Shown here: one piece after another, positions 1-64,000 of the stretch
How positions within the stretch are numbered: the first letter of the stretch is position 1
Layout of the letters: each line of letters begins with the position of its first letter
Source of the DNA: a virus
DNA: 64,000 nt
Strand: one strand, 5' to 3'
IMG/VR virus record: IMGVR_UViG_3300005264_000255
Span: 1-64,000 of that record
Position numbers and translations under genes: made by a program
The notes under the pieces: model-generated
What the model was told of the DNA's origin: nothing
What the model saw: the letters and a program-made list of their open reading frames with translations, nothing else
Database searches by the model: none

Positions 1-663
1 TTTTTTACTATCTTGGTTATATAGAAACATTATTAAGTTCTTAGTATCTATTTTAATATGTGACCATTGTTTAGCTAAACTCTGAAAATTAATCTTACCC
101 TTACTATCCTTAACCTGTACATGTGGACGAAAACCTAATTCAAAATGTTCTTTAAAAACTTCTTCAGTAAACTCGTATAATCCATCTATATCGGATAAAT
201 TATTAAGTTTAATAATTGTATCTATAGTGTTCTTATTACTGAGACCTTCCTCCATATTTACTTCGATGACGTTACTACTGGGAATAATGTTACATTTACT
301 ACCACATACATCAATAACCTCATCTTCTATAACTACATAATCGACTATGTCATTATCATCAATAAATTTCATGATCTGATTACCACGATGAGTTAGTTTA
401 TGACTAGTCTCTCCTAAGATCCTTTCCATATACTTAAAATTTGCTTCTGATAAACGTTCTTTTAATATATCCATTCTCCATGAACTGGAAACCACAATAA
501 CTGAATCCTTTACTCTTTTAAGTATGAATTCTAATCTACGCATTAGATGCCGCTCTATGGGATCATTACCTAAATCGTCATAATTACAACTACGATAGGT
601 ATTACTGAGTATGTTAAGTACTCCATCAACATCCAAGAATATTACTTTCTTATCTTTAAACAT
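1..663 (-). CDS. HAD-superfamily phosphatase (3' end outside window)
   Basis: The frame opens with ATG at 663, preceded by AGGAG seven bases upstream, and stays open to base 1, so the C-terminus lies outside the window. The N-terminus reads VIFLDVDGVLN, the HAD motif I with its two catalytic aspartates. VVSSSWR near residue 60 fits motif II and VIEDE near residue 108 fits the acidic motif IV. This spacing matches the small HAD domain linked to phage and RNA-repair proteins, which remove phosphate from small molecules or nucleic acid ends; the substrate here is unknown. It is the last visible gene of an operon with the genes up to 2083, whose likely promoter is at 2125. Confidence 0.7.
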   Translation of the reverse strand, partial: MFKDKKVIFLDVDGVLNILSNTYRSCNYDDLGNDPIERHLMRRLEFILKRVKDSVIVVSSSWRMDILKERLSEANFKYMERILGETSHKLTHRGNQIMKFIDDNDIVDYVVIEDEVIDVCGSKCNIIPSSNVIEVNMEEGLSNKNTIDTIIKLNNLSDIDGLYEFTEEVFKEHFELGFRPHVQVKDSKGKINFQSLAKQWSHIKIDTKNLIMFLYNQDSKK

Positions 664-678
664 CTGTATTCTCCTATT

Positions 679-1506
679 TTAAAATTTAACCTTTGGTAGT
701 AAGTCTGCTAATATCTTACCTATAGAAGGGTCTTTCATTTTAATACTCGCAATTATATTCACAGGAGTAGCTTGTGGTCTCCAGTGTAACTGTAGTGCTA
801 ATTTATATAACAAACTTCTAAACTTGATATTCTGTGGTTTGATTAATGTTGCATCTCCTAATATAAAGTATAGTAACTTGTTAAATGGAAAAATAGCCAT
901 AGATTTAGTACCTATTTTACTATATTTAGTATACCATAAACTACTGTCTTTTATAACACCTGTATTTGATTCTATTAATGAAACTTTCTTATTAACAAAG
1001 TTTAATAAGTCCATACCTATATGAGTAGCTATAAATGAATTTTCATAATACGGTAGAATATGTGTTGTTTTAAAAGTAATACCTTTATTCTTCTCTAATA
1101 ACAGATTACAAGCTTGATCTTCTGTAATTAATATAAAATGTTTAAGTCCTTTAAAATCTTCCACCTCTCGGAAGTTAGCCCAATCATTATATACCTTCTT
1201 ATAGTCAGGTACATATATATGTATGTCGATAGCTACAGTAAAACAAGCTTCTGCAAATTTAGTAGTATCTGTCAGGAACATATTATATATATTGTTTAAA
1301 CTTGTTTTATCCTTTAACATCTTTATCTTCTCTTCTGCGTTACCATCTAAACAATTAATAAAATTACGATACATAGTCTTGGCATTGAAAAGTAAATGTT
1401 TGTTTTTTATACCTGCCTCATTTAGTTTCTCTACAATGATACCTGTAGAGATATTACATCCAAAATCTGATGTAGCATCAGAGTTTAATAAAATCATTTT
1501 ATTCAT
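679..1506 (-). CDS. unknown protein, 275 aa
   Basis: I place the start at 1506 because AAAGGA lies seven bases upstream. A longer frame to 1560 has no ribosome site. The protein starts MNKMILLNSDATSDFG and shows no signal peptide, membrane segment or catalytic motif I can name. Its C-terminal third is rich in aromatic and lysine residues. It lies 15 nt from the HAD gene, which fits co-transcription in the operon that starts near 2125. Function unknown. Confidence 0.7.
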   Translation of the reverse strand: MNKMILLNSDATSDFGCNISTGIIVEKLNEAGIKNKHLLFNAKTMYRNFINCLDGNAEEKIKMLKDKTSLNNIYNMFLTDTTKFAEACFTVAIDIHIYVPDYKKVYNDWANFREVEDFKGLKHFILITEDQACNLLLEKNKGITFKTTHILPYYENSFIATHIGMDLLNFVNKKVSLIESNTGVIKDSSLWYTKYSKIGTKSMAIFPFNKLLYFILGDATLIKPQNIKFRSLLYKLALQLHWRPQATPVNIIASIKMKDPSIGKILADLLPKVKF

Positions 1507-1589
1507 GTTAGTCCTTTTAATAATTTCACACTGTTTAAGATATTGACAGTACGCCGTCAATATCTATTATTCAGGAATTTTTATATCCA

Positions 1590-1709
1590 TTAAAACATTA
1601 CTAGGAATAGTAATATTAACATAAGAACCATTATGATAATCTCTTTACCAACATATGGGTTATAGTCTACATATACTAAATCAGGTATGACTACTTTCTC
1701 AGGTTTCAT
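1590..1709 (-). CDS. tiny membrane protein, 39 aa (candidate)
   Basis: A 39-codon frame starts 11 nt after the stop of the upstream gene and fills an otherwise empty 160-nt gap. The first 22 residues are polar (MKPEKVVIPDLVYVDYNPYV) and the rest is one hydrophobic stretch of about 16 residues (IIIMVLMLILLFLVMF), so it would be a single-pass membrane peptide. There is no clear Shine-Dalgarno site, which lowers confidence. Tiny membrane proteins in early phage operons often act on host envelope proteins, but nothing here shows that. Confidence 0.35.
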   Translation of the reverse strand: MKPEKVVIPDLVYVDYNPYVGKEIIIMVLMLILLFLVMF

Positions 1710-1720
1710 GTTTTTTCATT

Positions 1721-2083
1721 TTAGTTACTTTCTTCTGACAGATGAGATCCGACCAATACATGGTCTCTAACATATTGTTCAGAGTCATTTACCAATATAT
1801 TGGTATGCCTACCATTACTAGCAACTAATGCTCTGATTATCATATTGTCATTTAAGGATAATTTACACCATTCCTCCTCATGAATACGATTAGCTTTTCT
1901 ACCATTCTTTAACTTACTAACTATAATATCTTTACGTTTATTTACATTAAGGTACATGTCATCAGTATTAGAATAATGTTTTATTCTATTATCTATCGTA
2001 TGGATCTCTGTGTTTATAGCTACATACTCACCAATAATAATACCGTCTCTGTCTAGTCCATCTATATTTTTAATTACAGTCAT
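1721..2083 (-). CDS. unknown small early protein, 120 aa
   Basis: The ATG at 2083 has AAAGG about six bases upstream. It is the first gene behind the TATATTAC element at 2125, so it heads an operon that continues to the left edge of the window. The protein is hydrophilic, mixed in charge and shows no recognisable domain; a basic patch (NVNKRKDIIVSKLKNGRKAN) lies near the middle. Function unknown. Confidence 0.7.
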   Translation of the reverse strand: MTVIKNIDGLDRDGIIIGEYVAINTEIHTIDNRIKHYSNTDDMYLNVNKRKDIIVSKLKNGRKANRIHEEEWCKLSLNDNMIIRALVASNGRHTNILVNDSEQYVRDHVLVGSHLSEESN

Positions 2084-2124
2084 TCTTTACCTTTAATATT
2101 TAATTTATTTGTTACTTCATATAA

Positions 2125-2132
2125 GTAATATA
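2125..2132 (-). promoter_or_regulatory. early-type promoter core TATATTAC
   Basis: Read on the minus strand, TATATTAC is followed by TTATATGAAG and lies about 40 nt before the start of the gene at 2083. It is one of seven similar elements in the window (11345, 31355, 32513, 51630, 59557, 62883). From memory, phiKZ early promoters share this octamer; the match is by eye. Confidence 0.55.
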
Positions 2133-2161
2133 CAAGTATTTTTACATAGACACTATCATAT

Positions 2162-3283
2162 TTAACTATAGTTATCTATAAATTCTTTCTCGATACTATG
2201 TACCAGACTTTCATCATTAAGTTCAGTATTCTTCTCCTGAATATACTTTAGTATAGTGTTGTAATCTAACCTACTTACTCTCTTGGGTATAACCTCTATA
2301 TTAATAGCCGTAGTCACATCATTCTTATCAGAACTCTTAAATGTGATATTTAAGTTAGTATAATTCTTAGTTAACTCTAACATATTCTGTCGAATAGGTT
2401 CGTTTATATCCGCATGTAGTCTTAAGTTAAACCTATTTAAATCATTATGATTATTATATCGTTCCAGTTGTTTGTAAATATATGATAGGTCTTTACCTCT
2501 TACATCTATAGTCTTAAACTTTAAAGCCTCTTTATTATCCAAAAATCTAAATCTAAATTTACTATCTTTTATGGTATAATTAATATATACACCACCTTTA
2601 GTATTATCGTCACTATGATTCATAGCATCGAAGCTACCTGGGGTTATTATTCTTTTGTAATTACTACGACTATGATGATGCCCTATTATAATAGGTCCTC
2701 TTACTATATCTAAATAATCTTTAGGTATATGTACATTAGGTAGAGGTATCGGTAGCTGATAATCAAATGTACCATGCATAACTGCTATATCCACTTTATC
2801 AATAGCAAGTTCTTTTAATTTAAACTGTACCTCTTGATATATTTCTGCTGTAGTAGGTTTAGCTTCATCTGGTACATATAGTACTGTCGTCATTAACTTC
2901 TCTATATACTCTATCTCTATCTCTTCTACATACCTAAAATCCACATCAATGTCTAACTTGTCTAGTATAGTAAAGATTAACTTAACCTGTTTCCAATCAT
3001 GACCAGGAGTTCCTTCTAATATACGTAAGATGATATCCTGTTCTTTACAAAATAGTATAAGTTCTGTTAACCATTCTAAAGCAAGATTAATTTCTAACCC
3101 ATTACTAGATAATAATTTATCGAATACATCTCCACTGATTATTATCAGTTTAGTCTTTATGATGTCTTTACGATATTTGATAAAGAATTTTCTTAGATTA
3201 CATATAATGTTATCAGTATGATTTAGTGCATGTCCTAGATGTATATCAGATAAACCTAAAATTGAATATTGTTCTAATTTCAT
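2162..3283 (-). CDS. Mre11/SbcD-like nuclease (T4 gp47 type)
   Basis: This is a metallophosphatase-fold exonuclease of the Mre11/SbcD/gp47 family, 373 aa. Visible motifs in order are DIHLGH (D13, H15), GDVFD (D52), GTPGHDW (H95, D96, replacing the usual GNHD), MHG near 169, GHHHS near 200 and PGSFDAMNH. These bind two metal ions and cut DNA ends. The family works with an SMC-type ATPase (SbcC/Rad50/gp46), and no such gene is visible in this window. The start has AAAAGGAAG upstream. It is divergent from the gene at 3341 across 57 nt. Confidence 0.85.
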   Translation of the reverse strand: MKLEQYSILGLSDIHLGHALNHTDNIICNLRKFFIKYRKDIIKTKLIIISGDVFDKLLSSNGLEINLALEWLTELILFCKEQDIILRILEGTPGHDWKQVKLIFTILDKLDIDVDFRYVEEIEIEYIEKLMTTVLYVPDEAKPTTAEIYQEVQFKLKELAIDKVDIAVMHGTFDYQLPIPLPNVHIPKDYLDIVRGPIIIGHHHSRSNYKRIITPGSFDAMNHSDDNTKGGVYINYTIKDSKFRFRFLDNKEALKFKTIDVRGKDLSYIYKQLERYNNHNDLNRFNLRLHADINEPIRQNMLELTKNYTNLNITFKSSDKNDVTTAINIEVIPKRVSRLDYNTILKYIQEKNTELNDESLVHSIEKEFIDNYS

Positions 3284-3313
3284 TTACTTCCTTTTAATAG
3301 TAAATCTATTTTC

Positions 3314-3317
3314 TTGA
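3314..3317 (+). promoter_or_regulatory. TTGA-type leader element
   Basis: TTGATAA stands about 14 nt before the AAGG of the gene starting at 3341. It is aligned with the other TTGA elements listed under the leader-motif finding. Confidence 0.35.
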
Positions 3318-3340
3318 TAAAAAGAAAATAAGGATATAAG

Positions 3341-3754
3341 ATGGCTATTAAAACCGTACCGTCGTTAACTACTGATGGTTTTTTAACACATATACCCACC
3401 ATGATAGTTAAAATTTATGAATATTTTACTATATCAGATTATTCACAATCTGTATGTTTTTTTGGAAATATATCCAGTCTAACATACATAGTTAATACAT
3501 ATAGTACCAAGCCTGATATGGTAAGACTAGAATTAATGAATACATTAACTAAGTTATATAATAACTATTGGGATAACATCGATATAGATGTTGAGATTAA
3601 ATCATTTATCAATGATGTTTATGACATCAATGTAGATGTATCTGTTACTGATTCAGATGGTAATGTCCATTCACTTAGGAGAAATTTAGTTTTAGATGTT
3701 AAGTCTTTCTTGAACAACTCCATAAATTTAGAATTTATTAAAGGAAACACATGA
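3341..3754 (+). CDS. unknown, probable structural protein, 137 aa
   Basis: AAGGATATAAG precedes the ATG. The protein is acidic with several Asp/Ile/Val-rich strands (WDNIDIDVEIKSFINDVYDI), which suggests a beta-rich particle or baseplate component, but no family is recognised. It overlaps the next gene by four bases (ATGA), so the two are translationally coupled. Both share the palindromic terminator at 4312. Confidence 0.7.
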   Translation: MAIKTVPSLTTDGFLTHIPTMIVKIYEYFTISDYSQSVCFFGNISSLTYIVNTYSTKPDMVRLELMNTLTKLYNNYWDNIDIDVEIKSFINDVYDINVDVSVTDSDGNVHSLRRNLVLDVKSFLNNSINLEFIKGNT

Positions 3755-4317
3755 ATTTAAATAAAGCGATTAGTGTCGGTAGACAAGAAGAACTGTCTAT
3801 TATTGAAGAACTTGGTAAAAGTTTAAAGACCATTTGTAATGTATCTAAAACTATAGATCTTAGTACCTTTGAAACATATTTCTTACCTTATATAATTGGT
3901 GAGTTAGAACATGATGATATTAACAATGCTGTATTTATAGATAATTATAGTACTGTATCTGGAAGTATTCGTACAGGTATTAATGTTGTTGATAGTAATG
4001 ATGATGTACTATATGAACTACCACCTTTGTTAGCCGAAACTAATGAAATGGATTTAGGTATTAGTTTTAACAAGATTATTCAAAAATGTAATAGCCCTGA
4101 GTTACTAGTTCAACGAAGTGGACAGGGTAATTTAAATACTGCCTGTAATGTAATAGAGAAGACTTTTAACGATAGTAATAAGATAGAGGATGATATTGTA
4201 AAAACCATAACACAAATTCATATTGATTACAATGATAGAAAGTCCCCTGATAAGCAGATTAGCAATGTAGCTACTAGTGTTAAAGATGATTACGATGATG
4301 ACTTTATAGACTACTAG
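3751..4317 (+). CDS. unknown protein with acidic tail, 188 aa
   Basis: It starts in an ATGA overlap with the upstream gene and has AAAGGA in the upstream coding sequence as ribosome site. It has no recognised domain. The C-terminus is strongly acidic (DDYDDDFIDY). The stop codon lies inside the 32-bp palindrome shared with the convergent gene at 4333. The location among structural genes suggests a virion or assembly role, which is inference. Confidence 0.7.
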   Translation: MNLNKAISVGRQEELSIIEELGKSLKTICNVSKTIDLSTFETYFLPYIIGELEHDDINNAVFIDNYSTVSGSIRTGINVVDSNDDVLYELPPLLAETNEMDLGISFNKIIQKCNSPELLVQRSGQGNLNTACNVIEKTFNDSNKIEDDIVKTITQIHIDYNDRKSPDKQISNVATSVKDDYDDDFIDY

Positions 4318-4343
4318 TATAACGCATATGCGTTATACTAGTA
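4312..4343. terminator. perfect 32-bp palindrome, bidirectional terminator
   Basis: The two 16-base arms (TACTAGTATAACGCAT and its exact complement) meet with no spacer. Both convergent genes end inside it: TAG at 4315-4317 on plus and TAA at 4333-4335 on minus. I infer that it ends transcription in both directions. Confidence 0.75.
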
Positions 4344-4659
4344 ATGTTTTACTAATGGTATATCCATTATTTTCTTTCATCCCTACAATATTAGCTAGAT
4401 TAAATACATAGTTCTCAGAACCCATACTAATCTTAAGTATATAAGCACGATTACTATCTAACTTAATATTTTCCATTATGTTTTTTAGTAAACTATATCT
4501 AAGAGATAGTTCATAGAACTCTACTTTAAGTGTATTGCTTTCCTCTAATGATGGAAAAGCATTCATCTTACTCTTAACCTTTTCATCAAATAGATTAACA
4601 TCGATACATACACCGAATAACTTACCCTCGTTAACTGTAATTTTAAATAGATTATACAC
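4333..4659 (-). CDS. unknown protein, 108 aa
   Basis: This small protein has alternating hydrophobic and charged strands and no motif I recognise. It overlaps the hub-like gene upstream by eight bases, so it is probably made from the same message. It ends inside the 4312 palindrome. Genes placed like this are often small baseplate or tail accessory proteins; no direct evidence here. Confidence 0.65.
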   Translation of the reverse strand: MYNLFKITVNEGKLFGVCIDVNLFDEKVKSKMNAFPSLEESNTLKVEFYELSLRYSLLKNIMENIKLDSNRAYILKISMGSENYVFNLANIVGMKENNGYTISKTLLV

Positions 4660-5986
4660 TTGTTACTCCTTTTTCAATTCGTTTAAATGATACGAATAAT
4701 ATCGAGATGGATACTTTTCTTACCATGTCATATGACCGATTACATCCTTGTAATATACCTGTAGTAGTAACCACCTTATCTTTTTCTAAGAACATATATT
4801 TAACAGCCATTCCTGGTATTAAAACTTCTGAATTAATGTTAGGTAGCTTTATAGTAGCTAACACACTCTTATTCTTATTTATATTACTATAATAGATATA
4901 TTCATTCTCTTTTTGATTTATTTCAATATACTTAGCATAATCAAGAATCCTATTATCATTATGATAATCAAATGTTTCGTCACTCTTAAACGTAATTTTG
5001 GTATCAGTTACATTTACTAACGACTTATCATTAAATAAATCTTTCTTTATAGAGATAACTCCATTTCCTTCATTGTATCTATTATGTTCATTAATATCAT
5101 TAAACGATATCTCTGATATAGCAATCTTATAGGTATTAACGTCATAGAATGCATTGTTATCATTTTTAGTTACATTTGGTAAATTTGGATTAATTAACAG
5201 AAGTCTAGGTAAATCTAACTCTTCTTCGTATCGTTCATAGTTAAATAATGGATAAATATATATATCGTAAGTGGTAGCTAAAGTTGTCGTATCCAACTTA
5301 CTAAAATATATACCTATATCTCCTTTATATAATCCATAACTATTATGTTGTAATTCGTATGGTAATTTGATAATCTTTGTAAAGGGCTTAATGATAATGT
5401 TATTAAACACCTGATCATTATCACTCTTATATATATTTAGGTTATATATCAACTTCTTACCTATAACCGTAATATCTTTTAACCCATGAGATAATATCCC
5501 TTTCAATAACTTGGTTAAGGTAATATCGTGATATATTCCTGAAGTAATCTTGTTCTTAAGTGCTAGTGTTAAAGGGTCGATACACTGTATATTACATTCA
5601 AACATATCCTGTTTATCTAGTTCAGTCATATCTAAATTTGAAATAGTAGAGTTATATTCCGTAGGTAGTTTATTTAGTATAGTACCCTTATACTTATTCT
5701 TAACCTTTTTTGTACCTGTTTTAATTTCTATAGTAACTTCCAGACTATCCCTCTGAGCATATATATCTCTGATAAATGTACCCATAGGTATCATAAAATC
5801 TATAAATATTATATCTGATATATCAGTGTTATAATTACATTCTGTTCTATATGTTTGTAAATGACCTACAGTCATATTCATGGACTCAGTATGTATTATC
5901 ACCGCTACAGTCGGTATTACATATGGCGTAGCATTATCAATGATACCTAATACCTCGGTATCTATTAAATTCTGTTTCTGTAACAT
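4652..5986 (-). CDS. probable tail/baseplate hub-like structural protein, 444 aa
   Basis: The middle contains a DPLTLALKNKI...SGIYHDITLTKLLKGIL segment and long beta-strand-rich stretches, a pattern seen in hub proteins of contractile tails (T4 gp27 and VgrG N-terminal domains). I see no enzymatic motif. The ribosome site is AAGGAAATTAA before ATG 5986. The upstream gene ends in a hairpin at 6016-6043, so this transcript probably starts just after it. The hub assignment is inferred from pattern and context only. Confidence 0.45.
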   Translation of the reverse strand: MLQKQNLIDTEVLGIIDNATPYVIPTVAVIIHTESMNMTVGHLQTYRTECNYNTDISDIIFIDFMIPMGTFIRDIYAQRDSLEVTIEIKTGTKKVKNKYKGTILNKLPTEYNSTISNLDMTELDKQDMFECNIQCIDPLTLALKNKITSGIYHDITLTKLLKGILSHGLKDITVIGKKLIYNLNIYKSDNDQVFNNIIIKPFTKIIKLPYELQHNSYGLYKGDIGIYFSKLDTTTLATTYDIYIYPLFNYERYEEELDLPRLLLINPNLPNVTKNDNNAFYDVNTYKIAISEISFNDINEHNRYNEGNGVISIKKDLFNDKSLVNVTDTKITFKSDETFDYHNDNRILDYAKYIEINQKENEYIYYSNINKNKSVLATIKLPNINSEVLIPGMAVKYMFLEKDKVVTTTGILQGCNRSYDMVRKVSISILFVSFKRIEKGVTSV

Positions 5987-6015
5987 TTAATTTCCTTATA
6001 GAAAAATGCTTATGA

Positions 6016-6043
6016 AACATAGGATACTTTTGTACCCTATGTT
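6016..6043 (-). terminator. hairpin after the coiled-coil/HTH gene
   Basis: On the minus-strand RNA a 12-bp stem (AACATAGGGTAC with GTATCCTATGTT, one G-U pair) closes a four-base AAAA loop. It sits between the stop at 6046 and the ribosome site of the next gene. Confidence 0.6.
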
Positions 6044-6045
6044 AT

Positions 6046-6879
6046 TTAACATTTCTTATATGTCTCACGCTTGAATATTTTTTCAATAGTACTTTCACTA
6101 CGCTTAAATTCAATAGCAAGTTTACTAATAGACTCACCCTTACCTACTCGTTTACGTATTTCCTTAATAGTACTACACGGTAACGCTTTATATATGATGT
6201 TTTGTTTTTGTTTACTCACTTTCTGTTTGGTTACTGGAACAACATTTGATTTCTTTAACCCATTTAATTCGGATAGTAGTTTCCCATTACTTTCTTGTAA
6301 CTCTGTTATCAGAAGTAGATTAGCGTCATTCTGTGCAGATGTTTCATCTAATGCCTCTTTAGCCTTTTTCAGACATTCATCAGTAACCTCTTTAGTAATC
6401 CTAGCATGTACTTCAGCTAACTCTGTTTTATGTTTAGTTATAAGTTTTTTCTTCTCACTAGTAAATGATGCTACCTTACCTCTACTACGAACTAACATCT
6501 CTTCAAGTGTCATTACCTTCGTAGTTAAGTTTATGTTTTCATTACTATGTTTTTCAGTAGTCTTTTTCAGTGAAGTAAAACGCTCTTGTGTTAATTCGTT
6601 TTCTTCAGTCATGACAGTTAACTCATCAGTTAACTTTTGAATTTCCGTAGTATACTTATTTTCAGACATAATACTGTTTACTCTATCTACATTAATTTGT
6701 TGTTTTAATTTTTTAATATCACTTAAATGACTTTCATGTTCAACCTTGTAGTCTCTAACCTCTTTTTTCAACTCATAACAATCACGTATTAGACTTGTAA
6801 CATCGCTATATAGAACAACACTACTAAACCATCTTTTCCAAAAACCTACTTTCTTTATTTTACTAAGAATGTTTTCCAT
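6046..6879 (-). CDS. long coiled-coil protein with C-terminal helix-turn-helix
   Basis: Residues about 30-200 are heptad-like and rich in Lys, Glu and Leu, so a long coiled coil is likely. The last 40 residues (GKGESISKLAIEFKRSESTI and on) read as a resolvase-type helix-turn-helix, which binds DNA. A Trp/Phe-rich N-terminal patch (VGFWKRWFSSVVLY) may be a membrane or partner contact. This could be a DNA-tethering or segregation protein; function is not established. It follows the 6894 gene by 14 nt. Confidence 0.6.
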   Translation of the reverse strand: MENILSKIKKVGFWKRWFSSVVLYSDVTSLIRDCYELKKEVRDYKVEHESHLSDIKKLKQQINVDRVNSIMSENKYTTEIQKLTDELTVMTEENELTQERFTSLKKTTEKHSNENINLTTKVMTLEEMLVRSRGKVASFTSEKKKLITKHKTELAEVHARITKEVTDECLKKAKEALDETSAQNDANLLLITELQESNGKLLSELNGLKKSNVVPVTKQKVSKQKQNIIYKALPCSTIKEIRKRVGKGESISKLAIEFKRSESTIEKIFKRETYKKC

Positions 6880-6893
6880 TATAATTCCTCTTT

Positions 6894-7520
6894 TTAATTA
6901 ACTAATAAACTGTCTACGTCAATGACGCTACTACTTGACTTAACACCATTTGACTTAACACCGTCCATGGCACTAAATCCATTACCTAAACCAAGTATCA
7001 TTCCACTATTACTAACTTTGTTAATACTATTTTTTATATTATTACTATTTATTTTAATCATATTAAGATAAAAATCGTTTATATATTCATATACTTCATC
7101 AGCGTTCTTAACTCTTCCATATTCAGCAATAGCTTCTAAGTCGTTCAAACATGGTGTAAGGATATTCACTATACGACCTACATCATCACGATTTACAGTA
7201 CGTACACTATATCCATTATTAAAAAGATCTATAATGTTTGCTAAGGGTAAATAAACATTCTTCATATCGTTTAATGAATCTTTATTTACTACATTATTAG
7301 TTACCGATGGTTCTAACTTACTATATGTATCTTTACTCGTACCATTTCTGATATTAAGTTTCCTAATGGGAACACCATCCAGAAACTCAATGTCTTCTTC
7401 GTCAGGAGCTAACTCAGTTTCACTCATCAGTGCGATGTATGGAACACCGACCATAAATCTATGACTATGTAACTCGTCTAGTATAGAAGATATACTTGTC
7501 CTTAAAAAACCTTTATTCAT
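6894..7520 (-). CDS. unknown protein, 208 aa
   Basis: No family is recognised. The protein is mostly soluble with a Ser/Gly/Asn-rich C-terminal tail (GLGNGFSAMDGVKSNGVKSS) that looks disordered. It has AAAGG upstream of the ATG and sits 10 nt after the 7531 gene, so it belongs to the same minus-strand operon (7520-8790). A structural or assembly role is possible from position alone. Confidence 0.6.
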   Translation of the reverse strand: MNKGFLRTSISSILDELHSHRFMVGVPYIALMSETELAPDEEDIEFLDGVPIRKLNIRNGTSKDTYSKLEPSVTNNVVNKDSLNDMKNVYLPLANIIDLFNNGYSVRTVNRDDVGRIVNILTPCLNDLEAIAEYGRVKNADEVYEYINDFYLNMIKINSNNIKNSINKVSNSGMILGLGNGFSAMDGVKSNGVKSSSSVIDVDSLLVN

Positions 7521-7530
7521 AAAGTTCCTT

Positions 7531-8790
7531 TTAAATAAATTTAACAGTAAATGTTGTTAAGTAATATTTTACAATATATATCTGTATTGGTATAAAATAA
7601 AACAACTCTTTTTCATCTAGGTTAAACACTTCCTTATTTAAAACTAGCATATCAGACATATTAATAACCCCACCTGTCATCATTGACAGAAATACGTTCT
7701 CAAACAGAGTTAATTCTTCCTTCTCTACATTAGTTAAAGTCTCTCCTCTTAGTACCTTATAAATAGATTCTCTAAATATATAATACTTATTATCTACCAT
7801 AGGAAAGAATTCATTAACAGTTGTATTATTACTTATAACTAAATCATCAGTTGTATTACTATTCTGTATAACACTACTAACACCTGTAAACATCATAGCC
7901 ATTAAGTAAGGATTAGTACCAAAATTATTACTACTCACATGTGTCATATGTTTACATAATCTACCAGTACTATAGTTATCATTAAGTATATAATCCAAAA
8001 CAGTGATAATATTGTAATCAAAATCTATTATCTCTATAGAGTTATCTAAATTATTAAGTCCTACTATATTTCTTATAAACTTTTCCAAGTAAGGATCATA
8101 TAGTAGACCATTTAATTTATTCTTAGTTACTACATAGAATCCATGTTCAGGTATGATAAACATGTTGTTCCAATGAATTAACAACCGTTCTAATGTACCA
8201 GTTAACTCTTTACGATTTCTTACTTCAGTAGTAGTATAAAGAGGCTTTACCTTATCAATACGAAAGTCTTTGTTATATATCAGTTCCTCATAAATAGAAT
8301 CCATTAACTTTATATATATAGGATCTTGTATATCATGTATCTCTGCATAAGACTTATAACTAATTTTAAATAAACCTTGATTGTTATAGTTTATTCTCTC
8401 TATCTCAGTTATACTAAAAATAATGATACGACCATCTGGTAATTTAGATAGGATTATATCATTAGGATTTGGGATTATATCAATATCTATTATACCACTA
8501 CCTCCTAGAGCATCCTGAGTACCGCTACCTAAAGGTGAATCTACACGAATTATCATGTTGGATATCTTTATATATTCCTGTAGAGTAATATCTACATTAA
8601 CATCAAACTGAGTTACAGGTGTTGTTTCATCTACCTTTCTATGTAGGTATGTAACATCCCATGAATAACCTGGTAGGGTTACTAAGATACTTGCATCTAC
8701 TCTCTCATTATCGTACAGCGGTACAAGTGAGTTATCTTCTTTATTTATTACAATCTCTTCTATCTCTTCACGTAATCCAAAAATTGCCAT
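7531..8790 (-). CDS. probable virion structural protein, 419 aa
   Basis: This large, beta-rich, acidic protein has no enzyme motif. Segments such as PGYSWDVTYLHRKVDETTPV and DPIYIKLMDSIYEELI suggest a particle protein, but I cannot name the family. It opens a new transcription unit: the upstream gene ends in the 8827 hairpin and a TTGATTAAA element lies at 8814-8817, just before the GAGGATATAAG ribosome site. Confidence 0.55.
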   Translation of the reverse strand: MAIFGLREEIEEIVINKEDNSLVPLYDNERVDASILVTLPGYSWDVTYLHRKVDETTPVTQFDVNVDITLQEYIKISNMIIRVDSPLGSGTQDALGGSGIIDIDIIPNPNDIILSKLPDGRIIIFSITEIERINYNNQGLFKISYKSYAEIHDIQDPIYIKLMDSIYEELIYNKDFRIDKVKPLYTTTEVRNRKELTGTLERLLIHWNNMFIIPEHGFYVVTKNKLNGLLYDPYLEKFIRNIVGLNNLDNSIEIIDFDYNIITVLDYILNDNYSTGRLCKHMTHVSSNNFGTNPYLMAMMFTGVSSVIQNSNTTDDLVISNNTTVNEFFPMVDNKYYIFRESIYKVLRGETLTNVEKEELTLFENVFLSMMTGGVINMSDMLVLNKEVFNLDEKELFYFIPIQIYIVKYYLTTFTVKFI

Positions 8791-8813
8791 CTTATATCCT
8801 CATATTTATTTAA

Positions 8814-8817
8814 TCAA
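8814..8817 (-). promoter_or_regulatory. TTGA-type leader element
   Basis: Read on minus, TTTGATTAAATAAATATGAGG lies directly behind the T-tract of the 8827 terminator and in front of the gene at 8790, so a new transcript is likely to start here. Confidence 0.4.
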
Positions 8818-8826
8818 AAAAATAGA

Positions 8827-8852
8827 TATGTTCTAGGGTTTCCTAGAACATA
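8827..8852 (-). terminator. intrinsic terminator with T7 tract
   Basis: An 11-bp stem (TATGTTCTAGG and complement) encloses a four-base loop and is followed on minus by ATCTATTTTTTT. The TAG stop (8833-8835) of the broken gene ending here lies in the stem. Confidence 0.8.
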
Positions 8853-9177
8853 GCCACTTGATAATGTGTACTCCATTAATCCTACTATTGGTATATGGTA
8901 TATTTAACTTGTTACATAAATCAATATCATCATTTAAGCTACCTACAGAATTACTAGTATAGTTTATATCATCAAGATCTGTTAACATGGTTATAAGTAT
9001 ATGATATGTAGATTTAGGATCTAGTGGTATCGTAGTTTTAATAATGTTATCATCTGTTTTATATAATCCTAAATCTCTAATATATTTAAACTCATAAAGT
9101 TCAATTAGAAATAGTGATTGTCCACATATAAAAAGTTTATTACCTGTATTTTTCTTTAAAGCCTCTATGATTATTAA
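8833..9177 (-). CDS. C-terminal continuation of the 9174-10142 gene, in the -1 frame
   Basis: This 115-codon frame looks fully coding (for example LKKNTGNKLFICGQSLFLIE) but has no ATG, GTG or TTG near its beginning and no ribosome site. It overlaps the end of the gene at 9174 and lies one base out of frame. Adding one T to the CCTTTAATA run near 9176 fuses them as ...NNMLTYLLIIIEALKKN..., ending at the TAG inside the terminator. The full product would be about 435 residues. Function unknown. Confidence 0.6.
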   Translation of the reverse strand, partial: LIIIEALKKNTGNKLFICGQSLFLIELYEFKYIRDLGLYKTDDNIIKTTIPLDPKSTYHILITMLTDLDDINYTSNSVGSLNDDIDLCNKLNIPYTNSRINGVHIIKWLCSRKP

Positions 9178-10142
9178 AGGTAAGTTAACATATTATTATG
9201 TTTACTACCATTATCAGGAACTCTGAATGTGTCATATGTAGGTATAACTGATAACGCATCCGTATAGTTTTTAGTATCGTTAATGATGGTACTATACATA
9301 TTAGAAATATCTAATTCATTCTTAGAGTTCAGAATAGGTTTAACCCTCTCAGTCCTAGGTATCCATATATCATCTAGGCTTCTATTATTAACTAATATAG
9401 GATAGTCTATTCTAACTCCTGTAGGTTTGTCTATACTAAAACTAATCTCAAAGGTTAAGGAATATTCCGTATCCTCTCTACTGATAACAATATCCTTAGG
9501 TTTGGTATTAATATTACATATACGATTAGTCTGTATACCTCTAAATACAGGTCTTCTATATGTATTTTTCTTATTACTCATATAGTCCAATTTAAAGACC
9601 GCTATAGAGTTTAAGTATGATTCTAGACTATCTATTCCCTTTAATCTTTTAATGTTCTCTAGTAGCACTAGAACGTTGTCTGGTAACATATAACTATATG
9701 GTATATCTAGTAATAATGTATAACCACTATGATTATAGTAATTTAATAGACTATTCTTTATATTTAGTAACTTTGCTTTGGATTGTGCTCTATATTTAAA
9801 TTCTATATTAATTAACGTAGATAAGTAAAGAGGACGTATCTTTAGTTTATTATCTCTATCAGCTAGTATTATTCTGTTAATAGGTTTCATAGTACTATTC
9901 TTTAAACTAAGTTCTTCATTCTCACTAACAGTTGTAATAATATCTACAGTACTACCTCCTACTGGATTATCATAAACATTATCAGGTACTGAAACACCCT
10001 CTTCGTTATACATCGATACCATGTTAAGAAACATGGTATCATCCTTAATTATTTTTTCATTAACAAATGCTACTGCAGTATTTACAGCAGGGGATATTGT
10101 TAATTGTTCTATACCGTCCAATGTAGCCAGTTTAGTAACCAT
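9174..10142 (-). CDS. probable virion structural protein, N-terminal part of a frame-broken gene
   Basis: The 322-residue product has no catalytic motif. A helical stretch (AQSKAKLLNIKNSLLNYYNH) is followed by beta-rich segments, and its place in a run of structural genes suggests a particle or baseplate protein. The stop at 9174 comes in mid-domain, followed without a gap by a coding frame shifted by -1 (8833-9177), so I read this as one gene broken by a missing base. It starts ten bases after the 10152 gene. Confidence 0.55.
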   Translation of the reverse strand: MVTKLATLDGIEQLTISPAVNTAVAFVNEKIIKDDTMFLNMVSMYNEEGVSVPDNVYDNPVGGSTVDIITTVSENEELSLKNSTMKPINRIILADRDNKLKIRPLYLSTLINIEFKYRAQSKAKLLNIKNSLLNYYNHSGYTLLLDIPYSYMLPDNVLVLLENIKRLKGIDSLESYLNSIAVFKLDYMSNKKNTYRRPVFRGIQTNRICNINTKPKDIVISREDTEYSLTFEISFSIDKPTGVRIDYPILVNNRSLDDIWIPRTERVKPILNSKNELDISNMYSTIINDTKNYTDALSVIPTYDTFRVPDNGSKHNNMLTYL

Positions 10143-10151
10143 GATAAACTC

Positions 10152-10685
10152 CTAATCCATTCTATTAATATTTTTAATATTACCAATAAAAAAACAAATA
10201 TACTTATACCCCATTACAGGATGTAATATACTTACGATATCCTTAAATTTAATTAGGCTTACTTCTGGACTGGGTTCCGACATAAGAGTTACATCATTTC
10301 TATTACCTTCAGATAAGCTATGTCTGTCTTGTTCTATCCTATTCTGAACTACCACTAGTTGGCGTATATATCTTTCACAATTAGCAGTACTGTCTACAGT
10401 AAGCTCCTCTAGTATATCTATTAGTATTTTAAAATATACTTTCTGTCTTTCTACATAAGGTTGAAAATCTGGACAACTATTAATTTTTAATATTGCGTCT
10501 CCAACTGTTTGTACATCAGCCACAGCTTCTTGACTAAAACTTAATAACACATCAATAATACCTAACCTACCTAACTTATTCTCGCATCCTTTGATGTATC
10601 TGACAACCTCATCATATGACGCATATGTCATATCCATTTTAGGTACTGCATATTCATCATCTATATTTAAATCTACTTTTATCAT
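10152..10685 (-). CDS. unknown helical protein, 177 aa
   Basis: The protein is mostly helical (LGIIDVLLSFSQEAVADVQT and RYIRQLVVVQNRIEQDRHSL) with an acidic N-terminus. No domain is recognised. AAGGAAGAATA precedes the ATG, and TTGATTAAA at 10708-10711 lies just upstream, after the terminator of the preceding gene, so this gene likely starts a transcript that continues through 9174 to the 8827 terminator. Confidence 0.6.
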   Translation of the reverse strand: MIKVDLNIDDEYAVPKMDMTYASYDEVVRYIKGCENKLGRLGIIDVLLSFSQEAVADVQTVGDAILKINSCPDFQPYVERQKVYFKILIDILEELTVDSTANCERYIRQLVVVQNRIEQDRHSLSEGNRNDVTLMSEPSPEVSLIKFKDIVSILHPVMGYKYICFFIGNIKNINRMD

Positions 10686-10707
10686 TATTCTTCCTTATTA
10701 AATTTAA

Positions 10708-10711
10708 TCAA
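10708..10711 (-). promoter_or_regulatory. TTGA-type leader element
   Basis: TTTGATTAAATTTAATAAGG on minus sits between the 10742 hairpin and the start at 10685. It is nearly the same as the element at 8814. Confidence 0.4.
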
Positions 10712-10741
10712 AAAAATAAACATTAATTATTTTAAAGTTGT

Positions 10742-10767
10742 AGTAAGGTAGGAAAACCTACCTTACT
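10742..10767 (-). terminator. hairpin terminator
   Basis: An 11-bp perfect stem (AGTAAGGTAGG and complement) has an AAAA loop on the plus strand. The stop of the acidic early gene (10763) is inside the stem. Confidence 0.65.
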
Positions 10768-11275
10768 TTCTACCTGTTATTGCTTTTACTTTTGATACAA
10801 AAACTTCATCGTTTATATCGTTAGGAACAGTCCGAAGAAATTCTATAAAATCCGCATCTCCCATATTTGGTTGTTCTCTTAGTATGTTAAGATAATCTTC
10901 TGCAACCTTAACAGTTGCCGTAGGGATAACCTCTTCATTTTTAACACTAGGTGAAATCTCAGCAGCGGCTACAGCGTTTAAGTTATAACTCTCTTTAGAA
11001 GGAATTTCCTTTTTCAGACCTGCGATCACATTAGCTACAATTATTCCTGTTAACTTATTCACCTCCATACCCACTAATTCACGTATTTCCTGACGTGTTG
11101 TTTCAGATAATTCTGAAGACTCTTCAGACTCATCCTCTCGAACTGCGTTAATGTCAACATTAATTTCAGTTACTTCTTCATCCAACACTTCCTCAACTGT
11201 AAAGTCTATCTCTTCACCACCACCATGTTGTTGTGCTATTGTCTCTACTGTTTTATTTCCTGTATTTAAACCCAT
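10763..11275 (-). CDS. acidic early-type protein, 170 aa
   Basis: The N-terminal 70 residues are strongly acidic (VEEVLDEEVTEINVDINAVR) and likely disordered. The C-terminal half is helical and ends TGRK. No domain is recognised. It has its own TATATTAC promoter at 11345 and a 70-nt leader that is repeated almost unchanged upstream of phuZ, so it is probably expressed early. AAAGGATAGGTT precedes the ATG. Acidic early proteins can mimic DNA or bind host factors, but that is speculation here. Confidence 0.65.
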   Translation of the reverse strand: MGLNTGNKTVETIAQQHGGGEEIDFTVEEVLDEEVTEINVDINAVREDESEESSELSETTRQEIRELVGMEVNKLTGIIVANVIAGLKKEIPSKESYNLNAVAAAEISPSVKNEEVIPTATVKVAEDYLNILREQPNMGDADFIEFLRTVPNDINDEVFVSKVKAITGRK

Positions 11276-11352
11276 AACCTATCCTTTGCTATTTTTCATA
11301 GTCTTTTAATTTTTAACTATAACAAGTAACTATAGTCTATATGAGTAATATA
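11276..11352 (-). promoter_or_regulatory. early-type promoter and conserved leader
   Basis: TATATTAC (11345-11352 on minus) is followed by CATATAGACTATAG, a TTATAGTTAAA block and GACTATGAAAAATAGCAAAG before the ribosome site. The block recurs at 59491-59564 and, in its 5' half, at 31300-31362, with about 85% or better identity by eye. Confidence 0.6.
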
Positions 11353-11374
11353 TAAGTATAAAAGAATAGAACAC

Positions 11375-11403
11375 CAACACTATGGCTAAATGCCATAGTG
11401 TTG
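11375..11403 (-). terminator. hairpin terminator of the 11419 gene
   Basis: A 12-bp stem (CAACACTATGGC and complement) with a five-base loop lies 15 nt beyond the stop at 11419 and just before the early promoter, separating the two units. Confidence 0.65.
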
Positions 11404-11418
11404 ATGAGAAGCATAAGC

Positions 11419-12810
11419 TTATTTTTTAACGTAGTTTTTAATAGACTCTTTGATCACATGACTAAAACGACATCTAGCAAGTTCAGCAGCTAATAATGTA
11501 TTAGCAGTAATGTTAGCTTTCGCTACAGTAGTGATTGCCTTACGTGAGAAATCATTAATACTATTAACAATCTCACCAACTTTACGTGCATCATCATTAA
11601 GATTTTTATCGAAAAGTTTCTTTTCAATTTTCTTCTCAACAGTAGCTAAGTCTTTTTCAAACTTATCAACAACTTTACTATAGCCTATTAAAGTCTTATC
11701 AATGTTCTTATTAACACCTTTAAGTTTTTCAGCAATAGATTTAGCATCAGTATACTCAAGTGGTTTTACATTTTTACCAAATTCTTTAACATCTTTCTCA
11801 GGTACAGTATAACTACCCTCTTTGATAGATACAGCAGAAAGAATACCTTTAACTAATGTACGTACAGCAGAAAGATCTTTAATATCTGAAGTAAATTTCT
11901 TAGCTGTTTTTAAAGCAGTTAATTGTGTAAGTTTTTCTTCAAGACCATCATCTTTAACACATGCAGCAATGTATTGTATTTTTCTAGGAGTTACAGCAGT
12001 GATACTAACCTTAACAGAGTCATAACCAGAAAGTTCATTTTCTGGTAGTTTATAATCTTTACCTATCTGAATAGTATCAGTAACTGAATCAAGTAACTTT
12101 GTAATGTTTGCAACTGTATCAGCTTTATTAATACTTAAAACTTTTTTACCTGCATCTTTATCACTAATAGCAGTAAGCATCGCAGTAATACTATCGCTAA
12201 TAGCAGAATCAGTCAAATCTTTACCATCAAGCATTTTTAAAGTTACTGGAGTTTCTTTAGCAAGTCTGTCCTGTACAGCTTCACCAAAATCTTTGATAGT
12301 AAGTGTAGTACGACCATCTTCTTTAGCGTCATCCAACAGTTTTATTAATGTTTCATAAGTATCTTCTTTTTTACCAAAAAGACTTTTGATGAAATTAATT
12401 GTTTTTGTAAGAAGCTCTTTAATCCAAGCCCAAATTTTAGCACTAACCTCTTTAGCTTTTTTCCAAGCAGTTTCTAATAAGTTAGAACCCTCAGCACCAT
12501 AAGTAACAGACTCTTTACCAACAGTAAAATCATCAATCATATTAGCTTGTCCAATTAACGACAAAGATGTTACTAATGTTTCTCTACCAACAGCCGTAGC
12601 TAAATCATTATCACCACTAGCGTCACTAACAGCAGTAACCATAGCAGAAGCTTTTTCGATACCAGCAGCAGCCTTCTCAAGCATGTCTAATCTATGTGAT
12701 TCAAGTGTTAACCCTTCTACAGCTGCAACAATACCTGCATACGCATCTAATGAATCTTCCATTACAGCGTTATCATATTTTCTAGACTCTAATCCTAAAT
12801 CAATTCTCAT
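11419..12810 (-). CDS. inner-head-protein-like virion protein, 463 aa
   Basis: I start at 12810 because AGGAG lies six bases upstream; a longer frame to 12849 has no ribosome site. The N-terminus (MRIDLGLESRKYDNAVMEDS) with an Ala-rich helical region resembles the repeated head and inner-body proteins of phiKZ-like phages, many of which are trimmed by a prohead protease after S/A-x-E. Candidate sites here include AVE near residue 33. A Trp/Lys-rich amphipathic segment (AKIWAWIKELLTKTINFIKS) follows. The remainder is Lys-rich helix. The 12957 gene looks like a diverged paralogue. The role (packed head protein) is inferred. Confidence 0.55.
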   Translation of the reverse strand: MRIDLGLESRKYDNAVMEDSLDAYAGIVAAVEGLTLESHRLDMLEKAAAGIEKASAMVTAVSDASGDNDLATAVGRETLVTSLSLIGQANMIDDFTVGKESVTYGAEGSNLLETAWKKAKEVSAKIWAWIKELLTKTINFIKSLFGKKEDTYETLIKLLDDAKEDGRTTLTIKDFGEAVQDRLAKETPVTLKMLDGKDLTDSAISDSITAMLTAISDKDAGKKVLSINKADTVANITKLLDSVTDTIQIGKDYKLPENELSGYDSVKVSITAVTPRKIQYIAACVKDDGLEEKLTQLTALKTAKKFTSDIKDLSAVRTLVKGILSAVSIKEGSYTVPEKDVKEFGKNVKPLEYTDAKSIAEKLKGVNKNIDKTLIGYSKVVDKFEKDLATVEKKIEKKLFDKNLNDDARKVGEIVNSINDFSRKAITTVAKANITANTLLAAELARCRFSHVIKESIKNYVKK

Positions 12811-12956
12811 TTTTATCTCCTGGATATGTTTATTTTTTTTATAAGTCATTATGACTTTTTTACATAGCGGACATCTACATCCATATAATCATTGAATAAT
12901 GATATCTAAAATTAAACTATTATTATTATATCAACTATATTACTGTAAAAGATTAT

Positions 12957-14885
12957 TTAAATTACTCTTGTTGTGTTCATCTCGGCTATTAGTCTTACAA
13001 TATCTGAGATGTTACTTCTTGACTCTACCTTAGTTACCTCTATAAAAATCTTAGCTATATTAGTATAGTTAGTACTCATCAGTGTAGCGTAGCTAGTAAG
13101 TATACCTGATAGTCTACCTAACGTTTTACTATGTGTCTTATCTTTTTTAAAGGCTTCTTTTAATTCCATAATTTCTTCAGAGAAAACTATCATGGCATCT
13201 TTATTATCATCCTGAGCTTTATCTAAAAGGTTCTTATGTGCAATAGCGTTTGTTCCAATAGAAAGTAACTTATTTCTAACAGCGAACATCATTGGTAGAA
13301 CATCTCTTTCTAAAACACCATCTTTAACAATACTTGACTTAGTTAGATACTCACCTTTAATCTTCTTATGTTCTTCTTCTAAGTAACTACTAAATAACTG
13401 ATTAACATCTATCACCTCCGTAGTATAAGCTATCTTACCAAGTACTATATCCAAGATATCTAAAAATAGGATAATTATCTCATGTGCCTCTTGAGCAAGT
13501 TTATCAAACCTATTTCTAGAAATTTTACTAATCTCCCTAGATAATTCCTTAGGTGTTAAATTCCTACCTTTAAACTCATTAAGTAAAGTAACATACTCTT
13601 GTGCAACTTTATCATATTCAGGTATATACTTTTCAATAGCTTTAACTTTTTCTTTTAACTCTTTAAGTATAACAGATGACTGTGGTACATATGCTACATA
13701 TAATTTATCCTCAGATACTGCCATAATATTAAATAAATACTTAATAGACTTATCTTTAGTTTTAGCATACATCTTATCATGGATGTATGCCTTCACAACA
13801 TCAAAGACTTCAGGCTTTAACTTACAAACATCAGTATTACCTTTAAAGAACGATAGCTCTGATTTAAAACTATCCTGAGGTTGACCATTATCTATAGTGA
13901 TATATCTTTTAGCTTCGTTTAATAGTAATGTGAAGTTAAACTCACTTATATCATCCTTTGGTCTGTCATTCTCGTTAGGATTTACTAAAGGGTCTATGAT
14001 AGTTGTATTAGGTGTTTTCATATGCTCATAAAAGAATTTAACATAATCTACTATGTTAACACGGTTATGATTGTCAATACCTCTATGAGTCATAATATCG
14101 GATAACTTATCTCTATTTAATAAATAATCCATGAGACTTAAATCTCTATAACCTCTAACCTTATTGTTATTAAGATTAGTCATTGATTCATCTATAGCTG
14201 TTATAAGCATCTTAAGACTCTCGTTAGTGAATCCTTTATCCTCAGTTATACAATCTTCTATCAAAAAGAGCATAGGTACTTTCTTAATAGAATTTACAAG
14301 CTTATCTATAATACTCGCTACCTGTGCAGTATTATTACTCTTAAAGTTTACACCTAGAGAATCTTTATTTACTACATTTTCCTTTATAGCTTCTTTTACT
14401 TTCTTTATCTCAGTTTCAATCTTAGTACTAGCCTTGTTTTCATCTTTATCAGACTTATCACTGAAGATACCTGTAATGAAGTCAATAACAGCTGTTATAA
14501 ACCTACCCATACTTTCAATAATTTTTTCTATAAGAGTTAAGATACCTGTAAAGATAGCTTCAATACCACGACCAATAGAATCAAATATGGATTCATTACC
14601 ACAAGAAACATCTATATAATAACTACGTGATTCAATACCTATTATAGACATAGAGCTAGATATACCATGATTAACTACATCAGTAACTAAAACACCATTC
14701 CCTTCTAGAATTTCAGTTACGTAATCATCTACACGCTGTAAACCAGTAAGACTTCTTTTACATTTATCTAACTCTAGTAAATCTTGTTTAAGAATACTTT
14801 GTTCATTGATAAGGTTCATCGCAGAATCAGTATAGTTAAATGATATTTTAGAATTAATCCTTTTTTTACGTTGTACAGTAAACAT
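12957..14885 (-). CDS. inner-head-protein-like virion protein, 642 aa
   Basis: The protein has an ESRSYY segment near residue 86, comparable to ESRKYD in the 11419 product, followed by an amphipathic stretch (SIGRGIEAIFTGILTLIEKI) and a long Lys/Glu-rich helical region. That order (ESR motif, amphipathic helix, helical body) is shared, so I regard them as paralogues. The start overlaps the upstream stop as TAATG and has GAGGTG as ribosome site. A packaged head or ejection role is inferred from family resemblance only. Confidence 0.5.
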   Translation of the reverse strand: MFTVQRKKRINSKISFNYTDSAMNLINEQSILKQDLLELDKCKRSLTGLQRVDDYVTEILEGNGVLVTDVVNHGISSSMSIIGIESRSYYIDVSCGNESIFDSIGRGIEAIFTGILTLIEKIIESMGRFITAVIDFITGIFSDKSDKDENKASTKIETEIKKVKEAIKENVVNKDSLGVNFKSNNTAQVASIIDKLVNSIKKVPMLFLIEDCITEDKGFTNESLKMLITAIDESMTNLNNNKVRGYRDLSLMDYLLNRDKLSDIMTHRGIDNHNRVNIVDYVKFFYEHMKTPNTTIIDPLVNPNENDRPKDDISEFNFTLLLNEAKRYITIDNGQPQDSFKSELSFFKGNTDVCKLKPEVFDVVKAYIHDKMYAKTKDKSIKYLFNIMAVSEDKLYVAYVPQSSVILKELKEKVKAIEKYIPEYDKVAQEYVTLLNEFKGRNLTPKELSREISKISRNRFDKLAQEAHEIIILFLDILDIVLGKIAYTTEVIDVNQLFSSYLEEEHKKIKGEYLTKSSIVKDGVLERDVLPMMFAVRNKLLSIGTNAIAHKNLLDKAQDDNKDAMIVFSEEIMELKEAFKKDKTHSKTLGRLSGILTSYATLMSTNYTNIAKIFIEVTKVESRSNISDIVRLIAEMNTTRVI

Positions 14886-15805
14886 TACTTCACCTCTAAA
14901 ATTTTAGTTACCTTTAGTTTTAATTTGTTAACTTTATCCTCATAGTACTTTATAGCTTTAAGATTACCACTATTAGACTTAAGCTCTAAAAGTCTTAACT
15001 CTAATAACTTAACTCTAGCTTTATGATAATCTGCTCTTAACATATCAATATCTACTAATAGTAGTCTTATATGCATTATAGGATTACCTATAAAAGAACG
15101 AGATAATTCTGAATGATGTTTATTTTCATCTTTATAATTAAAGAATCCTAAAAATCTTTTAATAGTAGCCTGTGTATAAAAATCAGATATTTTAAAAGTA
15201 TCTTTAAAGAAACCCATAATTACGTCAGTTGGAATAACAGACATCTCTTCATTACGTAGTGTTTTTATCGTTGGTATGTTACCGATAGTTTCGACAACTT
15301 TATCTAAATTACTCTTTTCAAACTCAGGTATTAATTTTACTAGTGTTAATAAGTCGTTACCCGCTTTAGCTTTAATAGAAGTATCTAACTCACTACTTTC
15401 CTCAGTATAGAATTTATCTACTATATAAGTTAGAACATCTGTAATAATCTCACTAAAGTATATACCCTCTGATAACACAGCTAATAATATCTTATTATTT
15501 AGATTATATGTACTCGTAGAAATTGTATCAGATACCTCTGATAAAACCTTCTTTTTAAGCATAGGAATTATCTTAAGATAACTTTCTTCTATCTTTATCA
15601 ATTTCTCGAAGAACTCTTTATCATCTTTTAAACATAATTGTGCAAATGGTAAACTATTAGATAAAATAGTCTGGTCACCGACTTCCTTTATCAGAGTATT
15701 CAGACTAGGAAGAATGTCACCACTTATGGTATCTTCTACACTGTCTATTAGTGTCATAATTTCATCTTGTTGTAAGATGATTGTATTAGTAAAACGTTTT
15801 CTCAT
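14885..15805 (-). CDS. probable virion structural protein, 306 aa
   Basis: This is an all-helical protein. The C-terminal segment with SFIGNPIMHIRLLLVDIDML followed by KLLELRLLELKSN resembles a conserved phiKZ-group structural protein as I remember it, but I cannot give a number. It is coupled to the 12957 gene by TAATG and follows the 15819 gene by 13 nt, so 16940-12957 is one operon. Confidence 0.55.
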   Translation of the reverse strand: MRKRFTNTIILQQDEIMTLIDSVEDTISGDILPSLNTLIKEVGDQTILSNSLPFAQLCLKDDKEFFEKLIKIEESYLKIIPMLKKKVLSEVSDTISTSTYNLNNKILLAVLSEGIYFSEIITDVLTYIVDKFYTEESSELDTSIKAKAGNDLLTLVKLIPEFEKSNLDKVVETIGNIPTIKTLRNEEMSVIPTDVIMGFFKDTFKISDFYTQATIKRFLGFFNYKDENKHHSELSRSFIGNPIMHIRLLLVDIDMLRADYHKARVKLLELRLLELKSNSGNLKAIKYYEDKVNKLKLKVTKILEVK

Positions 15806-15818
15806 AAGTTTCCTTTTC

Positions 15819-16940
15819 TTAAAATGGTTGTTTATTGTTTAACATATCTTTTAGTAATGATGTAACATCACTCTCTTTCTCTTTTTTAAGCATATTAAAG
15901 TTAAGTACACTAAAGCTAGGAATACTATCTATTAACATTGTAAGTTCTTCATTCTCCACATCTACGAAAGTAACTGAGAAAGCCATTAACAAATTAGTTA
16001 AACTATCTTTATCTTTATCTTTTAGAATATTACCTTTAATCAGTTTGTTTATTGTAGCTATAGTAGAGTTATCTAGTATATAGATATTAAAGTTCTTACT
16101 AAATGTATTCTTATTATGTATCAAATCTTTAATACCATGTACCTTATCTACTTTGTTAAGATACTTAGCAAATGTACTTTCATTAGAAACCTTTTTATCT
16201 TTATACTTTTTAACTAAATCTGTAGCAAAGATTAAATCAGATAAACCTATCATACCTGCACGATACTCATCTATTCTAGCAAATAAGGTTTTATCAGCAT
16301 TGCTATCTAACATATTGTTAATTAAAGGATGAGCATCTACATATGTTATATTAGGATATACCACTAATGGCATAGTGAACACTGCTTTGTTACCACTGGC
16401 TGTTTCAAACCCTAGTTGTAATTCATATGTATTAACGAAACTACTAACATCTTTTTGTATATAGTTATTGTTTTCTAACTTACTAGAAACTACTCTATCT
16501 ACTTTCTTAGCCTCTGTAGCAGGTAAAATACCATCTATATCTAAAAGGTCTTTAACATAATCAAAACTCTCAGTACCCTGGAAGATATCATACAACTCAC
16601 CAGCATCATCCATTAAGCTACTTTTACTAAGCTTATCTATGGCAATACTCGGTTTAATACCATACATCTCCACCATCACTCTAACAGCATTAGTAACAAT
16701 TGCTGTAAACAGAATAACCTCAGTTTTAATCATATCTCTTAAAACTGATTTATCCATATATTGTAAATTTTTGTCTATAATAATATTAGGAGTAATTATA
16801 AATTTTGATAATAGTTTTGTCATCTTTCCTGACGATGAAATATCAGGCTCTAATTGTAAAACGTTCTCTTTCTCTTCATAAATATTCTTAATGATATTAC
16901 CAATAGTAAATATGCCACTTTTTGTACCACCTAAAGCCAT
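15819..16940 (-). CDS. probable virion structural protein, 373 aa
   Basis: This is the first gene of the 16940-12957 operon, with AAGGACAGGTT before the ATG. It is a mixed helix/strand protein starting MALGGTKSGIFTIGN, with a central YPNITYVDAHPLINNML segment. I see no catalytic motif. Operon context with inner-head-like proteins supports a head or tail structural role. It is divergent from the baseplate operon at 17030. Confidence 0.5.
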   Translation of the reverse strand: MALGGTKSGIFTIGNIIKNIYEEKENVLQLEPDISSSGKMTKLLSKFIITPNIIIDKNLQYMDKSVLRDMIKTEVILFTAIVTNAVRVMVEMYGIKPSIAIDKLSKSSLMDDAGELYDIFQGTESFDYVKDLLDIDGILPATEAKKVDRVVSSKLENNNYIQKDVSSFVNTYELQLGFETASGNKAVFTMPLVVYPNITYVDAHPLINNMLDSNADKTLFARIDEYRAGMIGLSDLIFATDLVKKYKDKKVSNESTFAKYLNKVDKVHGIKDLIHNKNTFSKNFNIYILDNSTIATINKLIKGNILKDKDKDSLTNLLMAFSVTFVDVENEELTMLIDSIPSFSVLNFNMLKKEKESDVTSLLKDMLNNKQPF

Positions 16941-16998
16941 AACCTGTCCTTAAATTAAATTTATTCATTTTATTACTTTAGTATAGGTATTTTTTAAA

Positions 16999-17002
16999 TT
17001 GA
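16999..17002 (+). promoter_or_regulatory. TTGA-type leader element
   Basis: TTGAAATACTATATTTAAAAGG leads directly into the ribosome site of the gene at 17030. It lies in the 89-nt divergent gap. Confidence 0.4.
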
Positions 17003-17029
17003 AATACTATATTTAAAAGGAAAATAAAC

Positions 17030-18094
17030 ATGACAGAAAATTTAAACATCTATGACCATATTAATAATAACACTGTTGGTTTTAATGAGAAAGAAGTAGG
17101 TGACATGTTATATGGATTTAGTCATTCCGATCATATACCTTTCTTACCCTCTAATAAGGATAGAAGTGGTATTACTTTTTTTACTAAACCCCAATTAAAT
17201 CTGACTGATATGAATATAAAGAATCTTCCAGGATTATATAGATTATTAACTAAAACACAAGCCTCTATCGGTAGGTTCGTCAGAACAACCTTAGATCCAA
17301 GGTTATCATTTAACTTTAGTGATCCTCTATATCATCATGAGAAATTGAGTTCTCCTCTTGTTGATAAGTTTAATCCATTCATACCGATACTTTCTAATAC
17401 ATTATTATCACTAAGTGGTTGGCCAGACGTTACTGTACCAACATTTACATCTAGTCCAGGGTTACGTAAAGAGCAATATACTATGGTAGATGGGATTTTT
17501 GAAACCTATGATGCCTTTGATTTAACTGCTACATTTAAGAATTTCGTGAATGAACCTTTATCATTACTATTTGAAACTTGGTCCAGAGTACCGTCAGCTG
17601 TCTTTGAGGGTACTATGAATGACTATATGGATATAATGTTAGCTAATGAATTTAGTTATAATACAAGAATATATAAATTCATTATGGACGAGAGTAATAG
17701 ATTTATAACTAAGGTAGCTACTACAGGAGCATCATTCCCTAATACTGCTCCTATGGCTAGTTATTTTGATACCGATAGAAGTAAATCTTATACTGGACAG
17801 AATGAAGAACTGTCTATAACATTTAAATCTGTAGGTGCTATATATAATAGTGATTTATCGTTACTGGAGTTTAATATGGTGGCAGCATCTTATAATAGTG
17901 ATGTATATAACTTACTCATGGGTGAAGAACATAATCTAGTTAAAATAGATTATGAGGTATTATCTTTATTCAGAGGTCGAGGTTATCCTGTTATCGATTT
18001 GGAGACTAATGAATTATGTTGGTATATAAATAAAGATAGTCCTACATTAGCTAATGTAATTAAGGAATTATCTGAAAGTAAGGAAAATAAATGA
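17030..18094 (+). CDS. probable tail/baseplate structural protein, 354 aa
   Basis: The N-terminal part (HIPFLPSNKDRSGITFFTKP, then QLNLTDMNI) has the look of a conserved structural protein of phiKZ-like phages. The rest is rich in aromatic residues and short strands. It overlaps the gp6-like wedge gene by four bases (ATGA), so the two are made together, which supports a baseplate or tail location. No enzymatic residues are evident. Confidence 0.6.
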   Translation: MTENLNIYDHINNNTVGFNEKEVGDMLYGFSHSDHIPFLPSNKDRSGITFFTKPQLNLTDMNIKNLPGLYRLLTKTQASIGRFVRTTLDPRLSFNFSDPLYHHEKLSSPLVDKFNPFIPILSNTLLSLSGWPDVTVPTFTSSPGLRKEQYTMVDGIFETYDAFDLTATFKNFVNEPLSLLFETWSRVPSAVFEGTMNDYMDIMLANEFSYNTRIYKFIMDESNRFITKVATTGASFPNTAPMASYFDTDRSKSYTGQNEELSITFKSVGAIYNSDLSLLEFNMVAASYNSDVYNLLMGEEHNLVKIDYEVLSLFRGRGYPVIDLETNELCWYINKDSPTLANVIKELSESKENK

Positions 18095-18828
18095 GTATCA
18101 GTGAATCAACATTATTAGAAATGCGTAAGTGTATCTATGACCCTAACTTAGTACAGATAAAAAATCTGGAACTTTTAACTAAAGGACTAGAGAGTACGTT
18201 AGACATACCAGACCCGACTAGTCCATTCATGTTCTTACTAGAGAATAATGCTTTAAATACAACAGCAGCAGTACAGGAGATAAGTAGTAACCTTAGAAAG
18301 AATTATCCTGAATTAGCTACTACTAAACTAGACTTATATAACCACGTTAATACTAGTGAGATAGATGAGTATTTCTCTAAACCTAGTACTGCTGAATTTA
18401 ATATATATTTTAATAAGAAAGATTTACTTTCTTTTGGTGAAACCGTTAATGGTAACACTACTATAACGATACCTAAATATAGTAGTATCCTAGTGAATGA
18501 TATAACATTTACGTTAATTAATGATGTACAATTAACTATTTATAGTAATAACAAGATATTCACTAAATACATACATAATGAATTAGCTATTAGTTATAAT
18601 GTAGACCGTGCTGCGACTAGTACTATAGTTACTGATAGTAATGGACTTGAATGGGTTATGGTAAGTATAACGTTTCACCAATTAAAGAGATATTCTTTTA
18701 GAGAAACCTTAATGCAATCAGAATCTTTTAAAAGTACTATAAATTTTGATACTAATAACAATTACTCTTATATAGATGTTAAAAGTATAAACAGACTCTA
18801 TAGACCTAGAGATTCCGATTGTATATAA
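18091..18828 (+). CDS. baseplate wedge protein, gp6-like, N-terminal part (frame-broken)
   Basis: The opening with PDPTSPFMFLLENNALNTTA, then LRKNYPELATTKLDLYNHVN and a beta-rich IPKYSSILVNDITFTLINDV, is the usual start of large T4 gp6 / phage J-type wedge proteins. The stop at 18828 falls in mid-protein. The following frame (+1) is coding right away and continues for 675 codons. Together they would give about 920 residues, a normal size for this family in jumbo phages. The wedge joins hub and fibres in the baseplate. Confidence 0.65.
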   Translation: MSISESTLLEMRKCIYDPNLVQIKNLELLTKGLESTLDIPDPTSPFMFLLENNALNTTAAVQEISSNLRKNYPELATTKLDLYNHVNTSEIDEYFSKPSTAEFNIYFNKKDLLSFGETVNGNTTITIPKYSSILVNDITFTLINDVQLTIYSNNKIFTKYIHNELAISYNVDRAATSTIVTDSNGLEWVMVSITFHQLKRYSFRETLMQSESFKSTINFDTNNNYSYIDVKSINRLYRPRDSDCI

Positions 18829-20848
18829 CCTTAACAACCTAATCTCTACATATCTGGATATAACTGTTTTCACTACGTTAGGTGTATTAGACATACCTTT
18901 AAGTCATTATGAAGTAAGTGATTTCGTTTTCACGATGGAAATACCTGCAACTACTGATGCTACTATTATAGGTATTAGTAACATATCCACATTCGCTAAC
19001 TCTGATGACTTTACTGTAGGCGGTGTTGCTGAATTATCTTTTGTAGATTTAAAAAATAAAATAATTAACTATAGTACTGGCGATAATAATCTACCGATAA
19101 CTATAAACGAAGTTAAAGATACATTATTGAAAAATGACTTTACATTTATTGGTATAGAGAAAAGTCTATTAGAGAGTAAGATTTTGGCTACTAGATATAT
19201 AGGTAAGTTGAATAATAAGGTAACGGCTACTTTCGATGATATTAATACTGAATTAAAATTTATGATTAATGATGTTAATAGTGTCAACTGCATCAAGAAC
19301 GATACAAGTATTGTTTTTAACCCTTATCAGATGTTTAGTTTTAAAGATGGGACTATGAGAATAGTTAACGATACCGAACAGGCTGAAATATTATCAATTA
19401 TTGAAAAGAAACCTAGTGATTATAATAACTATAAACTCTTCTTTAATCTATTTAAGTATGTACTAGATTACGGTAACCATCTGAAGACAAGGATATACGA
19501 TGTAAATCAGTCTAAAGTAACCAATCCTTATACTAAGTATGTTAATACTGATTTAGCTACTACGTTTAATATAACTACTAGAAGTTTAATATTCTTAAAA
19601 GATTCCTATAGTCTTAGAATAGCTATTGATATAACACCTGAACTAGCTACACTTAATATTGATCGATTATATTCACAATTAAGTTTAAAATTACTTAATA
19701 ATGATATAATGTATTTTAAAGGAACTTCAGCTATTGTTAATAATCAAATAGTTATTACTACTACGATACCTATTGATGGTTATATTAATGATGAACATTA
19801 CTTTATCACTGAAACACCTGATGGTCCTGTAAAACGCAATTACCTAAGTATTCTAAATAAGGGAACTTTAGATATTTATAGTACTGATACATCTATAAGT
19901 AAATATAACACTATAAGTATTGATGACATTATCATAGATAACAGTACTTGTATTTTCTATAAGGAAACATTATCACTGGAGTTCGCTACATATCTGAAAC
20001 ATCTATATACAAATTATAAAATAGAATATACACCTAGAAAGTATTTAAAATATACTGAAATAGAATACTTAACTTATAATAAGAATGTTTATAAATTGGA
20101 TAAGGATGGATTAATAGAAACTACACCTGTAGTTGATGAAGATGGTAATACTAACGATGTAGTAATGACTGTGTTACACGAGGAGGGTTCTTATGTATTA
20201 GATGGTAATGGTGAAAAGATAATCCTTCATAACATCGGTGACACCATCTTAGATGAGAACGATAGTCCTATAATTGATAAGGATATTGGTATAATTCATA
20301 AGGTTAATATGTTTCTTTTGGAAGACATCTTCCTAAGAGTGAATGAACCTACATATAATAAGTATAGGATAGATTACTTTCTTAAGATAACTGATACCTT
20401 AAAAGAAGACATCTTACCTATAAATGATAATTTGTTAGAAAATACTGCATTACTATATAAGAGTCATAATACTGATAGTCCTGTTGAATTAAAGTTTAAT
20501 AACATTATAAGTGCTTATGATAATTACATCAGTCCTACTATAACTTTATATACAAACTCTGATGCATCGTTAATTATTGATGATACTCTAATTATAAAGG
20601 TTTATGATTTTATTAAGGATAGAATCACTAAAGATGTGATTATTGCAGATATAGAGAAAGAACTAATGAAGACTCTGGATAGTGACATTATATCAATTAA
20701 CATTAGATTGGTAGAAGATGAAAATATTACTATTATTAAATACAACGATAACAGTAGTAGATTTATTATTAAAAAGAAATTAACATTAACTGTTAACAAA
20801 CTTTTAGGTATTATACCAGATATAAAAATAAATAGTCTAACACTATAG
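18824..20848 (+). CDS. baseplate wedge protein, C-terminal part in the +1 frame
   Basis: The frame is open from TAT at 18824 and continues the wedge protein as YNLNNLISTYLDITVFTTLG; the first ATG is only at 18935 and has no ribosome site. A two-base deletion in the TGTATATAACC run, or one extra base, would explain the break. The product is long, beta-rich and Asn/Asp-rich, typical of a particle protein. It ends in the 20838 palindrome. Confidence 0.6.
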   Translation, partial: YNLNNLISTYLDITVFTTLGVLDIPLSHYEVSDFVFTMEIPATTDATIIGISNISTFANSDDFTVGGVAELSFVDLKNKIINYSTGDNNLPITINEVKDTLLKNDFTFIGIEKSLLESKILATRYIGKLNNKVTATFDDINTELKFMINDVNSVNCIKNDTSIVFNPYQMFSFKDGTMRIVNDTEQAEILSIIEKKPSDYNNYKLFFNLFKYVLDYGNHLKTRIYDVNQSKVTNPYTKYVNTDLATTFNITTRSLIFLKDSYSLRIAIDITPELATLNIDRLYSQLSLKLLNNDIMYFKGTSAIVNNQIVITTTIPIDGYINDEHYFITETPDGPVKRNYLSILNKGTLDIYSTDTSISKYNTISIDDIIIDNSTCIFYKETLSLEFATYLKHLYTNYKIEYTPRKYLKYTEIEYLTYNKNVYKLDKDGLIETTPVVDEDGNTNDVVMTVLHEEGSYVLDGNGEKIILHNIGDTILDENDSPIIDKDIGIIHKVNMFLLEDIFLRVNEPTYNKYRIDYFLKITDTLKEDILPINDNLLENTALLYKSHNTDSPVELKFNNIISAYDNYISPTITLYTNSDASLIIDDTLIIKVYDFIKDRITKDVIIADIEKELMKTLDSDIISINIRLVEDENITIIKYNDNSSRFIIKKKLTLTVNKLLGIIPDIKINSLTL

Positions 20849-20867
20849 GGATATCCCTATAGTGTTA
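20838..20867. terminator. perfect 30-bp palindrome, bidirectional terminator
   Basis: The arms TAACACTATAGGGAT and complement meet without a loop spacer. The plus stop (TAG, 20846-20848) and the minus stop at 20865 both lie in it. Confidence 0.75.
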
Positions 20868-21347
20868 ACAGTTTATAATGTGTCTGTATATCATCATAAC
20901 TCGAGCTCTATCACCATTTAGTAAAGTAAGAGTATCTGTAGCCATGATATCACGAATACCTACGAGAGCTGATTCCATCATATTACTGGTTGGTTTAAGA
21001 TAGGCAACTAGTCTATGTTTTAGGAGTATCTTTAACTGTGATGTAAATTTATCAAAGTCGATACCAATCTCTTCATTGATTTCAAGACCCATAGTATTAG
21101 CGAATATCGCCATATAATTGTTAACTTCATTAACGGTATATTTCTCTTCATAGAATTTTCTCATATCAAACTGTACCTTATCACAGATACCTATTACAAT
21201 AGTCATAAGTATACGTTCACGATCTACATAAGGTAGTGTTTCATAATCAGGAACTGTTTCTTTAATACAATTAAGTATACAACCAGCTATATCCCCTACC
21301 TCATATTCTTTCTCACGGCATAAATTAATTCCACTTAGGTATAACAT
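20865..21347 (-). CDS. unknown helical protein, 160 aa
   Basis: The protein is Cys- and Met-rich and helical (VGDIAGCILNCIKETVPDYE). No domain is recognised. It has AAAGGAAAAAAG upstream and follows the pseudo-metalloprotease gene by 18 nt in the same direction, so they are probably co-transcribed. Confidence 0.6.
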   Translation of the reverse strand: MLYLSGINLCREKEYEVGDIAGCILNCIKETVPDYETLPYVDRERILMTIVIGICDKVQFDMRKFYEEKYTVNEVNNYMAIFANTMGLEINEEIGIDFDKFTSQLKILLKHRLVAYLKPTSNMMESALVGIRDIMATDTLTLLNGDRARVMMIYRHIINC

Positions 21348-21365
21348 TTCTTTTTTCCTTTATTT

Positions 21366-22826
21366 CTATTTAAGATTTTTAAATTTAGCACCATATAAAT
21401 GCAACTCATTTTCTTCCATTTCTTCCAGATAATCCTCTAAGGTTTTCCCAGTAGAATAATCTACAGCTTCATTACCAAAATACTTATCACTAGCAATCGT
21501 AGTGATGCTCTTCTTCAGGTTATCTATAACCTCTTTTATATTATCTATTTTATCTATAAGTATATCGCTATTACTCGTCTTATCGGATTTACGTAATTCA
21601 CGAATTAATTCCAATCGAAGCTTAACTAATCTTCTACCCATATTATCAAACTTAATAGTAGTATTTGTTCCTGTAGATATTGTAGCTATAAATATACTTA
21701 ATATAGATTTTATTATGTAACCTATAAGATAAGATAGTAACTTAACACTAACGTATATGACGAATACTAGTAAACCTAATGTACTCATTATTAAGTAAGA
21801 CATTATAAACGCCATTATACCAATTATCATCATAATTACTTTTACAAACTGTGAACTAGTATCATCCTCACTATTCTGAATAATCAGTTTATTATACTTC
21901 TGTTTAATCAAGGCTTTAGCAAAAACATCACCTAAACCAAATCTAGCAACAAACATATCTGATAATTGATTAAAATCAATTCTTACAGAGTTAGTATTAC
22001 CATCTATACGGTAAGTCTTTAACATAAGTACCTCTAACTCATTTAGGACAGCCACAGAGCCTTCTTTCTTATGTACACCACCATTTGCCTTACCAACAGC
22101 AATCGATAGGGAATCAATAGCCTCTGTATTCTTATCAAACTTCTCATTTAAAAAAGTATCTATTAACGTAAAGTTAGTCTTTGTAGTAGTATGCATATAT
22201 TCTAGGTAAGTAAATATTTTACCTACTTCAAACAACATTAGACTAACTACCTCTTCAGCTGTCATTGATACTAAAGTAGTTGTTAAAACATCTAAGCTGA
22301 TATTAAACTCTGAACCAGTTAACCCTGATATCCTAGCATTTTTTAAATCTAAAGTAAACCCATCTGATTTTAATGCTTCGGTAATATCAGTAAGAGTCTT
22401 GTGAAGTATATTCTCTTTATAAGAACTCTGTGTAGACCATAAAACACTATCTTCTTTTCTTTTAGGAAACAATTCATCCATACTATTTAAAGCTACGTTA
22501 ACAGTACGATAATTTAGATTAGGCATTATAAGACTTGTTATCCTACTATCCTTCATTTTTTTAGCATCTACGGTAATCTTAATGCCAAATCTTTCACTAA
22601 GTATATTAGACATCTTAGTGAAACTACTATCATAAATAGAATTCTTTATTAACCTACTGTATTTATCATAATTTTCATAAGAAGTATTAGTATCGTTAAG
22701 TGATATATCCTTATACAAGAGAGTTTTATTTGTTGTTTCCTGTAATTCATTTACTAAGGCATTCAGCTCCAATATATATAAATTATTTGTTTGTTTTTGA
22801 ATAGATTCAGTACCATATGTAATCAT
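21366..22826 (-). CDS. membrane HExxH-protease-like protein with lost catalytic residues (pseudoenzyme)
   Basis: Over most of its length this 486-residue protein follows the layout of the 59597-61681 product. It has an N-terminal helical region, the sequence LMLFEVGKIFTYLEYMH where the other has ILHEIGHIFTLLEMYA, an FVARFGLG segment matching FVSKFGYG, then hydrophobic segments around residues 325-380 and a helical tail. Both zinc-binding histidines are replaced (F199 and K203), and the third-ligand EAD is also gone, so it should not cut proteins. It may act as a partner or scaffold of the active copy. TTGATTTAAAT at 22853 precedes the gene. Confidence 0.6.
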   Translation of the reverse strand: MITYGTESIQKQTNNLYILELNALVNELQETTNKTLLYKDISLNDTNTSYENYDKYSRLIKNSIYDSSFTKMSNILSERFGIKITVDAKKMKDSRITSLIMPNLNYRTVNVALNSMDELFPKRKEDSVLWSTQSSYKENILHKTLTDITEALKSDGFTLDLKNARISGLTGSEFNISLDVLTTTLVSMTAEEVVSLMLFEVGKIFTYLEYMHTTTKTNFTLIDTFLNEKFDKNTEAIDSLSIAVGKANGGVHKKEGSVAVLNELEVLMLKTYRIDGNTNSVRIDFNQLSDMFVARFGLGDVFAKALIKQKYNKLIIQNSEDDTSSQFVKVIMMIIGIMAFIMSYLIMSTLGLLVFVIYVSVKLLSYLIGYIIKSILSIFIATISTGTNTTIKFDNMGRRLVKLRLELIRELRKSDKTSNSDILIDKIDNIKEVIDNLKKSITTIASDKYFGNEAVDYSTGKTLEDYLEEMEENELHLYGAKFKNLK

Positions 22827-22852
22827 GACAATTCTTCCTTTTTTTATTTAAA

Positions 22853-22856
22853 TCAA
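22853..22856 (-). promoter_or_regulatory. TTGA-type leader element
   Basis: TTGATTTAAATAAAAAAAGG on minus runs into the ribosome site of the gene starting at 22826. Confidence 0.4.
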
Positions 22857-22895
22857 TCTATTTTTTCTTTTTCCTAATGTTATGTAATCATTTTC

Positions 22896-22899
22896 TTGA
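22896..22899 (+). promoter_or_regulatory. TTGA-type leader element
   Basis: TTGATTTAGATATTATAAGG precedes the gene at 22923. The divergent element at 22853 lies only 40 nt away. Confidence 0.4.
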
Positions 22900-22922
22900 T
22901 TTAGATATTATAAGGAAATTAA

Positions 22923-23294
22923 ATGGCTACTTTTAGTATAGATGATTATATAGTTTTTAATAGTTTTAAAAACATTGATAGTATCTCGTGGGAAGTATCT
23001 GAAACGGATACTTTTGAGGTTCTTATAGACCAGACATATAAGAATAAAGATATCAAATCTGGATGGTATAGTAGGTTAAATAAATTAGATGGTTCTGGGT
23101 ACTACGATGAATTTACTACCCTCTATGCTAGATGTAAGATACACACAGTTAATGGTGAGTTTATAACTGAGTCAGATTGGTTTACTAAGGCAATTAATCA
23201 GACTTTAGAAAAACGAGTTAGAATAACTAGAAATGGACAAGTAGTCGGTGAAGTATCTATAGACGAAAACAATAATTGTACAACCATATGGTAA
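22923..23294 (+). CDS. unknown protein, 123 aa
   Basis: This is a single-gene plus-strand unit between two minus-strand units, with its own TTGA element and the shared hairpin at 23292. The protein is rich in aromatic residues and short strands (SGWYSRLNKLDGSGYYDEFT) and ends VSIDENNNCTTIW. No signal peptide or known domain is evident. Function unknown. Confidence 0.65.
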   Translation: MATFSIDDYIVFNSFKNIDSISWEVSETDTFEVLIDQTYKNKDIKSGWYSRLNKLDGSGYYDEFTTLYARCKIHTVNGEFITESDWFTKAINQTLEKRVRITRNGQVVGEVSIDENNNCTTIW

Positions 23295-23327
23295 CTAACA
23301 TAACAGATTACTCTGTTATGTTAGTTA
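23292..23327. terminator. shared hairpin terminator
   Basis: A 16-bp perfect stem (TAACTAACATAACAGA and complement) with a four-base loop contains the stop codons of the converging genes at 23294 and 23308. Confidence 0.75.
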
Positions 23328-25461
23328 AGTCGTAGTCTGATAACTCTTCTAGTAATGTTGAGTCTGTCTTAACATAATATCCTAAAGTCTCTAATATCAT
23401 ATATAAGACCTTAACATTATCTTTTATAACTCTCTTATAATCTATCATGGATAATATCTCTTTAGGAATACCATTATTATAGACAATAATTAAAGGTAGT
23501 CTAAATGTAGTTACTTTATCCTTTTTAACTTTACCTAAAAATCTCCTTACATCATCAGCAAACTCTTGATTAGGCATATTATCTAATACTAATGCCATAC
23601 TTCTCTTAGAGGTAACCGTGGTTGGTAATTTAACAGCCATATACTGTGGGTCAGGAGCATTACCATATCTACTACTGAAAACATCCTGCCATAACATATA
23701 ATGCATATAGGGAGAGTCACTAGGTCCTTTAGCATAACCAGCAGGTTCTTTAATCTTTTCTAATTTTAATACATCAGGAGAACCATCCTTTATTTTATTC
23801 AGTATCATCATCTCAGCATCAAGTACCATATCGATGAAGTGTTGTAACGGTATCTGTTTATTAGTTCTAACTAACTCCATTATCCCAACCATCATTTTCT
23901 CAGATAACTCCCTAATAGGACCATATACATTAGGAACTATTAGATTAACACCTTTCTTCTCTAGGTTCTTCATTGGATCAGATACCTGATATACATTACC
24001 CTCCTGTACATTAACAGTAGCATAATAATGTTTACTAACATTTGTATTAACAAACACTGACCAAAAGAACTCATTCTTCATTGCTAAATGTTTAGCCTCT
24101 TCTGGATTAATATTCATGTTTGCTGCAAACATCTTAATATAGTGATCTGTTGATTGTGTAACTATTGTCATTATTGAAGCTGTTAATGTTACTGCCTCTT
24201 CCATAAATGTTACCTTACCATAATACCATTCCACCCATTCCTCATATGTAGCACAAGTACTATCTGTATCAGATAATACTATAGACTCTCTTACCATATC
24301 CTTTATGTACGCTAATGATGGTGGAAATACTTCAGTTATTAAGAAAGCTTTTATTAAATCCTCATACTCAGTAAAAACATTATTTAGGTTAATAATAAAA
24401 CTAGCTATGTGTTGTTTATGCTCCAAGGTAAACTTATCTTTAGAGATACCCATTAATAATTTTGTATTTGCATGTACAGCTAGGTTAACTGCCCATTCCT
24501 CACTATTACTAATAATAGCATCACACTTGTCCATAGGTATGTCTTCTAAATGTTTACGTAATAAATCATTCATCAAAGACCTAGTAATGTCCTCATTATG
24601 TTTTCTAAAATGATAAAGGTCATTATGATAGGTAACATACGCTCTTTCTATCCCTGTAAGTTTAGTTAAGTATTCATAAATAATAGCCTCTTTCTCGAGG
24701 TTTCTCCAATACTTAGAAGTAGACTTCAATATACAATTCATTGTCTCTTGTGGTGTAGGTATCTTTAATCTATATTTAAGTACAGTATCACGTATCTCTC
24801 GTTCATCCATAGTTGAGACTATCGTAGCTATATGATTAAAAGTTATATCTGGATCTCTATAATGTCGATTACCTGAAATAATAGACTCTGATAAAACATT
24901 ACCTATACCAGATACTGCTCTTGTTATGGATGTAAGTGTATAGTGGGCTGATAGATTATACAGGATAGTTCCCATACTTGCGTAAGCACCTGATAACGAG
25001 TTATTAAAAATCTTCATTACTTTCTGAATAACATTATGATATGTAGACTTAGTCATATCACCTGCCATCTTGAATTTAAAAGCTAGTTTCTTATTCTCAC
25101 TTCTTTTTTTAACATTGATATTAATAAATTCAGCATGAAGTGAACGCTTCTTATCCTTAGAGAAGTATACTGTAAAAGATGGTACAATTATATCACCCTT
25201 CTGTTTAACACTGGCTATGTAATTTAATAATCCTAATGACTTCTCTACACGGATACCTTTTAAATCCCTTTCGTAAAACTTTACAGTAGGATTCTTGAAA
25301 CGATTCTCATCCTTTATATACTTACGTAATCTCTCTTCTGGATTTTTTATTTTATTCATTAAGGCTAAGACTTTTGAATTAATCTTAAGATAATCTTTGA
25401 TAGGGTTAATCTTGCTTGTATAAAAGGATTTATCCCTCTTAAAAATATTTGATAATTTCAT
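23308..25461 (-). CDS. family B DNA polymerase, palm/thumb subunit of a split enzyme
   Basis: Motif B is clear at KIFNNSLSGAYASMG (N154-G158) followed by the usual aromatic and ITRAV segment. Motif C is SDTDS with D398 and D400, the metal-binding aspartates of the palm. The normal motif A (DxxSLYP) and the 3'-5' exonuclease motifs are absent from the 150 residues before motif B, so this is the C-terminal subunit of a divided polymerase, as I recall for phiKZ-like phages. About 240 residues separate motifs B and C, far more than the 50-60 of T4 polymerase, so an insertion is present. It replicates the phage genome together with the missing subunit. Confidence 0.7.
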   Translation of the reverse strand: MKLSNIFKRDKSFYTSKINPIKDYLKINSKVLALMNKIKNPEERLRKYIKDENRFKNPTVKFYERDLKGIRVEKSLGLLNYIASVKQKGDIIVPSFTVYFSKDKKRSLHAEFININVKKRSENKKLAFKFKMAGDMTKSTYHNVIQKVMKIFNNSLSGAYASMGTILYNLSAHYTLTSITRAVSGIGNVLSESIISGNRHYRDPDITFNHIATIVSTMDEREIRDTVLKYRLKIPTPQETMNCILKSTSKYWRNLEKEAIIYEYLTKLTGIERAYVTYHNDLYHFRKHNEDITRSLMNDLLRKHLEDIPMDKCDAIISNSEEWAVNLAVHANTKLLMGISKDKFTLEHKQHIASFIINLNNVFTEYEDLIKAFLITEVFPPSLAYIKDMVRESIVLSDTDSTCATYEEWVEWYYGKVTFMEEAVTLTASIMTIVTQSTDHYIKMFAANMNINPEEAKHLAMKNEFFWSVFVNTNVSKHYYATVNVQEGNVYQVSDPMKNLEKKGVNLIVPNVYGPIRELSEKMMVGIMELVRTNKQIPLQHFIDMVLDAEMMILNKIKDGSPDVLKLEKIKEPAGYAKGPSDSPYMHYMLWQDVFSSRYGNAPDPQYMAVKLPTTVTSKRSMALVLDNMPNQEFADDVRRFLGKVKKDKVTTFRLPLIIVYNNGIPKEILSMIDYKRVIKDNVKVLYMILETLGYYVKTDSTLLEELSDYDLTNITE

Positions 25462-25484
25462 TAATATCCTTTAAATGTACTTTT

Positions 25485-25488
25485 TCAA
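25485..25488 (-). promoter_or_regulatory. TTGA-type leader element
   Basis: TTGAAAAAGTACATTTAAAGG on minus leads to the polymerase gene start at 25461 and follows the terminator at 25517. Confidence 0.4.
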
Positions 25489-25516
25489 TTAAGACCTATT
25501 TATAATAAACTTATTC

Positions 25517-25544
25517 GATACTATACGGGCAACCGTATAGTATC
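25517..25544 (-). terminator. hairpin terminator
   Basis: A 12-bp perfect stem (GATACTATACGG and complement) with a four-base loop lies directly behind the stop at 25549. Confidence 0.65.
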
Positions 25545-25548
25545 TCTA

Positions 25549-26505
25549 TTAATCGAGTATTTCTTTCTTATACATACTAATGACAGCCTTACTAACCTCA
25601 CTAGCATTATGTTTTCTTTTGTTATTATTAACTATTTTTCTAAACGATGAACGAGAATTAATACCCTCACTAATTACCATAGTTATAACTGCAATGAATG
25701 ATGGAACATCTTCAATTATTGCGAATGATAACTCTTTAGCATCAATACTAAAGAAACCCCTAGAAATACTTTGTAACAGAATATCAACAGTAATACCCTT
25801 AGTTCTTTCAGCATCACTTACAGCTTTAATATTAGTAACTAAACTACCTATGGTTGTAGATGGAAAAACTACTTCTTCGTTATCCCTAGCTATAATAATA
25901 GACTTATATAGGTTAACCATACTACCCTTAGTTAATTCATGAACATCCTCTCTAGGTAACATCTGTATTGCTTTTTCGATAGAGAGTTCTTCGTCATCAC
26001 TAAGTAATGAGATAAAATGTAGTTTAGCTACTATCTTAACTGTCTCTGTTATAGTATGGTCATATAGTATAATAGAAACTATCGTAGATACCACACTAGC
26101 AAACATCTCAGTGAGTGAACCCTTGATTGGATTTAACCAATGTAAATCTTTTTCTAATATAAGTCTAGTCATAACCATACGATATAAAAGGATAGTACCA
26201 TTATATTTATCATCTAACTTTTCTCTGATAGATAATATATCCTTTAAATTAGACTTCATATATGGTCTAAGATCGATAGCTATAACATCTTCGTTAGATG
26301 TATCCTTAAACACAAGAGGATGACTCCAAGGAATCAAATCCTTCTCTATATCATTTCTACCTGTAATTATCATTAACTTAGTACGATCTTCCATAAACTC
26401 ATAGTTAAGATTATCTTCACTCTCTATATTATATTCAGTAAGTTTATATACTAGTTTATCTCTATCAAAAAACGTACCTAATGTACCACTGTAAACATCT
26501 GACAT
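25549..26505 (-). CDS. unknown helical protein, 318 aa
   Basis: A mixed N-terminal third is followed by long helices, ending in a basic region (FRKIVNNNKRKHNASEVSKA). I looked for a polymerase motif A or exonuclease motif because of the neighbouring polymerase gene and found none; DVIAIDLRPYM is only a loose resemblance. AAAGGAGAGTGT precedes the ATG. It has its own terminator (25517), so it is a single-gene unit. Function unknown. Confidence 0.6.
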   Translation of the reverse strand: MSDVYSGTLGTFFDRDKLVYKLTEYNIESEDNLNYEFMEDRTKLMIITGRNDIEKDLIPWSHPLVFKDTSNEDVIAIDLRPYMKSNLKDILSIREKLDDKYNGTILLYRMVMTRLILEKDLHWLNPIKGSLTEMFASVVSTIVSIILYDHTITETVKIVAKLHFISLLSDDEELSIEKAIQMLPREDVHELTKGSMVNLYKSIIIARDNEEVVFPSTTIGSLVTNIKAVSDAERTKGITVDILLQSISRGFFSIDAKELSFAIIEDVPSFIAVITMVISEGINSRSSFRKIVNNNKRKHNASEVSKAVISMYKKEILD

Positions 26506-26545
26506 ACACTCTCCTTTTATTTAATTATTTCAGACTATTAATTCA

Positions 26546-26549
26546 TTGA
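26546..26549 (+). promoter_or_regulatory. TTGA-type leader element
   Basis: TTGATTTTTTAAAGG runs straight into the ribosome site of the gene at 26568. Confidence 0.4.
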
Positions 26550-26567
26550 TTTTTTAAAGGATGATAC

Positions 26568-26918
26568 ATGACAAAACAAAAGAAAGATAAGAAACAGAAT
26601 AATAATGGTTTAACTACTACATTATACAAAATACCTAAATGGGTAAAAGATGTTGATGATATGTCTGAGTTTCTTGGGATTGATGGATTTAAATTTAATA
26701 TACTAAAAAGCTTATTCTCAGCTAGAGGTGCTAGACATGCAGGTACTAATCAGTTTCGTGATAATAATAAGATATTACATTATGGTATACGAAATGTACT
26801 AACTGAAGCTAGGAAGTTAAAGAAACATACTACCGTATCAGATATATTATTAACTGTATATGATAAGTTATCGAAGAAAGAACGAAAGAAATTTAAGAAA
26901 CTAATTAACAACACATAA
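26568..26918 (+). CDS. small basic protein, 116 aa
   Basis: It is highly basic at both ends (MTKQKKDKKQNNN and KKERKKFKKLINNT) with a Gly/Arg-containing centre (LFSARGARHAGTNQF). The charge suggests nucleic-acid binding. No helix-turn-helix or zinc motif is visible. It is a single-gene unit ending in the 26911 hairpin. Confidence 0.65.
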   Translation: MTKQKKDKKQNNNGLTTTLYKIPKWVKDVDDMSEFLGIDGFKFNILKSLFSARGARHAGTNQFRDNNKILHYGIRNVLTEARKLKKHTTVSDILLTVYDKLSKKERKKFKKLINNT

Positions 26919-26942
26919 GATAGGGAAACCTATCTTATGTGT
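26911..26942. terminator. shared hairpin terminator
   Basis: A 14-bp perfect stem (ACACATAAGATAGG and complement) with a GAAA tetraloop includes the plus stop at 26918. It also lies just beyond the corrected minus stop at 26958. Confidence 0.75.
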
Positions 26943-26957
26943 AAATGTGTGTTATCT

Positions 26958-28627
26958 CTATCTATAACTATTAATGAACTGGTTATTATAATTAGTGTTA
27001 GTGTTATTGAAATTGGTATTTTGTGAACCAAATGACATATTACCTACAGCTGAATTATTGAATGATTGTAAAACAGATTGTAAGTTACTGTTATTAATGT
27101 ATCCAATATTAGGAGCTTAATTTCTAGATTTAACATACTTGATAATTTGTTAAGTACTTCTAGTTTTAATGTATATGGATCTTTACCCGTACATCCCATA
27201 CATATACTAGTTGATGTATTTGAAGTGTTCCAGTCATCAACTAGTTTTGCATCATTTGTATTTTCAGTAATAAATACTACATCTATTTCAGATAAATCTC
27301 TTACATTTTGTTCACCATCTAGGAACTCACCTATAGGAATATAAGAACCTTCATTAGCAAGAACTTTTATGTTTGGTAAATCATAACCAATAAGAGCACT
27401 TGCCTCATTAAGGATAAGGTCATTTGCAGCAGCTTTATGTTTGTTATCTAATAACGCAACAAATGGTTTCATAAATGAATAATCAGCACCATATAGTTCA
27501 ACCTCTAATACAAAGTTTGGATTAAGTCTAAAGTGTGTGTTAATGATGTCCTGTATCATTTGTGGTTGAGCACTTTCATCTCTGAATGAAATCTTTTCAC
27601 CTAGAGCGTTTGCGTCACCTTTGTAGTTAAGTATGTAGTTTAACGGTCCAGCATCATTAGCAATAATAAGTTGTTTCAAAGTTTCTTTGTTAGTAAAGAT
27701 AGCAGAGTTAATTAAACCAAGTAAAACATATGATAAACTTGTACCAGCTGCACTAAACTCATTGAACTTGATGATTGGCTCAGCTATATTTCTATCTTGA
27801 CCAGTGTACTGTAGATTTTCTCTACCTAGAATGAAGTCTAATACACCTGTTTGATTTACCAAGTTAATCTTTTTACTACTTGTGTTAAAACCTCTAATAT
27901 TATTTTTAGACGATAACGATGTTAAAAGATTGAAGTCAGTTCTAACTGGTCTACCAATCTTGTTATAAACTGTACCAGTAGTTAGTGATAACTCTACATT
28001 AACACCTGTTTGGTTAGCAGTACAATAATCCTGTATACCTGGAATAGTAGGGTTTTTAAAGCTACCTACTTCTAAGTAGTATTTAGTAGCAATGACATTG
28101 TGAATATATCTTGCGATACTTATACCTGTTGTAGTCATGTCGATAGAATGTGATAGTACGAAACCATCTAATGAAACATGTGGTACATTTGGATACTTAG
28201 AGTTGACAATTTCATTAATTTTATCATAAGTACCTTTTACGAATACATCACTTGTTACAAGACCAGCATCACTATTTCTAATTTGTTGTTCAGCTACAAT
28301 TTGAGTTACATTTAATGGCTCTCTACCTGTTGCTTCAACGATAGCTAAGAAGCTATAGACAACATTGTTTTCACCTTTGTAAGCATATAACACACCACCG
28401 AACTCGCCATCTAATATTTCTTTTTCTAATTTAAAGATTTTGATTTCAATTTGAAAATCTTTAGCTGCCTCTACAGAAGCTAATGATAAATCGTTCAATG
28501 CTTTATTGCTACCAAAGTTATGAAGTAGTCCTGAACCAATACCAGATAAACCTAGAATACTTATGTTTGTACCATTGTTAGGAGTCTCTTCTTTAATGTC
28601 GTTAGTCTCGCTGCGAGTTTCATTCAC
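26958..28627 (-). CDS. abundant-type phage protein, possible nuclear shell protein (chimallin); frame broken near 27118
   Basis: A GTG start at 28627 gives a protein beginning MNETRSETNDIKEE. The uninterrupted frame ends at 27044 with an implausible hydrophobic tail. Shifting by -1 at GAAATTAAGCTCCT (about 27118) continues as LEIKAPNIGYINNSNLQSVL with a Gly/Asn/Gln-rich tail ending FINSYR at 26958, next to the shared terminator, so one A is probably missing. The body is a soluble mixed fold of about 480 residues with flexible ends. Size, tails and lack of enzyme motifs would suit the shell protein that phages with PhuZ use to build their nucleus, but I cannot confirm any sequence match; a virion protein is equally possible. 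Confidence 0.5.
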
Positions 28628-28690
28628 GTTTGTTAACTTAGCTCTTAACGGGTTATATAAATAAATTTATTTTAATGATTTTCATTTTCT

Positions 28691-28694
28691 TTGA
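28691..28694 (+). promoter_or_regulatory. TTGA-type leader element
   Basis: TTGAAATAAATTTATATATAGG precedes the AGGAG of the gene at 28720. Confidence 0.4.
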
Positions 28695-28719
28695 AATAAA
28701 TTTATATATAGGAGTGGAT

Positions 28720-29796
28720 ATGTTTAACAATCTTTGGGATAGAGATAGAAGATACCGTACACATGTATACGGTAACATGGAAGTTATAAAGCAAAATATT
28801 AATGATTCCCTTTTCACAGTACGTAATTATTATACCGATAAAGACCTGTTTGTAAGAAAACCTAATATTCTAGTCACTTTAATTAATTCTTTAAATATTG
28901 ATTTTACTAAAGATCCAACAGACGTATTCATTCATTTAACAGAAACTGCATACTACCGTGCCAACAGTTTAAAGTTGGTTACATCTAATAATAAGAATAG
29001 TTTCTCTTTTAACAATACGGTTATTCGTAACATGGATGAGTATTTCATCTATACAGAGGATACTTTCGATTATACTGACGATATTAACTATTTTAACTTA
29101 ACACCTATTAAATGTATACATAATACGCTAGACCATGTTTTCCTTACACATCCACAAAAGTTTAATGATACCTTAAAAGGATTTGATTACAGTATATACA
29201 GTATAGATGTTATTATGTTAGGAATGCAATATTATCATTGGTATAAATATAGGATGTTTATGTCTGAGTCTACAGATGCTGCTAAGTTCATATATGGAAT
29301 ACCTTTAGTAAATAGTATAAATAGTATATTTGATATAAATTTAAGTAATAGGTTTATTAGGAAGATGAATGATGAGGATGTTAGTGATTATACTAATCAT
29401 AACGTTTTTAATCTTAGAGATGATTCTAAGAGGATTGATAAGCTATTAGACTTCTATGTTAAGCAAATGTCTAAGGATAATAGAATATACTACTCAGAGG
29501 CTTTATATGGTATTCCATTAATGATTACTAACAATGCCTTAGATATTATAAATATTCCACAGATACGTTATAATACGAATAATAAATGGATGGCTTGGTT
29601 GTTACGTATTGACTACTTTATATTCCTTTTAACTTTTATAGACAGTAAGCTTAACAGAGATACTATTAGTGAAATTAAAATGTTACTTAATTATGATATT
29701 GGTAATAGGGTATTTGATATACCTAATAAAGATTTAAAATTTACTTTACAAGAAAAGATATACAATTTAACAAAATTAATAAATAAGGAGTTATGA
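28720..29796 (+). CDS. probable virion structural protein, 358 aa
   Basis: I choose the ATG at 28720 because AGGAG lies five to nine bases upstream; an upstream ATG at 28675 has no ribosome site. The product is rich in Tyr, Asn and Asp with helical segments (IYSIDVIMLGMQYYHWYKYR). No enzymatic motif is present. It is coupled to the next gene by an overlap at 29793-29796. A tail or head structural role is inferred from composition and operon style. Confidence 0.55.
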   Translation: MFNNLWDRDRRYRTHVYGNMEVIKQNINDSLFTVRNYYTDKDLFVRKPNILVTLINSLNIDFTKDPTDVFIHLTETAYYRANSLKLVTSNNKNSFSFNNTVIRNMDEYFIYTEDTFDYTDDINYFNLTPIKCIHNTLDHVFLTHPQKFNDTLKGFDYSIYSIDVIMLGMQYYHWYKYRMFMSESTDAAKFIYGIPLVNSINSIFDINLSNRFIRKMNDEDVSDYTNHNVFNLRDDSKRIDKLLDFYVKQMSKDNRIYYSEALYGIPLMITNNALDIINIPQIRYNTNNKWMAWLLRIDYFIFLLTFIDSKLNRDTISEIKMLLNYDIGNRVFDIPNKDLKFTLQEKIYNLTKLINKEL

Positions 29797-30377
29797 TGTC
29801 AGTTATAAAACATGCGATAGATAGAGTGCTATTAACAATACCTAAACATATACTTAAACTAGGTTTCTTAGAGGAGGTAAAAGCCTATCGTATAGAAACT
29901 ACTCTTGAACAACAGATAAGTAATTTAGTTATAGATAACATAGTACTAACTGATATAAATTTACTAGGAGGAATTACTGTAAAGATTCCCATAGATAAAT
30001 GTTATACATATGAGTATAGACATGCTAGTAATGTATGTAATCGTATCATCAAGGTACCTTTAACTTTAACTGGTAATAAAAAAGGACAAGTATTTAGTAA
30101 CCTTGACCTGATAGCTACTAATACCATTTTAGTTAATGATAATGTTTATAGTATATCATCAGGGTACATAGAGGTAGTCCTAGAGAACAATAAGAACCTA
30201 AGTAATATCAAACGTGGTAATCAGTTAGATTTCAGTGAGATGGTTATCCTAGCTACTAAATCATATATCTATAATAAACTAATCATTGATTTAGATAAAG
30301 GTTCTTTATACTATGGTCATGATTTAAATAAGGTATCCGATATAATAAGTAGTTACGAAACAGCCTACCCTGATTAG
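29796..30377 (+). CDS. unknown, probable structural protein, 193 aa
   Basis: Two ATGs lie in tandem (29793 and 29796). AGGAG is better spaced for the second. The protein is beta-rich (GGITVKIPIDKCYTYEYRHA) and lacks known motifs. It is the second gene of the 28720 unit and overlaps the end of the convergent lysozyme-like gene by four bases; unusually for this genome, no perfect hairpin separates the two. Confidence 0.6.
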   Translation: MSVIKHAIDRVLLTIPKHILKLGFLEEVKAYRIETTLEQQISNLVIDNIVLTDINLLGGITVKIPIDKCYTYEYRHASNVCNRIIKVPLTLTGNKKGQVFSNLDLIATNTILVNDNVYSISSGYIEVVLENNKNLSNIKRGNQLDFSEMVILATKSYIYNKLIIDLDKGSLYYGHDLNKVSDIISSYETAYPD

Positions 30378-30805
30378 GCATACTCCTTAGATCCATTGTA
30401 GCGTTCCCAGACGATCATCCAATTACCATAAAACTTATATGCTCTTTTTAACTTTTTTATAACATAGTCCTCAGCTATCTTAGGTTTCGTTAATAGAAGG
30501 GTACCATACTTCGATCGATTGTATCGAGTATCTGGTATTTTATGTTCCTTGAAATACCAGTAAAGACTTACGTTATATCTACTATAATCATTATGATCTA
30601 TAGATATCTGCCATCTACCACCTTTAGACTCTTGCCAACAAATTGCACCAAGAGACCATCCTACATCATATTTTACTCCAGTAATATATGAATTATAAAT
30701 TACTATCTTTTCATCGAAGGATAGGGAATTCCAATCTTTCTCTTCTGGTGACATAGCACCAAGTACTCCACATATTAACAATATTGTCAAAATTAATTTT
30801 ATCAT
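30374..30805 (-). CDS. secreted lysozyme-like lytic transglycosylase, 143 aa
   Basis: The first 18 residues (MIKLILTILLICGVLGAM) form a signal peptide or signal-anchor. The segment WSLGAICWQESKGG matches the catalytic region of SLT-type transglycosylases, with E59 as the acid. The C-terminal WMIVWERYNGSKEY is typical of the Y-x-N-G end of that fold. The enzyme would cut peptidoglycan glycan strands in the periplasm during lysis or entry. Export by its own signal could allow holin-independent release. It overlaps the 30802 gene by four bases and is transcribed from the early-type promoter at 31355. Confidence 0.7.
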   Translation of the reverse strand: MIKLILTILLICGVLGAMSPEEKDWNSLSFDEKIVIYNSYITGVKYDVGWSLGAICWQESKGGRWQISIDHNDYSRYNVSLYWYFKEHKIPDTRYNRSKYGTLLLTKPKIAEDYVIKKLKRAYKFYGNWMIVWERYNGSKEYA

Positions 30806-31299
30806 TTCCTCCAGTTATAGTATGTCAACCCCAATCTACCTATCATTTTCATAATAGCTTTTATTTCACGTACTTCTATATCTGAGTAATTGGGTAACTC
30901 TCGTCTTATAGAAAACTCATTAGAATTAATGAGTTCATTTAATTCTCTATATAACCTAGACTCATTAACATACTTAGGTTCTTTAAACGAACTACCGATA
31001 CTATCGTTTAGTTTAACTAACACCTTTCTATTAGCTAGAATATATTCAATTAATGAAGTTTTCATTTTTTCTATATCATTATTATCAGATAAGATTTTAT
31101 CTATAGGAATAATAACCTCTTTCAAAGGAATTACATGTCCAGATGATGAAGACTCCTCCGTGATTACAGATAACTCTATGTCATCTAAATCCTCGGTTTC
31201 TATTGTAGCAAGTTTGTCCATAAAGACAAACTTGCCGTTCTTGGTTTTAAACATTAACGGATTTTGTAATGTCTTTTTTGTGGTCACTATGAATTTCAT
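30802..31299 (-). CDS. unknown early-type protein, 165 aa
   Basis: This is the first gene behind the TATATTAC element at 31355, with AAAGGAG before the ATG. The N-terminal half (TTKKTLQNPLMFKTKNGKFV) is strand-like and the second half is helical and charged. No domain is recognised. ATGA coupling to the lysozyme-like gene means both are made together, which is curious if the promoter is early. Confidence 0.65.
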   Translation of the reverse strand: MKFIVTTKKTLQNPLMFKTKNGKFVFMDKLATIETEDLDDIELSVITEESSSSGHVIPLKEVIIPIDKILSDNNDIEKMKTSLIEYILANRKVLVKLNDSIGSSFKEPKYVNESRLYRELNELINSNEFSIRRELPNYSDIEVREIKAIMKMIGRLGLTYYNWRK

Positions 31300-31362
31300 A
31301 GCATCTCCTTTTAACTTAATATTTAACTATAATATTTAACCATAGTCTATCTAAGTAATATA
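31300..31362 (-). promoter_or_regulatory. early-type promoter and conserved leader
   Basis: TATATTAC (31355-31362 on minus) is followed by TTAGATAGACTATGGTTAAA and a TTATAGTTAAATATTAA block, almost identical to the leader upstream of phuZ at 59491-59564. Confidence 0.6.
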
Positions 31363-31382
31363 TATGTAATAAAAAGTGGAGA

Positions 31383-31405
31383 TTAGGATATTTCTAATAT
31401 CCTAA
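31383..31405 (-). terminator. hairpin terminator
   Basis: A 10-bp perfect stem (TTAGGATATT and complement) has a three-base loop. The stop of the KH-like gene lies in it, and the stem ends just before the 31355 promoter. Confidence 0.6.
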
Positions 31406-31943
31406 CAACATTAAATAATGTTAATATCTCACTTACTTCCCCAAGTTTCTTATTCTTAAAGAAGATATTATTATTAATAACTCTAATATTTAACTTTTTA
31501 CCAGAATGGCCAATAACGTTAACATCATAACGTTTATTATTCTTAAAAACATTTCTATCTGTAACATCAGATATCTTCCTGACGAAGTTCTCTTTATTCT
31601 TTATACATATGTTAAACTCTGGTACTAAGTAATTCTCACGAATGTTACCTATAGTTCTTTTAATTGTTGCTCCACCTGTACCCATGATAACCCCTCTATC
31701 TTTAGGGTCAGTAAATACCTGTACATTCTTATTTTCTAATATACGATTTAAAGGTATGACTGTATAGATATCAGCTATATCAGCCAGTCTAATACATACG
31801 TAATCATCCATGGATAACATTTCATCGTACAGATAATGTTCTAACATATCATATTCTAACGAAGGTTGAGTCTTATGTATTTCTTTTAGGGTAAATGTAT
31901 CGCCTAATCGTATTTTAGTATTCAGAAGTTTAATTGTTTCCAT
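31383..31943 (-). CDS. protein with KH-like RNA-binding motif, 186 aa
   Basis: Residues 84-97 read GVIMGTGGATIKRT, which has the hydrophobic-G-x-G-G-x-x-I-K pattern of the KH-domain nucleic-acid loop, followed by an ICIKN strand. Flanking sequence is mixed helix and strand. KH domains bind single-stranded RNA or DNA. The first 80 residues are not recognised. ATAGGAATTACAA precedes the ATG. The assignment rests on one motif, so the level is modest. Confidence 0.4.
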   Translation of the reverse strand: METIKLLNTKIRLGDTFTLKEIHKTQPSLEYDMLEHYLYDEMLSMDDYVCIRLADIADIYTVIPLNRILENKNVQVFTDPKDRGVIMGTGGATIKRTIGNIRENYLVPEFNICIKNKENFVRKISDVTDRNVFKNNKRYDVNVIGHSGKKLNIRVINNNIFFKNKKLGEVSEILTLFNVVRILEIS

Positions 31944-32000
31944 TTGTAATTCCTATTAATAATTTATATCTCAGTTAAGATGGTGTATTTAATAAAAAAA

Positions 32001-32026
32001 TAAAAGGAACTTCAACATTCCTTTTA
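32001..32026 (-). terminator. intrinsic terminator with T7 tract
   Basis: On minus, the 9-bp stem TAAAAGGAA/TTCCTTTTA with an eight-base loop is followed by TTTTTTTATT. The stop codon of the 39-aa frame lies in the stem. Confidence 0.75.
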
Positions 32027-32143
32027 CTGTATTTTAGAGTATATTTTAAAATATAGGTTAACTTGTTCACAAGTTAACCCTACCTTAACTAATCCCATAG
32101 AGACTAGCCAATCTTTAAACCTTTTCTTAGCTAACATAGACAT
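32024..32143 (-). CDS. small basic protein, 39 aa
   Basis: The frame starts in a TAATG overlap with the 32143 gene, has GGAG eight bases upstream and ends in the 32001 terminator stem, which together make it a credible gene. The product begins MSMLAKKRFKDWLVSMG and is basic with a short hydrophobic middle. An internal inverted repeat (GGTTAACTTG / CAAGTTAACC, 32056-32079) lies in the coding part. Function unknown. Confidence 0.6.
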   Translation of the reverse strand: MSMLAKKRFKDWLVSMGLVKVGLTCEQVNLYFKIYSKIQ

Positions 32144-32457
32144 TATAACATCTCCGTGGGTATTACCCTGTTTTTGTGTGAGTTAGATATAAACTCGTTT
32201 AGTTTAAAATCATGTGGTAAACTTCTACCATATGTTTTAATTAAATATATATCTAAATCATTAATATTATTAAACTCCTGTGTATTACATACACGACTAC
32301 TTTCCTCATATTCGTTGATAATGATACCACCATCTATACCGACAGACCCTGTTACTATATACTCTACGTCACTATACATAGTTGGATATTTAACATCTAC
32401 AGTAACAAATGTAGATGACTTTAGAGATAGCTCTATTTCATCTAACGATTTTAACAT
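32143..32457 (-). CDS. unknown early-type protein, 104 aa
   Basis: Its own TATATTAC promoter lies at 32513 and AAGGAG precedes the ATG. The protein is acidic with several strands (EYIVTGSVGIDGGIIINEYE) and has no known domain. It is coupled to the 39-aa gene at 32024. The two form a short operon closed by the terminator at 32001. Confidence 0.65.
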   Translation of the reverse strand: MLKSLDEIELSLKSSTFVTVDVKYPTMYSDVEYIVTGSVGIDGGIIINEYEESSRVCNTQEFNNINDLDIYLIKTYGRSLPHDFKLNEFISNSHKNRVIPTEML

Positions 32458-32512
32458 AACCTACTCCTTATGTAAGTGTGATAACGTTAATGATTAACTG
32501 TTATCTATATAA

Positions 32513-32520
32513 GTAATATA
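32513..32520 (-). promoter_or_regulatory. early-type promoter core TATATTAC
   Basis: CACTTATATATTACTTATAT on minus lies about 56 nt before the gene at 32457, followed by AGATAACAG. Confidence 0.55.
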
Positions 32521-32546
32521 TAAGTGAAAAGAAATGGACGTTAGTA

Positions 32547-32579
32547 TACCTGACATTACCATTACAGTAATGTCAGGTA
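32547..32579. terminator. 13-bp hairpin upstream of the early promoter
   Basis: TACCTGACATTAC pairs with GTAATGTCAGGTA around a seven-base loop. No gene ends here. It may insulate the 32513 promoter or end a transcript coming from the non-coding region to its right. Confidence 0.35.
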
Positions 32580-32835
32580 GGTTTAGTTTGTTTCTGGATG
32601 AGGTGTAATGTACGGTATGTCGTATAAATAAAAAAAACGCATAATTCACAATGTTGTCTTAACTGTCTATCTGGAACTTAATGCTCATTGTTGTGTTAAC
32701 TACATAACTGTCTATCTTGTGTTATTTAAATTTTATCCTTAAAATTTGTTTATAATATTTACCTAAAATTTACTTAAAATTTGTATATAATTTTATTTAC
32801 TTATATAATTAATTGAAATATAATATAATATAATA
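32580..32835. other. AT-rich non-coding region with short direct repeats
   Basis: No open frame is credible. The 13-mer TAACTGTCTATCT occurs at 32660 and 32705. A 19-mer CTTAAAATTTGT[T/A]TATAAT occurs at 32738 and 32773, 35 bp apart, in a run that is almost pure A/T. Each 19-mer ends in a TATAAT box. This could be a promoter pair for a non-coding RNA or an unwinding region of an origin; neither is shown. Confidence 0.4.
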
Positions 32836-32864
32836 AAGAGGACTTCGTCCTCTTATTTTTTTTC
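32836..32864 (+). terminator. strong intrinsic terminator with no coding gene upstream
   Basis: AAGAGGAC pairs with GTCCTCTT around TTC and is followed by ATTTTTTTTC. The nearest plus-strand gene upstream ends at 30377 with minus-strand genes between, so this probably ends a non-coding plus-strand transcript. Confidence 0.75.
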
Positions 32865-32911
32865 TTTATTTTTTTTCTTTGTTGTGTGTAGGTACAGGTT
32901 AGGTATGGTAT

Positions 32912-32978
32912 AGGCTGGACAATAGTCTGATCAGTCTTACTTAGCTCTCCCCCAATGAAATGGTCATTGGTCCAGTCT
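32912..32978 (+). ncRNA. possible structured RNA element
   Basis: A nine-base-pair outer stem (AGGCTGGAC 32912-32920 with GTCCAGTCT 32970-32978, one G-U pair) encloses an adjoining hairpin (CAATGA/TCATTG) and a palindrome CTGATCAG. The GC content is higher than in the flanks. It may be an RNA, a leader of the helicase message or a protein-binding site. No tRNA fold fits. Confidence 0.3.
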
Positions 32979-33064
32979 TCACTTTAGCATGATAATTTAT
33001 ATATCATATTATATATATTAGAAAGTTAAATATTTTTATATAAAATAGATAATGATAAGATTTA

Positions 33065-33068
33065 TTGA
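33065..33068 (+). promoter_or_regulatory. TTGA-type leader element
   Basis: TTGAATATACTATAAAGG lies just before the helicase start, one of the clearest examples of this leader. Confidence 0.45.
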
Positions 33069-33088
33069 ATATACTATAAAGGAACATA

Positions 33089-36007
33089 ATGGAAGACTTT
33101 AAGAAGATAAGATATGACTATAATCATAGAACAACTAGATACACATTCTATATGAATAATATAAAGAAGTTTAAGAAAGCATTAGAAACAGTAACAGGTA
33201 AATCATTTACTAAATATTTGTTTAAGAATGAAACAACTAGTAAATTTGAGATAAGAGAATTCTTTCTTTTAGAATTACATTTTGTATTAAAGTTAATAAA
33301 ATCAGATTATCCTAGTGTAGGATTAGATATAGGTGGTATCTACCTTAATAACCTAATAGAGTTCTTAGAGACAGTAACATGGTTACGTAATAGATATATT
33401 GTAGATACTGATAAGTTGTTTGATTTAAACCATCTAAAAAGAAATATGAAGTTCTTACCTATGAAACACCAACTAGAAGGTTTTAAGAAATATGAGGAAG
33501 TTAAAGAAATGTCTAATCTATCTGGGTTCATGTTAGATGCAGAACCTGGTACTGGTAAAGATTTAATAAATGGTACTAAAGTATTAGTACCTAATGGTAG
33601 TAGAGTCATAGAGTCATTGAAAGTAGGTGATGTTGTTATAGGTAATGATGGACTACATACTAAGGTAACTGGTGTTTATCCACAAGGTTATAAAGAACAG
33701 ATCAAACTTACGTTTAAAGATGGTAGAGAATCAATATGTGGACTAGGTCATCTATGGGAGACCATTGTTAACGATAGTACTATGTTATTAGATACCTATG
33801 AAATTATAACTCTAATGGATAACAATATGAAAGTTAGTATCCCGTTATATAAACCAGAATTAAGTATTAGTAAAATAGATGTTATACCTACCTCTTTTAA
33901 ACTAGGAGTATTCATAGATGCTACTACTAAATTAAAGTCTATACATTCACCTATAGGTGATTATTTTACTTTACCATTATCTTATAGGTATAATCTATTA
34001 CAAGGTCTTCTAAGTACTACTATGATTGATTTTACTGGTAACACATTAATCTACAAGGTAAAGGATATACGTTTAGCTAAATCACTTATTGAAGTTATAC
34101 ATAGTATTGGTGATATCGCTACTATGGAGAAAAACAAAGATGATTATGATTTACACATAACATCTAGAAATCTTAAAGTTTATAGAAAAGGTTACATCCT
34201 AGATATAAATGATTTTAATAATGATTTAAACTTAGAGTTAGTTAGACATGAAAGTATCGGTAAATTTGAATCTACATGTATAAGCGTTGATAATGAAAGT
34301 AAGTTATTCGTTATAGAAGACTATCTGGTAACTCATAACACATATATGTCATTAGCCTTAAGTGAGTTATTAGATTATGAATTAGTTATCATTGTAGCAC
34401 CTAAGAATACTCTACATGAGGTTTGGTTAAAGTCAGTAACCGAAACATTATATAAGAGAAAACAAACTGCTGTAGTGCTTGGTACGGACTCTAAAGAATA
34501 TAATGATGAGAAGTTTATCATAACTCACTATGAGTATCTTAAGAAGTTATCCCTAGATAAGAAATTAGCTAGAAGAATAAAGAAACTAAAACCTATGTTA
34601 ATAGTAGATGAGTTCCATAACTTCAATGAGATAACCTCTGGTAGGATACAAGTCTTAAGAGACTTTGTTACATATATGAAATTTACTGATATAGCACTAC
34701 TTACGGGTACTCCTATAAAAATGAGATTAAAAGAATTAATACCTATGTTATATCTGGTAGATAATAGATTCCCTAAGGCTAGAGAAGACTTTGAGGACTA
34801 CTATGCTAATCTACAAGGAATAAAGATAGATATGATTAGGCATAGGTTTAATCTTTATAAGAAACGTATACAGAGTACTAATACGAATAAAGGTGAGATA
34901 GAAATTAAAGAGTTTAAGATATCTTTGAAAAATGGTAATGATTTTACTATGGAAGCCATATCTTCACGGATGACTGAATATAAACATACTCGTTTATTAG
35001 AATTAGAAAGTAATATGGATTCTTATAAGATAGAATTCAATAACTTAATTACCCAAGCCAGAACAACTATGATTAATAAGGGATTACTTATTAAGGACAT
35101 AGACGCTACATTAAAAGAATATAGAACCTATGTTAAGACTATTAAGAGTTATTCTGATAAGGGTAAGTTATATCGTATATACGATATAGTAAATAAAGCT
35201 AGTACCATAGAAAAAGAATTTATAACTAAATACTTAGATGGTGGTTTTAAGAAACACTTCAGACATATAGCATCTATAGTTAAGTATCCTAAATTTAAAG
35301 TACTTGGTGAAGCTTTAGGTAAAATCCTCTTAGGGTCTAGAATAGAGTGTTATAAGGGATTAGCTGAGAATTTAGAATATAAGAACTTACTAGGTATAAC
35401 TAATAAGAAAGGTTTAGTATTTAGTAATTATGTTAGTGTTTGTGATGCAGTGATTACAAAATGCAGATTAGAAGGTTTTAATCCTATTGGTGTTTACGGC
35501 GAGCATATGGAGAATCTTAATAGTAATGTTAAGTTATTTAATGATCTATCCACAGATGTAAATCCTATAGTAGCTACTTATAAAGGTTTAGGAACTGGTG
35601 TCCCGTTAACTTCTGCTAATGTGGTTATCCTTATAGATACAGCTTTAAGAAGTTTCACATTAGAACAGGCAATCTCTCGTTCTTATAGAATAGGTAATAA
35701 TCATAAGGTAACTTGTATTTTTATTAAATTAGATACAGGTACTGAATATAATATAACTGAAAGAGATTTATATATCGTAAACACCTCAGAATACAACGTA
35801 GAGATGATAACTGGTAACAAACCGATATATGATATACCTAGACAGACTTTGGAGTCTCCTGATGATGATACAGATGTTATCTCTGAAGAATTAGAGGAAG
35901 AGTTAGAGGAAGTAATATCTACGACTTTACTGAATGCCAATTTAATGGATACCAATATTATAATTGATTATGTAAAAAAAATAATGAAAACAATAAAAAT
36001 AATATAA
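33089..36007 (+). CDS. SNF2-like superfamily 2 helicase containing an intein
   Basis: The precursor is 972 aa and the spliced enzyme would be 712 aa. Helicase motifs in order are the Walker A half AEPGTGK (151-157) completed by T418 after the intein, the DEFH box near 507-510 (LIVDEFHNF), LLTGTP near 540, and a C-terminal QAISRSYRIGNN near 859 that matches SNF2 motif VI. An acidic Glu-rich segment lies near 930-945. SNF2/UvsW-like phage helicases remodel branched or protein-bound DNA in replication and recombination. Because the intein splits the ATP-binding loop, the unspliced protein should be inactive. AAAGGAACATA precedes the ATG. Confidence 0.8.
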   Translation: MEDFKKIRYDYNHRTTRYTFYMNNIKKFKKALETVTGKSFTKYLFKNETTSKFEIREFFLLELHFVLKLIKSDYPSVGLDIGGIYLNNLIEFLETVTWLRNRYIVDTDKLFDLNHLKRNMKFLPMKHQLEGFKKYEEVKEMSNLSGFMLDAEPGTGKDLINGTKVLVPNGSRVIESLKVGDVVIGNDGLHTKVTGVYPQGYKEQIKLTFKDGRESICGLGHLWETIVNDSTMLLDTYEIITLMDNNMKVSIPLYKPELSISKIDVIPTSFKLGVFIDATTKLKSIHSPIGDYFTLPLSYRYNLLQGLLSTTMIDFTGNTLIYKVKDIRLAKSLIEVIHSIGDIATMEKNKDDYDLHITSRNLKVYRKGYILDINDFNNDLNLELVRHESIGKFESTCISVDNESKLFVIEDYLVTHNTYMSLALSELLDYELVIIVAPKNTLHEVWLKSVTETLYKRKQTAVVLGTDSKEYNDEKFIITHYEYLKKLSLDKKLARRIKKLKPMLIVDEFHNFNEITSGRIQVLRDFVTYMKFTDIALLTGTPIKMRLKELIPMLYLVDNRFPKAREDFEDYYANLQGIKIDMIRHRFNLYKKRIQSTNTNKGEIEIKEFKISLKNGNDFTMEAISSRMTEYKHTRLLELESNMDSYKIEFNNLITQARTTMINKGLLIKDIDATLKEYRTYVKTIKSYSDKGKLYRIYDIVNKASTIEKEFITKYLDGGFKKHFRHIASIVKYPKFKVLGEALGKILLGSRIECYKGLAENLEYKNLLGITNKKGLVFSNYVSVCDAVITKCRLEGFNPIGVYGEHMENLNSNVKLFNDLSTDVNPIVATYKGLGTGVPLTSANVVILIDTALRSFTLEQAISRSYRIGNNHKVTCIFIKLDTGTEYNITERDLYIVNTSEYNVEMITGNKPIYDIPRQTLESPDDDTDVISEELEEELEEVISTTLLNANLMDTNIIIDYVKKIMKTIKII
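33560..34339 (+). other. class 3 intein in the helicase Walker A loop (260 aa)
   Basis: The insert spans precursor residues 158-417, between GTGK and T418. It begins DLINGTKVLVPNG, so position 1 is Asp and not Cys, Ser or Ala. Block B ends GHLWETI with W223, block F has C397 in STCISVD, and the end is LVTHN followed by Thr. This Trp-Cys-Thr set is the signature of class 3 inteins, which use the block F cysteine as first nucleophile. Between the splicing blocks are two weak relics of LAGLIDADG motifs (KLGVFIDAT and LLQGLLSTTMID) lacking the catalytic DG, so homing activity is probably lost. Confidence 0.8.
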
Positions 36008-36035
36008 CTACATAGGGACATCCCTATGTAGTTAT
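36004..36035. terminator. shared hairpin terminator
   Basis: A 15-bp perfect stem (ATAACTACATAGGGA and complement) with a two-base spacer contains the helicase stop; the converging gene ends six bases beyond. Confidence 0.75.
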
Positions 36036-36040
36036 TAATA

Positions 36041-36832
36041 TTATAAGTTATAGTCATATACTCCATGATTATCTAACTCTTCAATATTGAATTTTCTAAT
36101 ACTATATGTACCTTCTCTTATAAAAGTTAACATATAACAAATATCATCGCTATAAAGAATGTTTTCTAATTCACTATCTAATACATTAGTATCAAGAGTC
36201 TTAGTACTAATGGTTAGAGTTTCACCTAATGATAAACGGTTATCATCTAACTTAGGTAATTTTTGATTATATACGAAGTTAAACTTCTCTAAATAAGTCA
36301 GAGGTAATGCCTCTGATAGCGTAGGTTCATCATCAATACCTGTAATAGTATCCTCAAGGAAAAATGCATCTAGTTGTGCTTCAATATTATCAGAAGAGTC
36401 AAAATCAATAGCATAGTCTATCTTAAATTTCTCTAATGCAGCAGAAACATAAGGATGTGTTTCAGAATATTCTATAAGTTTTGGCATGTCTTTATCATAT
36501 TCATCTATAGTAACTCTAGTCTGTATAGGTATATTATCTCTTAGAGTTATTATAGACGCTCTATTAGCAAGTAAACGATTAGTATAGTTAGTTAACTTGT
36601 TTTGGTAGAATTCCAATACAGCAACGGTATGGTCCTTAGATAGTTCAGGTATCTGTTTATCTGCATCTACGATTACTTGTTCCTTATCGATATAAGCAAC
36701 ATCATAGTTACCTCTATGGATATATTTAGAACTAACATAACAACATACTTCACTTACTACAGTGCTCTTATTTAAAATAGCTAATCTATCTTGGTTGTTT
36801 TTAATGTCAATTATACTTCTGATTAATCTCAT
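36041..36832 (-). CDS. unknown protein, 263 aa
   Basis: This is the last gene of the portal operon (40001-36041). It is acidic and helical in the middle (QNKLTNYTNRLLANRASIIT), with a C-terminal strand-rich part. There is no protease triad that I can defend, although a prohead protease or scaffold would fit this position next to the portal. The start has AAAAGGATAGACC upstream. Confidence 0.55.
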   Translation of the reverse strand: MRLIRSIIDIKNNQDRLAILNKSTVVSEVCCYVSSKYIHRGNYDVAYIDKEQVIVDADKQIPELSKDHTVAVLEFYQNKLTNYTNRLLANRASIITLRDNIPIQTRVTIDEYDKDMPKLIEYSETHPYVSAALEKFKIDYAIDFDSSDNIEAQLDAFFLEDTITGIDDEPTLSEALPLTYLEKFNFVYNQKLPKLDDNRLSLGETLTISTKTLDTNVLDSELENILYSDDICYMLTFIREGTYSIRKFNIEELDNHGVYDYNL

Positions 36833-36835
36833 GGT

Positions 36836-37579
36836 CTATCCTTTTATTTTTAAAATTCTATAAGTTTTATTTTGGTCATTAACGACTAACTCTAGTGACT
36901 CATTTTGATTACCAATATATGGTAATAATGGTAGTCCTGTATCATCTGAGTATTCAGCTAGATTAATTACGGCTGGTGTATCCATTATAGGCGTTATAGT
37001 TTCCGCCATAGGTTGTACTGAGTTTCTATTTGTTTTTTCAGGATGAATAGATTTACGAGTACTACCTAATTCTGAGGTTGGACCATTAATGAATATCTCA
37101 CTACTGTTACCCTGTGGGTTAAATGGATTACCACTACTATTTAATCCAGGGATAGTAACTCCACTAGTATTACCAATTTGAACACCCATAGGCTGTTGTT
37201 GCATATTATTGTTATTATACATAGGGTTGACGTTACCTATATTTTGTCGCATACCTGGTTGTTGTATCGGATTACCATTTTGATCTATCTGATAAAACTG
37301 AATATTATCATGCATATATAAGTTACCCTGACCATCTTGCCATACATCTGGATTACCCATATTGTTTTTACGAATAGGAGTTAATCCATTGTTATTTTGC
37401 TGTTGCGTATATTGTTGTGTATTTTGGTACATACCTTGTTGCCTTTTTATAGGATTACCGTTTTGATCTATCTCAATTAGGTTACCCGAATTATCCTTAG
37501 CGTATAAACAGTTATTGCCATCCTGCCATACATTAGGGTTGTTAAAGTTATCGTAATTTACTGGTCTCATGCCATTCAT
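36836..37579 (-). CDS. Asn/Gln-rich repeat protein, 247 aa
   Basis: Residues about 8-46 and 67-107 are two copies of one module (GNPDVWQDGQGNLY then QIDQNGNPI in copy 2). They are joined and followed by Gln/Asn-rich, prion-like stretches (YTQQQNNNG and YNNNNMQQQPMG). The C-terminal 60 residues are more ordered. It overlaps the 37576 frame by four bases. Location behind the portal suggests a head-assembly or scaffold protein; function unknown. Confidence 0.6.
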   Translation of the reverse strand: MNGMRPVNYDNFNNPNVWQDGNNCLYAKDNSGNLIEIDQNGNPIKRQQGMYQNTQQYTQQQNNNGLTPIRKNNMGNPDVWQDGQGNLYMHDNIQFYQIDQNGNPIQQPGMRQNIGNVNPMYNNNNMQQQPMGVQIGNTSGVTIPGLNSSGNPFNPQGNSSEIFINGPTSELGSTRKSIHPEKTNRNSVQPMAETITPIMDTPAVINLAEYSDDTGLPLLPYIGNQNESLELVVNDQNKTYRILKIKG

Positions 37580-38343
37580 GTATATTCCTTGTATTTATTT
37601 TTTTGCAAAAAAATAGAGCCGTCGTTGTCATTAGGTTCTTCTTCCATAACAGCGTCTTCATCTGTTTCAGTATCTAATGTATCATCATCATCAACAACTT
37701 CCTCCTCTATATTATTTATCTTTTCAATCTTCTCATCAAGTTCCTTTTTAATCTTATTATTATTCTTTAAGAATGGTATTGCAAGTACTCCAAGGTTTTC
37801 TATAAAGTAATTAAATTCTTCCAATAAAGTATCATTAGGCTTACCATCTTCGTCATGCATAAACATATTAGTAAAGTCAGGCAGTAGATTATTTTCATCT
37901 ACAAACTTTCGTAGTAATATTGCTTTAAATGCATTTTTAATATTATCTATATTATCACCTAGAATACCAGCATTTTCATTAGTTATAAAATCAGTAGTAA
38001 ATAACTTATCTAAAATGATATCTAACATATCAGTATAGTTTTCTACCATAGCAGTAGATCTATCCTCCTCTACCTCTTGTAGTGTAGGTAAGCTTACTTT
38101 AACATGTTTCATTACAATTTTACTTACATTAGTCACTAGTGCTTCATCAGTAATACTCTTTAATACGGCATTATTAACATTCCTATCGTTTTTAATAAGG
38201 AATTTTCTAATCTTCTTTATGTTATTTAAAGTAATACCCTCTATAACACTAATAAGTTTTTTATCTACTAACATCTTCTTAGTAAGGTCTCTAACAATTA
38301 ATTTATTAAAACCTTTCTGTAATTTCAGGATACGCTTATTCAA
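37576..38343 (-). CDS. portal protein, C-terminal part in the -1 frame
   Basis: The frame has only a TTG at 38343 as possible start and no ribosome site. It begins NKRILKLQKGFNKLIVRDLT, the kind of sequence that normally follows the portal core in T4-like portals, then a helical region and a very acidic tail (EEEVVDDDDTLDTETDEDAV). Adding one A to the AAAA run in AATAAAACAATAG (about 38360) joins it to the portal as ...NNKNNRALLNKRI.... Hence the true portal is about 810 aa. Confidence 0.65.
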   Translation of the reverse strand: MNKRILKLQKGFNKLIVRDLTKKMLVDKKLISVIEGITLNNIKKIRKFLIKNDRNVNNAVLKSITDEALVTNVSKIVMKHVKVSLPTLQEVEEDRSTAMVENYTDMLDIILDKLFTTDFITNENAGILGDNIDNIKNAFKAILLRKFVDENNLLPDFTNMFMHDEDGKPNDTLLEEFNYFIENLGVLAIPFLKNNNKIKKELDEKIEKINNIEEEVVDDDDTLDTETDEDAVMEEEPNDNDGSIFLQKNKYKEYT

Positions 38344-40001
38344 CAGAGCTCTATTGTTTTATTGTTTTTAACTGTTGTAGCTAACTCAGGTCCTTTTGTT
38401 TCATCTAACAATTCAGGTGTTACATATAGTGTTCTATAAATCTGTTTATCAATATCCTCGATTAGCTGAGTATCTACAGGATTAATCTCATTCTTTTTTT
38501 CTTCAATTTCAACATTAACATCAGGTAAGTTAGGATGTTTAGCTTCTACAGCAAATCCAAGACTATGAGCCCAATCTACGAAACTATTAACATCTAACAT
38601 ACCTACAGGTAAACCAATCTTACGATTGTTCATCACGTTAGTAACTATCTTTCTTAAGTTTTGTTTATAGTTAGCATCATCAGGATCTAAATCTATCTTG
38701 ATGTTAGTTGTACTTATACTACTTTTAACATATGCTAGTAAATTTGTAAACATTAATATAGATCTAATACTAACCAAAGTAGTAACCTTTTCAAGTAACG
38801 ACTTCCCAGTACCATTAGGTCTAAAGTTAATAGCATAGTAACTAACCATTTCAGCAGGTACATATATCACGTTTAGTTTACTCTTATCCAGTATCTTATC
38901 ACTTATAGCTAATAAAAGATTATCATCAATTTCATATGTAGCATCTAAGGTATTTATGCCATGCTCATTTGTAATAAATTTATCAATATCTTCTTTTATT
39001 ATAGTATTTCTTAGACCCTCTAAGTTTTTTAGCTTAGGTATAAGAGCGTTTTCATTTTGGTATTTTTTACGTATTTGAGTAAGTATATCTTTATTGGCAT
39101 CCATAGCATCATCAATACCACTACCATGTAATCTATTAGGTGAGATATTACTACCATTTAAGTTACTACCATCTTCATTAAGTATTATAAAATAACCGTA
39201 ATGTACCTTAACATCAGACTTGGATGTAATAGGGACTACTGTACTAGTATCAAGTTTCTTAATAATAGTTTTTGATACATCATTGTTAAAATCAAGGATA
39301 TCTTCATTATTATCATTTTTCTTACCATTAAATAAAGCTTTCTCTAGGGCTATTGTTACCTTAGATAGGTCATTGTGTTTATATACCTTTTTTTCCATAC
39401 CAGTACGAATGAATTTCTTCTTAACATCAATGTCAATGAGTTTATTTAAATTATTAGTAACAGTGACATTAGTATGTGTATTATTAACAGAGTTTGTTCC
39501 ATTTATATTACCTCGTTTAAGATACATAGAATTTTCCGTACCACTGGCAATTTTCTTACCCCTATCCATTATACCTTCTAAATATTCTTGAGTTAAGTTT
39601 AACTCAGCATATGAACCTCTAGTATATAAGGTTTCTGTAACGATCTCACTTAGTTTTTCAACTATTCCATATTCGTTAACAGCATGTTCTTCAATGACAC
39701 TGATATAACTATTAACAATATCCGAAGGTAGTGTTGTAATTGATAATTCAAAAAATAATGATTCTGTCTCCATATCATTGGGTGTTAAAATAAGTGAAGT
39801 TATGGTTTCCATAATTAATTCAAGTTCTGGATATAACTCAATCATATCATCAACAGTTTTACATATATCACTACTATATTTACTTACAGCCGATGCCTCT
39901 CTATAATCCATCATTACGTCAGTATCAGGGAAGTTAGTCTTCGCCTTATCCATGAATCTACTCTTCTTTACATTGGGTTTTTTTATATCCGATTTACTCA
40001 T
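38340..40001 (-). CDS. portal protein, N-terminal part (frame-broken)
   Basis: Portal-type features include YYAINFRPNGTGKSLLEKVT, followed by a helical stem-like segment (SIRSILMFTNLLAYVKSSIS) and MNNRKIGLPVGMLDVNSF, then QIYRTLYVTPELLDET. The early part (LELIMETITSLILTPNDMET) is the usual portal wing start. The portal forms the ring through which DNA enters and leaves the head. The frame stops at 38340 after TIELC, but the next frame clearly continues the same protein. GGAATTAAAAA precedes the ATG. Confidence 0.7.
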   Translation of the reverse strand: MSKSDIKKPNVKKSRFMDKAKTNFPDTDVMMDYREASAVSKYSSDICKTVDDMIELYPELELIMETITSLILTPNDMETESLFFELSITTLPSDIVNSYISVIEEHAVNEYGIVEKLSEIVTETLYTRGSYAELNLTQEYLEGIMDRGKKIASGTENSMYLKRGNINGTNSVNNTHTNVTVTNNLNKLIDIDVKKKFIRTGMEKKVYKHNDLSKVTIALEKALFNGKKNDNNEDILDFNNDVSKTIIKKLDTSTVVPITSKSDVKVHYGYFIILNEDGSNLNGSNISPNRLHGSGIDDAMDANKDILTQIRKKYQNENALIPKLKNLEGLRNTIIKEDIDKFITNEHGINTLDATYEIDDNLLLAISDKILDKSKLNVIYVPAEMVSYYAINFRPNGTGKSLLEKVTTLVSIRSILMFTNLLAYVKSSISTTNIKIDLDPDDANYKQNLRKIVTNVMNNRKIGLPVGMLDVNSFVDWAHSLGFAVEAKHPNLPDVNVEIEEKKNEINPVDTQLIEDIDKQIYRTLYVTPELLDETKGPELATTVKNNKTIELC

Positions 40002-40024
40002 TTTTTAATTCCTTTTTCATTTTT

Positions 40025-40028
40025 TTGA
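40025..40028 (+). promoter_or_regulatory. TTGA-type leader element
   Basis: TTGATTACATAATTACCAATGG lies before the GGAG of the gene at 40054. Confidence 0.35.
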
Positions 40029-40053
40029 TTACATAATTACCAATGGAGTACAA

Positions 40054-43000
40054 ATGATAACTTTAACAACATACTATAAGAATATTCTAAACTTTATAAA
40101 TAGTTTAACCATCAAAATAGATGATATTCAAATACATCAAAACTATCAGACCTATGTTAAGTATAATAGGATGGTACCTGAACAGAGTGACTCTAAGTAT
40201 TATCAGAATATTTGTGGTATTAAAAATATAAATGACTATACAGTTTATATTAATGCATATGAGAATATTGAGTTAACACGAGAGTATCTTAACAATGATT
40301 ACCTACTTAAGGAGAGATTACGATTATTTAGTACAGACTTTAATACTCTATGTCTAAACAATCCAGGGATGACAGATTATATTAGGGGATGTCTGTCTGA
40401 CAATGAAATGTCAGATGTTCTTGATGCACCTAACTATACTATCCTAGATTATGATAAAACTTTTTTACTTAGTAACGAACTAAGTATCATATCTGAACTA
40501 AACATATACATTAAACAATATATGTCCAGATTCCATAATGTTAAGTATATCACTGAAGAGTTATATATGCCTTCTTTATTATCAGGACTATATAACGCTT
40601 TATTCCTAAAAGTAATTTCATTAAAGGTTAAAAACATACTTTCATATAAAACTGACGCCTATCATAGGGAAGTATTCTTTAAGTCATATAAGAGTTTAAA
40701 TAATGAAATGGACCTATTTAATTTAGAAACAAATATTTGGGTATATGGTAACCTAAAAAGAATGAAGAAAAACATAGGTAAGAATAATATACTAGATAAT
40801 ATACTACTAACTATATTTGATAACAATAGTATAGGTGTTAATAATATTAGATATGTATCTGATTTACCAACACTAATAACTAATAACCTAGAGAAGTATA
40901 ATAAAGAGTATTATAAGAATAACTATACCCTTCTAAGTATAGATGCTAACTTAAGTGGTTACAGTAAAAGTAATACTAATTATCCTTTAGAGAAACTAGA
41001 GAGTCTTCTTTATGAGAATGAGTTAGTTGGTAACGTTACTAGTGATTTAATCATAGACGAGATGGATGAGATTCTAGCTGATAAGAGTCCTACGACTGAG
41101 AACGCTAGTAAGTTATTTATATTAGATACACCAGAAAAACTTAATACGTATTATTATAATAGTCTAATACTAGCTATAAGTAACTTTATCAATATCAAAG
41201 ATAAGAATATGTTTACATTTACTTTAGATTATCGTAATACGGTAGACTCTAAGATATATAAATTAGACATGATTGATGTAGAGAATATTATCATCTATAC
41301 TTTAGCTAAGTATTACAAGATGACTAGTAATGAATTTACTATTAAATTTCCAGGAGTTTATGATAACCCTAATAAAGAAGTCTTAATGAAAAAGACTTGG
41401 TATAAAGATAAGTTAACACCTATCGTGGACTACATTATGAATGCTAAGGATCTAAATTTAAATATTTATAATAGAGAAACTATGAGACGTAAGTTTAAGA
41501 GTATCAGAGAGATAGATACTAAAACTTGGTATGTTTTATCAAACATAGTAGATAATGTTGCTAAGACAGATATAAATTACTTATACAGTGGTCTTTTAGT
41601 TAATAAAGAGATTACATATGACATGTCAGTTATAGATGAATATCTTGGTGATAAAGATTTATATAGACTAATAGATTCAAATAGTTTGGATATTGTAACT
41701 GAGTTATTATGTGAAATAACAGGAATACCTGTAGACCATGACAGTCTTATTATAGATAAATTTAAAAAGACTATTAGGTTTTTTAATAAGGTAACATCTT
41801 ATACCATAGATTTATTATTAGATGATTCATTTACCAGAACAGATGTTGATAATAATACGTTAACAAATAACTTAAATCTTAGTTATAAGTCATTGATGGA
41901 AGTTAGGGATATTAATTGTAAGTTTTATGAGGATTTAAAATTCTGTATACGAGATACTAATTTCTTAGATTACGATATTAGACAAGTAAGAGACAGTCAT
42001 ATTCATAATACCAATGAATATACAGAACTACCTTGTGTATTAGATTATGATAGAGTATATACGATACCTATGTTAACAGGAAAGTTTTCTCGTACTATGG
42101 GTAAAAAGTATACATTAAATATTGATGAGAATGTTTTTAGTGACCGTGGTATTGGTTATTATAATAGTGACCAATTAGCTAATACTAATGAACATATAGA
42201 CTACTCTCCAGTTGTTCAATTTGGTTCAAGTCCTATGACACCTATTAATGTAACGACTAAGACTAACATAGATGTACATCCTAAGAAATATAAATTAGAA
42301 TATACTAATATAGAGAAGATAACAGATCATCTTCATGGTGTCGATATATTAGATACTGATAAGAACAATATCTTTAATATAGGTAGTACAGATAAATCTA
42401 GTTTAAATACACAGTCAGCTATATCCCTATTAACTATAAATGCTAAGCATAAAACATTTATAAATAATCACTATATAAATGGTTTAAAATATACTGTCCC
42501 TATAGGTAAGGAACTAGAATACTTTGAGAATAGGAATCTATTGGAGATTAATCCTCATATGGAGAATATACCATTACGACAGATAGGTACCCCTTCTGTA
42601 TCACAATTTAGCATAGTTACTGATACAGGTACGAGATTTACAACAACACCATATAAGTTAGCCTATATTAATATAAAACGTATCATAGATAATTTATCTG
42701 GTATACATATGGTTGATATTAATAAGAATAGTATCTTTAATACAGGTAGTGTGGATAACTTTAGCTTAAGTACACAATCACCTATGTCGTTAATATCTGT
42801 AAAAACTAAACAGAAGATATTTAACAATCACTATATAACTGGAATGCAAAGTGGTACATATACAGAGACAGGTATAACAGACGTTGATACTGTTACTAGT
42901 AATGTATTTACAGATAAAACAGATAGTATTTCTCTTAGTAGTATTCCTGAAATAGGTAGTATTCCTATAAGTAGTAATATTAAAGAATATCCCGATAGTT

Positions 43001-43065
43001 TTGAAGATGTGGATTTTGAGATAACCAGTGATGATGACATCGTTATTGATATAGTAAGTAATTAA
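40054..43065 (+). CDS. large virion structural protein with duplicated module, 1003 aa
   Basis: This Asn/Tyr/Ile-rich protein has no catalytic motif. Two related segments occur at about residues 745-815 and 866-933. Each has the order Y-K-L-x-Y-x-N-I, a GVDILDTDKNNIFNIGS or GIHMVDINKNSIFNTGS stretch, a T-Q-S-x-x-S-L segment and NNHYI. The last 40 residues are acidic. A tail or head structural role is likely in this setting, and the repeats may be peripheral domains. It is a single-gene unit ending in the 43075 hairpin. Confidence 0.6.
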   Translation: MITLTTYYKNILNFINSLTIKIDDIQIHQNYQTYVKYNRMVPEQSDSKYYQNICGIKNINDYTVYINAYENIELTREYLNNDYLLKERLRLFSTDFNTLCLNNPGMTDYIRGCLSDNEMSDVLDAPNYTILDYDKTFLLSNELSIISELNIYIKQYMSRFHNVKYITEELYMPSLLSGLYNALFLKVISLKVKNILSYKTDAYHREVFFKSYKSLNNEMDLFNLETNIWVYGNLKRMKKNIGKNNILDNILLTIFDNNSIGVNNIRYVSDLPTLITNNLEKYNKEYYKNNYTLLSIDANLSGYSKSNTNYPLEKLESLLYENELVGNVTSDLIIDEMDEILADKSPTTENASKLFILDTPEKLNTYYYNSLILAISNFINIKDKNMFTFTLDYRNTVDSKIYKLDMIDVENIIIYTLAKYYKMTSNEFTIKFPGVYDNPNKEVLMKKTWYKDKLTPIVDYIMNAKDLNLNIYNRETMRRKFKSIREIDTKTWYVLSNIVDNVAKTDINYLYSGLLVNKEITYDMSVIDEYLGDKDLYRLIDSNSLDIVTELLCEITGIPVDHDSLIIDKFKKTIRFFNKVTSYTIDLLLDDSFTRTDVDNNTLTNNLNLSYKSLMEVRDINCKFYEDLKFCIRDTNFLDYDIRQVRDSHIHNTNEYTELPCVLDYDRVYTIPMLTGKFSRTMGKKYTLNIDENVFSDRGIGYYNSDQLANTNEHIDYSPVVQFGSSPMTPINVTTKTNIDVHPKKYKLEYTNIEKITDHLHGVDILDTDKNNIFNIGSTDKSSLNTQSAISLLTINAKHKTFINNHYINGLKYTVPIGKELEYFENRNLLEINPHMENIPLRQIGTPSVSQFSIVTDTGTRFTTTPYKLAYINIKRIIDNLSGIHMVDINKNSIFNTGSVDNFSLSTQSPMSLISVKTKQKIFNNHYITGMQSGTYTETGITDVDTVTSNVFTDKTDSISLSSIPEIGSIPISSNIKEYPDSFEDVDFEITSDDDIVIDIVSN

Positions 43066-43074
43066 TCTTAAATA

Positions 43075-43107
43075 TATAACTATACAGGCAACGCCTGTAT
43101 AGTTATA
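43075..43107. terminator. shared hairpin terminator
   Basis: A 15-bp perfect stem (TATAACTATACAGGC and complement) with a three-base loop lies between the plus stop (43065) and the minus stop (43103), which is in the stem. Confidence 0.75.
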
Positions 43108-43759
43108 AGTCAATTTTTAAATGCATTGCGTTAAAGTATGCTTTTAGTGTATTAGTCGTTCTAGTAGGTTTAGCATATTTCAGTATAGTCTCTGTATCAA
43201 TAGTACCATACTTTTTAATACCAGATATCATTAAGTTACTGGTATCAGCATCAGCACGAAGTTGATTCATCTCTATAGCTGCTTCAGATAAGTCCATACT
43301 GACCAATAATTGTAACTCACTATTACTCATCTTACTGGATCTACTGTCACCACTAACCTGCCCAGTAATACTATCTGTACTTTTATTGTTTTCAGCAACA
43401 GAAACACCTTTATCTACAGTCTGTTTTGTTCTTCTAAAAGGTAAAATATAAATAGCATTCTTGTTAAGTGTTTTTCTAGTAGGACCATCTACAGTTTCTC
43501 TATATAGATGTTGTGTTAACGGTCTTCCAAACCTCTTTAATAGTTTTAGATTATTCTCAACACTTATATTAGATATCTTAGCATCTACAGGAACTATTAC
43601 ATTTAATATATTATCTTCTAAATTTAACATAAAAGAATCGAACTCTTTATTATTCATGCGTTTAAACATATTAGTATAGAGTTCTATGTTAATCTTATCA
43701 GCCTTCATATCACCGATAGTCTTTAAAATCTCTTTCTCAATATCTCCTCTTTTACTCAT
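43103..43759 (-). CDS. unknown protein, 218 aa
   Basis: This is the last gene of the UvsX operon (46139-43103). It is helical with Lys/Arg-rich stretches, and a Ser-rich linker lies in the middle (SITGQVSGDSRSSKMSNSEL). No domain is recognised. It is four bases from the preceding gene, so probably coupled. Confidence 0.6.
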   Translation of the reverse strand: MSKRGDIEKEILKTIGDMKADKINIELYTNMFKRMNNKEFDSFMLNLEDNILNVIVPVDAKISNISVENNLKLLKRFGRPLTQHLYRETVDGPTRKTLNKNAIYILPFRRTKQTVDKGVSVAENNKSTDSITGQVSGDSRSSKMSNSELQLLVSMDLSEAAIEMNQLRADADTSNLMISGIKKYGTIDTETILKYAKPTRTTNTLKAYFNAMHLKIDL

Positions 43760-43763
43760 ATTG

Positions 43764-44480
43764 TTATCCTAATGGAATATATATCACATCTTTATTAACA
43801 CTACCAACATAGGTTAGTTCTTTACTTTTATCGCTGTTATTAATGATTGTCCATAATTTAGGTATATCTAAACCACTCCAGTTAATATCAGCTGTTTTAA
43901 TAGCCAAAACATCAAGTACCTTTACATCGTGTCTTAACTGCTTAGTCGGACCGACAGCTGTGTTAAGTTGGTCAGATAAATTTGCCATACCTAATCCAGT
44001 AATATCTAATGTGATTCTTTTAATAGTTTTCCCTATAAGACTCTTAGCTACTATAATATCATTTTCGACTTGTGTCTCTGGAAATGTTAAATTACTCACA
44101 TACTTATCTGTATATCTAATAGAGTCATATATTACTATATCACTTACTAATGTTTTACGGATAAAGTCATCAGCATCAATATCTTCTATCATAGGGAGAT
44201 TAACCAATTGATTAGTTAAAGAATCAAAGAAGATTACATTATTAAAACCTTGACTATTCAATGATTTACATATATATGTTAAGTTAGTCTTAGCAATATT
44301 AGTATCCACTACATTATTTATAATATCCTCTATAACTATATCTGTAGTCTGTATTAATGAATTTTCAATGAACTTAGGAGTAAGAGTCAATATTGGTAGA
44401 AACTTTTCCTTATTAACCTTGATTACACAATTCTCTTCAGAATTAATTGTGTTTACTATTTTATAAACCTTGTTACTCAT
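43764..44480 (-). CDS. unknown protein, 238 aa
   Basis: The protein is rich in Ile, Thr and Asp with alternating strands. The central LIGKTIKRITLDITGLGMAN and later VGPTKQLRHDVKVLDVLAIK look like a folded beta domain, possibly a structural or DNA-binding partner of the UvsX-like protein. No named family. It lies one base from the 44482 gene. Confidence 0.6.
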   Translation of the reverse strand: MSNKVYKIVNTINSEENCVIKVNKEKFLPILTLTPKFIENSLIQTTDIVIEDIINNVVDTNIAKTNLTYICKSLNSQGFNNVIFFDSLTNQLVNLPMIEDIDADDFIRKTLVSDIVIYDSIRYTDKYVSNLTFPETQVENDIIVAKSLIGKTIKRITLDITGLGMANLSDQLNTAVGPTKQLRHDVKVLDVLAIKTADINWSGLDIPKLWTIINNSDKSKELTYVGSVNKDVIYIPLG

Positions 44481-44481
44481 T

Positions 44482-44811
44482 TTACAACCTTTTATGTTTT
44501 ATTAAGAATGGTATAACAGTATCTCTCAATGAAGATAACCAGACGTTATTTGATTGTCTTAAATCAAGAAGTGCCAATGATGAAGATGCATCGCTAATAT
44601 GTAAACTTGCAGCTATGAGTACTTTACTTGTTAATATTCTATTAATAAGTATTTTCTGAATCATATCATTTCTAGTTAATACGGTTTTATCCATTATAAG
44701 CATTTCTATATATAGATTATCAGCACTGGTCTCATCTATCTCTTTAACTAGGTTTAAAAAACTATCACCAATAGTTCCTGCTACTTCCTCATTTATCTTC
44801 TTTTTACTCAT
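44482..44811 (-). CDS. unknown helical protein, 109 aa
   Basis: It overlaps the recombinase gene by four bases (ATGA). It is mainly helical with a basic N-terminus (MSKKKINEEVAG) and ends FLIKHKRL. Recombinase operons often carry a small mediator here (UvsY-like), but the sequence gives no direct support for that. Confidence 0.6.
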   Translation of the reverse strand: MSKKKINEEVAGTIGDSFLNLVKEIDETSADNLYIEMLIMDKTVLTRNDMIQKILINRILTSKVLIAASLHISDASSSLALLDLRQSNNVWLSSLRDTVIPFLIKHKRL

Positions 44812-46139
44812 TTCTTCTCCTTAATTTCTTTTTTAAACCAATATGGTTCATATACACCAGCGGCAGCTTTTAATATATCTAATGTTGAGAATGGTAGTAA
44901 TTCTGTTTTATACTGATTGGGAGTATGCCATGTTCTAGTTTTACTTAGAATAAAATCCCAATCATAACCACGCTCTATCATTCTAGTATATAACTCCTCT
45001 GGTGTACATAGATACTTTGCGTATTGTTTCATAAATATCGTCATCTGATACATTTCACCTATAATAGTTAATGCATTTCTTAATTTAGGGTCATTATCAA
45101 TTTTACTCCTAACTGTAGTTCTACCTAATTTAACCTCAGGATAGATGGCTACAGAATAAGAAAGGTTATTTCCTACTAAACCATATTTGTTAGTTTTAAT
45201 AAGGTGAAAATATGAAAGTTCTGATAGGACACCCTCACTCTGACTAACAAGTATCTCTATGACATAACCGCTAGGTCCTGACTTACTTCTTAATTGTTTT
45301 AATTTAACTATGTTTAAATCAGTAGCTACATCTTCCTTACCCCTAGGATACTCAGGCATCTTAGTAGTATTATTCATAAAAACACTACTGTCAAATGCCT
45401 GCCAGAATGATGTCGATAAAAATAATAACTTATCTGATATACCTTTTATCTTTTGTCCTCTTTTAACATGTTGTAGTGCTTTATTTGGTTGTGGTGCGTA
45501 TGGTCCACTTGCCATGTTTATCTCATTACCAACATGTGCAGTTAAAATAAAATTAGTATCTGTGTTATATGAAAGATTTGGTAATTCTCTAACTACCTTA
45601 GTCTTGAATAATCCTTGTTGCATAAATAGAGTATTACTATTATCAACATCACCTCTTTCTACAACATCAGTAGTTTTACTAGATTCAAATTCAGAGAAAC
45701 TATCTATCTCTATAAAACTAGGTATTTTAACCTCTAAAGGTTTGTTAGTTATTCTGTTAACAAAACAGGTATATACCATCTTATTAGACTTATCTTTCTT
45801 CTTCTCTTCAGCAGCTTTATATACAAGGTCTAACCAGTCATCAGCATTCATATCAGCTTTCATTATGTATGACCATGTATCAGGGTTAAATAGTGGTTCA
45901 GGTTTGATGTATTTCATTCTTACTGATAAACTGTTTATCCTGTCTAGGTTCATAACCATATTGTTTTCAGTATCATAGGTATGCATAGTTACTTGTTTAT
46001 TATCATTTTTTAGACTGTAGTTTAATCTATCAGCAGCAGTTAACATTATGTAGTGAGATATAGTAGATTTAAAACTGTTACCTATTCCTGCTATTGCTGT
46101 TATGTTAATTGATACTGGGTTAGTTGATTTAATTTTCAT
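44808..46139 (-). CDS. UvsX/RecA-like recombinase, 443 aa
   Basis: The Walker A motif AGIGNSFKST (K24) has the S-F-K-S form seen in T4 UvsX and not the RecA G-K-T form. IEIDSFSEF near residue 144 fits a Walker B aspartate. TDTNFILTAHVGNEINMASG, with a later basic Gln/Lys-rich loop, fits the region of the DNA-binding loops. Such proteins coat single-stranded DNA and pair it with homologous duplex. The C-terminus ends in a Lys/Glu-rich tail. AAAGGAAATTCA precedes the ATG, and it heads a four-gene operon. Confidence 0.65.
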   Translation of the reverse strand: MKIKSTNPVSINITAIAGIGNSFKSTISHYIMLTAADRLNYSLKNDNKQVTMHTYDTENNMVMNLDRINSLSVRMKYIKPEPLFNPDTWSYIMKADMNADDWLDLVYKAAEEKKKDKSNKMVYTCFVNRITNKPLEVKIPSFIEIDSFSEFESSKTTDVVERGDVDNSNTLFMQQGLFKTKVVRELPNLSYNTDTNFILTAHVGNEINMASGPYAPQPNKALQHVKRGQKIKGISDKLLFLSTSFWQAFDSSVFMNNTTKMPEYPRGKEDVATDLNIVKLKQLRSKSGPSGYVIEILVSQSEGVLSELSYFHLIKTNKYGLVGNNLSYSVAIYPEVKLGRTTVRSKIDNDPKLRNALTIIGEMYQMTIFMKQYAKYLCTPEELYTRMIERGYDWDFILSKTRTWHTPNQYKTELLPFSTLDILKAAAGVYEPYWFKKEIKEKK

Positions 46140-46217
46140 TGAATTTCCTTTTAGTTTACTATTCAGTTAAATTAATGATGTTAAAAAAGGAAATAAACTT
46201 AGTTATTATTTTTTAAT

Positions 46218-46221
46218 TTGA
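46218..46221 (+). promoter_or_regulatory. TTGA-type leader element
   Basis: TTGAATTAAATATATAAAGG precedes the tail operon gene at 46248. Confidence 0.45.
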
Positions 46222-46247
46222 ATTAAATATATAAAGGAGTTTATGAT

Positions 46248-48059
46248 ATGTTATATAATATTGGTGAATGGAAATCTGAAACAGGACTTATTCACAACAA
46301 AACATCTTGGAAATTAACCAGAGATGTGGACGGTTTAATGATTGAAGAAGAAGTTGTAGAAAGTGATACATCTCTTAATGCATGGGAAGTTAAAAAGATT
46401 ATCCCTACAGGTGAGATATGGTATGTTAGTGCCTTGAGACACTTAATAGATACTGCAGGTAATGATATATCCAATAATAAATGGATAGGACCATATCCTG
46501 TCATTAGTGATGAGTCTAATGTTAGTGACTATTTAGCTCCAGAGTTTTACATATCTGAACCTTATATAAACAAGTTGGCTTATGTACCAGGTATGGGCAT
46601 TAACTTATCTGTTAATATGTACGAGAGTAATGTGGCATATGATCGTACTCTTCTACTAATAAAGGATGATAATAACATCATTATCTATAAGGCAGAGTTA
46701 AATCTAACTAAAGATACATTGGATTATCAGATACCTATTAGTGCTTTCAATTTTACAGATAAAAATGTATTACAAATTGAAATAGTTAATATTGCTAAAC
46801 ATTCTACGGTATCTCCTATATGTAGAGAACATATTATTTTAAAAGATGTTTATTATAATATAATCGGTAATACGTTAGGACTGAATCCACTTGAATCTAA
46901 TTCGTTTACAGTTAAAGGTACAGCGTCGTTACCTGTTATTGTTAATAGTGTTAAGCTATTAAATACTAAAAGAGAGTTTATTTGTGATTGTATTATTGAG
47001 ACAGATGGTTTTACAGTTCCTGCTGTCATGACACATAACCAAAGTTACCTAGTAGAAACAGTTTTAGAGTATACTGATGAGAATATTAAAAGTAAATTAG
47101 TAACTGATTATCTTTATTTAAGTACTATGTTACTTACTGAAAAGACCAATATAGATCCTAATTATAAATACGAGTATACACTTAGTCAAGTCAAGTCGAT
47201 TAACTTGGGTACTAGTAATGATAACTTAGTTAGTGATATAGGATATAATACTGAAGAAATGTTTAGTAATCTAATACCTATTATAGGTAAGGTTAGTAAT
47301 AAGTTAGATAACTATATATATGACTCAGAATTAAATAACTTTATCGTAGGTAAATCATCTACATATGATTTTGATATGCCTCATACATTTAGATTATTAA
47401 CTAAAGATAGAGGTTACTTATCTTATAGTCTAAACGATAGACTTGTTATTGAAGTACTTAAATATGATGCCTATACAAACACCTTTACTAATCTAGTTAC
47501 TATAACTACAAATATCCGTACATCTAGTGGTAACATAGGTAAAGTTGTAGAGATGAATGATGAGTATTATGTATTTGGTTTAAATCCTGATAATACACAA
47601 GAGATAAATGTCTATAAGTTAGACATCATGTCGTTAACATTAACTTTAATTAAATCAGTGATTATAGATAAACCTTTAACCGATTTAACGGCTACTTCTT
47701 TAAGTGATACAGAAATCATTATAACACCGTTTGGGGAAGATGTTAATAGATTATATAAGTATAATATCACACAGAACAATATAGATGTTACATTAGCAAT
47801 GCCTTATAGTTTTATAGGTACTGAGCAAATGAGTGTTAAATTAAGAAATGGTAATATTCTTAATGTTAAGACTAATTATGTAACTTCTAACCTAGAAGTT
47901 TTCTATATGGATACTGTTAAAAATGTTATTGAAGATATGTCATATGACCTAGGTTTAAATGTAGGAGTTACTATCCAGAACATATCCATGTTAAGAAATG
48001 GTAAAGTACTTTTAACTACTAAAACAGATAATCATGTTTATATATATGAATTAAAATAA
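46248..48059 (+). CDS. virion protein with propeller-like C-terminal half, 603 aa
   Basis: The N-terminal 330 residues are beta-rich and immunoglobulin-like in rhythm. From about residue 350 there are repeated strand units of about 45 residues with G-x-(I/V)-L or similar ends (MSVKLRNGNILNV, MLRNGKVLLTTKTDNHVYIY), as in Kelch-type beta propellers. Such domains occur in tail fibres and receptor-binding proteins. The gene lies just before the sheath, so a tail location is likely. It has its own strong terminator at 48062. Confidence 0.55.
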   Translation: MLYNIGEWKSETGLIHNKTSWKLTRDVDGLMIEEEVVESDTSLNAWEVKKIIPTGEIWYVSALRHLIDTAGNDISNNKWIGPYPVISDESNVSDYLAPEFYISEPYINKLAYVPGMGINLSVNMYESNVAYDRTLLLIKDDNNIIIYKAELNLTKDTLDYQIPISAFNFTDKNVLQIEIVNIAKHSTVSPICREHIILKDVYYNIIGNTLGLNPLESNSFTVKGTASLPVIVNSVKLLNTKREFICDCIIETDGFTVPAVMTHNQSYLVETVLEYTDENIKSKLVTDYLYLSTMLLTEKTNIDPNYKYEYTLSQVKSINLGTSNDNLVSDIGYNTEEMFSNLIPIIGKVSNKLDNYIYDSELNNFIVGKSSTYDFDMPHTFRLLTKDRGYLSYSLNDRLVIEVLKYDAYTNTFTNLVTITTNIRTSSGNIGKVVEMNDEYYVFGLNPDNTQEINVYKLDIMSLTLTLIKSVIIDKPLTDLTATSLSDTEIIITPFGEDVNRLYKYNITQNNIDVTLAMPYSFIGTEQMSVKLRNGNILNVKTNYVTSNLEVFYMDTVKNVIEDMSYDLGLNVGVTIQNISMLRNGKVLLTTKTDNHVYIYELK

Positions 48060-48061
48060 TT

Positions 48062-48100
48062 TTATAAGGAATGGATAATATCCATTCCTTATAATTTTTT
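48062..48100 (+). terminator. intrinsic terminator with T6 tract
   Basis: TTATAAGGAATGGA pairs with TCCATTCCTTATAA around a five-base loop, followed by TTTTTT. It separates the 46248 gene from the sheath and tube genes. Confidence 0.85.
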
Positions 48101-48160
48101 AACTTAATACAATGATGATTTTAAATCTAATCATAAAAAATAAATAAATGAGGTAAGATT

Positions 48161-50287
48161 ATGAATGTTAATATAACTAATGCGGCTTCCCAAGTAATAC
48201 ACCTAGGTACGCTGGATAGTAGTGCGTTACCTGTTGTACCTACTACGGTTACTGTATCTACACATGTTCCTAGTGTTTTAGGATTTGGCAGTATGGGTCC
48301 TGATACTAAAGAATTTTTAGATGGTACTAGACTTAAGGCGTTATATGGTAGTGATACTTTTGATAGAACAAAAGATTTCTTTACACATACAACAAGACTA
48401 GCTGAAATTGTTACTGGTGCTGGTAACTCTATTATGTATACTAGAATTATCCCTGAGGATAACAAAACTATTGCTAATACAACATTATATTTAGATGTTT
48501 TAAAAGATACTGTAAACGTTTACAAACGTTATGCTGATGGTAGTTTTGCTTACGATGGCAATGGTGATAAGGTAGTCGATAAGACTGTTGAAGGTTATAG
48601 ATTAAAACTGATAGCTGAGTCTTCTGATACAGATGATATTTTAACTGACTTTGGTGCTAAGGTATCTAAACCAGGTTACATGACTGATATGGATGGTAAA
48701 AAATCTACTATGATTCCTATCATAGAAAGACGTGCTAAATATAAAGGTAAAACTTATAATGACTATGGTCAAGTATTCTCAGTACCTACTATAGAAGATG
48801 TAGATAATACTATTATAACTTCTAATTTAGCTTTACCATATGAATTTGGTATGTCTAAAAGAGCTGATAAAAATAGTACTGGTTATCCTGTTGCTAATAT
48901 ATTCGGTAGTAACTATAACCAATTTGTATTTATGAAAGATGCTGTTGATAATTTAGATAGTAAAGTAGATTTTACAAGTACTTGTAAAAAATGGTATAAC
49001 CTAACTAACAAGTTATATTCTTTGGTATATCCTAGAATGGAAAAACCATATGTTTATTTCAAAAACTTAGATGGTATTTTAGAAGATCTAATGGTTGCTG
49101 AAGCTGAGTATGTTAACGGTATGGTTACAGATATTGAAGGTGTAGAAACATCTACTTTTAGCTGGATGGACTTTGTAGAGGGATATACTGCTTCTGAACA
49201 ATTTCGCTTATTAAATCCTTTTACAGCTATGTCGATTAAAAAGGTACCTAACTTTACATTCTATATGGATGATAGTGTTGTTGAAATGGCTCCTAATCAT
49301 AAAGAAGCTTATTTTAGTAGATCAACTCCTATCTATTTAGATAATGGTGCTGATGGTACTCTTAGTCAAGAAAACCTTGAGAAAGGTGTTAGTTTATTTA
49401 TGGAGAAATATTTAGATCCTAACAGTAACGTTATGAGTGTTGCTAACAACCTAGAAAACGTTATGTACGATTCTGGTTTTGAAATTGATACTAAGAAAGA
49501 TTTAATTAACTTTATTAGTCTTAGAAAAGACACATTCCTAGGTTTAAGTACTAGAGTAAATTCTCTAGGTGATGATAAAGTAGATACTCTTGTTAAGCAG
49601 AGAGCTATAGGTGTTTCTTTAAAAGCTGCGTTAGCTTTAGCTCCTGAATCAGTTTTCTTTAATACAAGTGTAGCTAGAGCTATTATAGTTGTAGGTTCTG
49701 GTATAGATGTTTTAGATCCTTCTGAACATAGATATCCTTTACTTATGGATATTGTTGCAAAAGCTGCTAAAATGATGGGTGGTACTAGTTGGAAATCTGA
49801 GTTCTTATTTGATCGTGGTGGTAAGAATGAAATTATTAATTATTCAGATATTGAACCAAAAGAAATACCAGCTGGTGTAATTGCTGATTTATGGAACATT
49901 GGATTAATCTGGCCACAATACATCGATAGAGGTAAATATTGTTTCCCAGCTATGAATAGTGTTTATGATATTGACTCATCTGCATTAGGAAACTTCTTTG
50001 CAGGTATTGCTTTAACTATTACTACTAAAGAAGCTGATGCTGTTGGTAGATTATATAATGGTGACATGTCATTGAGTCCTAATGAGTTTATCGCAACTAT
50101 TGAATCTGAATTGATTACTCGTTTAGATGGAAAGTTTGGTGGTATATTACAAACATCTACTAAAGCACGTATTAGTGATTTTGATGCATTACGTGGATAC
50201 AGTTATACTGTTAATACACAATTAACTGGTGGTATCATGAAAACAGTTATGATTCACTATAACGAAATGTTAAACAACATAGAATAA
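48161..50287 (+). CDS. contractile tail sheath protein, 708 aa
   Basis: Size and pattern fit the phiKZ-type sheath. The C-terminal third (DLWNIGLIWPQYIDRGKYCF, then YTVNTQLTGGIMKTVMIHYN) matches the conserved sheath core that docks on neighbouring subunits. It is followed 25 nt later by the tube gene, the standard order. The sheath contracts to drive the tube through the host envelope. Codons use less extreme A/T than many neighbours, as expected for an abundant protein. GAGGTAAGATT precedes the ATG. Confidence 0.85.
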   Translation: MNVNITNAASQVIHLGTLDSSALPVVPTTVTVSTHVPSVLGFGSMGPDTKEFLDGTRLKALYGSDTFDRTKDFFTHTTRLAEIVTGAGNSIMYTRIIPEDNKTIANTTLYLDVLKDTVNVYKRYADGSFAYDGNGDKVVDKTVEGYRLKLIAESSDTDDILTDFGAKVSKPGYMTDMDGKKSTMIPIIERRAKYKGKTYNDYGQVFSVPTIEDVDNTIITSNLALPYEFGMSKRADKNSTGYPVANIFGSNYNQFVFMKDAVDNLDSKVDFTSTCKKWYNLTNKLYSLVYPRMEKPYVYFKNLDGILEDLMVAEAEYVNGMVTDIEGVETSTFSWMDFVEGYTASEQFRLLNPFTAMSIKKVPNFTFYMDDSVVEMAPNHKEAYFSRSTPIYLDNGADGTLSQENLEKGVSLFMEKYLDPNSNVMSVANNLENVMYDSGFEIDTKKDLINFISLRKDTFLGLSTRVNSLGDDKVDTLVKQRAIGVSLKAALALAPESVFFNTSVARAIIVVGSGIDVLDPSEHRYPLLMDIVAKAAKMMGGTSWKSEFLFDRGGKNEIINYSDIEPKEIPAGVIADLWNIGLIWPQYIDRGKYCFPAMNSVYDIDSSALGNFFAGIALTITTKEADAVGRLYNGDMSLSPNEFIATIESELITRLDGKFGGILQTSTKARISDFDALRGYSYTVNTQLTGGIMKTVMIHYNEMLNNIE

Positions 50288-50311
50288 ATTAAATAAATAA
50301 AAGGATATGTT

Positions 50312-51106
50312 ATGGCAAGAAATAATGTTAAGACAATAAACGTAGATAACAGTTATTTAAAATCTGATGATATTAATGACTATGGTGTTACTGACTTACC
50401 TAGTATAGATATTAGACATGGTGGACAGTGGGGTAGATTACCTCGTATTGGTGGATTAGATAACGATGAAAACATTCATGAATGGATGCATGAACAACGC
50501 TATCAAAAGCGTGATGTTATTCCAATAGTACTTAACGCACCTAGAGGTTTTGATTTATTTCCTAATGGAGGTACATTTAAACAAGGTGTCAAGGCTATGC
50601 TGGAAGTTCATGCTAAAACTATTACAGGCATAGATAGCTCGTTAACTATGGAAGTTAAGGAACATGACCTAGGTATCAATGGTGGTAAGTTTAGAGAGGT
50701 CACAGGCTCTACAAGAGCCTCTACTGACATAACTATTACTGTAGAAGAAAAAGAAGGTAACCCTTTTGAAATTCTTTTAGATGTATGGTGTCGTTATCTA
50801 TTAGATGATCCAGATTTACATGCACCACTTATTACTAGATTGTTAGATATTGGAGAAATACCTGCTGTATGGTCTGATGATTATAAATCAATGACTGCCT
50901 TATTCATAGAGCCAGATGTACTATTAAGAAAACCTGTACATGCATGGTTAGTATGTAATTTATTCCCAGATACTAATCCAGACATCACTGGTAGTAAAGA
51001 CAAGATGGCTGCAAATGAGTTTAAAGATATGAAAAAAAAACAAAAAAAAACTATAACAATAGTCCTTTCGGACTATTGTTATATAATTATTACTAACCTG
51101 CAATAA
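50312..51106 (+). CDS. tail tube protein (C-terminal end uncertain)
   Basis: The gene lies directly behind the sheath, with AAGGATATGTT before the ATG. The body (residues about 1-236) has the tube pattern with an N-terminal RHGGQWGRLPRIGG and strand-rich core (TGSTRASTDITITVEEKEGN). The last 30 codons read through two A9 runs and the terminator hairpin at 51052, giving an odd tail (KKKQKKTITIVL...). A miscounted A in either run would place the stop at the hairpin, as in other genes here. The tube is the inner channel for DNA. Confidence 0.8.
   Translation: MARNNVKTINVDNSYLKSDDINDYGVTDLPSIDIRHGGQWGRLPRIGGLDNDENIHEWMHEQRYQKRDVIPIVLNAPRGFDLFPNGGTFKQGVKAMLEVHAKTITGIDSSLTMEVKEHDLGINGGKFREVTGSTRASTDITITVEEKEGNPFEILLDVWCRYLLDDPDLHAPLITRLLDIGEIPAVWSDDYKSMTALFIEPDVLLRKPVHAWLVCNLFPDTNPDITGSKDKMAANEFKDMKKKQKKTITIVLSDYCYIIITNLQ
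51052..51083. terminator. shared hairpin terminator with long A/T tract
   Basis: A 14-bp perfect stem (TATAACAATAGTCC and complement) with a TTTC loop is preceded by two A9 runs, which give T9 tracts behind the hairpin on the minus strand. It ends the 51093 gene and probably the tube gene. Confidence 0.8.
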
Positions 51107-51575
51107 GTGCTTGTAATCTTTTCTCAGCATCTTTGATAACTTTTTTATGTATACCAAAACGACTAGATGTTGTTGTCATATTGATTTTAGGTCTACGTAC
51201 AATGTCTTCAGGTTTCTTACTACCAACAACCAGACTAATCTTTCTAGTCATATCGATATCATACTGGATAGTATCTTTTTTATCCAATCCAAATGGCAGT
51301 TTAGCATGAATACTTTTGTTTTCCTTATTTGCTTTATAAATACCCTCAGCAGCATCAACAATTTTTGCATAAGAAGAACTTAAATAGTCTTTATCGAATG
51401 TAGCAACTTTACTTAACGTTTCTTCATCGATACCAGCTTCTTTAGCTTTTTCAACATATAGTTTTTTATCGACAGTGATTGTTGTAACATTATCTTCAGT
51501 TTCTTGCACTAACTCTACATCTGCAAAGCTCACAGGTTTAATTTCTTCAACTTCTACTTTAACATCAGTACTCAT
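51093..51575 (-). CDS. acidic early-type protein, 160 aa
   Basis: The N-terminal 50 residues are acidic (VKVEVEEIKPVSFADVELVQ), followed by helices and a basic C-terminus (IHKKVIKDAEKRLQALIAG). No domain is recognised. It is a single-gene unit with a CATATTAC variant promoter at 51630 and AAAGGAG before the ATG. It lies between the tube gene and another tail gene but is transcribed the other way, which fits an early gene inserted in a late region. Confidence 0.65.
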   Translation of the reverse strand: MSTDVKVEVEEIKPVSFADVELVQETEDNVTTITVDKKLYVEKAKEAGIDEETLSKVATFDKDYLSSSYAKIVDAAEGIYKANKENKSIHAKLPFGLDKKDTIQYDIDMTRKISLVVGSKKPEDIVRRPKINMTTTSSRFGIHKKVIKDAEKRLQALIAG

Positions 51576-51629
51576 TGGTACTCCTTTTTTGTTTATGTAT
51601 TAACGATTATCTATAATAGACTCATTTAA

Positions 51630-51637
51630 GTAATATG
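51630..51637 (-). promoter_or_regulatory. early-type promoter, CATATTAC variant
   Basis: ATACATATTACTTAAATGAG on minus lies 55 nt before the gene at 51575 and matches the other early-type cores except for one base. Confidence 0.5.
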
Positions 51638-51675
51638 TATATAAAAAAATATAGAAATAAAAAATTACTTTTATC

Positions 51676-51679
51676 TTGA
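51676..51679 (+). promoter_or_regulatory. TTGA-type leader element
   Basis: TTGACCGTAAATATGAATATAAAGG precedes the tail gene at 51707, back to back with the early-type promoter at 51630. Confidence 0.4.
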
Positions 51680-51706
51680 CCGTAAATATGAATATAAAGG
51701 ATTACC

Positions 51707-52192
51707 ATGTCACTAACAATACAACAAGCAATACCTCAGGGTGTGAACGATGCGTTAACTATGACAGGGAGTATAATCAAATCTGTTGATGTTGCTAGCA
51801 CTGCTGTAAGTAATATTAACAGTATAGTTGATGAGTGTACAGGTTTTAGTCTATCTGGTATGGTAGACACTAGTGGTCTGTCTGATATGTTAGATACTAG
51901 TAATCTATTAGGATTACTTGATCCAATGGATAAGTTATTAGGTAATATGTTAAACATTGATTTACCTGAGATTACTCTTGGCAAGTTAGAGTTAACTGCA
52001 CTTAAGGGACTCACTAGTGGGTTTGAATGTGCCTATAAAAATTTAGCTAATCCAATTAATAAAAGTTTATCTTTTATGGATAATTATGATAAATTAACAA
52101 ACATTAATTGTCAGGATAGTAGTGCTAACACTGATACCCCTACCAGTAGACATAATGCACTAAAAGCAGCTGCAGGTATGGTCATTACTTAG
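51707..52192 (+). CDS. probable tail protein, N-terminal part (frame-broken)
   Basis: The protein is rich in Leu, Ser, Asp and Gly with short repeats of the type DTSxLxxLLD (SGLSDMLDTSNLLGLLDPMD). No enzyme motif. The stop at 52192 is followed at once by a coding frame shifted by +1 (52191-52583). The full protein would be about 290 aa. Similar low-complexity proteins are found in tail regions; the role is unknown. Confidence 0.5.
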   Translation: MSLTIQQAIPQGVNDALTMTGSIIKSVDVASTAVSNINSIVDECTGFSLSGMVDTSGLSDMLDTSNLLGLLDPMDKLLGNMLNIDLPEITLGKLELTALKGLTSGFECAYKNLANPINKSLSFMDNYDKLTNINCQDSSANTDTPTSRHNALKAAAGMVIT

Positions 52193-52583
52193 TACTGTAG
52201 TTAGTGATAAGTTTGATTTAAATGTAAGTAGTAGCTTATTAGACGATGTTAGTTTAAAGAGTTTTTTACCTGAACTTATAGCCCTAGATGAAAAACCTAT
52301 TAGTAGTATATTTAAAATTGATAATAGTGCTAAGTTATTACCTGATAAATCTTCTATGTTAAATTTCGGAGTAGACCTATCTACTCCCTACACGATGGCT
52401 ATTGAAACAAGTCCTAAGATACAAGAAATAAGTAGATTAGCCACAATGGATTCTAACTTGTCAATGCCATCTTTACCTAAGGTAGGTAGTTTAGGAATTG
52501 GACAAAAACTACATAGTATAAATATTGCTAGTAAAATAACTAAACCGCCTAGTTTTGGTTCATTAAAATCTATGATAGCTTAG
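52191..52583 (+). CDS. probable tail protein, C-terminal part in the +1 frame
   Basis: The frame is open from CTT AGT ACT at 52188 and reads STVVSDKFDLNVSSSLLDDV with the same Leu/Ser/Asp-rich style as the frame before it. The only ATG is at 52356, far in and without a good ribosome site. It ends at the 52574 terminator. I treat it as the second half of the 51707 gene. Confidence 0.5.
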   Translation, partial: STVVSDKFDLNVSSSLLDDVSLKSFLPELIALDEKPISSIFKIDNSAKLLPDKSSMLNFGVDLSTPYTMAIETSPKIQEISRLATMDSNLSMPSLPKVGSLGIGQKLHSINIASKITKPPSFGSLKSMIA

Positions 52584-52602
52584 GAATTATCCCTAAGCTA
52601 TC
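52574..52602. terminator. shared hairpin terminator
   Basis: An 11-bp stem (GATAGCTTAGG and complement) with a seven-base loop contains the plus stop at 52583, and the minus gene ends three bases after it. Confidence 0.7.
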
Positions 52603-52604
52603 TA

Positions 52605-54035
52605 TTAATATAGTTCACTATAATTAATTTGTTTATGATCACTCATCGCAGATAAAACACTAAACATACCACCAGATGAAGCCATATCACCAGTCTTGGC
52701 ACCTAGAAATTCAGAAGTATACATTAAATCATGATCCTGTAAAAATCTACTAAATTTAATTTTAGCTTTATCAAATACATGCGTAGTCGAAAACAAGTCT
52801 CTGCCACATAATGTCTGTATGTACCTACTTAACCCACCTTCATCGTCATATAACACACTACCAGATGATAATAAATCAGTTGGTGTTGGTGCTGATATAA
52901 CACTAGCAAAATCAGTTACAGTAAATGTAACGTCAAACGCTAATGGTCTTCTTGCTTTATTATATGGTAAGTTAGAACTACCTGCAGTAATGGTAACCGA
53001 GGTAACCATACCCTTATCTATTCGTTCTAATCCACGCACAAAGGCATTGCATAAAAAAGGACTAGTATAAGACTTGGGTCCTGTAGATTTAGGTAATACC
53101 GTAGCTAGTACAGCAGATAACGGTATATAAAGATTTTGTAGTTGTGCTACTGGATGAGCCGATGGACTTCTTAATGGCATTTTAAATGTATGATTAGGTA
53201 ACGACGCAGTACTACCATCCCATCTTTTATTAACCTCTAATGTAGAGCCTGCTATAAAACCAGCTACTACATTTGTAAAACCTAATGTTAAGCCATCAGT
53301 AGCACCAACTACAACATCCGTAACGGATCTCATTATATCCGAAAGTATAGGTATTTCACCACCACCTAGGTTAAACTTCATATCTCTAAAGGTTTTACCC
53401 ATATTGTTAACTTTCTCATCTAAACCAACAGTAGTTGTAGTATTAGAAAAACTAGTCGTTGTACTACCTACATGATCTACTCTAAAGACAGCATATCTAG
53501 CACCTTCATTAAATACAGATTGCATGGTTTCTGTATAGTTATCTAACCAACTCTTACTATCTTCTTCTCTTAACTCACGATTATATGTACCATCATCATC
53601 TGTGGCGAATGCTTTACTAATACTTTCAGCAGTAGCAGCCGCAGCATCCGTCAGCAAGTCTTTTAAATCTTTAGGCTTAGTACCGCTGTCATAGGTTTTA
53701 TCTTTCTTTAAATTTTTAGACAATCTAGTCCATAAGTTATTATCATCACTATCGGCAGTTACATCATCTACCTGTAAGTCTTTTACAGTATATAGATATT
53801 TCTCACCATCAGCTTCAGTTAATGTTTTATTCTCTATAGCCGATAATAAGGATAATCTATTAGCTCTGTGTTGGTTAATTCTCTTTTGTCCTCTAGTTAT
53901 CATAGCATGAATATTAATACCATTCTGAGAAGTGATAATGCCAGGCATTATCTTTTTAATAGCAGCCAAATCTGTACTAGTAATACTAAGTGGAGCACCC
54001 ACCCTTTTACTATCTTTTTTATCATCTATAAACAT
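52605..54035 (-). CDS. tail/baseplate structural protein, C-terminal part
   Basis: The protein contains PLRSPSAHPVAQLQNLYIPL, SPFLCNAFVRGLERIDKGMV and a strand-rich TSVTITAGSSNLPYNKARRP segment, which I associate with large tail or baseplate proteins of phiKZ-like phages. A Thr/Ser-rich linker lies near residue 195. The first ATG (54035) has no ribosome site, and the upstream frame (54026-54688) ends nine bases inside it in the -1 relation, so these may be one gene of about 695 aa. Confidence 0.5.
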   Translation of the reverse strand: MFIDDKKDSKRVGAPLSITSTDLAAIKKIMPGIITSQNGINIHAMITRGQKRINQHRANRLSLLSAIENKTLTEADGEKYLYTVKDLQVDDVTADSDDNNLWTRLSKNLKKDKTYDSGTKPKDLKDLLTDAAAATAESISKAFATDDDGTYNRELREEDSKSWLDNYTETMQSVFNEGARYAVFRVDHVGSTTTSFSNTTTTVGLDEKVNNMGKTFRDMKFNLGGGEIPILSDIMRSVTDVVVGATDGLTLGFTNVVAGFIAGSTLEVNKRWDGSTASLPNHTFKMPLRSPSAHPVAQLQNLYIPLSAVLATVLPKSTGPKSYTSPFLCNAFVRGLERIDKGMVTSVTITAGSSNLPYNKARRPLAFDVTFTVTDFASVISAPTPTDLLSSGSVLYDDEGGLSRYIQTLCGRDLFSTTHVFDKAKIKFSRFLQDHDLMYTSEFLGAKTGDMASSGGMFSVLSAMSDHKQINYSELY

Positions 54036-54688
54036 TGAGAGGATAACATATTATTGGCAAATCCTATAGTCATTTTTAAAGCTAAAACAGCTACAGTTAC
54101 AACAGGAAAAGCTATCATCAATGCTGCTATGCCTGTAAACTTACCTACATTATATGCTAATGGACTTCTACCTGAGTTAGCAATAACCGCTGTCTTATAA
54201 TCAACACTAGAGAATAGATAATATAGAACATTATTAAATTTAGCAAAACCTAGTTCCATATACACATTGGTGGAGTTATCATCTATCGCTGTACCATAGT
54301 AGTTACCCATTCCTACATTAACATTCATCTCGTTAACTTTAACCCTGCGATTACTACTTAATAACCCTGGATTTCTAACATCACAATATCTTGTAAACTG
54401 TGGACTAACATTAATACTAATGTTTCCACCCATACTAGTATCGACTACTTTACTACTTACGTTAGTAGTAAATCTCTTTCTCTGATATACGTTAGATAAA
54501 TCCTTAGCTCTTATCATAAACCCATTAGAGACCCAATCATTATCTATAAACTTTACTTCATCATCTATCTTCTTTTCACTCGGTAATGTTATATCATAAC
54601 CATCATCAGGTATCTTAGTATTACCAATAGGAGCACCTACTCCTTTACCTAATAATGATTCTAATTTCTCTGTAGTTATATTTCCCAT
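54026..54688 (-). CDS. tail/baseplate structural protein, N-terminal part
   Basis: The central GGNISINVSPQFTRYCDVRN and MGNYYGTAIDDNSTNVYMEL have the look of the start of a conserved jumbo-phage structural protein. The C-terminal part has a hydrophobic run (GIAALMIAFPVVTVAVLALK) and then breaks off as NNMLSSQCL. A missing T near 54037 would continue it as NNMFILSMFIDDKKD into the 52605 frame. GGATGAAAT precedes the ATG. Confidence 0.5.
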   Translation of the reverse strand: MGNITTEKLESLLGKGVGAPIGNTKIPDDGYDITLPSEKKIDDEVKFIDNDWVSNGFMIRAKDLSNVYQRKRFTTNVSSKVVDTSMGGNISINVSPQFTRYCDVRNPGLLSSNRRVKVNEMNVNVGMGNYYGTAIDDNSTNVYMELGFAKFNNVLYYLFSSVDYKTAVIANSGRSPLAYNVGKFTGIAALMIAFPVVTVAVLALKMTIGFANNMLSSQCL

Positions 54689-54705
54689 ATTTCATCCAAA
54701 AAAAA

Positions 54706-55098
54706 TTAAAGTATATTAATATTTTTATAATTCTTAAGTCTTAAAAGATTAAGTATTATACTAACATCTGATGTAGTAATATCCGATATCTCTAATTTAA
54801 GAGTTACTGCAGACACTATCATGATAGTGTCAGGTAATATCCAGTCATCTGCTAATATTACCTCATTTCCATTTTTATCTTCAAATAGATAATACATAGC
54901 GTCCTCAGCACTTACTAGAGTTAAACCTGTCTCAGCTACAAGTTGTTGTCTAACTGTAGTAACATCTGTAAATACACCAGATGTTTTTATCATCTGATGT
55001 AACCCGCCTATCCCTATTACTTTCATATCCTTATACATGTTATCTATTACAGTATTCGATATTGTAGTAAAATTATATATAGTATTAAAACCTAACAT
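54706..55098 (-). CDS. unknown protein, 130 aa
   Basis: I start at 55098, in a TAATG overlap with the upstream stop and with AAAGGA five bases before it; a start six bases earlier is possible. The protein is Ile/Thr/Val-rich with acidic patches (DAMYYLFEDKNGNEVILADD), resembling a small beta-rich tail accessory protein. No family is recognised. Confidence 0.6.
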   Translation of the reverse strand: MLGFNTIYNFTTISNTVIDNMYKDMKVIGIGGLHQMIKTSGVFTDVTTVRQQLVAETGLTLVSAEDAMYYLFEDKNGNEVILADDWILPDTIMIVSAVTLKLEISDITTSDVSIILNLLRLKNYKNINIL

Positions 55099-55763
55099 TA
55101 ACATCCTTTAATTTCATATTTAGTCAAACCATTCTTTTTATTATACATTAGTAGTATAGTTTTAAAGATTATGTCATCACCATTTTTGATTTGACCTATA
55201 ATAAGTAAGTCCATTATTTCAGTAAAATTAACAATACCTAAACCCGCTTGAGATCTTAATACATCAGTAATATCACTACGGTTAGCCATTTCAGCTATAT
55301 CTGCTTGAAATTCGTAAATCTCATCTAAGAATATGTCATCCTCAAATCTATCGTTAACGAAAACATTACATAAATCATTAACAAAGTGAGTTATTGAGAT
55401 ACTACTCATATCGTGATTACTATATATGACCGACTCATTATGACCTTCATCGTCCTCCTCGTCGTCCATATACCCAAGTATAGTAAAGATCTCGTATAAT
55501 AAGAAATGAGAGATAGCGTACTCATATACCAATGATTCTACTTGTCTATAATAGGTATTATATTTATCCTTATCTGAATTTCTTATAACCTCAGCAGTAC
55601 TCATTATAGAACTTATAAACTCGTCAACAATTAATACAATATTACATAAACGAATTTGAATTAATACACTTCTATCATATTTCTCACATATAAGTCTTTT
55701 ATATAGCATTTCTGAAACAATCGTAATGGGTCGTTTCAGTTCATGAATATTAATCTGATACAT
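55098..55763 (-). CDS. unknown helical protein, 221 aa
   Basis: I start at 55763 (MYQINIHELKRP), where GAGAG lies five bases upstream; a GTG at 55775 is the alternative. The protein is highly helical, Cys-containing and acidic in the middle (LGYMDDEEDDEGHNES). No known domain. It overlaps the 55750 gene by 14 bases, so they are coupled. Confidence 0.6.
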   Translation of the reverse strand: MYQINIHELKRPITIVSEMLYKRLICEKYDRSVLIQIRLCNIVLIVDEFISSIMSTAEVIRNSDKDKYNTYYRQVESLVYEYAISHFLLYEIFTILGYMDDEEDDEGHNESVIYSNHDMSSISITHFVNDLCNVFVNDRFEDDIFLDEIYEFQADIAEMANRSDITDVLRSQAGLGIVNFTEIMDLLIIGQIKNGDDIIFKTILLMYNKKNGLTKYEIKGC

Positions 55764-56187
55764 CGATACTCTCACTTATTAATCGATTAACAAACATAAC
55801 TGTCTCAAGTGTACGATGTTGATTACCGATTACATTTTCCCGCTCAGTAACTAACTTCTCTGATAGGTTAGCCTTCTTATAGAAATCTTTTATTTTAGTA
55901 TTTAAAAATCTTAAATAAACTATTGGACATACATGTAGATTTTTACTAAGATCGACATGTCTAAGACGCATCTTCTTACTAGCATTATCAATAATAGAAC
56001 TACTCATATATACATCAGCTAGATACTCCTCAGTACTTATTACTTGTCTCTGTTTTGCTATACTTTCTTTTATATGCATGAAAATCTTTTTACATATACG
56101 CTTACCTTTATCATGTCGTTTATGCATCCCATGGATTAATATAAACGATGCTGGTATTACTAAAAAATCTTGCTTTGTTAAGGCCAT
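55750..56187 (-). CDS. unknown basic helical protein, 145 aa
   Basis: The protein has a His/Lys/Arg-rich segment (GMHKRHDKGKRICKKIFMHI) and otherwise helices. The positive patch may bind nucleic acid or an acidic partner such as the 55098 product, which it is coupled to. AAAGGAAAGA precedes the ATG. No family is recognised. Confidence 0.6.
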   Translation of the reverse strand: MALTKQDFLVIPASFILIHGMHKRHDKGKRICKKIFMHIKESIAKQRQVISTEEYLADVYMSSSIIDNASKKMRLRHVDLSKNLHVCPIVYLRFLNTKIKDFYKKANLSEKLVTERENVIGNQHRTLETVMFVNRLISESIDVSD

Positions 56188-56207
56188 TCTTTCTTTCCTT
56201 TAAATGA

Positions 56208-56531
56208 TTATTCGTAACTATATTCTATATCTATAAATAGATATTTACCTTTATGATATATCCTATCTATTTTAACACCAGTCTGTACCTTGTTGGAAAC
56301 TGGACTGTTTATCGCTATAGTTCTTTCTAAATTAGTTATTACTGTAACTAACTGATTATAATTTATATTAGTGACATCGATATTTTCTAGATTACTTATA
56401 AAGTCATTTATATAATCACGTGTCCCTGGTTTTCTATATCTACCTAAAAGTATTAATTCAGATTGATAGAACGGTACTACCTTACCTATAAAACTTTTAA
56501 ATAATGTAATATCTACGGTGACAATCTCCAT
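56208..56531 (-). CDS. unknown protein, 107 aa
   Basis: The ribosome site AGGAG lies in the end of the upstream gene, two bases away, so translation is coupled. It has a VDITLFKSFIGKVV start, a helical middle and a strand-rich end (KIDRIYHKGKYLFIDIEYSY). No domain is recognised. It belongs to the 58228-52605 run of minus-strand genes. Confidence 0.6.
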   Translation of the reverse strand: MEIVTVDITLFKSFIGKVVPFYQSELILLGRYRKPGTRDYINDFISNLENIDVTNINYNQLVTVITNLERTIAINSPVSNKVQTGVKIDRIYHKGKYLFIDIEYSYE

Positions 56532-56533
56532 AA

Positions 56534-57088
56534 CTACTCCTGCATCTTTAATATGCCTATACTATAATTATTATATAATTTACTTAGAATAAAACAATTC
56601 CTATTTAATCCTCTATCTTCTAGTGTAAATATATCATGTATAACACCATTATACTCGATTTGTAAATCTTTAAAGTATAGACTTATACTCTCTGTTACAT
56701 ATTTTATACAATGATTTATCATTTCGTCATTACTTATAAAATATTTATACATATATGTTTTATCTAATGTAATCATAAAACTCTCATTAACTAAGTTAAC
56801 GATATTCTTAGCGATACCAACGGAATTATTATCTAAACCACATAACATAATTCCTTTACATATATCCTTATATAATAACTTACCATAATCTAACAAAATT
56901 TTATCTGTTTCCTTAGCAGTAAAAACATCTTCTAATCCTGAAAATAACTTATGTATGTTAATATATACAATATCAGGATTTATTTTAATAATATAGAAAC
57001 TATCTATATCTTCCTTACGTATATGTAGTTCCTGATAATCCTTAAAGAGTATCTCACTTAACATTTTATTTATTGGGGTGTCATGCAT
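56534..57088 (-). CDS. unknown protein, 184 aa
   Basis: Several ATGs are possible between 57127 and 57064. I prefer 57088 because it leaves only an eight-base overlap with the upstream gene; none has a strong ribosome site. The protein is rich in Ile, Tyr, Asp and Cys and is helical (ISNDEMINHCIKYVTESISL). No family is recognised. Confidence 0.5.
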   Translation of the reverse strand: MHDTPINKMLSEILFKDYQELHIRKEDIDSFYIIKINPDIVYINIHKLFSGLEDVFTAKETDKILLDYGKLLYKDICKGIMLCGLDNNSVGIAKNIVNLVNESFMITLDKTYMYKYFISNDEMINHCIKYVTESISLYFKDLQIEYNGVIHDIFTLEDRGLNRNCFILSKLYNNYSIGILKMQE

Positions 57089-57938
57089 AACCAAAATTAT
57101 CCTCTTCATATAGTGGTCTATTCTCAATTTTTACTTTACCCTCATAACTTACCAACGCATTGTTAATCATTTTAGCAAATTCCTCAGAATTTTCAAAAGT
57201 ATTATCGGATAAATGTTGTTCGGATACTTCATTAACAACTGTGCCTGTTGATTGATCCATTAAATATAATTCTTCATTTAATAAGTATCTACGTGATGAC
57301 GGGCTATTATATAGATAAATACCTAAAGAACAACCATTTGATTTTATTCTAATAGTACTATCATCTTCCATGTCCAATGTACGCTTTACCTCATTAATCA
57401 CTAAATCAAAAATCTCTACCATTAGGTATACTGCATTATCGTTTAAGTATGTTAATGATCTAATATAATCCGTAACATTATGATAAACTATAGCACTTTT
57501 ATTTACTAATATAAACCTATCCGATATGTTAAAGATATCTTTTTTAACAATGTTAGATTCGCTATGTATATTTAACATATAATAAGACTCCATATAATGG
57601 AATATGAATTTAAGGATACCTGTAATTGAGGGTACATCATTAATACACTTACTAATGTATCGATAGTTCCCACTAGTTAACGATAGGGTATCGTGGATAG
57701 TAATTCTTCTGTTCTTTACAAAATCTACCAGCATAGCCTTATTCGATATATTCATATGGTTATCATTATACAGAAGAAACGGAGTTATCTCATTGTTAAA
57801 AAATAACCCTATAGGATTAATACTTAACTCAGTTAAAATCAACTTTACTTTATACATGATCTCTGATAGACTGCGTAGTTCGATGAAGCTCTTAACCTTA
57901 CATCCATCCAAGTCATCTTTAACCTGCTTTTTTATCAT
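57081..57938 (-). CDS. unknown protein, 285 aa
   Basis: The protein has mixed helix and strand with a LLFYN... type start (IGLFFNNEITPFLLYNDNHM) and an acidic C-terminus. No domain is recognised. It overlaps its neighbours on both sides (1 and 8 bases), typical for an operon whose products act together, perhaps in tail assembly. Confidence 0.6.
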   Translation of the reverse strand: MIKKQVKDDLDGCKVKSFIELRSLSEIMYKVKLILTELSINPIGLFFNNEITPFLLYNDNHMNISNKAMLVDFVKNRRITIHDTLSLTSGNYRYISKCINDVPSITGILKFIFHYMESYYMLNIHSESNIVKKDIFNISDRFILVNKSAIVYHNVTDYIRSLTYLNDNAVYLMVEIFDLVINEVKRTLDMEDDSTIRIKSNGCSLGIYLYNSPSSRRYLLNEELYLMDQSTGTVVNEVSEQHLSDNTFENSEEFAKMINNALVSYEGKVKIENRPLYEEDNFGYA

Positions 57939-58228
57939 TACGGTACCTCTTCTAATAAAATATCGATAGCTCTACCAGGAGTTAGATTAACAGTAATATC
58001 CCTTAGAATCATGTATGAAACAGGATGACCAACATTATCATCTAACATCATATGGATTAGAGTATAAAGACCATTCATAACTTGTATAAAAATACTATCG
58101 TTAAATGAGTTACTAATTACACATAAAGACTTAATACTTAAGGCTAACTCATCTTTAGTCTCTAAAAGGATTAAATCCTTATTATTAATACATATATGAT
58201 GTATAACTTTATGTGTTATTAAATTCAT
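57938..58228 (-). CDS. unknown protein, 96 aa
   Basis: This is the first gene of the long minus-strand operon down to 52605. ATAAGGAAATAG precedes the ATG. The sequence (LITHKVIHHICINNKDLILL) suggests a small alternating strand/helix fold. Function unknown. It follows the phuZ terminator at 58276, so its promoter lies in the 48-nt gap. Confidence 0.6.
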   Translation of the reverse strand: MNLITHKVIHHICINNKDLILLETKDELALSIKSLCVISNSFNDSIFIQVMNGLYTLIHMMLDDNVGHPVSYMILRDITVNLTPGRAIDILLEEVP

Positions 58229-58275
58229 CTATTTCCTTATATACTATCATTTTAATACGTTATCATACAAAACTA

Positions 58276-58305
58276 TATCTTACAGGACTTAAGTCCTGTA
58301 AGATA
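58276..58305 (-). terminator. perfect 30-bp palindrome behind phuZ
   Basis: TATCTTACAGGACTT and its complement meet without spacer, 20 nt behind the phuZ stop. It separates phuZ from the tail operon. Confidence 0.7.
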
Positions 58306-58325
58306 GCTTAAAATGATTCTAAACG

Positions 58326-59363
58326 TTATTGTAAAATACCTAAACCAGTAATATCATCATTCAAATCTATATCATCAAATGGATCATACTCTACCTGTAG
58401 TAATTCATCCATCTTAATTAACTCTGCATTAAGAATTTTAGTTTCTTTTTGTAAGATGTTTTTTCTAAATAATAGATATAATGGATACTGTTTATATGTA
58501 CTTGCTAGCTTTGCTGGAATCACGCTAGTTTTGTTATGAAATAATGGTACCTGAATATCAACAGCTTCCTTATCAGAAATGATAGTTCTACTCATCAGCG
58601 TATCTACATCACCAAGTGTACCAACATTTATACCAATACTATATATACCTGGAGGTACTGTAAATGTAGTATAGTTAGTAGCATTAAAGAAATTAATCAT
58701 ATCCTGATCATCAACACCAGTTAACGTGCCAGATGTAAAAACTGATATAGTTGATAACAGAGTAATTATCTTCTTATTTACATTTTCTTCAGAGGTAACA
58801 GTAGTGTTGTTCTTTACAGTATTATTATAGTATATAACACATAAAGCTTTCTTGTTAGATAAAGCAGCCTTTTGTAAAGTACGTATCGTATGTATGGTAT
58901 TCTTAAGATTTAAATAATTACTACTATCACCGATTGTAGCTACAATAACATTGTAACCTTTACTTAACATAAAACCTGTTAATAAAGATGCTATATTACC
59001 ACCAGAACCACCACTAGCTGAACACATGATTACATAGTAATTATTTTTATTATTTTCAAACTTCTTTTTATCTAAATATCCTTTAAGAAAAGTGAAGATA
59101 TCAGTAGCTAAATCCATATCCTTCTTCTCACCACCAGCACCATCGATTTGACTAGTAGCGATTCTATCTGTTGTGATTTTGGTAAATTTTGGTATAAAGT
59201 CTGTATAGTTATGGATAGTTTTATGTGTTGTATCTAATAACTCAATATCTACTTCACTATATCCTTCACCTAATTCTTTTAAAGTATTATGTGTCGTTAT
59301 ACCTAAATTAATACCTGCACCACCACAACCGATTATAGTTAACTTACCTGTTTTATTATTCAT
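58326..59363 (-). CDS. phuZ: phage tubulin PhuZ
   Basis: I start at 59363, nine bases behind AAGGA; an ATG three codons earlier touches the ribosome site. The 345-aa protein has the nucleotide-binding set of the tubulin/FtsZ family in PhuZ form: GCGGAGIN (12-19), DGAGGEKKD (74-82), the glycine loop SASGGSGGN (115-123), an ATIGDSSN strand-loop and a T7-like VDDQDMINF with D218 and D221. The acidic tail (YDPFDDIDLNDDITGLG) matches the acidic end that PhuZ uses for polymer contacts. PhuZ filaments centre the phage nucleus and carry capsids. An early-type promoter lies at 59557. Confidence 0.85.
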   Translation of the reverse strand: MNNKTGKLTIIGCGGAGINLGITTHNTLKELGEGYSEVDIELLDTTHKTIHNYTDFIPKFTKITTDRIATSQIDGAGGEKKDMDLATDIFTFLKGYLDKKKFENNKNNYYVIMCSASGGSGGNIASLLTGFMLSKGYNVIVATIGDSSNYLNLKNTIHTIRTLQKAALSNKKALCVIYYNNTVKNNTTVTSEENVNKKIITLLSTISVFTSGTLTGVDDQDMINFFNATNYTTFTVPPGIYSIGINVGTLGDVDTLMSRTIISDKEAVDIQVPLFHNKTSVIPAKLASTYKQYPLYLLFRKNILQKETKILNAELIKMDELLQVEYDPFDDIDLNDDITGLGILQ

Positions 59364-59490
59364 TATTTTCATTCCTTATTTTTTGTAGAGATGTTGACTC
59401 TACTATATGATTATCAGAAGTAATATCTGGACCTGTTGACACATTACTACTTACCCCTATATGACTGGTAAAAGTAGTACCATCAGCTAA
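59356..59490 (-). pseudogene. short gene before phuZ with lost start codon
   Basis: A 43-codon frame (ADGTTFTSHIGVSSNVSTGP...) ends in an overlap with the phuZ start and sits right behind the conserved leader and AAAGGATA. In the related leader at 11276 the ATG comes right here, but this copy reads ATTAGCTGATGG, so no start codon is present. Two missing bases (ATTATGGCTGAT) would restore it. Either the gene is dead or the sequence has an error. Confidence 0.4.
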
Positions 59491-59564
59491 TTATCCTTTG
59501 CTATTTTCATAGTCTTTTTAATATTTAACTATAATGTTTAACCATAGTCTATCTAAATAATATA
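59491..59564 (-). promoter_or_regulatory. early-type promoter (TATATTAT) and conserved leader upstream of phuZ
   Basis: TATATTAT at 59557-59564 on minus is followed by TTAGATAGACTATGGTTAAA and a leader that continues into GACTATGAAAATAGCAAAGG, nearly the same as the leader at 11276-11352. Confidence 0.55.
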
Positions 59565-59596
59565 TGCTTGTTATGTATTCGAGTTAATTATAACTA

Positions 59597-61681
59597 TCAC
59601 ATATCCTCTTTTTTATCTAATTTATCATATGGTATATTAATTATATTAGATTCTTTTAATGCTAGTTTCCTAGAATTATATATCGGATCAATAAGTATTA
59701 CATCATTATGCATATTAACTCCCCAGTTACCAGTATGTGTATCTATACTAGGACTTGTATCATAATGATTGTAATTTGTTTTTAAGTAATCAAGAAGTAA
59801 TGTTAATTCTTGATTTACCGACTTAGTGAGTTTCTTTTTACCTAGTTGTAATGTCTTCTCTATCACATCAACACTACCAAGTTCACCATAATCTATGTAA
59901 ACCTTTTGAAGTATTTCAGTATGTACATTAAGTTGTTTGTATTCCTTTTCACTAGGTCGTTTTAAATATTCTATTTCTAATATGTATAATACCTTTTCGT
60001 TATTTATTGGAACAACATCCACTCTATATACCTTAATTCTCGGATTAAATATCTGCCATAGTACCTTATCAGCTTCTAGTGTCAGACTTACAACACTGGT
60101 ATTAGTCATATCTTTTCTATCTTTTAAAACAGGAACTAAAGCAAAACCTGCTATACCTCTTCTCATTTGTAAAAGATGACTACTCATAATAGCTAAGATA
60201 CTATCCTCTTTATTATACATAATCTCCATATCATATGTTTTTAGTATATCGTTTATCGGTTTAATAATATTCTTATTTTTAAATGCGTTAGCAATAAATG
60301 TATTATAAAAACCGGTGTTATTATCAGGTATATTAATATCTGTGTAATACTTATCGACATCCTTGATATAGTTTCTATGTTCTAGTCCCACAGTAAACTT
60401 AGCACTACTTAAGTATATATCATTATTTATAAGACTATCCAATGTAGCACCCAGATTATCACTTATGTTTAAATTACTACCTAGTGTACTATGTAGAAAA
60501 GAACCAAAGAAACTATTCATAAAACTCTTATCTAGAATTTTTATCTCATTATCTATATCTTCTATATCTTTCAGTAATACTTTAATCTCATCTTTATCTA
60601 AATTAGAAGTTCTTAACATAAAAATGATGGATGTTCTTATCTTAACAAAACGTTCTGATAATGTACCATGTTCATCGTTACTATAGTTACGATGTTGTTG
60701 TAATTGTATAAACCTATTAGTATTACCTATTATGGTTCCTATGAAAGAGAATAACACTAAATTAAAAATATACAATGGAGATGCTGTTATAAATAAGATT
60801 AAGGTTATTATTATAGTATTAATTAACCATATAAACATTCCCAGAATAAGAAAGTTTTCATAACTGAGTTCTTTAGTCTTACTGAGTTTGTTTAATGTTT
60901 TAGTTAACTGAGCACCATATCCAAACTTACTTACAAAACTATCGGCTTCATATTCAACATCGGTATCATCAGTTTCTCTACCACTAGTTAATAGTATACC
61001 ATCAAACTTACTTGTTAGTTTACTGTATACCTTAGTAATACCATCTTTACTATTAAGTTGTTTATCTCCTGTTATTACCAACTCATTAACAACTACATCA
61101 GCGTCATTTAGTAGTAAGCCATTTAACAATGAGGATATACTTTTATTAGTATCAGCATACATTTCTAATAGTGTAAATATATGACCTATTTCATGGAGTA
61201 TAATGGCTATGAAATCATCCTTGGTAACATCCATAGACATACTTCTTAAAGAAACTAATAAGGTAAAACTGTAATCATCACTTAATCCGTTAATCTTACA
61301 TTCTTTTAAATCTATGTCTATTCTATTCTTCTCTATATACTTTTCAAATTTAACTAACTGTTTACTAGCTTTGTTAACATCTTTAGATAAATCGTTCATA
61401 CTAAAATTACTTTTTATCTGCTTAGTATTAAAAATAGGGAATACTGCGAATGTATTGGAATTCCTTAGATTAATGTTTAGATTAAAACGTTTCTTTAACA
61501 TCTTATTAAACATTTCATTTATGTTTTTTAAATCATTAGTAAGCTCTTTTTTATCAATACTTTTCTTTCGATAGTATAATGTACCTACCTTTCTAAGTTT
61601 ATCGTATACTATCGATATATCGTTGATAACCTCATCGTTTAATTGTGCCTGTATAATAGACTCTAAACCTACTTTAATCAT
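59597..61681 (-). CDS. membrane-bound HExxH metalloprotease with kinase-like C-terminal motif, 694 aa
   Basis: I start at 61681 behind AAAGG; the TTG at 61708 belongs to the leader element. HEIGH at 163-167 with EYEAD near 245 is the M48-like zinc set, followed by two or more hydrophobic segments around residues 270-315, so the enzyme is probably membrane-anchored. The C-terminal 380 residues are different. Near 646-665 they read DTHTGNWGV...VILIDP, the D-x-H-x-x-N and D-P pattern of kinase-fold catalytic loops. The 21366 gene is a paralogue with a dead active site. Substrates are unknown; a role at the cell membrane or in particle maturation is possible. Confidence 0.65.
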   Translation of the reverse strand: MIKVGLESIIQAQLNDEVINDISIVYDKLRKVGTLYYRKKSIDKKELTNDLKNINEMFNKMLKKRFNLNINLRNSNTFAVFPIFNTKQIKSNFSMNDLSKDVNKASKQLVKFEKYIEKNRIDIDLKECKINGLSDDYSFTLLVSLRSMSMDVTKDDFIAIILHEIGHIFTLLEMYADTNKSISSLLNGLLLNDADVVVNELVITGDKQLNSKDGITKVYSKLTSKFDGILLTSGRETDDTDVEYEADSFVSKFGYGAQLTKTLNKLSKTKELSYENFLILGMFIWLINTIIITLILFITASPLYIFNLVLFSFIGTIIGNTNRFIQLQQHRNYSNDEHGTLSERFVKIRTSIIFMLRTSNLDKDEIKVLLKDIEDIDNEIKILDKSFMNSFFGSFLHSTLGSNLNISDNLGATLDSLINNDIYLSSAKFTVGLEHRNYIKDVDKYYTDINIPDNNTGFYNTFIANAFKNKNIIKPINDILKTYDMEIMYNKEDSILAIMSSHLLQMRRGIAGFALVPVLKDRKDMTNTSVVSLTLEADKVLWQIFNPRIKVYRVDVVPINNEKVLYILEIEYLKRPSEKEYKQLNVHTEILQKVYIDYGELGSVDVIEKTLQLGKKKLTKSVNQELTLLLDYLKTNYNHYDTSPSIDTHTGNWGVNMHNDVILIDPIYNSRKLALKESNIINIPYDKLDKKEDM

Positions 61682-61704
61682 ATCTGTTCCTTTGTCTTTA
61701 GTAA

Positions 61705-61708
61705 TCAA
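61705..61708 (-). promoter_or_regulatory. TTGA-type leader element
   Basis: TTGATTACTAAAGACAAAGG on minus leads to the start at 61681. This is why I do not use the TTG as a start codon. Confidence 0.4.
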
Positions 61709-61790
61709 TCTATGAATATGTTGTTATTTTTTACTACCTTTTCCTAATAAAAAGGATTTCTATTAATTAATACGATATACCTTTATTACC

Positions 61791-61794
61791 TTGA
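61791..61794 (+). promoter_or_regulatory. TTGA-type leader element
   Basis: CTTGATTATTTTTAAAG lies about 50 nt before the methylase start at 61843, further away than in other genes, so it is a weaker case. Confidence 0.3.
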
Positions 61795-61842
61795 TTATTT
61801 TTAAAGTAATAAAAATATAAAATTTATACACAAGGAACGACT

Positions 61843-62667
61843 ATGAAAAAACCTTTAATTAAATGGATCAATGGTAAGCAACAGTTACTAGGTGAATTAA
61901 GAAAACTAATGCCAGAGAAGTATAATCATTACTACGAACCATTCTTCGGTAGTGGTGCGTTGTTCTTTGATGTTAAACCTAAAGATGCAACCATTGGTGA
62001 CCGTAACAAGGAGTTAATTAATTTCTATACTGTAGTTAGAGATGCTCCTAAAGAACTCTTAGCAAATGTATTAACACATAGTAATACTTCCGAATACTAT
62101 TATACTATACGTAACCTTGATAGGAATACTGTATTCTTTAACAAACTATCTGACATTGTAAAGGCTGGTAGATTTATATACTTAAACAAATCCTGTTTTA
62201 ATGGACTTTATCGACTTAACAAGTCTGGTCATTTTAGTGTACCTTTCGCTAAGTACGATAAACCGATATACTGTATTCCTGAGGATGTTTTAGAAAGTAG
62301 TAAATTACTACAGAATACTAAAATCTATTCTGGTAATTTTGATAAAATTAAAAAGGATATTAAGAAAGGAGATCTTATCTATCTTGACCCACCATATCAT
62401 CCTTTATCTAAAACAGTAAGACCTATAAATCCTGCGGATAATAAGTTTAATGAAAAGAACTATAACGATGTAAAGAAATTATGTGATTACATAGATAGTA
62501 TTGGTGGATACTTTATGGTATCTACTACGTATTGTAAGTTTATTACTGATTTATTTAAATCTGATAAATATCATTTACATAAGGTTACGAATGTTTGTGG
62601 TGCTAAAATATCCTTAGTAGGTAGACAAACAGTACAAGAGGTAATCATTACAAACTACACTAACTAG
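61843..62667 (+). CDS. DNA adenine methyltransferase, Dam-like (D12 class)
   Basis: Motifs in order are KWINGKQQLL at the start, EPFFGSGALFF (SAM-binding FxGxG, near 34-43), GDRNKELINFY, LNKSCFNGLYRLNKSGHFSV and the catalytic DPPY (D182-Y185). The C-terminal RQTVQEVIITNY closes the fold. These enzymes methylate the N6 of adenine, in the Dam case within GATC, to guard phage DNA or mark it for replication. The target is not shown by sequence. CAAGGAACGACT precedes the ATG, and it is a single-gene unit. Confidence 0.85.
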   Translation: MKKPLIKWINGKQQLLGELRKLMPEKYNHYYEPFFGSGALFFDVKPKDATIGDRNKELINFYTVVRDAPKELLANVLTHSNTSEYYYTIRNLDRNTVFFNKLSDIVKAGRFIYLNKSCFNGLYRLNKSGHFSVPFAKYDKPIYCIPEDVLESSKLLQNTKIYSGNFDKIKKDIKKGDLIYLDPPYHPLSKTVRPINPADNKFNEKNYNDVKKLCDYIDSIGGYFMVSTTYCKFITDLFKSDKYHLHKVTNVCGAKISLVGRQTVQEVIITNYTN

Positions 62668-62689
62668 GAGCAATGCTCCTAGTTAGTGT
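62657..62689. terminator. shared hairpin terminator
   Basis: A 15-bp perfect stem (ACACTAACTAGGAGC and complement) with a three-base loop contains the methylase stop (62665-62667) and, one base apart on minus, the stop of the small frame-broken gene (62664-62666). Confidence 0.75.
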
Positions 62690-62770
62690 CTGTATAAATG
62701 TAATCTATCGTAACGCATATTCCGTTATTTTCCAATATAATATGGCTCGTTACTTTCAACAACCTACCAT
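62664..62770 (-). CDS. tiny protein of about 30-35 aa (frame-broken)
   Basis: An ATG at 62770 with a very good AAGGAG five bases upstream is followed by a stop after four codons. The next frame reads LLKVTSHIILENNGICVTID and ends in the shared terminator, as real genes here do. One added T in GGTTG (about 62764) would give a complete small protein. It would be the last gene behind the 62883 promoter. Function unknown. Confidence 0.4.
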
Positions 62771-62871
62771 AATATCTCCTTCATTTAATTTTTAATCTGT
62801 AAGGTTTAAGATACATATCGCCCATATGTGCTTTATGTTTCTTTCCTTATAAGTATAGTTCATATTAATTA

Positions 62872-64000
62872 CTATTTAAAAGTAATATATGTAGAATTTA
62901 ACATTATCTTATTATGGTTTCTAAATGAGTTAATTCCCATTGTATATACCATTCTAATAAACTTGTTATTCTTTATGTTATTCTCAAACTCTTCAAATTC
63001 TTTTTCTTTTATAGTATAGAAAGCACTAAACACTGTTTCACTCTCAGGATTAAACTTTATATTTACAGATAGGTAATTAGCACTCTTTTTAAAAATTCTG
63101 TAACTATCTATATAAAAATCAGAACAAAAGCTAGGTTTCTCAAAACCAATACCATATGGACCTATATCTACTATGTCGAATAAACTTAATATAAGATGTT
63201 TAACGCTGTAAATATAATCATCTACATAATGGTTAGCTATCCCTTCCAATTCATGAGTACTGACCTCTTCTTGAAGTAGCTTATAGAATAGTTCTATATC
63301 AGGTAGTATCTTCGCACCTATGGCTTTAGGATGTCCACCATGACTAACTATTATATCACTCTTTTTAGCAATATCGTCTAAAAGTAATTTTATATTAAGA
63401 TTTTCATCCTGACTTCGACCACTACCAGAGTAATAAGTTTTACCTTTCTCAGTAACCTTAGTAAAAACTATAACTAACTTAAGATTATCATCATACATAA
63501 CACCACTACTAATGATACCCTGTACTCCATTAGAGTTATCAGCAAGTATTACTTTTATGATACCATCTGTAAATTCTTTATTTTTAGGATTATGTCTAGC
63601 ATCAGATGTCTTCTTTTTACGTTTATCATTAATCTCTATAGCACTATTAAGAAAACTTTTACTATCCTCTAAAGACTTACTAACAAGTACTTCATAACTT
63701 AGTCTAGGGTCAGCAATTCTACCTGTAGCATTTAATATTGGTATAACATTAAACCCTAGTATAGTTTCATCTATAATATATGATGTGTTCAGATGTGTTT
63801 TAATATACTCCCAGAAAGGTTCATGTTTAATTTTACTACTATTAATATCTACTAAAGCTTTAATTACTATCTTCCTATTAACATAGTTCCTTAAATCCAT
63901 ACAATCTGATATAATAGTTAAACCTACATAAGTTAACATATAGTAAATATAGTTAGTAGTCTCTATAGGAATATCTTTATTAAACTGTTTATAGGCATGT
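62872..64000 (-). CDS. RecJ-like DHH-family phosphoesterase (5' end outside window)
   Basis: The frame stays open to the right edge, so the N-terminal DHH catalytic motifs are not visible. What is seen is the linker (TYVGLTIISDCMDLRNYVNR), typical of the end of the DHH domain, and the DHHA1 nucleic-acid-binding domain with YYSGSGRSQDENLNI and SHGGHPKAIGAKI. These enzymes degrade single-stranded DNA 5' to 3' or short oligonucleotides. With the Mre11-like nuclease and UvsX it suits a phage recombination system. It ends at TAA 62872. Confidence 0.75.
   Translation of the reverse strand, partial: HAYKQFNKDIPIETTNYIYYMLTYVGLTIISDCMDLRNYVNRKIVIKALVDINSSKIKHEPFWEYIKTHLNTSYIIDETILGFNVIPILNATGRIADPRLSYEVLVSKSLEDSKSFLNSAIEINDKRKKKTSDARHNPKNKEFTDGIIKVILADNSNGVQGIISSGVMYDDNLKLVIVFTKVTEKGKTYYSGSGRSQDENLNIKLLLDDIAKKSDIIVSHGGHPKAIGAKILPDIELFYKLLQEEVSTHELEGIANHYVDDYIYSVKHLILSLFDIVDIGPYGIGFEKPSFCSDFYIDSYRIFKKSANYLSVNIKFNPESETVFSAFYTIKEKEFEEFENNIKNNKFIRMVYTMGINSFRNHNKIMLNSTYITFK
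62883..62890 (-). promoter_or_regulatory. early-type promoter core TATATTAC inside the end of the RecJ-like gene
   Basis: CTACATATATTACTTTTAAA on minus overlaps the last codons of the RecJ-like gene and points to the small gene at 62770. The 110 nt between hold only a 14-codon frame without a ribosome site. Confidence 0.4.

Follow-up and report, generated by a model that had tools for sequence, protein, structure and literature searches.

Class 3 inteins have no nucleophile at position 1 and are defined instead by a Trp at B:12, a Cys at F:4 and a Thr at G:5 (PMC3196547, PMC5050341). Their occurrence at the GK/T point of phage P-loop proteins (here and below, a slash marks the splice or insertion point) is already known and common, and it extends to the SNF2 helicases of phiKZ-like phages: the inteins of PhiPA3 gp233, EL ORF166, SL2, Vibrio phage VP4B and phiKT1019 occupy the same GxGK/T site in a helicase orthologous to the one described here, carry the Trp-Cys-Thr set and end in THN/T. 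A class 3 intein in the Snf2 protein of a bacterium, Deinococcus radiodurans, is cited in PMC3196547 as experimentally spliced; we liken it to ours by its description. The DnaB inteins of M. smegmatis (DnaBi1, 6bs8) and M. chimaera (DnaB1, 6rix) combine a Hint fold with the same WCT triplet, and DnaBi1 likewise lies in a P-loop, but both are mini-inteins without an endonuclease remnant. For the Snf2/Swi2 helicase of nucleus-forming phages, a role in recombination or in partnership with the phage RNA polymerase has been suggested (PMC7824862). We found no description of class 3 inteins from such phages in the literature searched; they are present in public sequence records.

We describe here an insert in the Walker A loop of the SNF2-type helicase of one such phage. 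Judged from its sequence and a structure model, it is very probably a class 3 intein that splices, a reading to which we assign a probability of about 0.93.

An insert within the Walker A loop of an SNF2-type helicase

The window analysed, the first 64,000 nucleotides of IMG/VR record IMGVR_UViG_3300005264_000255, is AT-rich (29% GC) and encodes both a chimallin-type nuclear shell protein and a PhuZ tubulin (Table 1), which marks the 78.5-kb fragment as coming from an uncultured, nucleus-forming, Chimalliviridae-like relative of giant phages. Elsewhere in the window, a 603-aa ORF (46248-48059, +) lying between a recombinase gene and a tail sheath gene had no PHROG match at E <= 0.01.

The helicase, 972 residues long, is encoded at 33089-36007 (+) in a reading frame that is open throughout. 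It matches SNF2-rel_dom (PF00176, 6.2e-11) and Helicase_C (PF00271, 4e-7) in Pfam and the DNA helicase family phrog_62 in PHROGs (1.2e-56), which bears out its preliminary description as an SNF2-like phage helicase. Besides the SNF2 and helicase C-terminal domains, it has the Walker A, DEFH, LTGTP and QAISRSYRIG motifs of SNF2-type SF2 helicases, and among named phages it is the SNF2 helicases of the phiKZ-like group that resemble it most closely over the full length.

Table 1. Coordinates of the helicase exteins, the insert and its parts, and two marker genes of the window.
Feature	Coordinates	Strand	Basis
Residues 1-157 of the SNF2-type helicase (N-extein), up to the AEPGTGK that opens Walker A	33089-33559	+	ORF; insert-free alignment of orthologues L001, L002 and L459
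Probable class 3 intein, 260 aa, precursor residues 158-417, Asp1 to Asn260	33560-34339	+	borders; alignment; PDB, PHROG and profile matches; structure model
Splicing part on the N-terminal side, with blocks A, N2 and B; H64 (33749-33751) and W66 (33755-33757) lie in the GHLW of block B	33560-33787	+	alignment; model
Degenerate, shortened single-chain LAGLIDADG (DOD) endonuclease remnant; limits approximate	33851-34220	+	alignment; profile; model
Cys240 of block F (C397 of the precursor), predicted nucleophile that starts splicing	34277-34279	+	alignment; role from PMC3196547, PMC7664689
Block G Thr258-His259-Asn260, C-terminal splice border	34331-34339	+	sequence; alignment
Residues 418-972 with the stop codon (C-extein), comprising Thr+1 as the last part of Walker A, the DEFH box, LTGTP and the C-terminal helicase motifs	34340-36007	+	Pfam; PHROGs; motifs
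Chimallin-type nuclear shell protein	27044-28627	-	phrog_4795, 1.5e-11
PhuZ tubulin	58326-59372	-	phrog_4733, 3.1e-38

The insert consists of 260 in-frame codons, beginning DLINGTKVL and ending VTHN between the flanks AEPGTGK and TYMSLAL, with a GC content of 28.7% against 27.2% and 29.5% on its two sides. Its borders and frame agree with the earlier claim that it splits Walker A between GTGK157 and T418, and the residues picked out at that time (Asp at position 1, GHLW with W223, C397, and THN/T at the end) all lie where they had been placed; W66, C240 and T258 of the intein correspond to W223, C397 and T415 of the precursor. With Asp1, position 1 has no Cys, Ser or Thr nucleophile. The Trp-Cys-Thr set is complete and is accompanied by a His at B:10 (H64), a penultimate His (H259), a terminal Asn (N260) and Thr at +1; together with the alignment to related inteins, this upholds the initial assignment to class 3. 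H64, L65, W66, C240, T258, H259 and N260 are invariant when the insert is aligned over its full length with six inteins of other jumbo phages, those of phiKZ-like helicases among them, and all of these except L65 were also recorded as invariant in an alignment of 33 inteins. Block A is divergent, reading DLIN with no xQPL motif and with Ser14 in place of the usual Trp.

The best single-sequence match of the insert in the PDB was the gp41-1 intein (E=4e-11; 6riz, 6qaz), which shares its THN terminus and has a similar block B but is a naturally split class 1 intein with a Cys1 nucleophile and an Asp at the block F position. The insert also matches terminase (1.6e-11) and helicase-loader (2.2e-10) PHROG families, which we take to hold inteins from the location of the match. 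Pfam was less responsive: its Hint models reach scores short of the curated cut-off, and the insert has no match to PF14890 (Intein_splicing), a result that we ascribe to weakness of the model, as it matches just 2 of the 33 related class 3 inteins. The preliminary description had called for an intein profile search and for a structure model of the insert, and both pointed to inteins. When a profile of the 33 related inteins was compared with the PDB, the class 3 DnaB inteins 6bs8 (4e-18) and 6rix (1e-17) were recovered, as were endonuclease parts of PI-SceI. An AlphaFold model built on the same alignment (pLDDT 88.9, pTM 0.87, with 94-98 in the splicing blocks) predicts a Hint domain and a LAGLIDADG remnant, and Foldseek placed PI-SceI first among its matches (7.5e-11), followed by gp41-1, MchDnaB-1 and M. 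smegmatis DnaB among others. The full-length intein alignment, the gp41-1 and PHROG matches and the uninterrupted GxGKT of relatives argue against a chance insert; with the open frame, the full-length homologues and the empty-site orthologues described below, an artefact of chance or frameshift is ruled out.

Predicted splicing, residue 1 and the endonuclease remnant

Splicing would begin with Cys240 of block F which, activated by His64 and the surroundings of Trp66 and Thr258, would attack the Lys157-Asp1 bond, forming a branched thioester. The N-extein would then pass to Thr+1, Asn260 would cyclise and release the intein, and an O-N shift from ester to peptide bond would leave a native GTGKT loop. 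We infer each of these steps from the anatomy of the insert and from class 3 chemistry (PMC3196547, PMC7664689). Asp1 would be a bystander, since position 1 of a class 3 intein needs no nucleophile. Before splicing, the precursor would have no working Walker A loop, and loss of its ATPase activity is likely because the Walker A Lys and Thr would stand 260 residues apart; a P-loop intein disrupting ATPase function in Pyrococcus RadA is cited in PMC6195587. As far as ATPase activity is concerned, it is plausible that the helicase is held off until spliced.

Asp1 had been put forward as rare. That it is a minority residue holds: it was absent from the ~160 loci gathered, without regard to residue 1, through peptide patterns of the C-terminal end or of block N2. 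Ala was dominant there, Glu came second, and Met, Ser, Cys, Gln, Leu, Phe, Gly, Tyr and Pro also occurred. It is nevertheless recurrent. When IMG/VR was scanned for GxGK with Asp directly after it and block B at the same spacing, 39 stretches emerged, of which 25 were class 3-type by further motifs and 17 of these non-redundant, several of them in SNF2-like helicases (GDDMGLGK/DQPL, ADQVGLGK/DQPL); in the same scan there were 53 non-redundant cases of Glu1 and at least 96 of Ala1. Asp1 as a unique feature is thereby ruled out. The counterpart of Asp1 in related phages is Met, Glu, Phe or Ala, and at the orthologous SNF2 helicase site position 1 holds Asp, Met or Ala. Position 1 is thus free to vary in these inteins, with acidic residues common and Asp1 uncommon but recurrent.

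The splicing residues are all kept, while the endonuclease motifs have decayed. The motifs of the remnant, SFKLGVFIDATT and NLLQGLLSTTM, compare with LGVILGDG and LVQGLMDTDG of PhiPA3, whose intein retains intact-looking LAGLIDADG motifs. In an active enzyme of this type, both LAGLIDADG helices end in catalytic acids. Where PhiPA3 has VILGDG and GLMDTDG, the insert has GVFIDATT (within LGVFIDATT) and GLLSTTM (within LLQGLLSTTM); its catalytic acids are gone, along with most of the first repeat. These losses make homing by the intein protein unlikely. With the endonuclease most likely dead, the element would now persist by vertical inheritance and through the cost of imprecise deletion.

Occupied and empty sites among related phages

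A clade-tuned scan identified nine contigs with the orthologous helicase. In eight of them Walker A is uninterrupted (for example AEAGVGK/TYMSL and IAAGGGK/TFSSL), so that the empty site is seen directly; the ninth (L474) has a 314-aa intein with Met1 at the same point. Related phages 41-58% identical over the C-terminal part of the helicase have an uninterrupted GxGKT at the exact position of the insert. Further afield, PhiPA3, EL, SL2, Vibrio phages and two more loci (L176, L178) have an intein at this site, and several other relatives, including L181, have it empty. The presence of the intein is patchy, as is usual for inteins.

Two observations were made on the records of such helicases. 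Owing to a frameshift in the endonuclease part of its intein, the SNF2 helicase of Pseudomonas phage PA1C (L008, 1869-5023) appears in the annotation as a pair of overlapping genes; phages phiHQ, BRkr and PS119XW have a single helicase ORF, which points to a local mutation or sequencing error in PA1C, and a natural split class 3 intein is ruled out there by the one uninterrupted ORF of these close relatives. In RefSeq (NC_028999, NC_007623, NC_070650, NC_028972 and others), helicases and terminases that contain inteins but are of unrelated kinds bear the product name 'DarB-like antirestriction', apparently through a misannotation that travels with either the helicase or the intein.

The inteins nearest in sequence to that of the window belong to its own clade: those of the L474 SNF2 helicase (Met1) and of a second SF2 helicase in G003 (Glu1), G001 (Phe1) and G007 (Met1). 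They are 33-36% identical to it over the full length and ~54% over the first 65 residues, share its GK/T site and have mostly decayed endonucleases, but differ from it in residue 1, and three of them sit in the other helicase gene. Intein identity to the phiKZ-like SNF2 inteins is 26-30%, and residue 1 there is Ala (AQPL or AMPL) rather than Asp. In the near relatives G003 (116 kb; DNA polymerase 57% and chimallin 35% identical) and G001 (99 kb; 51% and 41%), the SNF2 site is empty and the intein occupies the P-loop of the second helicase (L465 and L466, respectively). These two second-helicase inteins and that of L490 in G012 sit at GYGK/T or GMGK/T. A search of the 78.5-kb record, itself a genome fragment, turned up no second helicase.

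In two trees, which like all our intein trees were composed of Trp-Cys-Thr inteins only, the window intein grouped with the second-helicase inteins of G003 and G001 with strong support (95/91 and 99/87), a placement that would imply a move between genes. That grouping fell to 88/69 once the inteins of G007 and G012, including same-site ones, were added, and a full-length tree joined the window intein to the G003 second-helicase and G007 SNF2 inteins at 92/93, a node that was not starred. A common origin with the inteins of the phiKZ-helicase site gave AU p values of 0.32 and 0.44, and the pairing of the window intein with the same-site intein of G007 gave p 0.275, values that neither back nor reject these relationships. 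The window copy may have been inherited in place or may have come from the second helicase.

Other class 3 inteins of these contigs vary in their make-up. That of the G007 second helicase (L489, G007:C1:11534-13117, -) is 531 aa long and has two tandem LAGLIDADG modules, in which a decayed copy (LGLMIGSKQ, LDGIIKGNGG) is followed by an intact one (MGALLGDG, LRGLMDTDG; PF14528), possibly a decayed intein re-invaded by a fresh endonuclease. The 252-kb contig G012 has three different class 3 inteins (L484, L488, L490), each at a GK/T site.

Alternative readings and significance

The insert might instead be a conditional class 3 intein, whose slow or redox- or metal-gated splicing would switch the helicase on at a set stage of infection. 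The parting of the P-loop Lys and Thr would suit such a role, as would the retention of every splicing residue in an endonuclease-dead insert, and the P-loop DnaB intein of M. smegmatis is reversibly inhibited by oxidation, Cys48 forming a disulfide bond with the catalytic Cys as a redox switch (PMC6195587). However, that second Cys, 19 residues before the Trp, is replaced here by Gln47, the only cysteines of the intein being C60 and C240, and the absence of the intein from the orthologous helicase of the eight related contigs indicates that the helicase can work without it. We consider this reading very unlikely, and our confidence that splicing of the insert is regulated is low. The compound proposal that an endonuclease-dead class 3 intein moved between the SNF2 and second SF2 helicase P-loops within one nucleus-forming clade, and acts here as a splicing-timed SNF2 switch, seems to us very unlikely indeed.

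A splicing-dead pseudogene, with the helicase lost or replaced, would have a precedent in the Arthrobacter Arth_1007 class 3 intein, a known pseudogene (PMC3196547), and the divergent block A would be in keeping with it. Yet H64, W66, C240, T258, H259, N260 and Thr+1 are all present, unlike in Arth_1007, and with the 972-codon frame open and the extein motifs intact such a history is highly improbable. We give almost no credence to a class 1 or class 2 route, in which Thr+1 or the Asp1 side chain would attack directly with no Cys240 branch. Position 1 is not Cys, Ser or Thr, as in class 2 inteins, and the acidic Asp1 might in principle assist, but none of our results points to such a route, class 2 inteins are known solely from KlbA genes (PMC3196547), and the complete Trp-Cys-Thr set is invariant in homologues whose residue 1 is Ala, Asp, Glu, Met, Phe or others.

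Read as a splicing class 3 intein, the insert leaves current ideas of protein splicing unchanged. It adds to a family with a drifting residue 1 an intact class 3 intein from nucleus-forming phages, together with intein-free orthologues at 41-58% identity, and the related genomes offer a system in which to follow the gain, loss and decay of one intein. The natural Asp, Glu, Met, Phe and Ala variants of these phages would also allow a simple bench test of the importance of residue 1.
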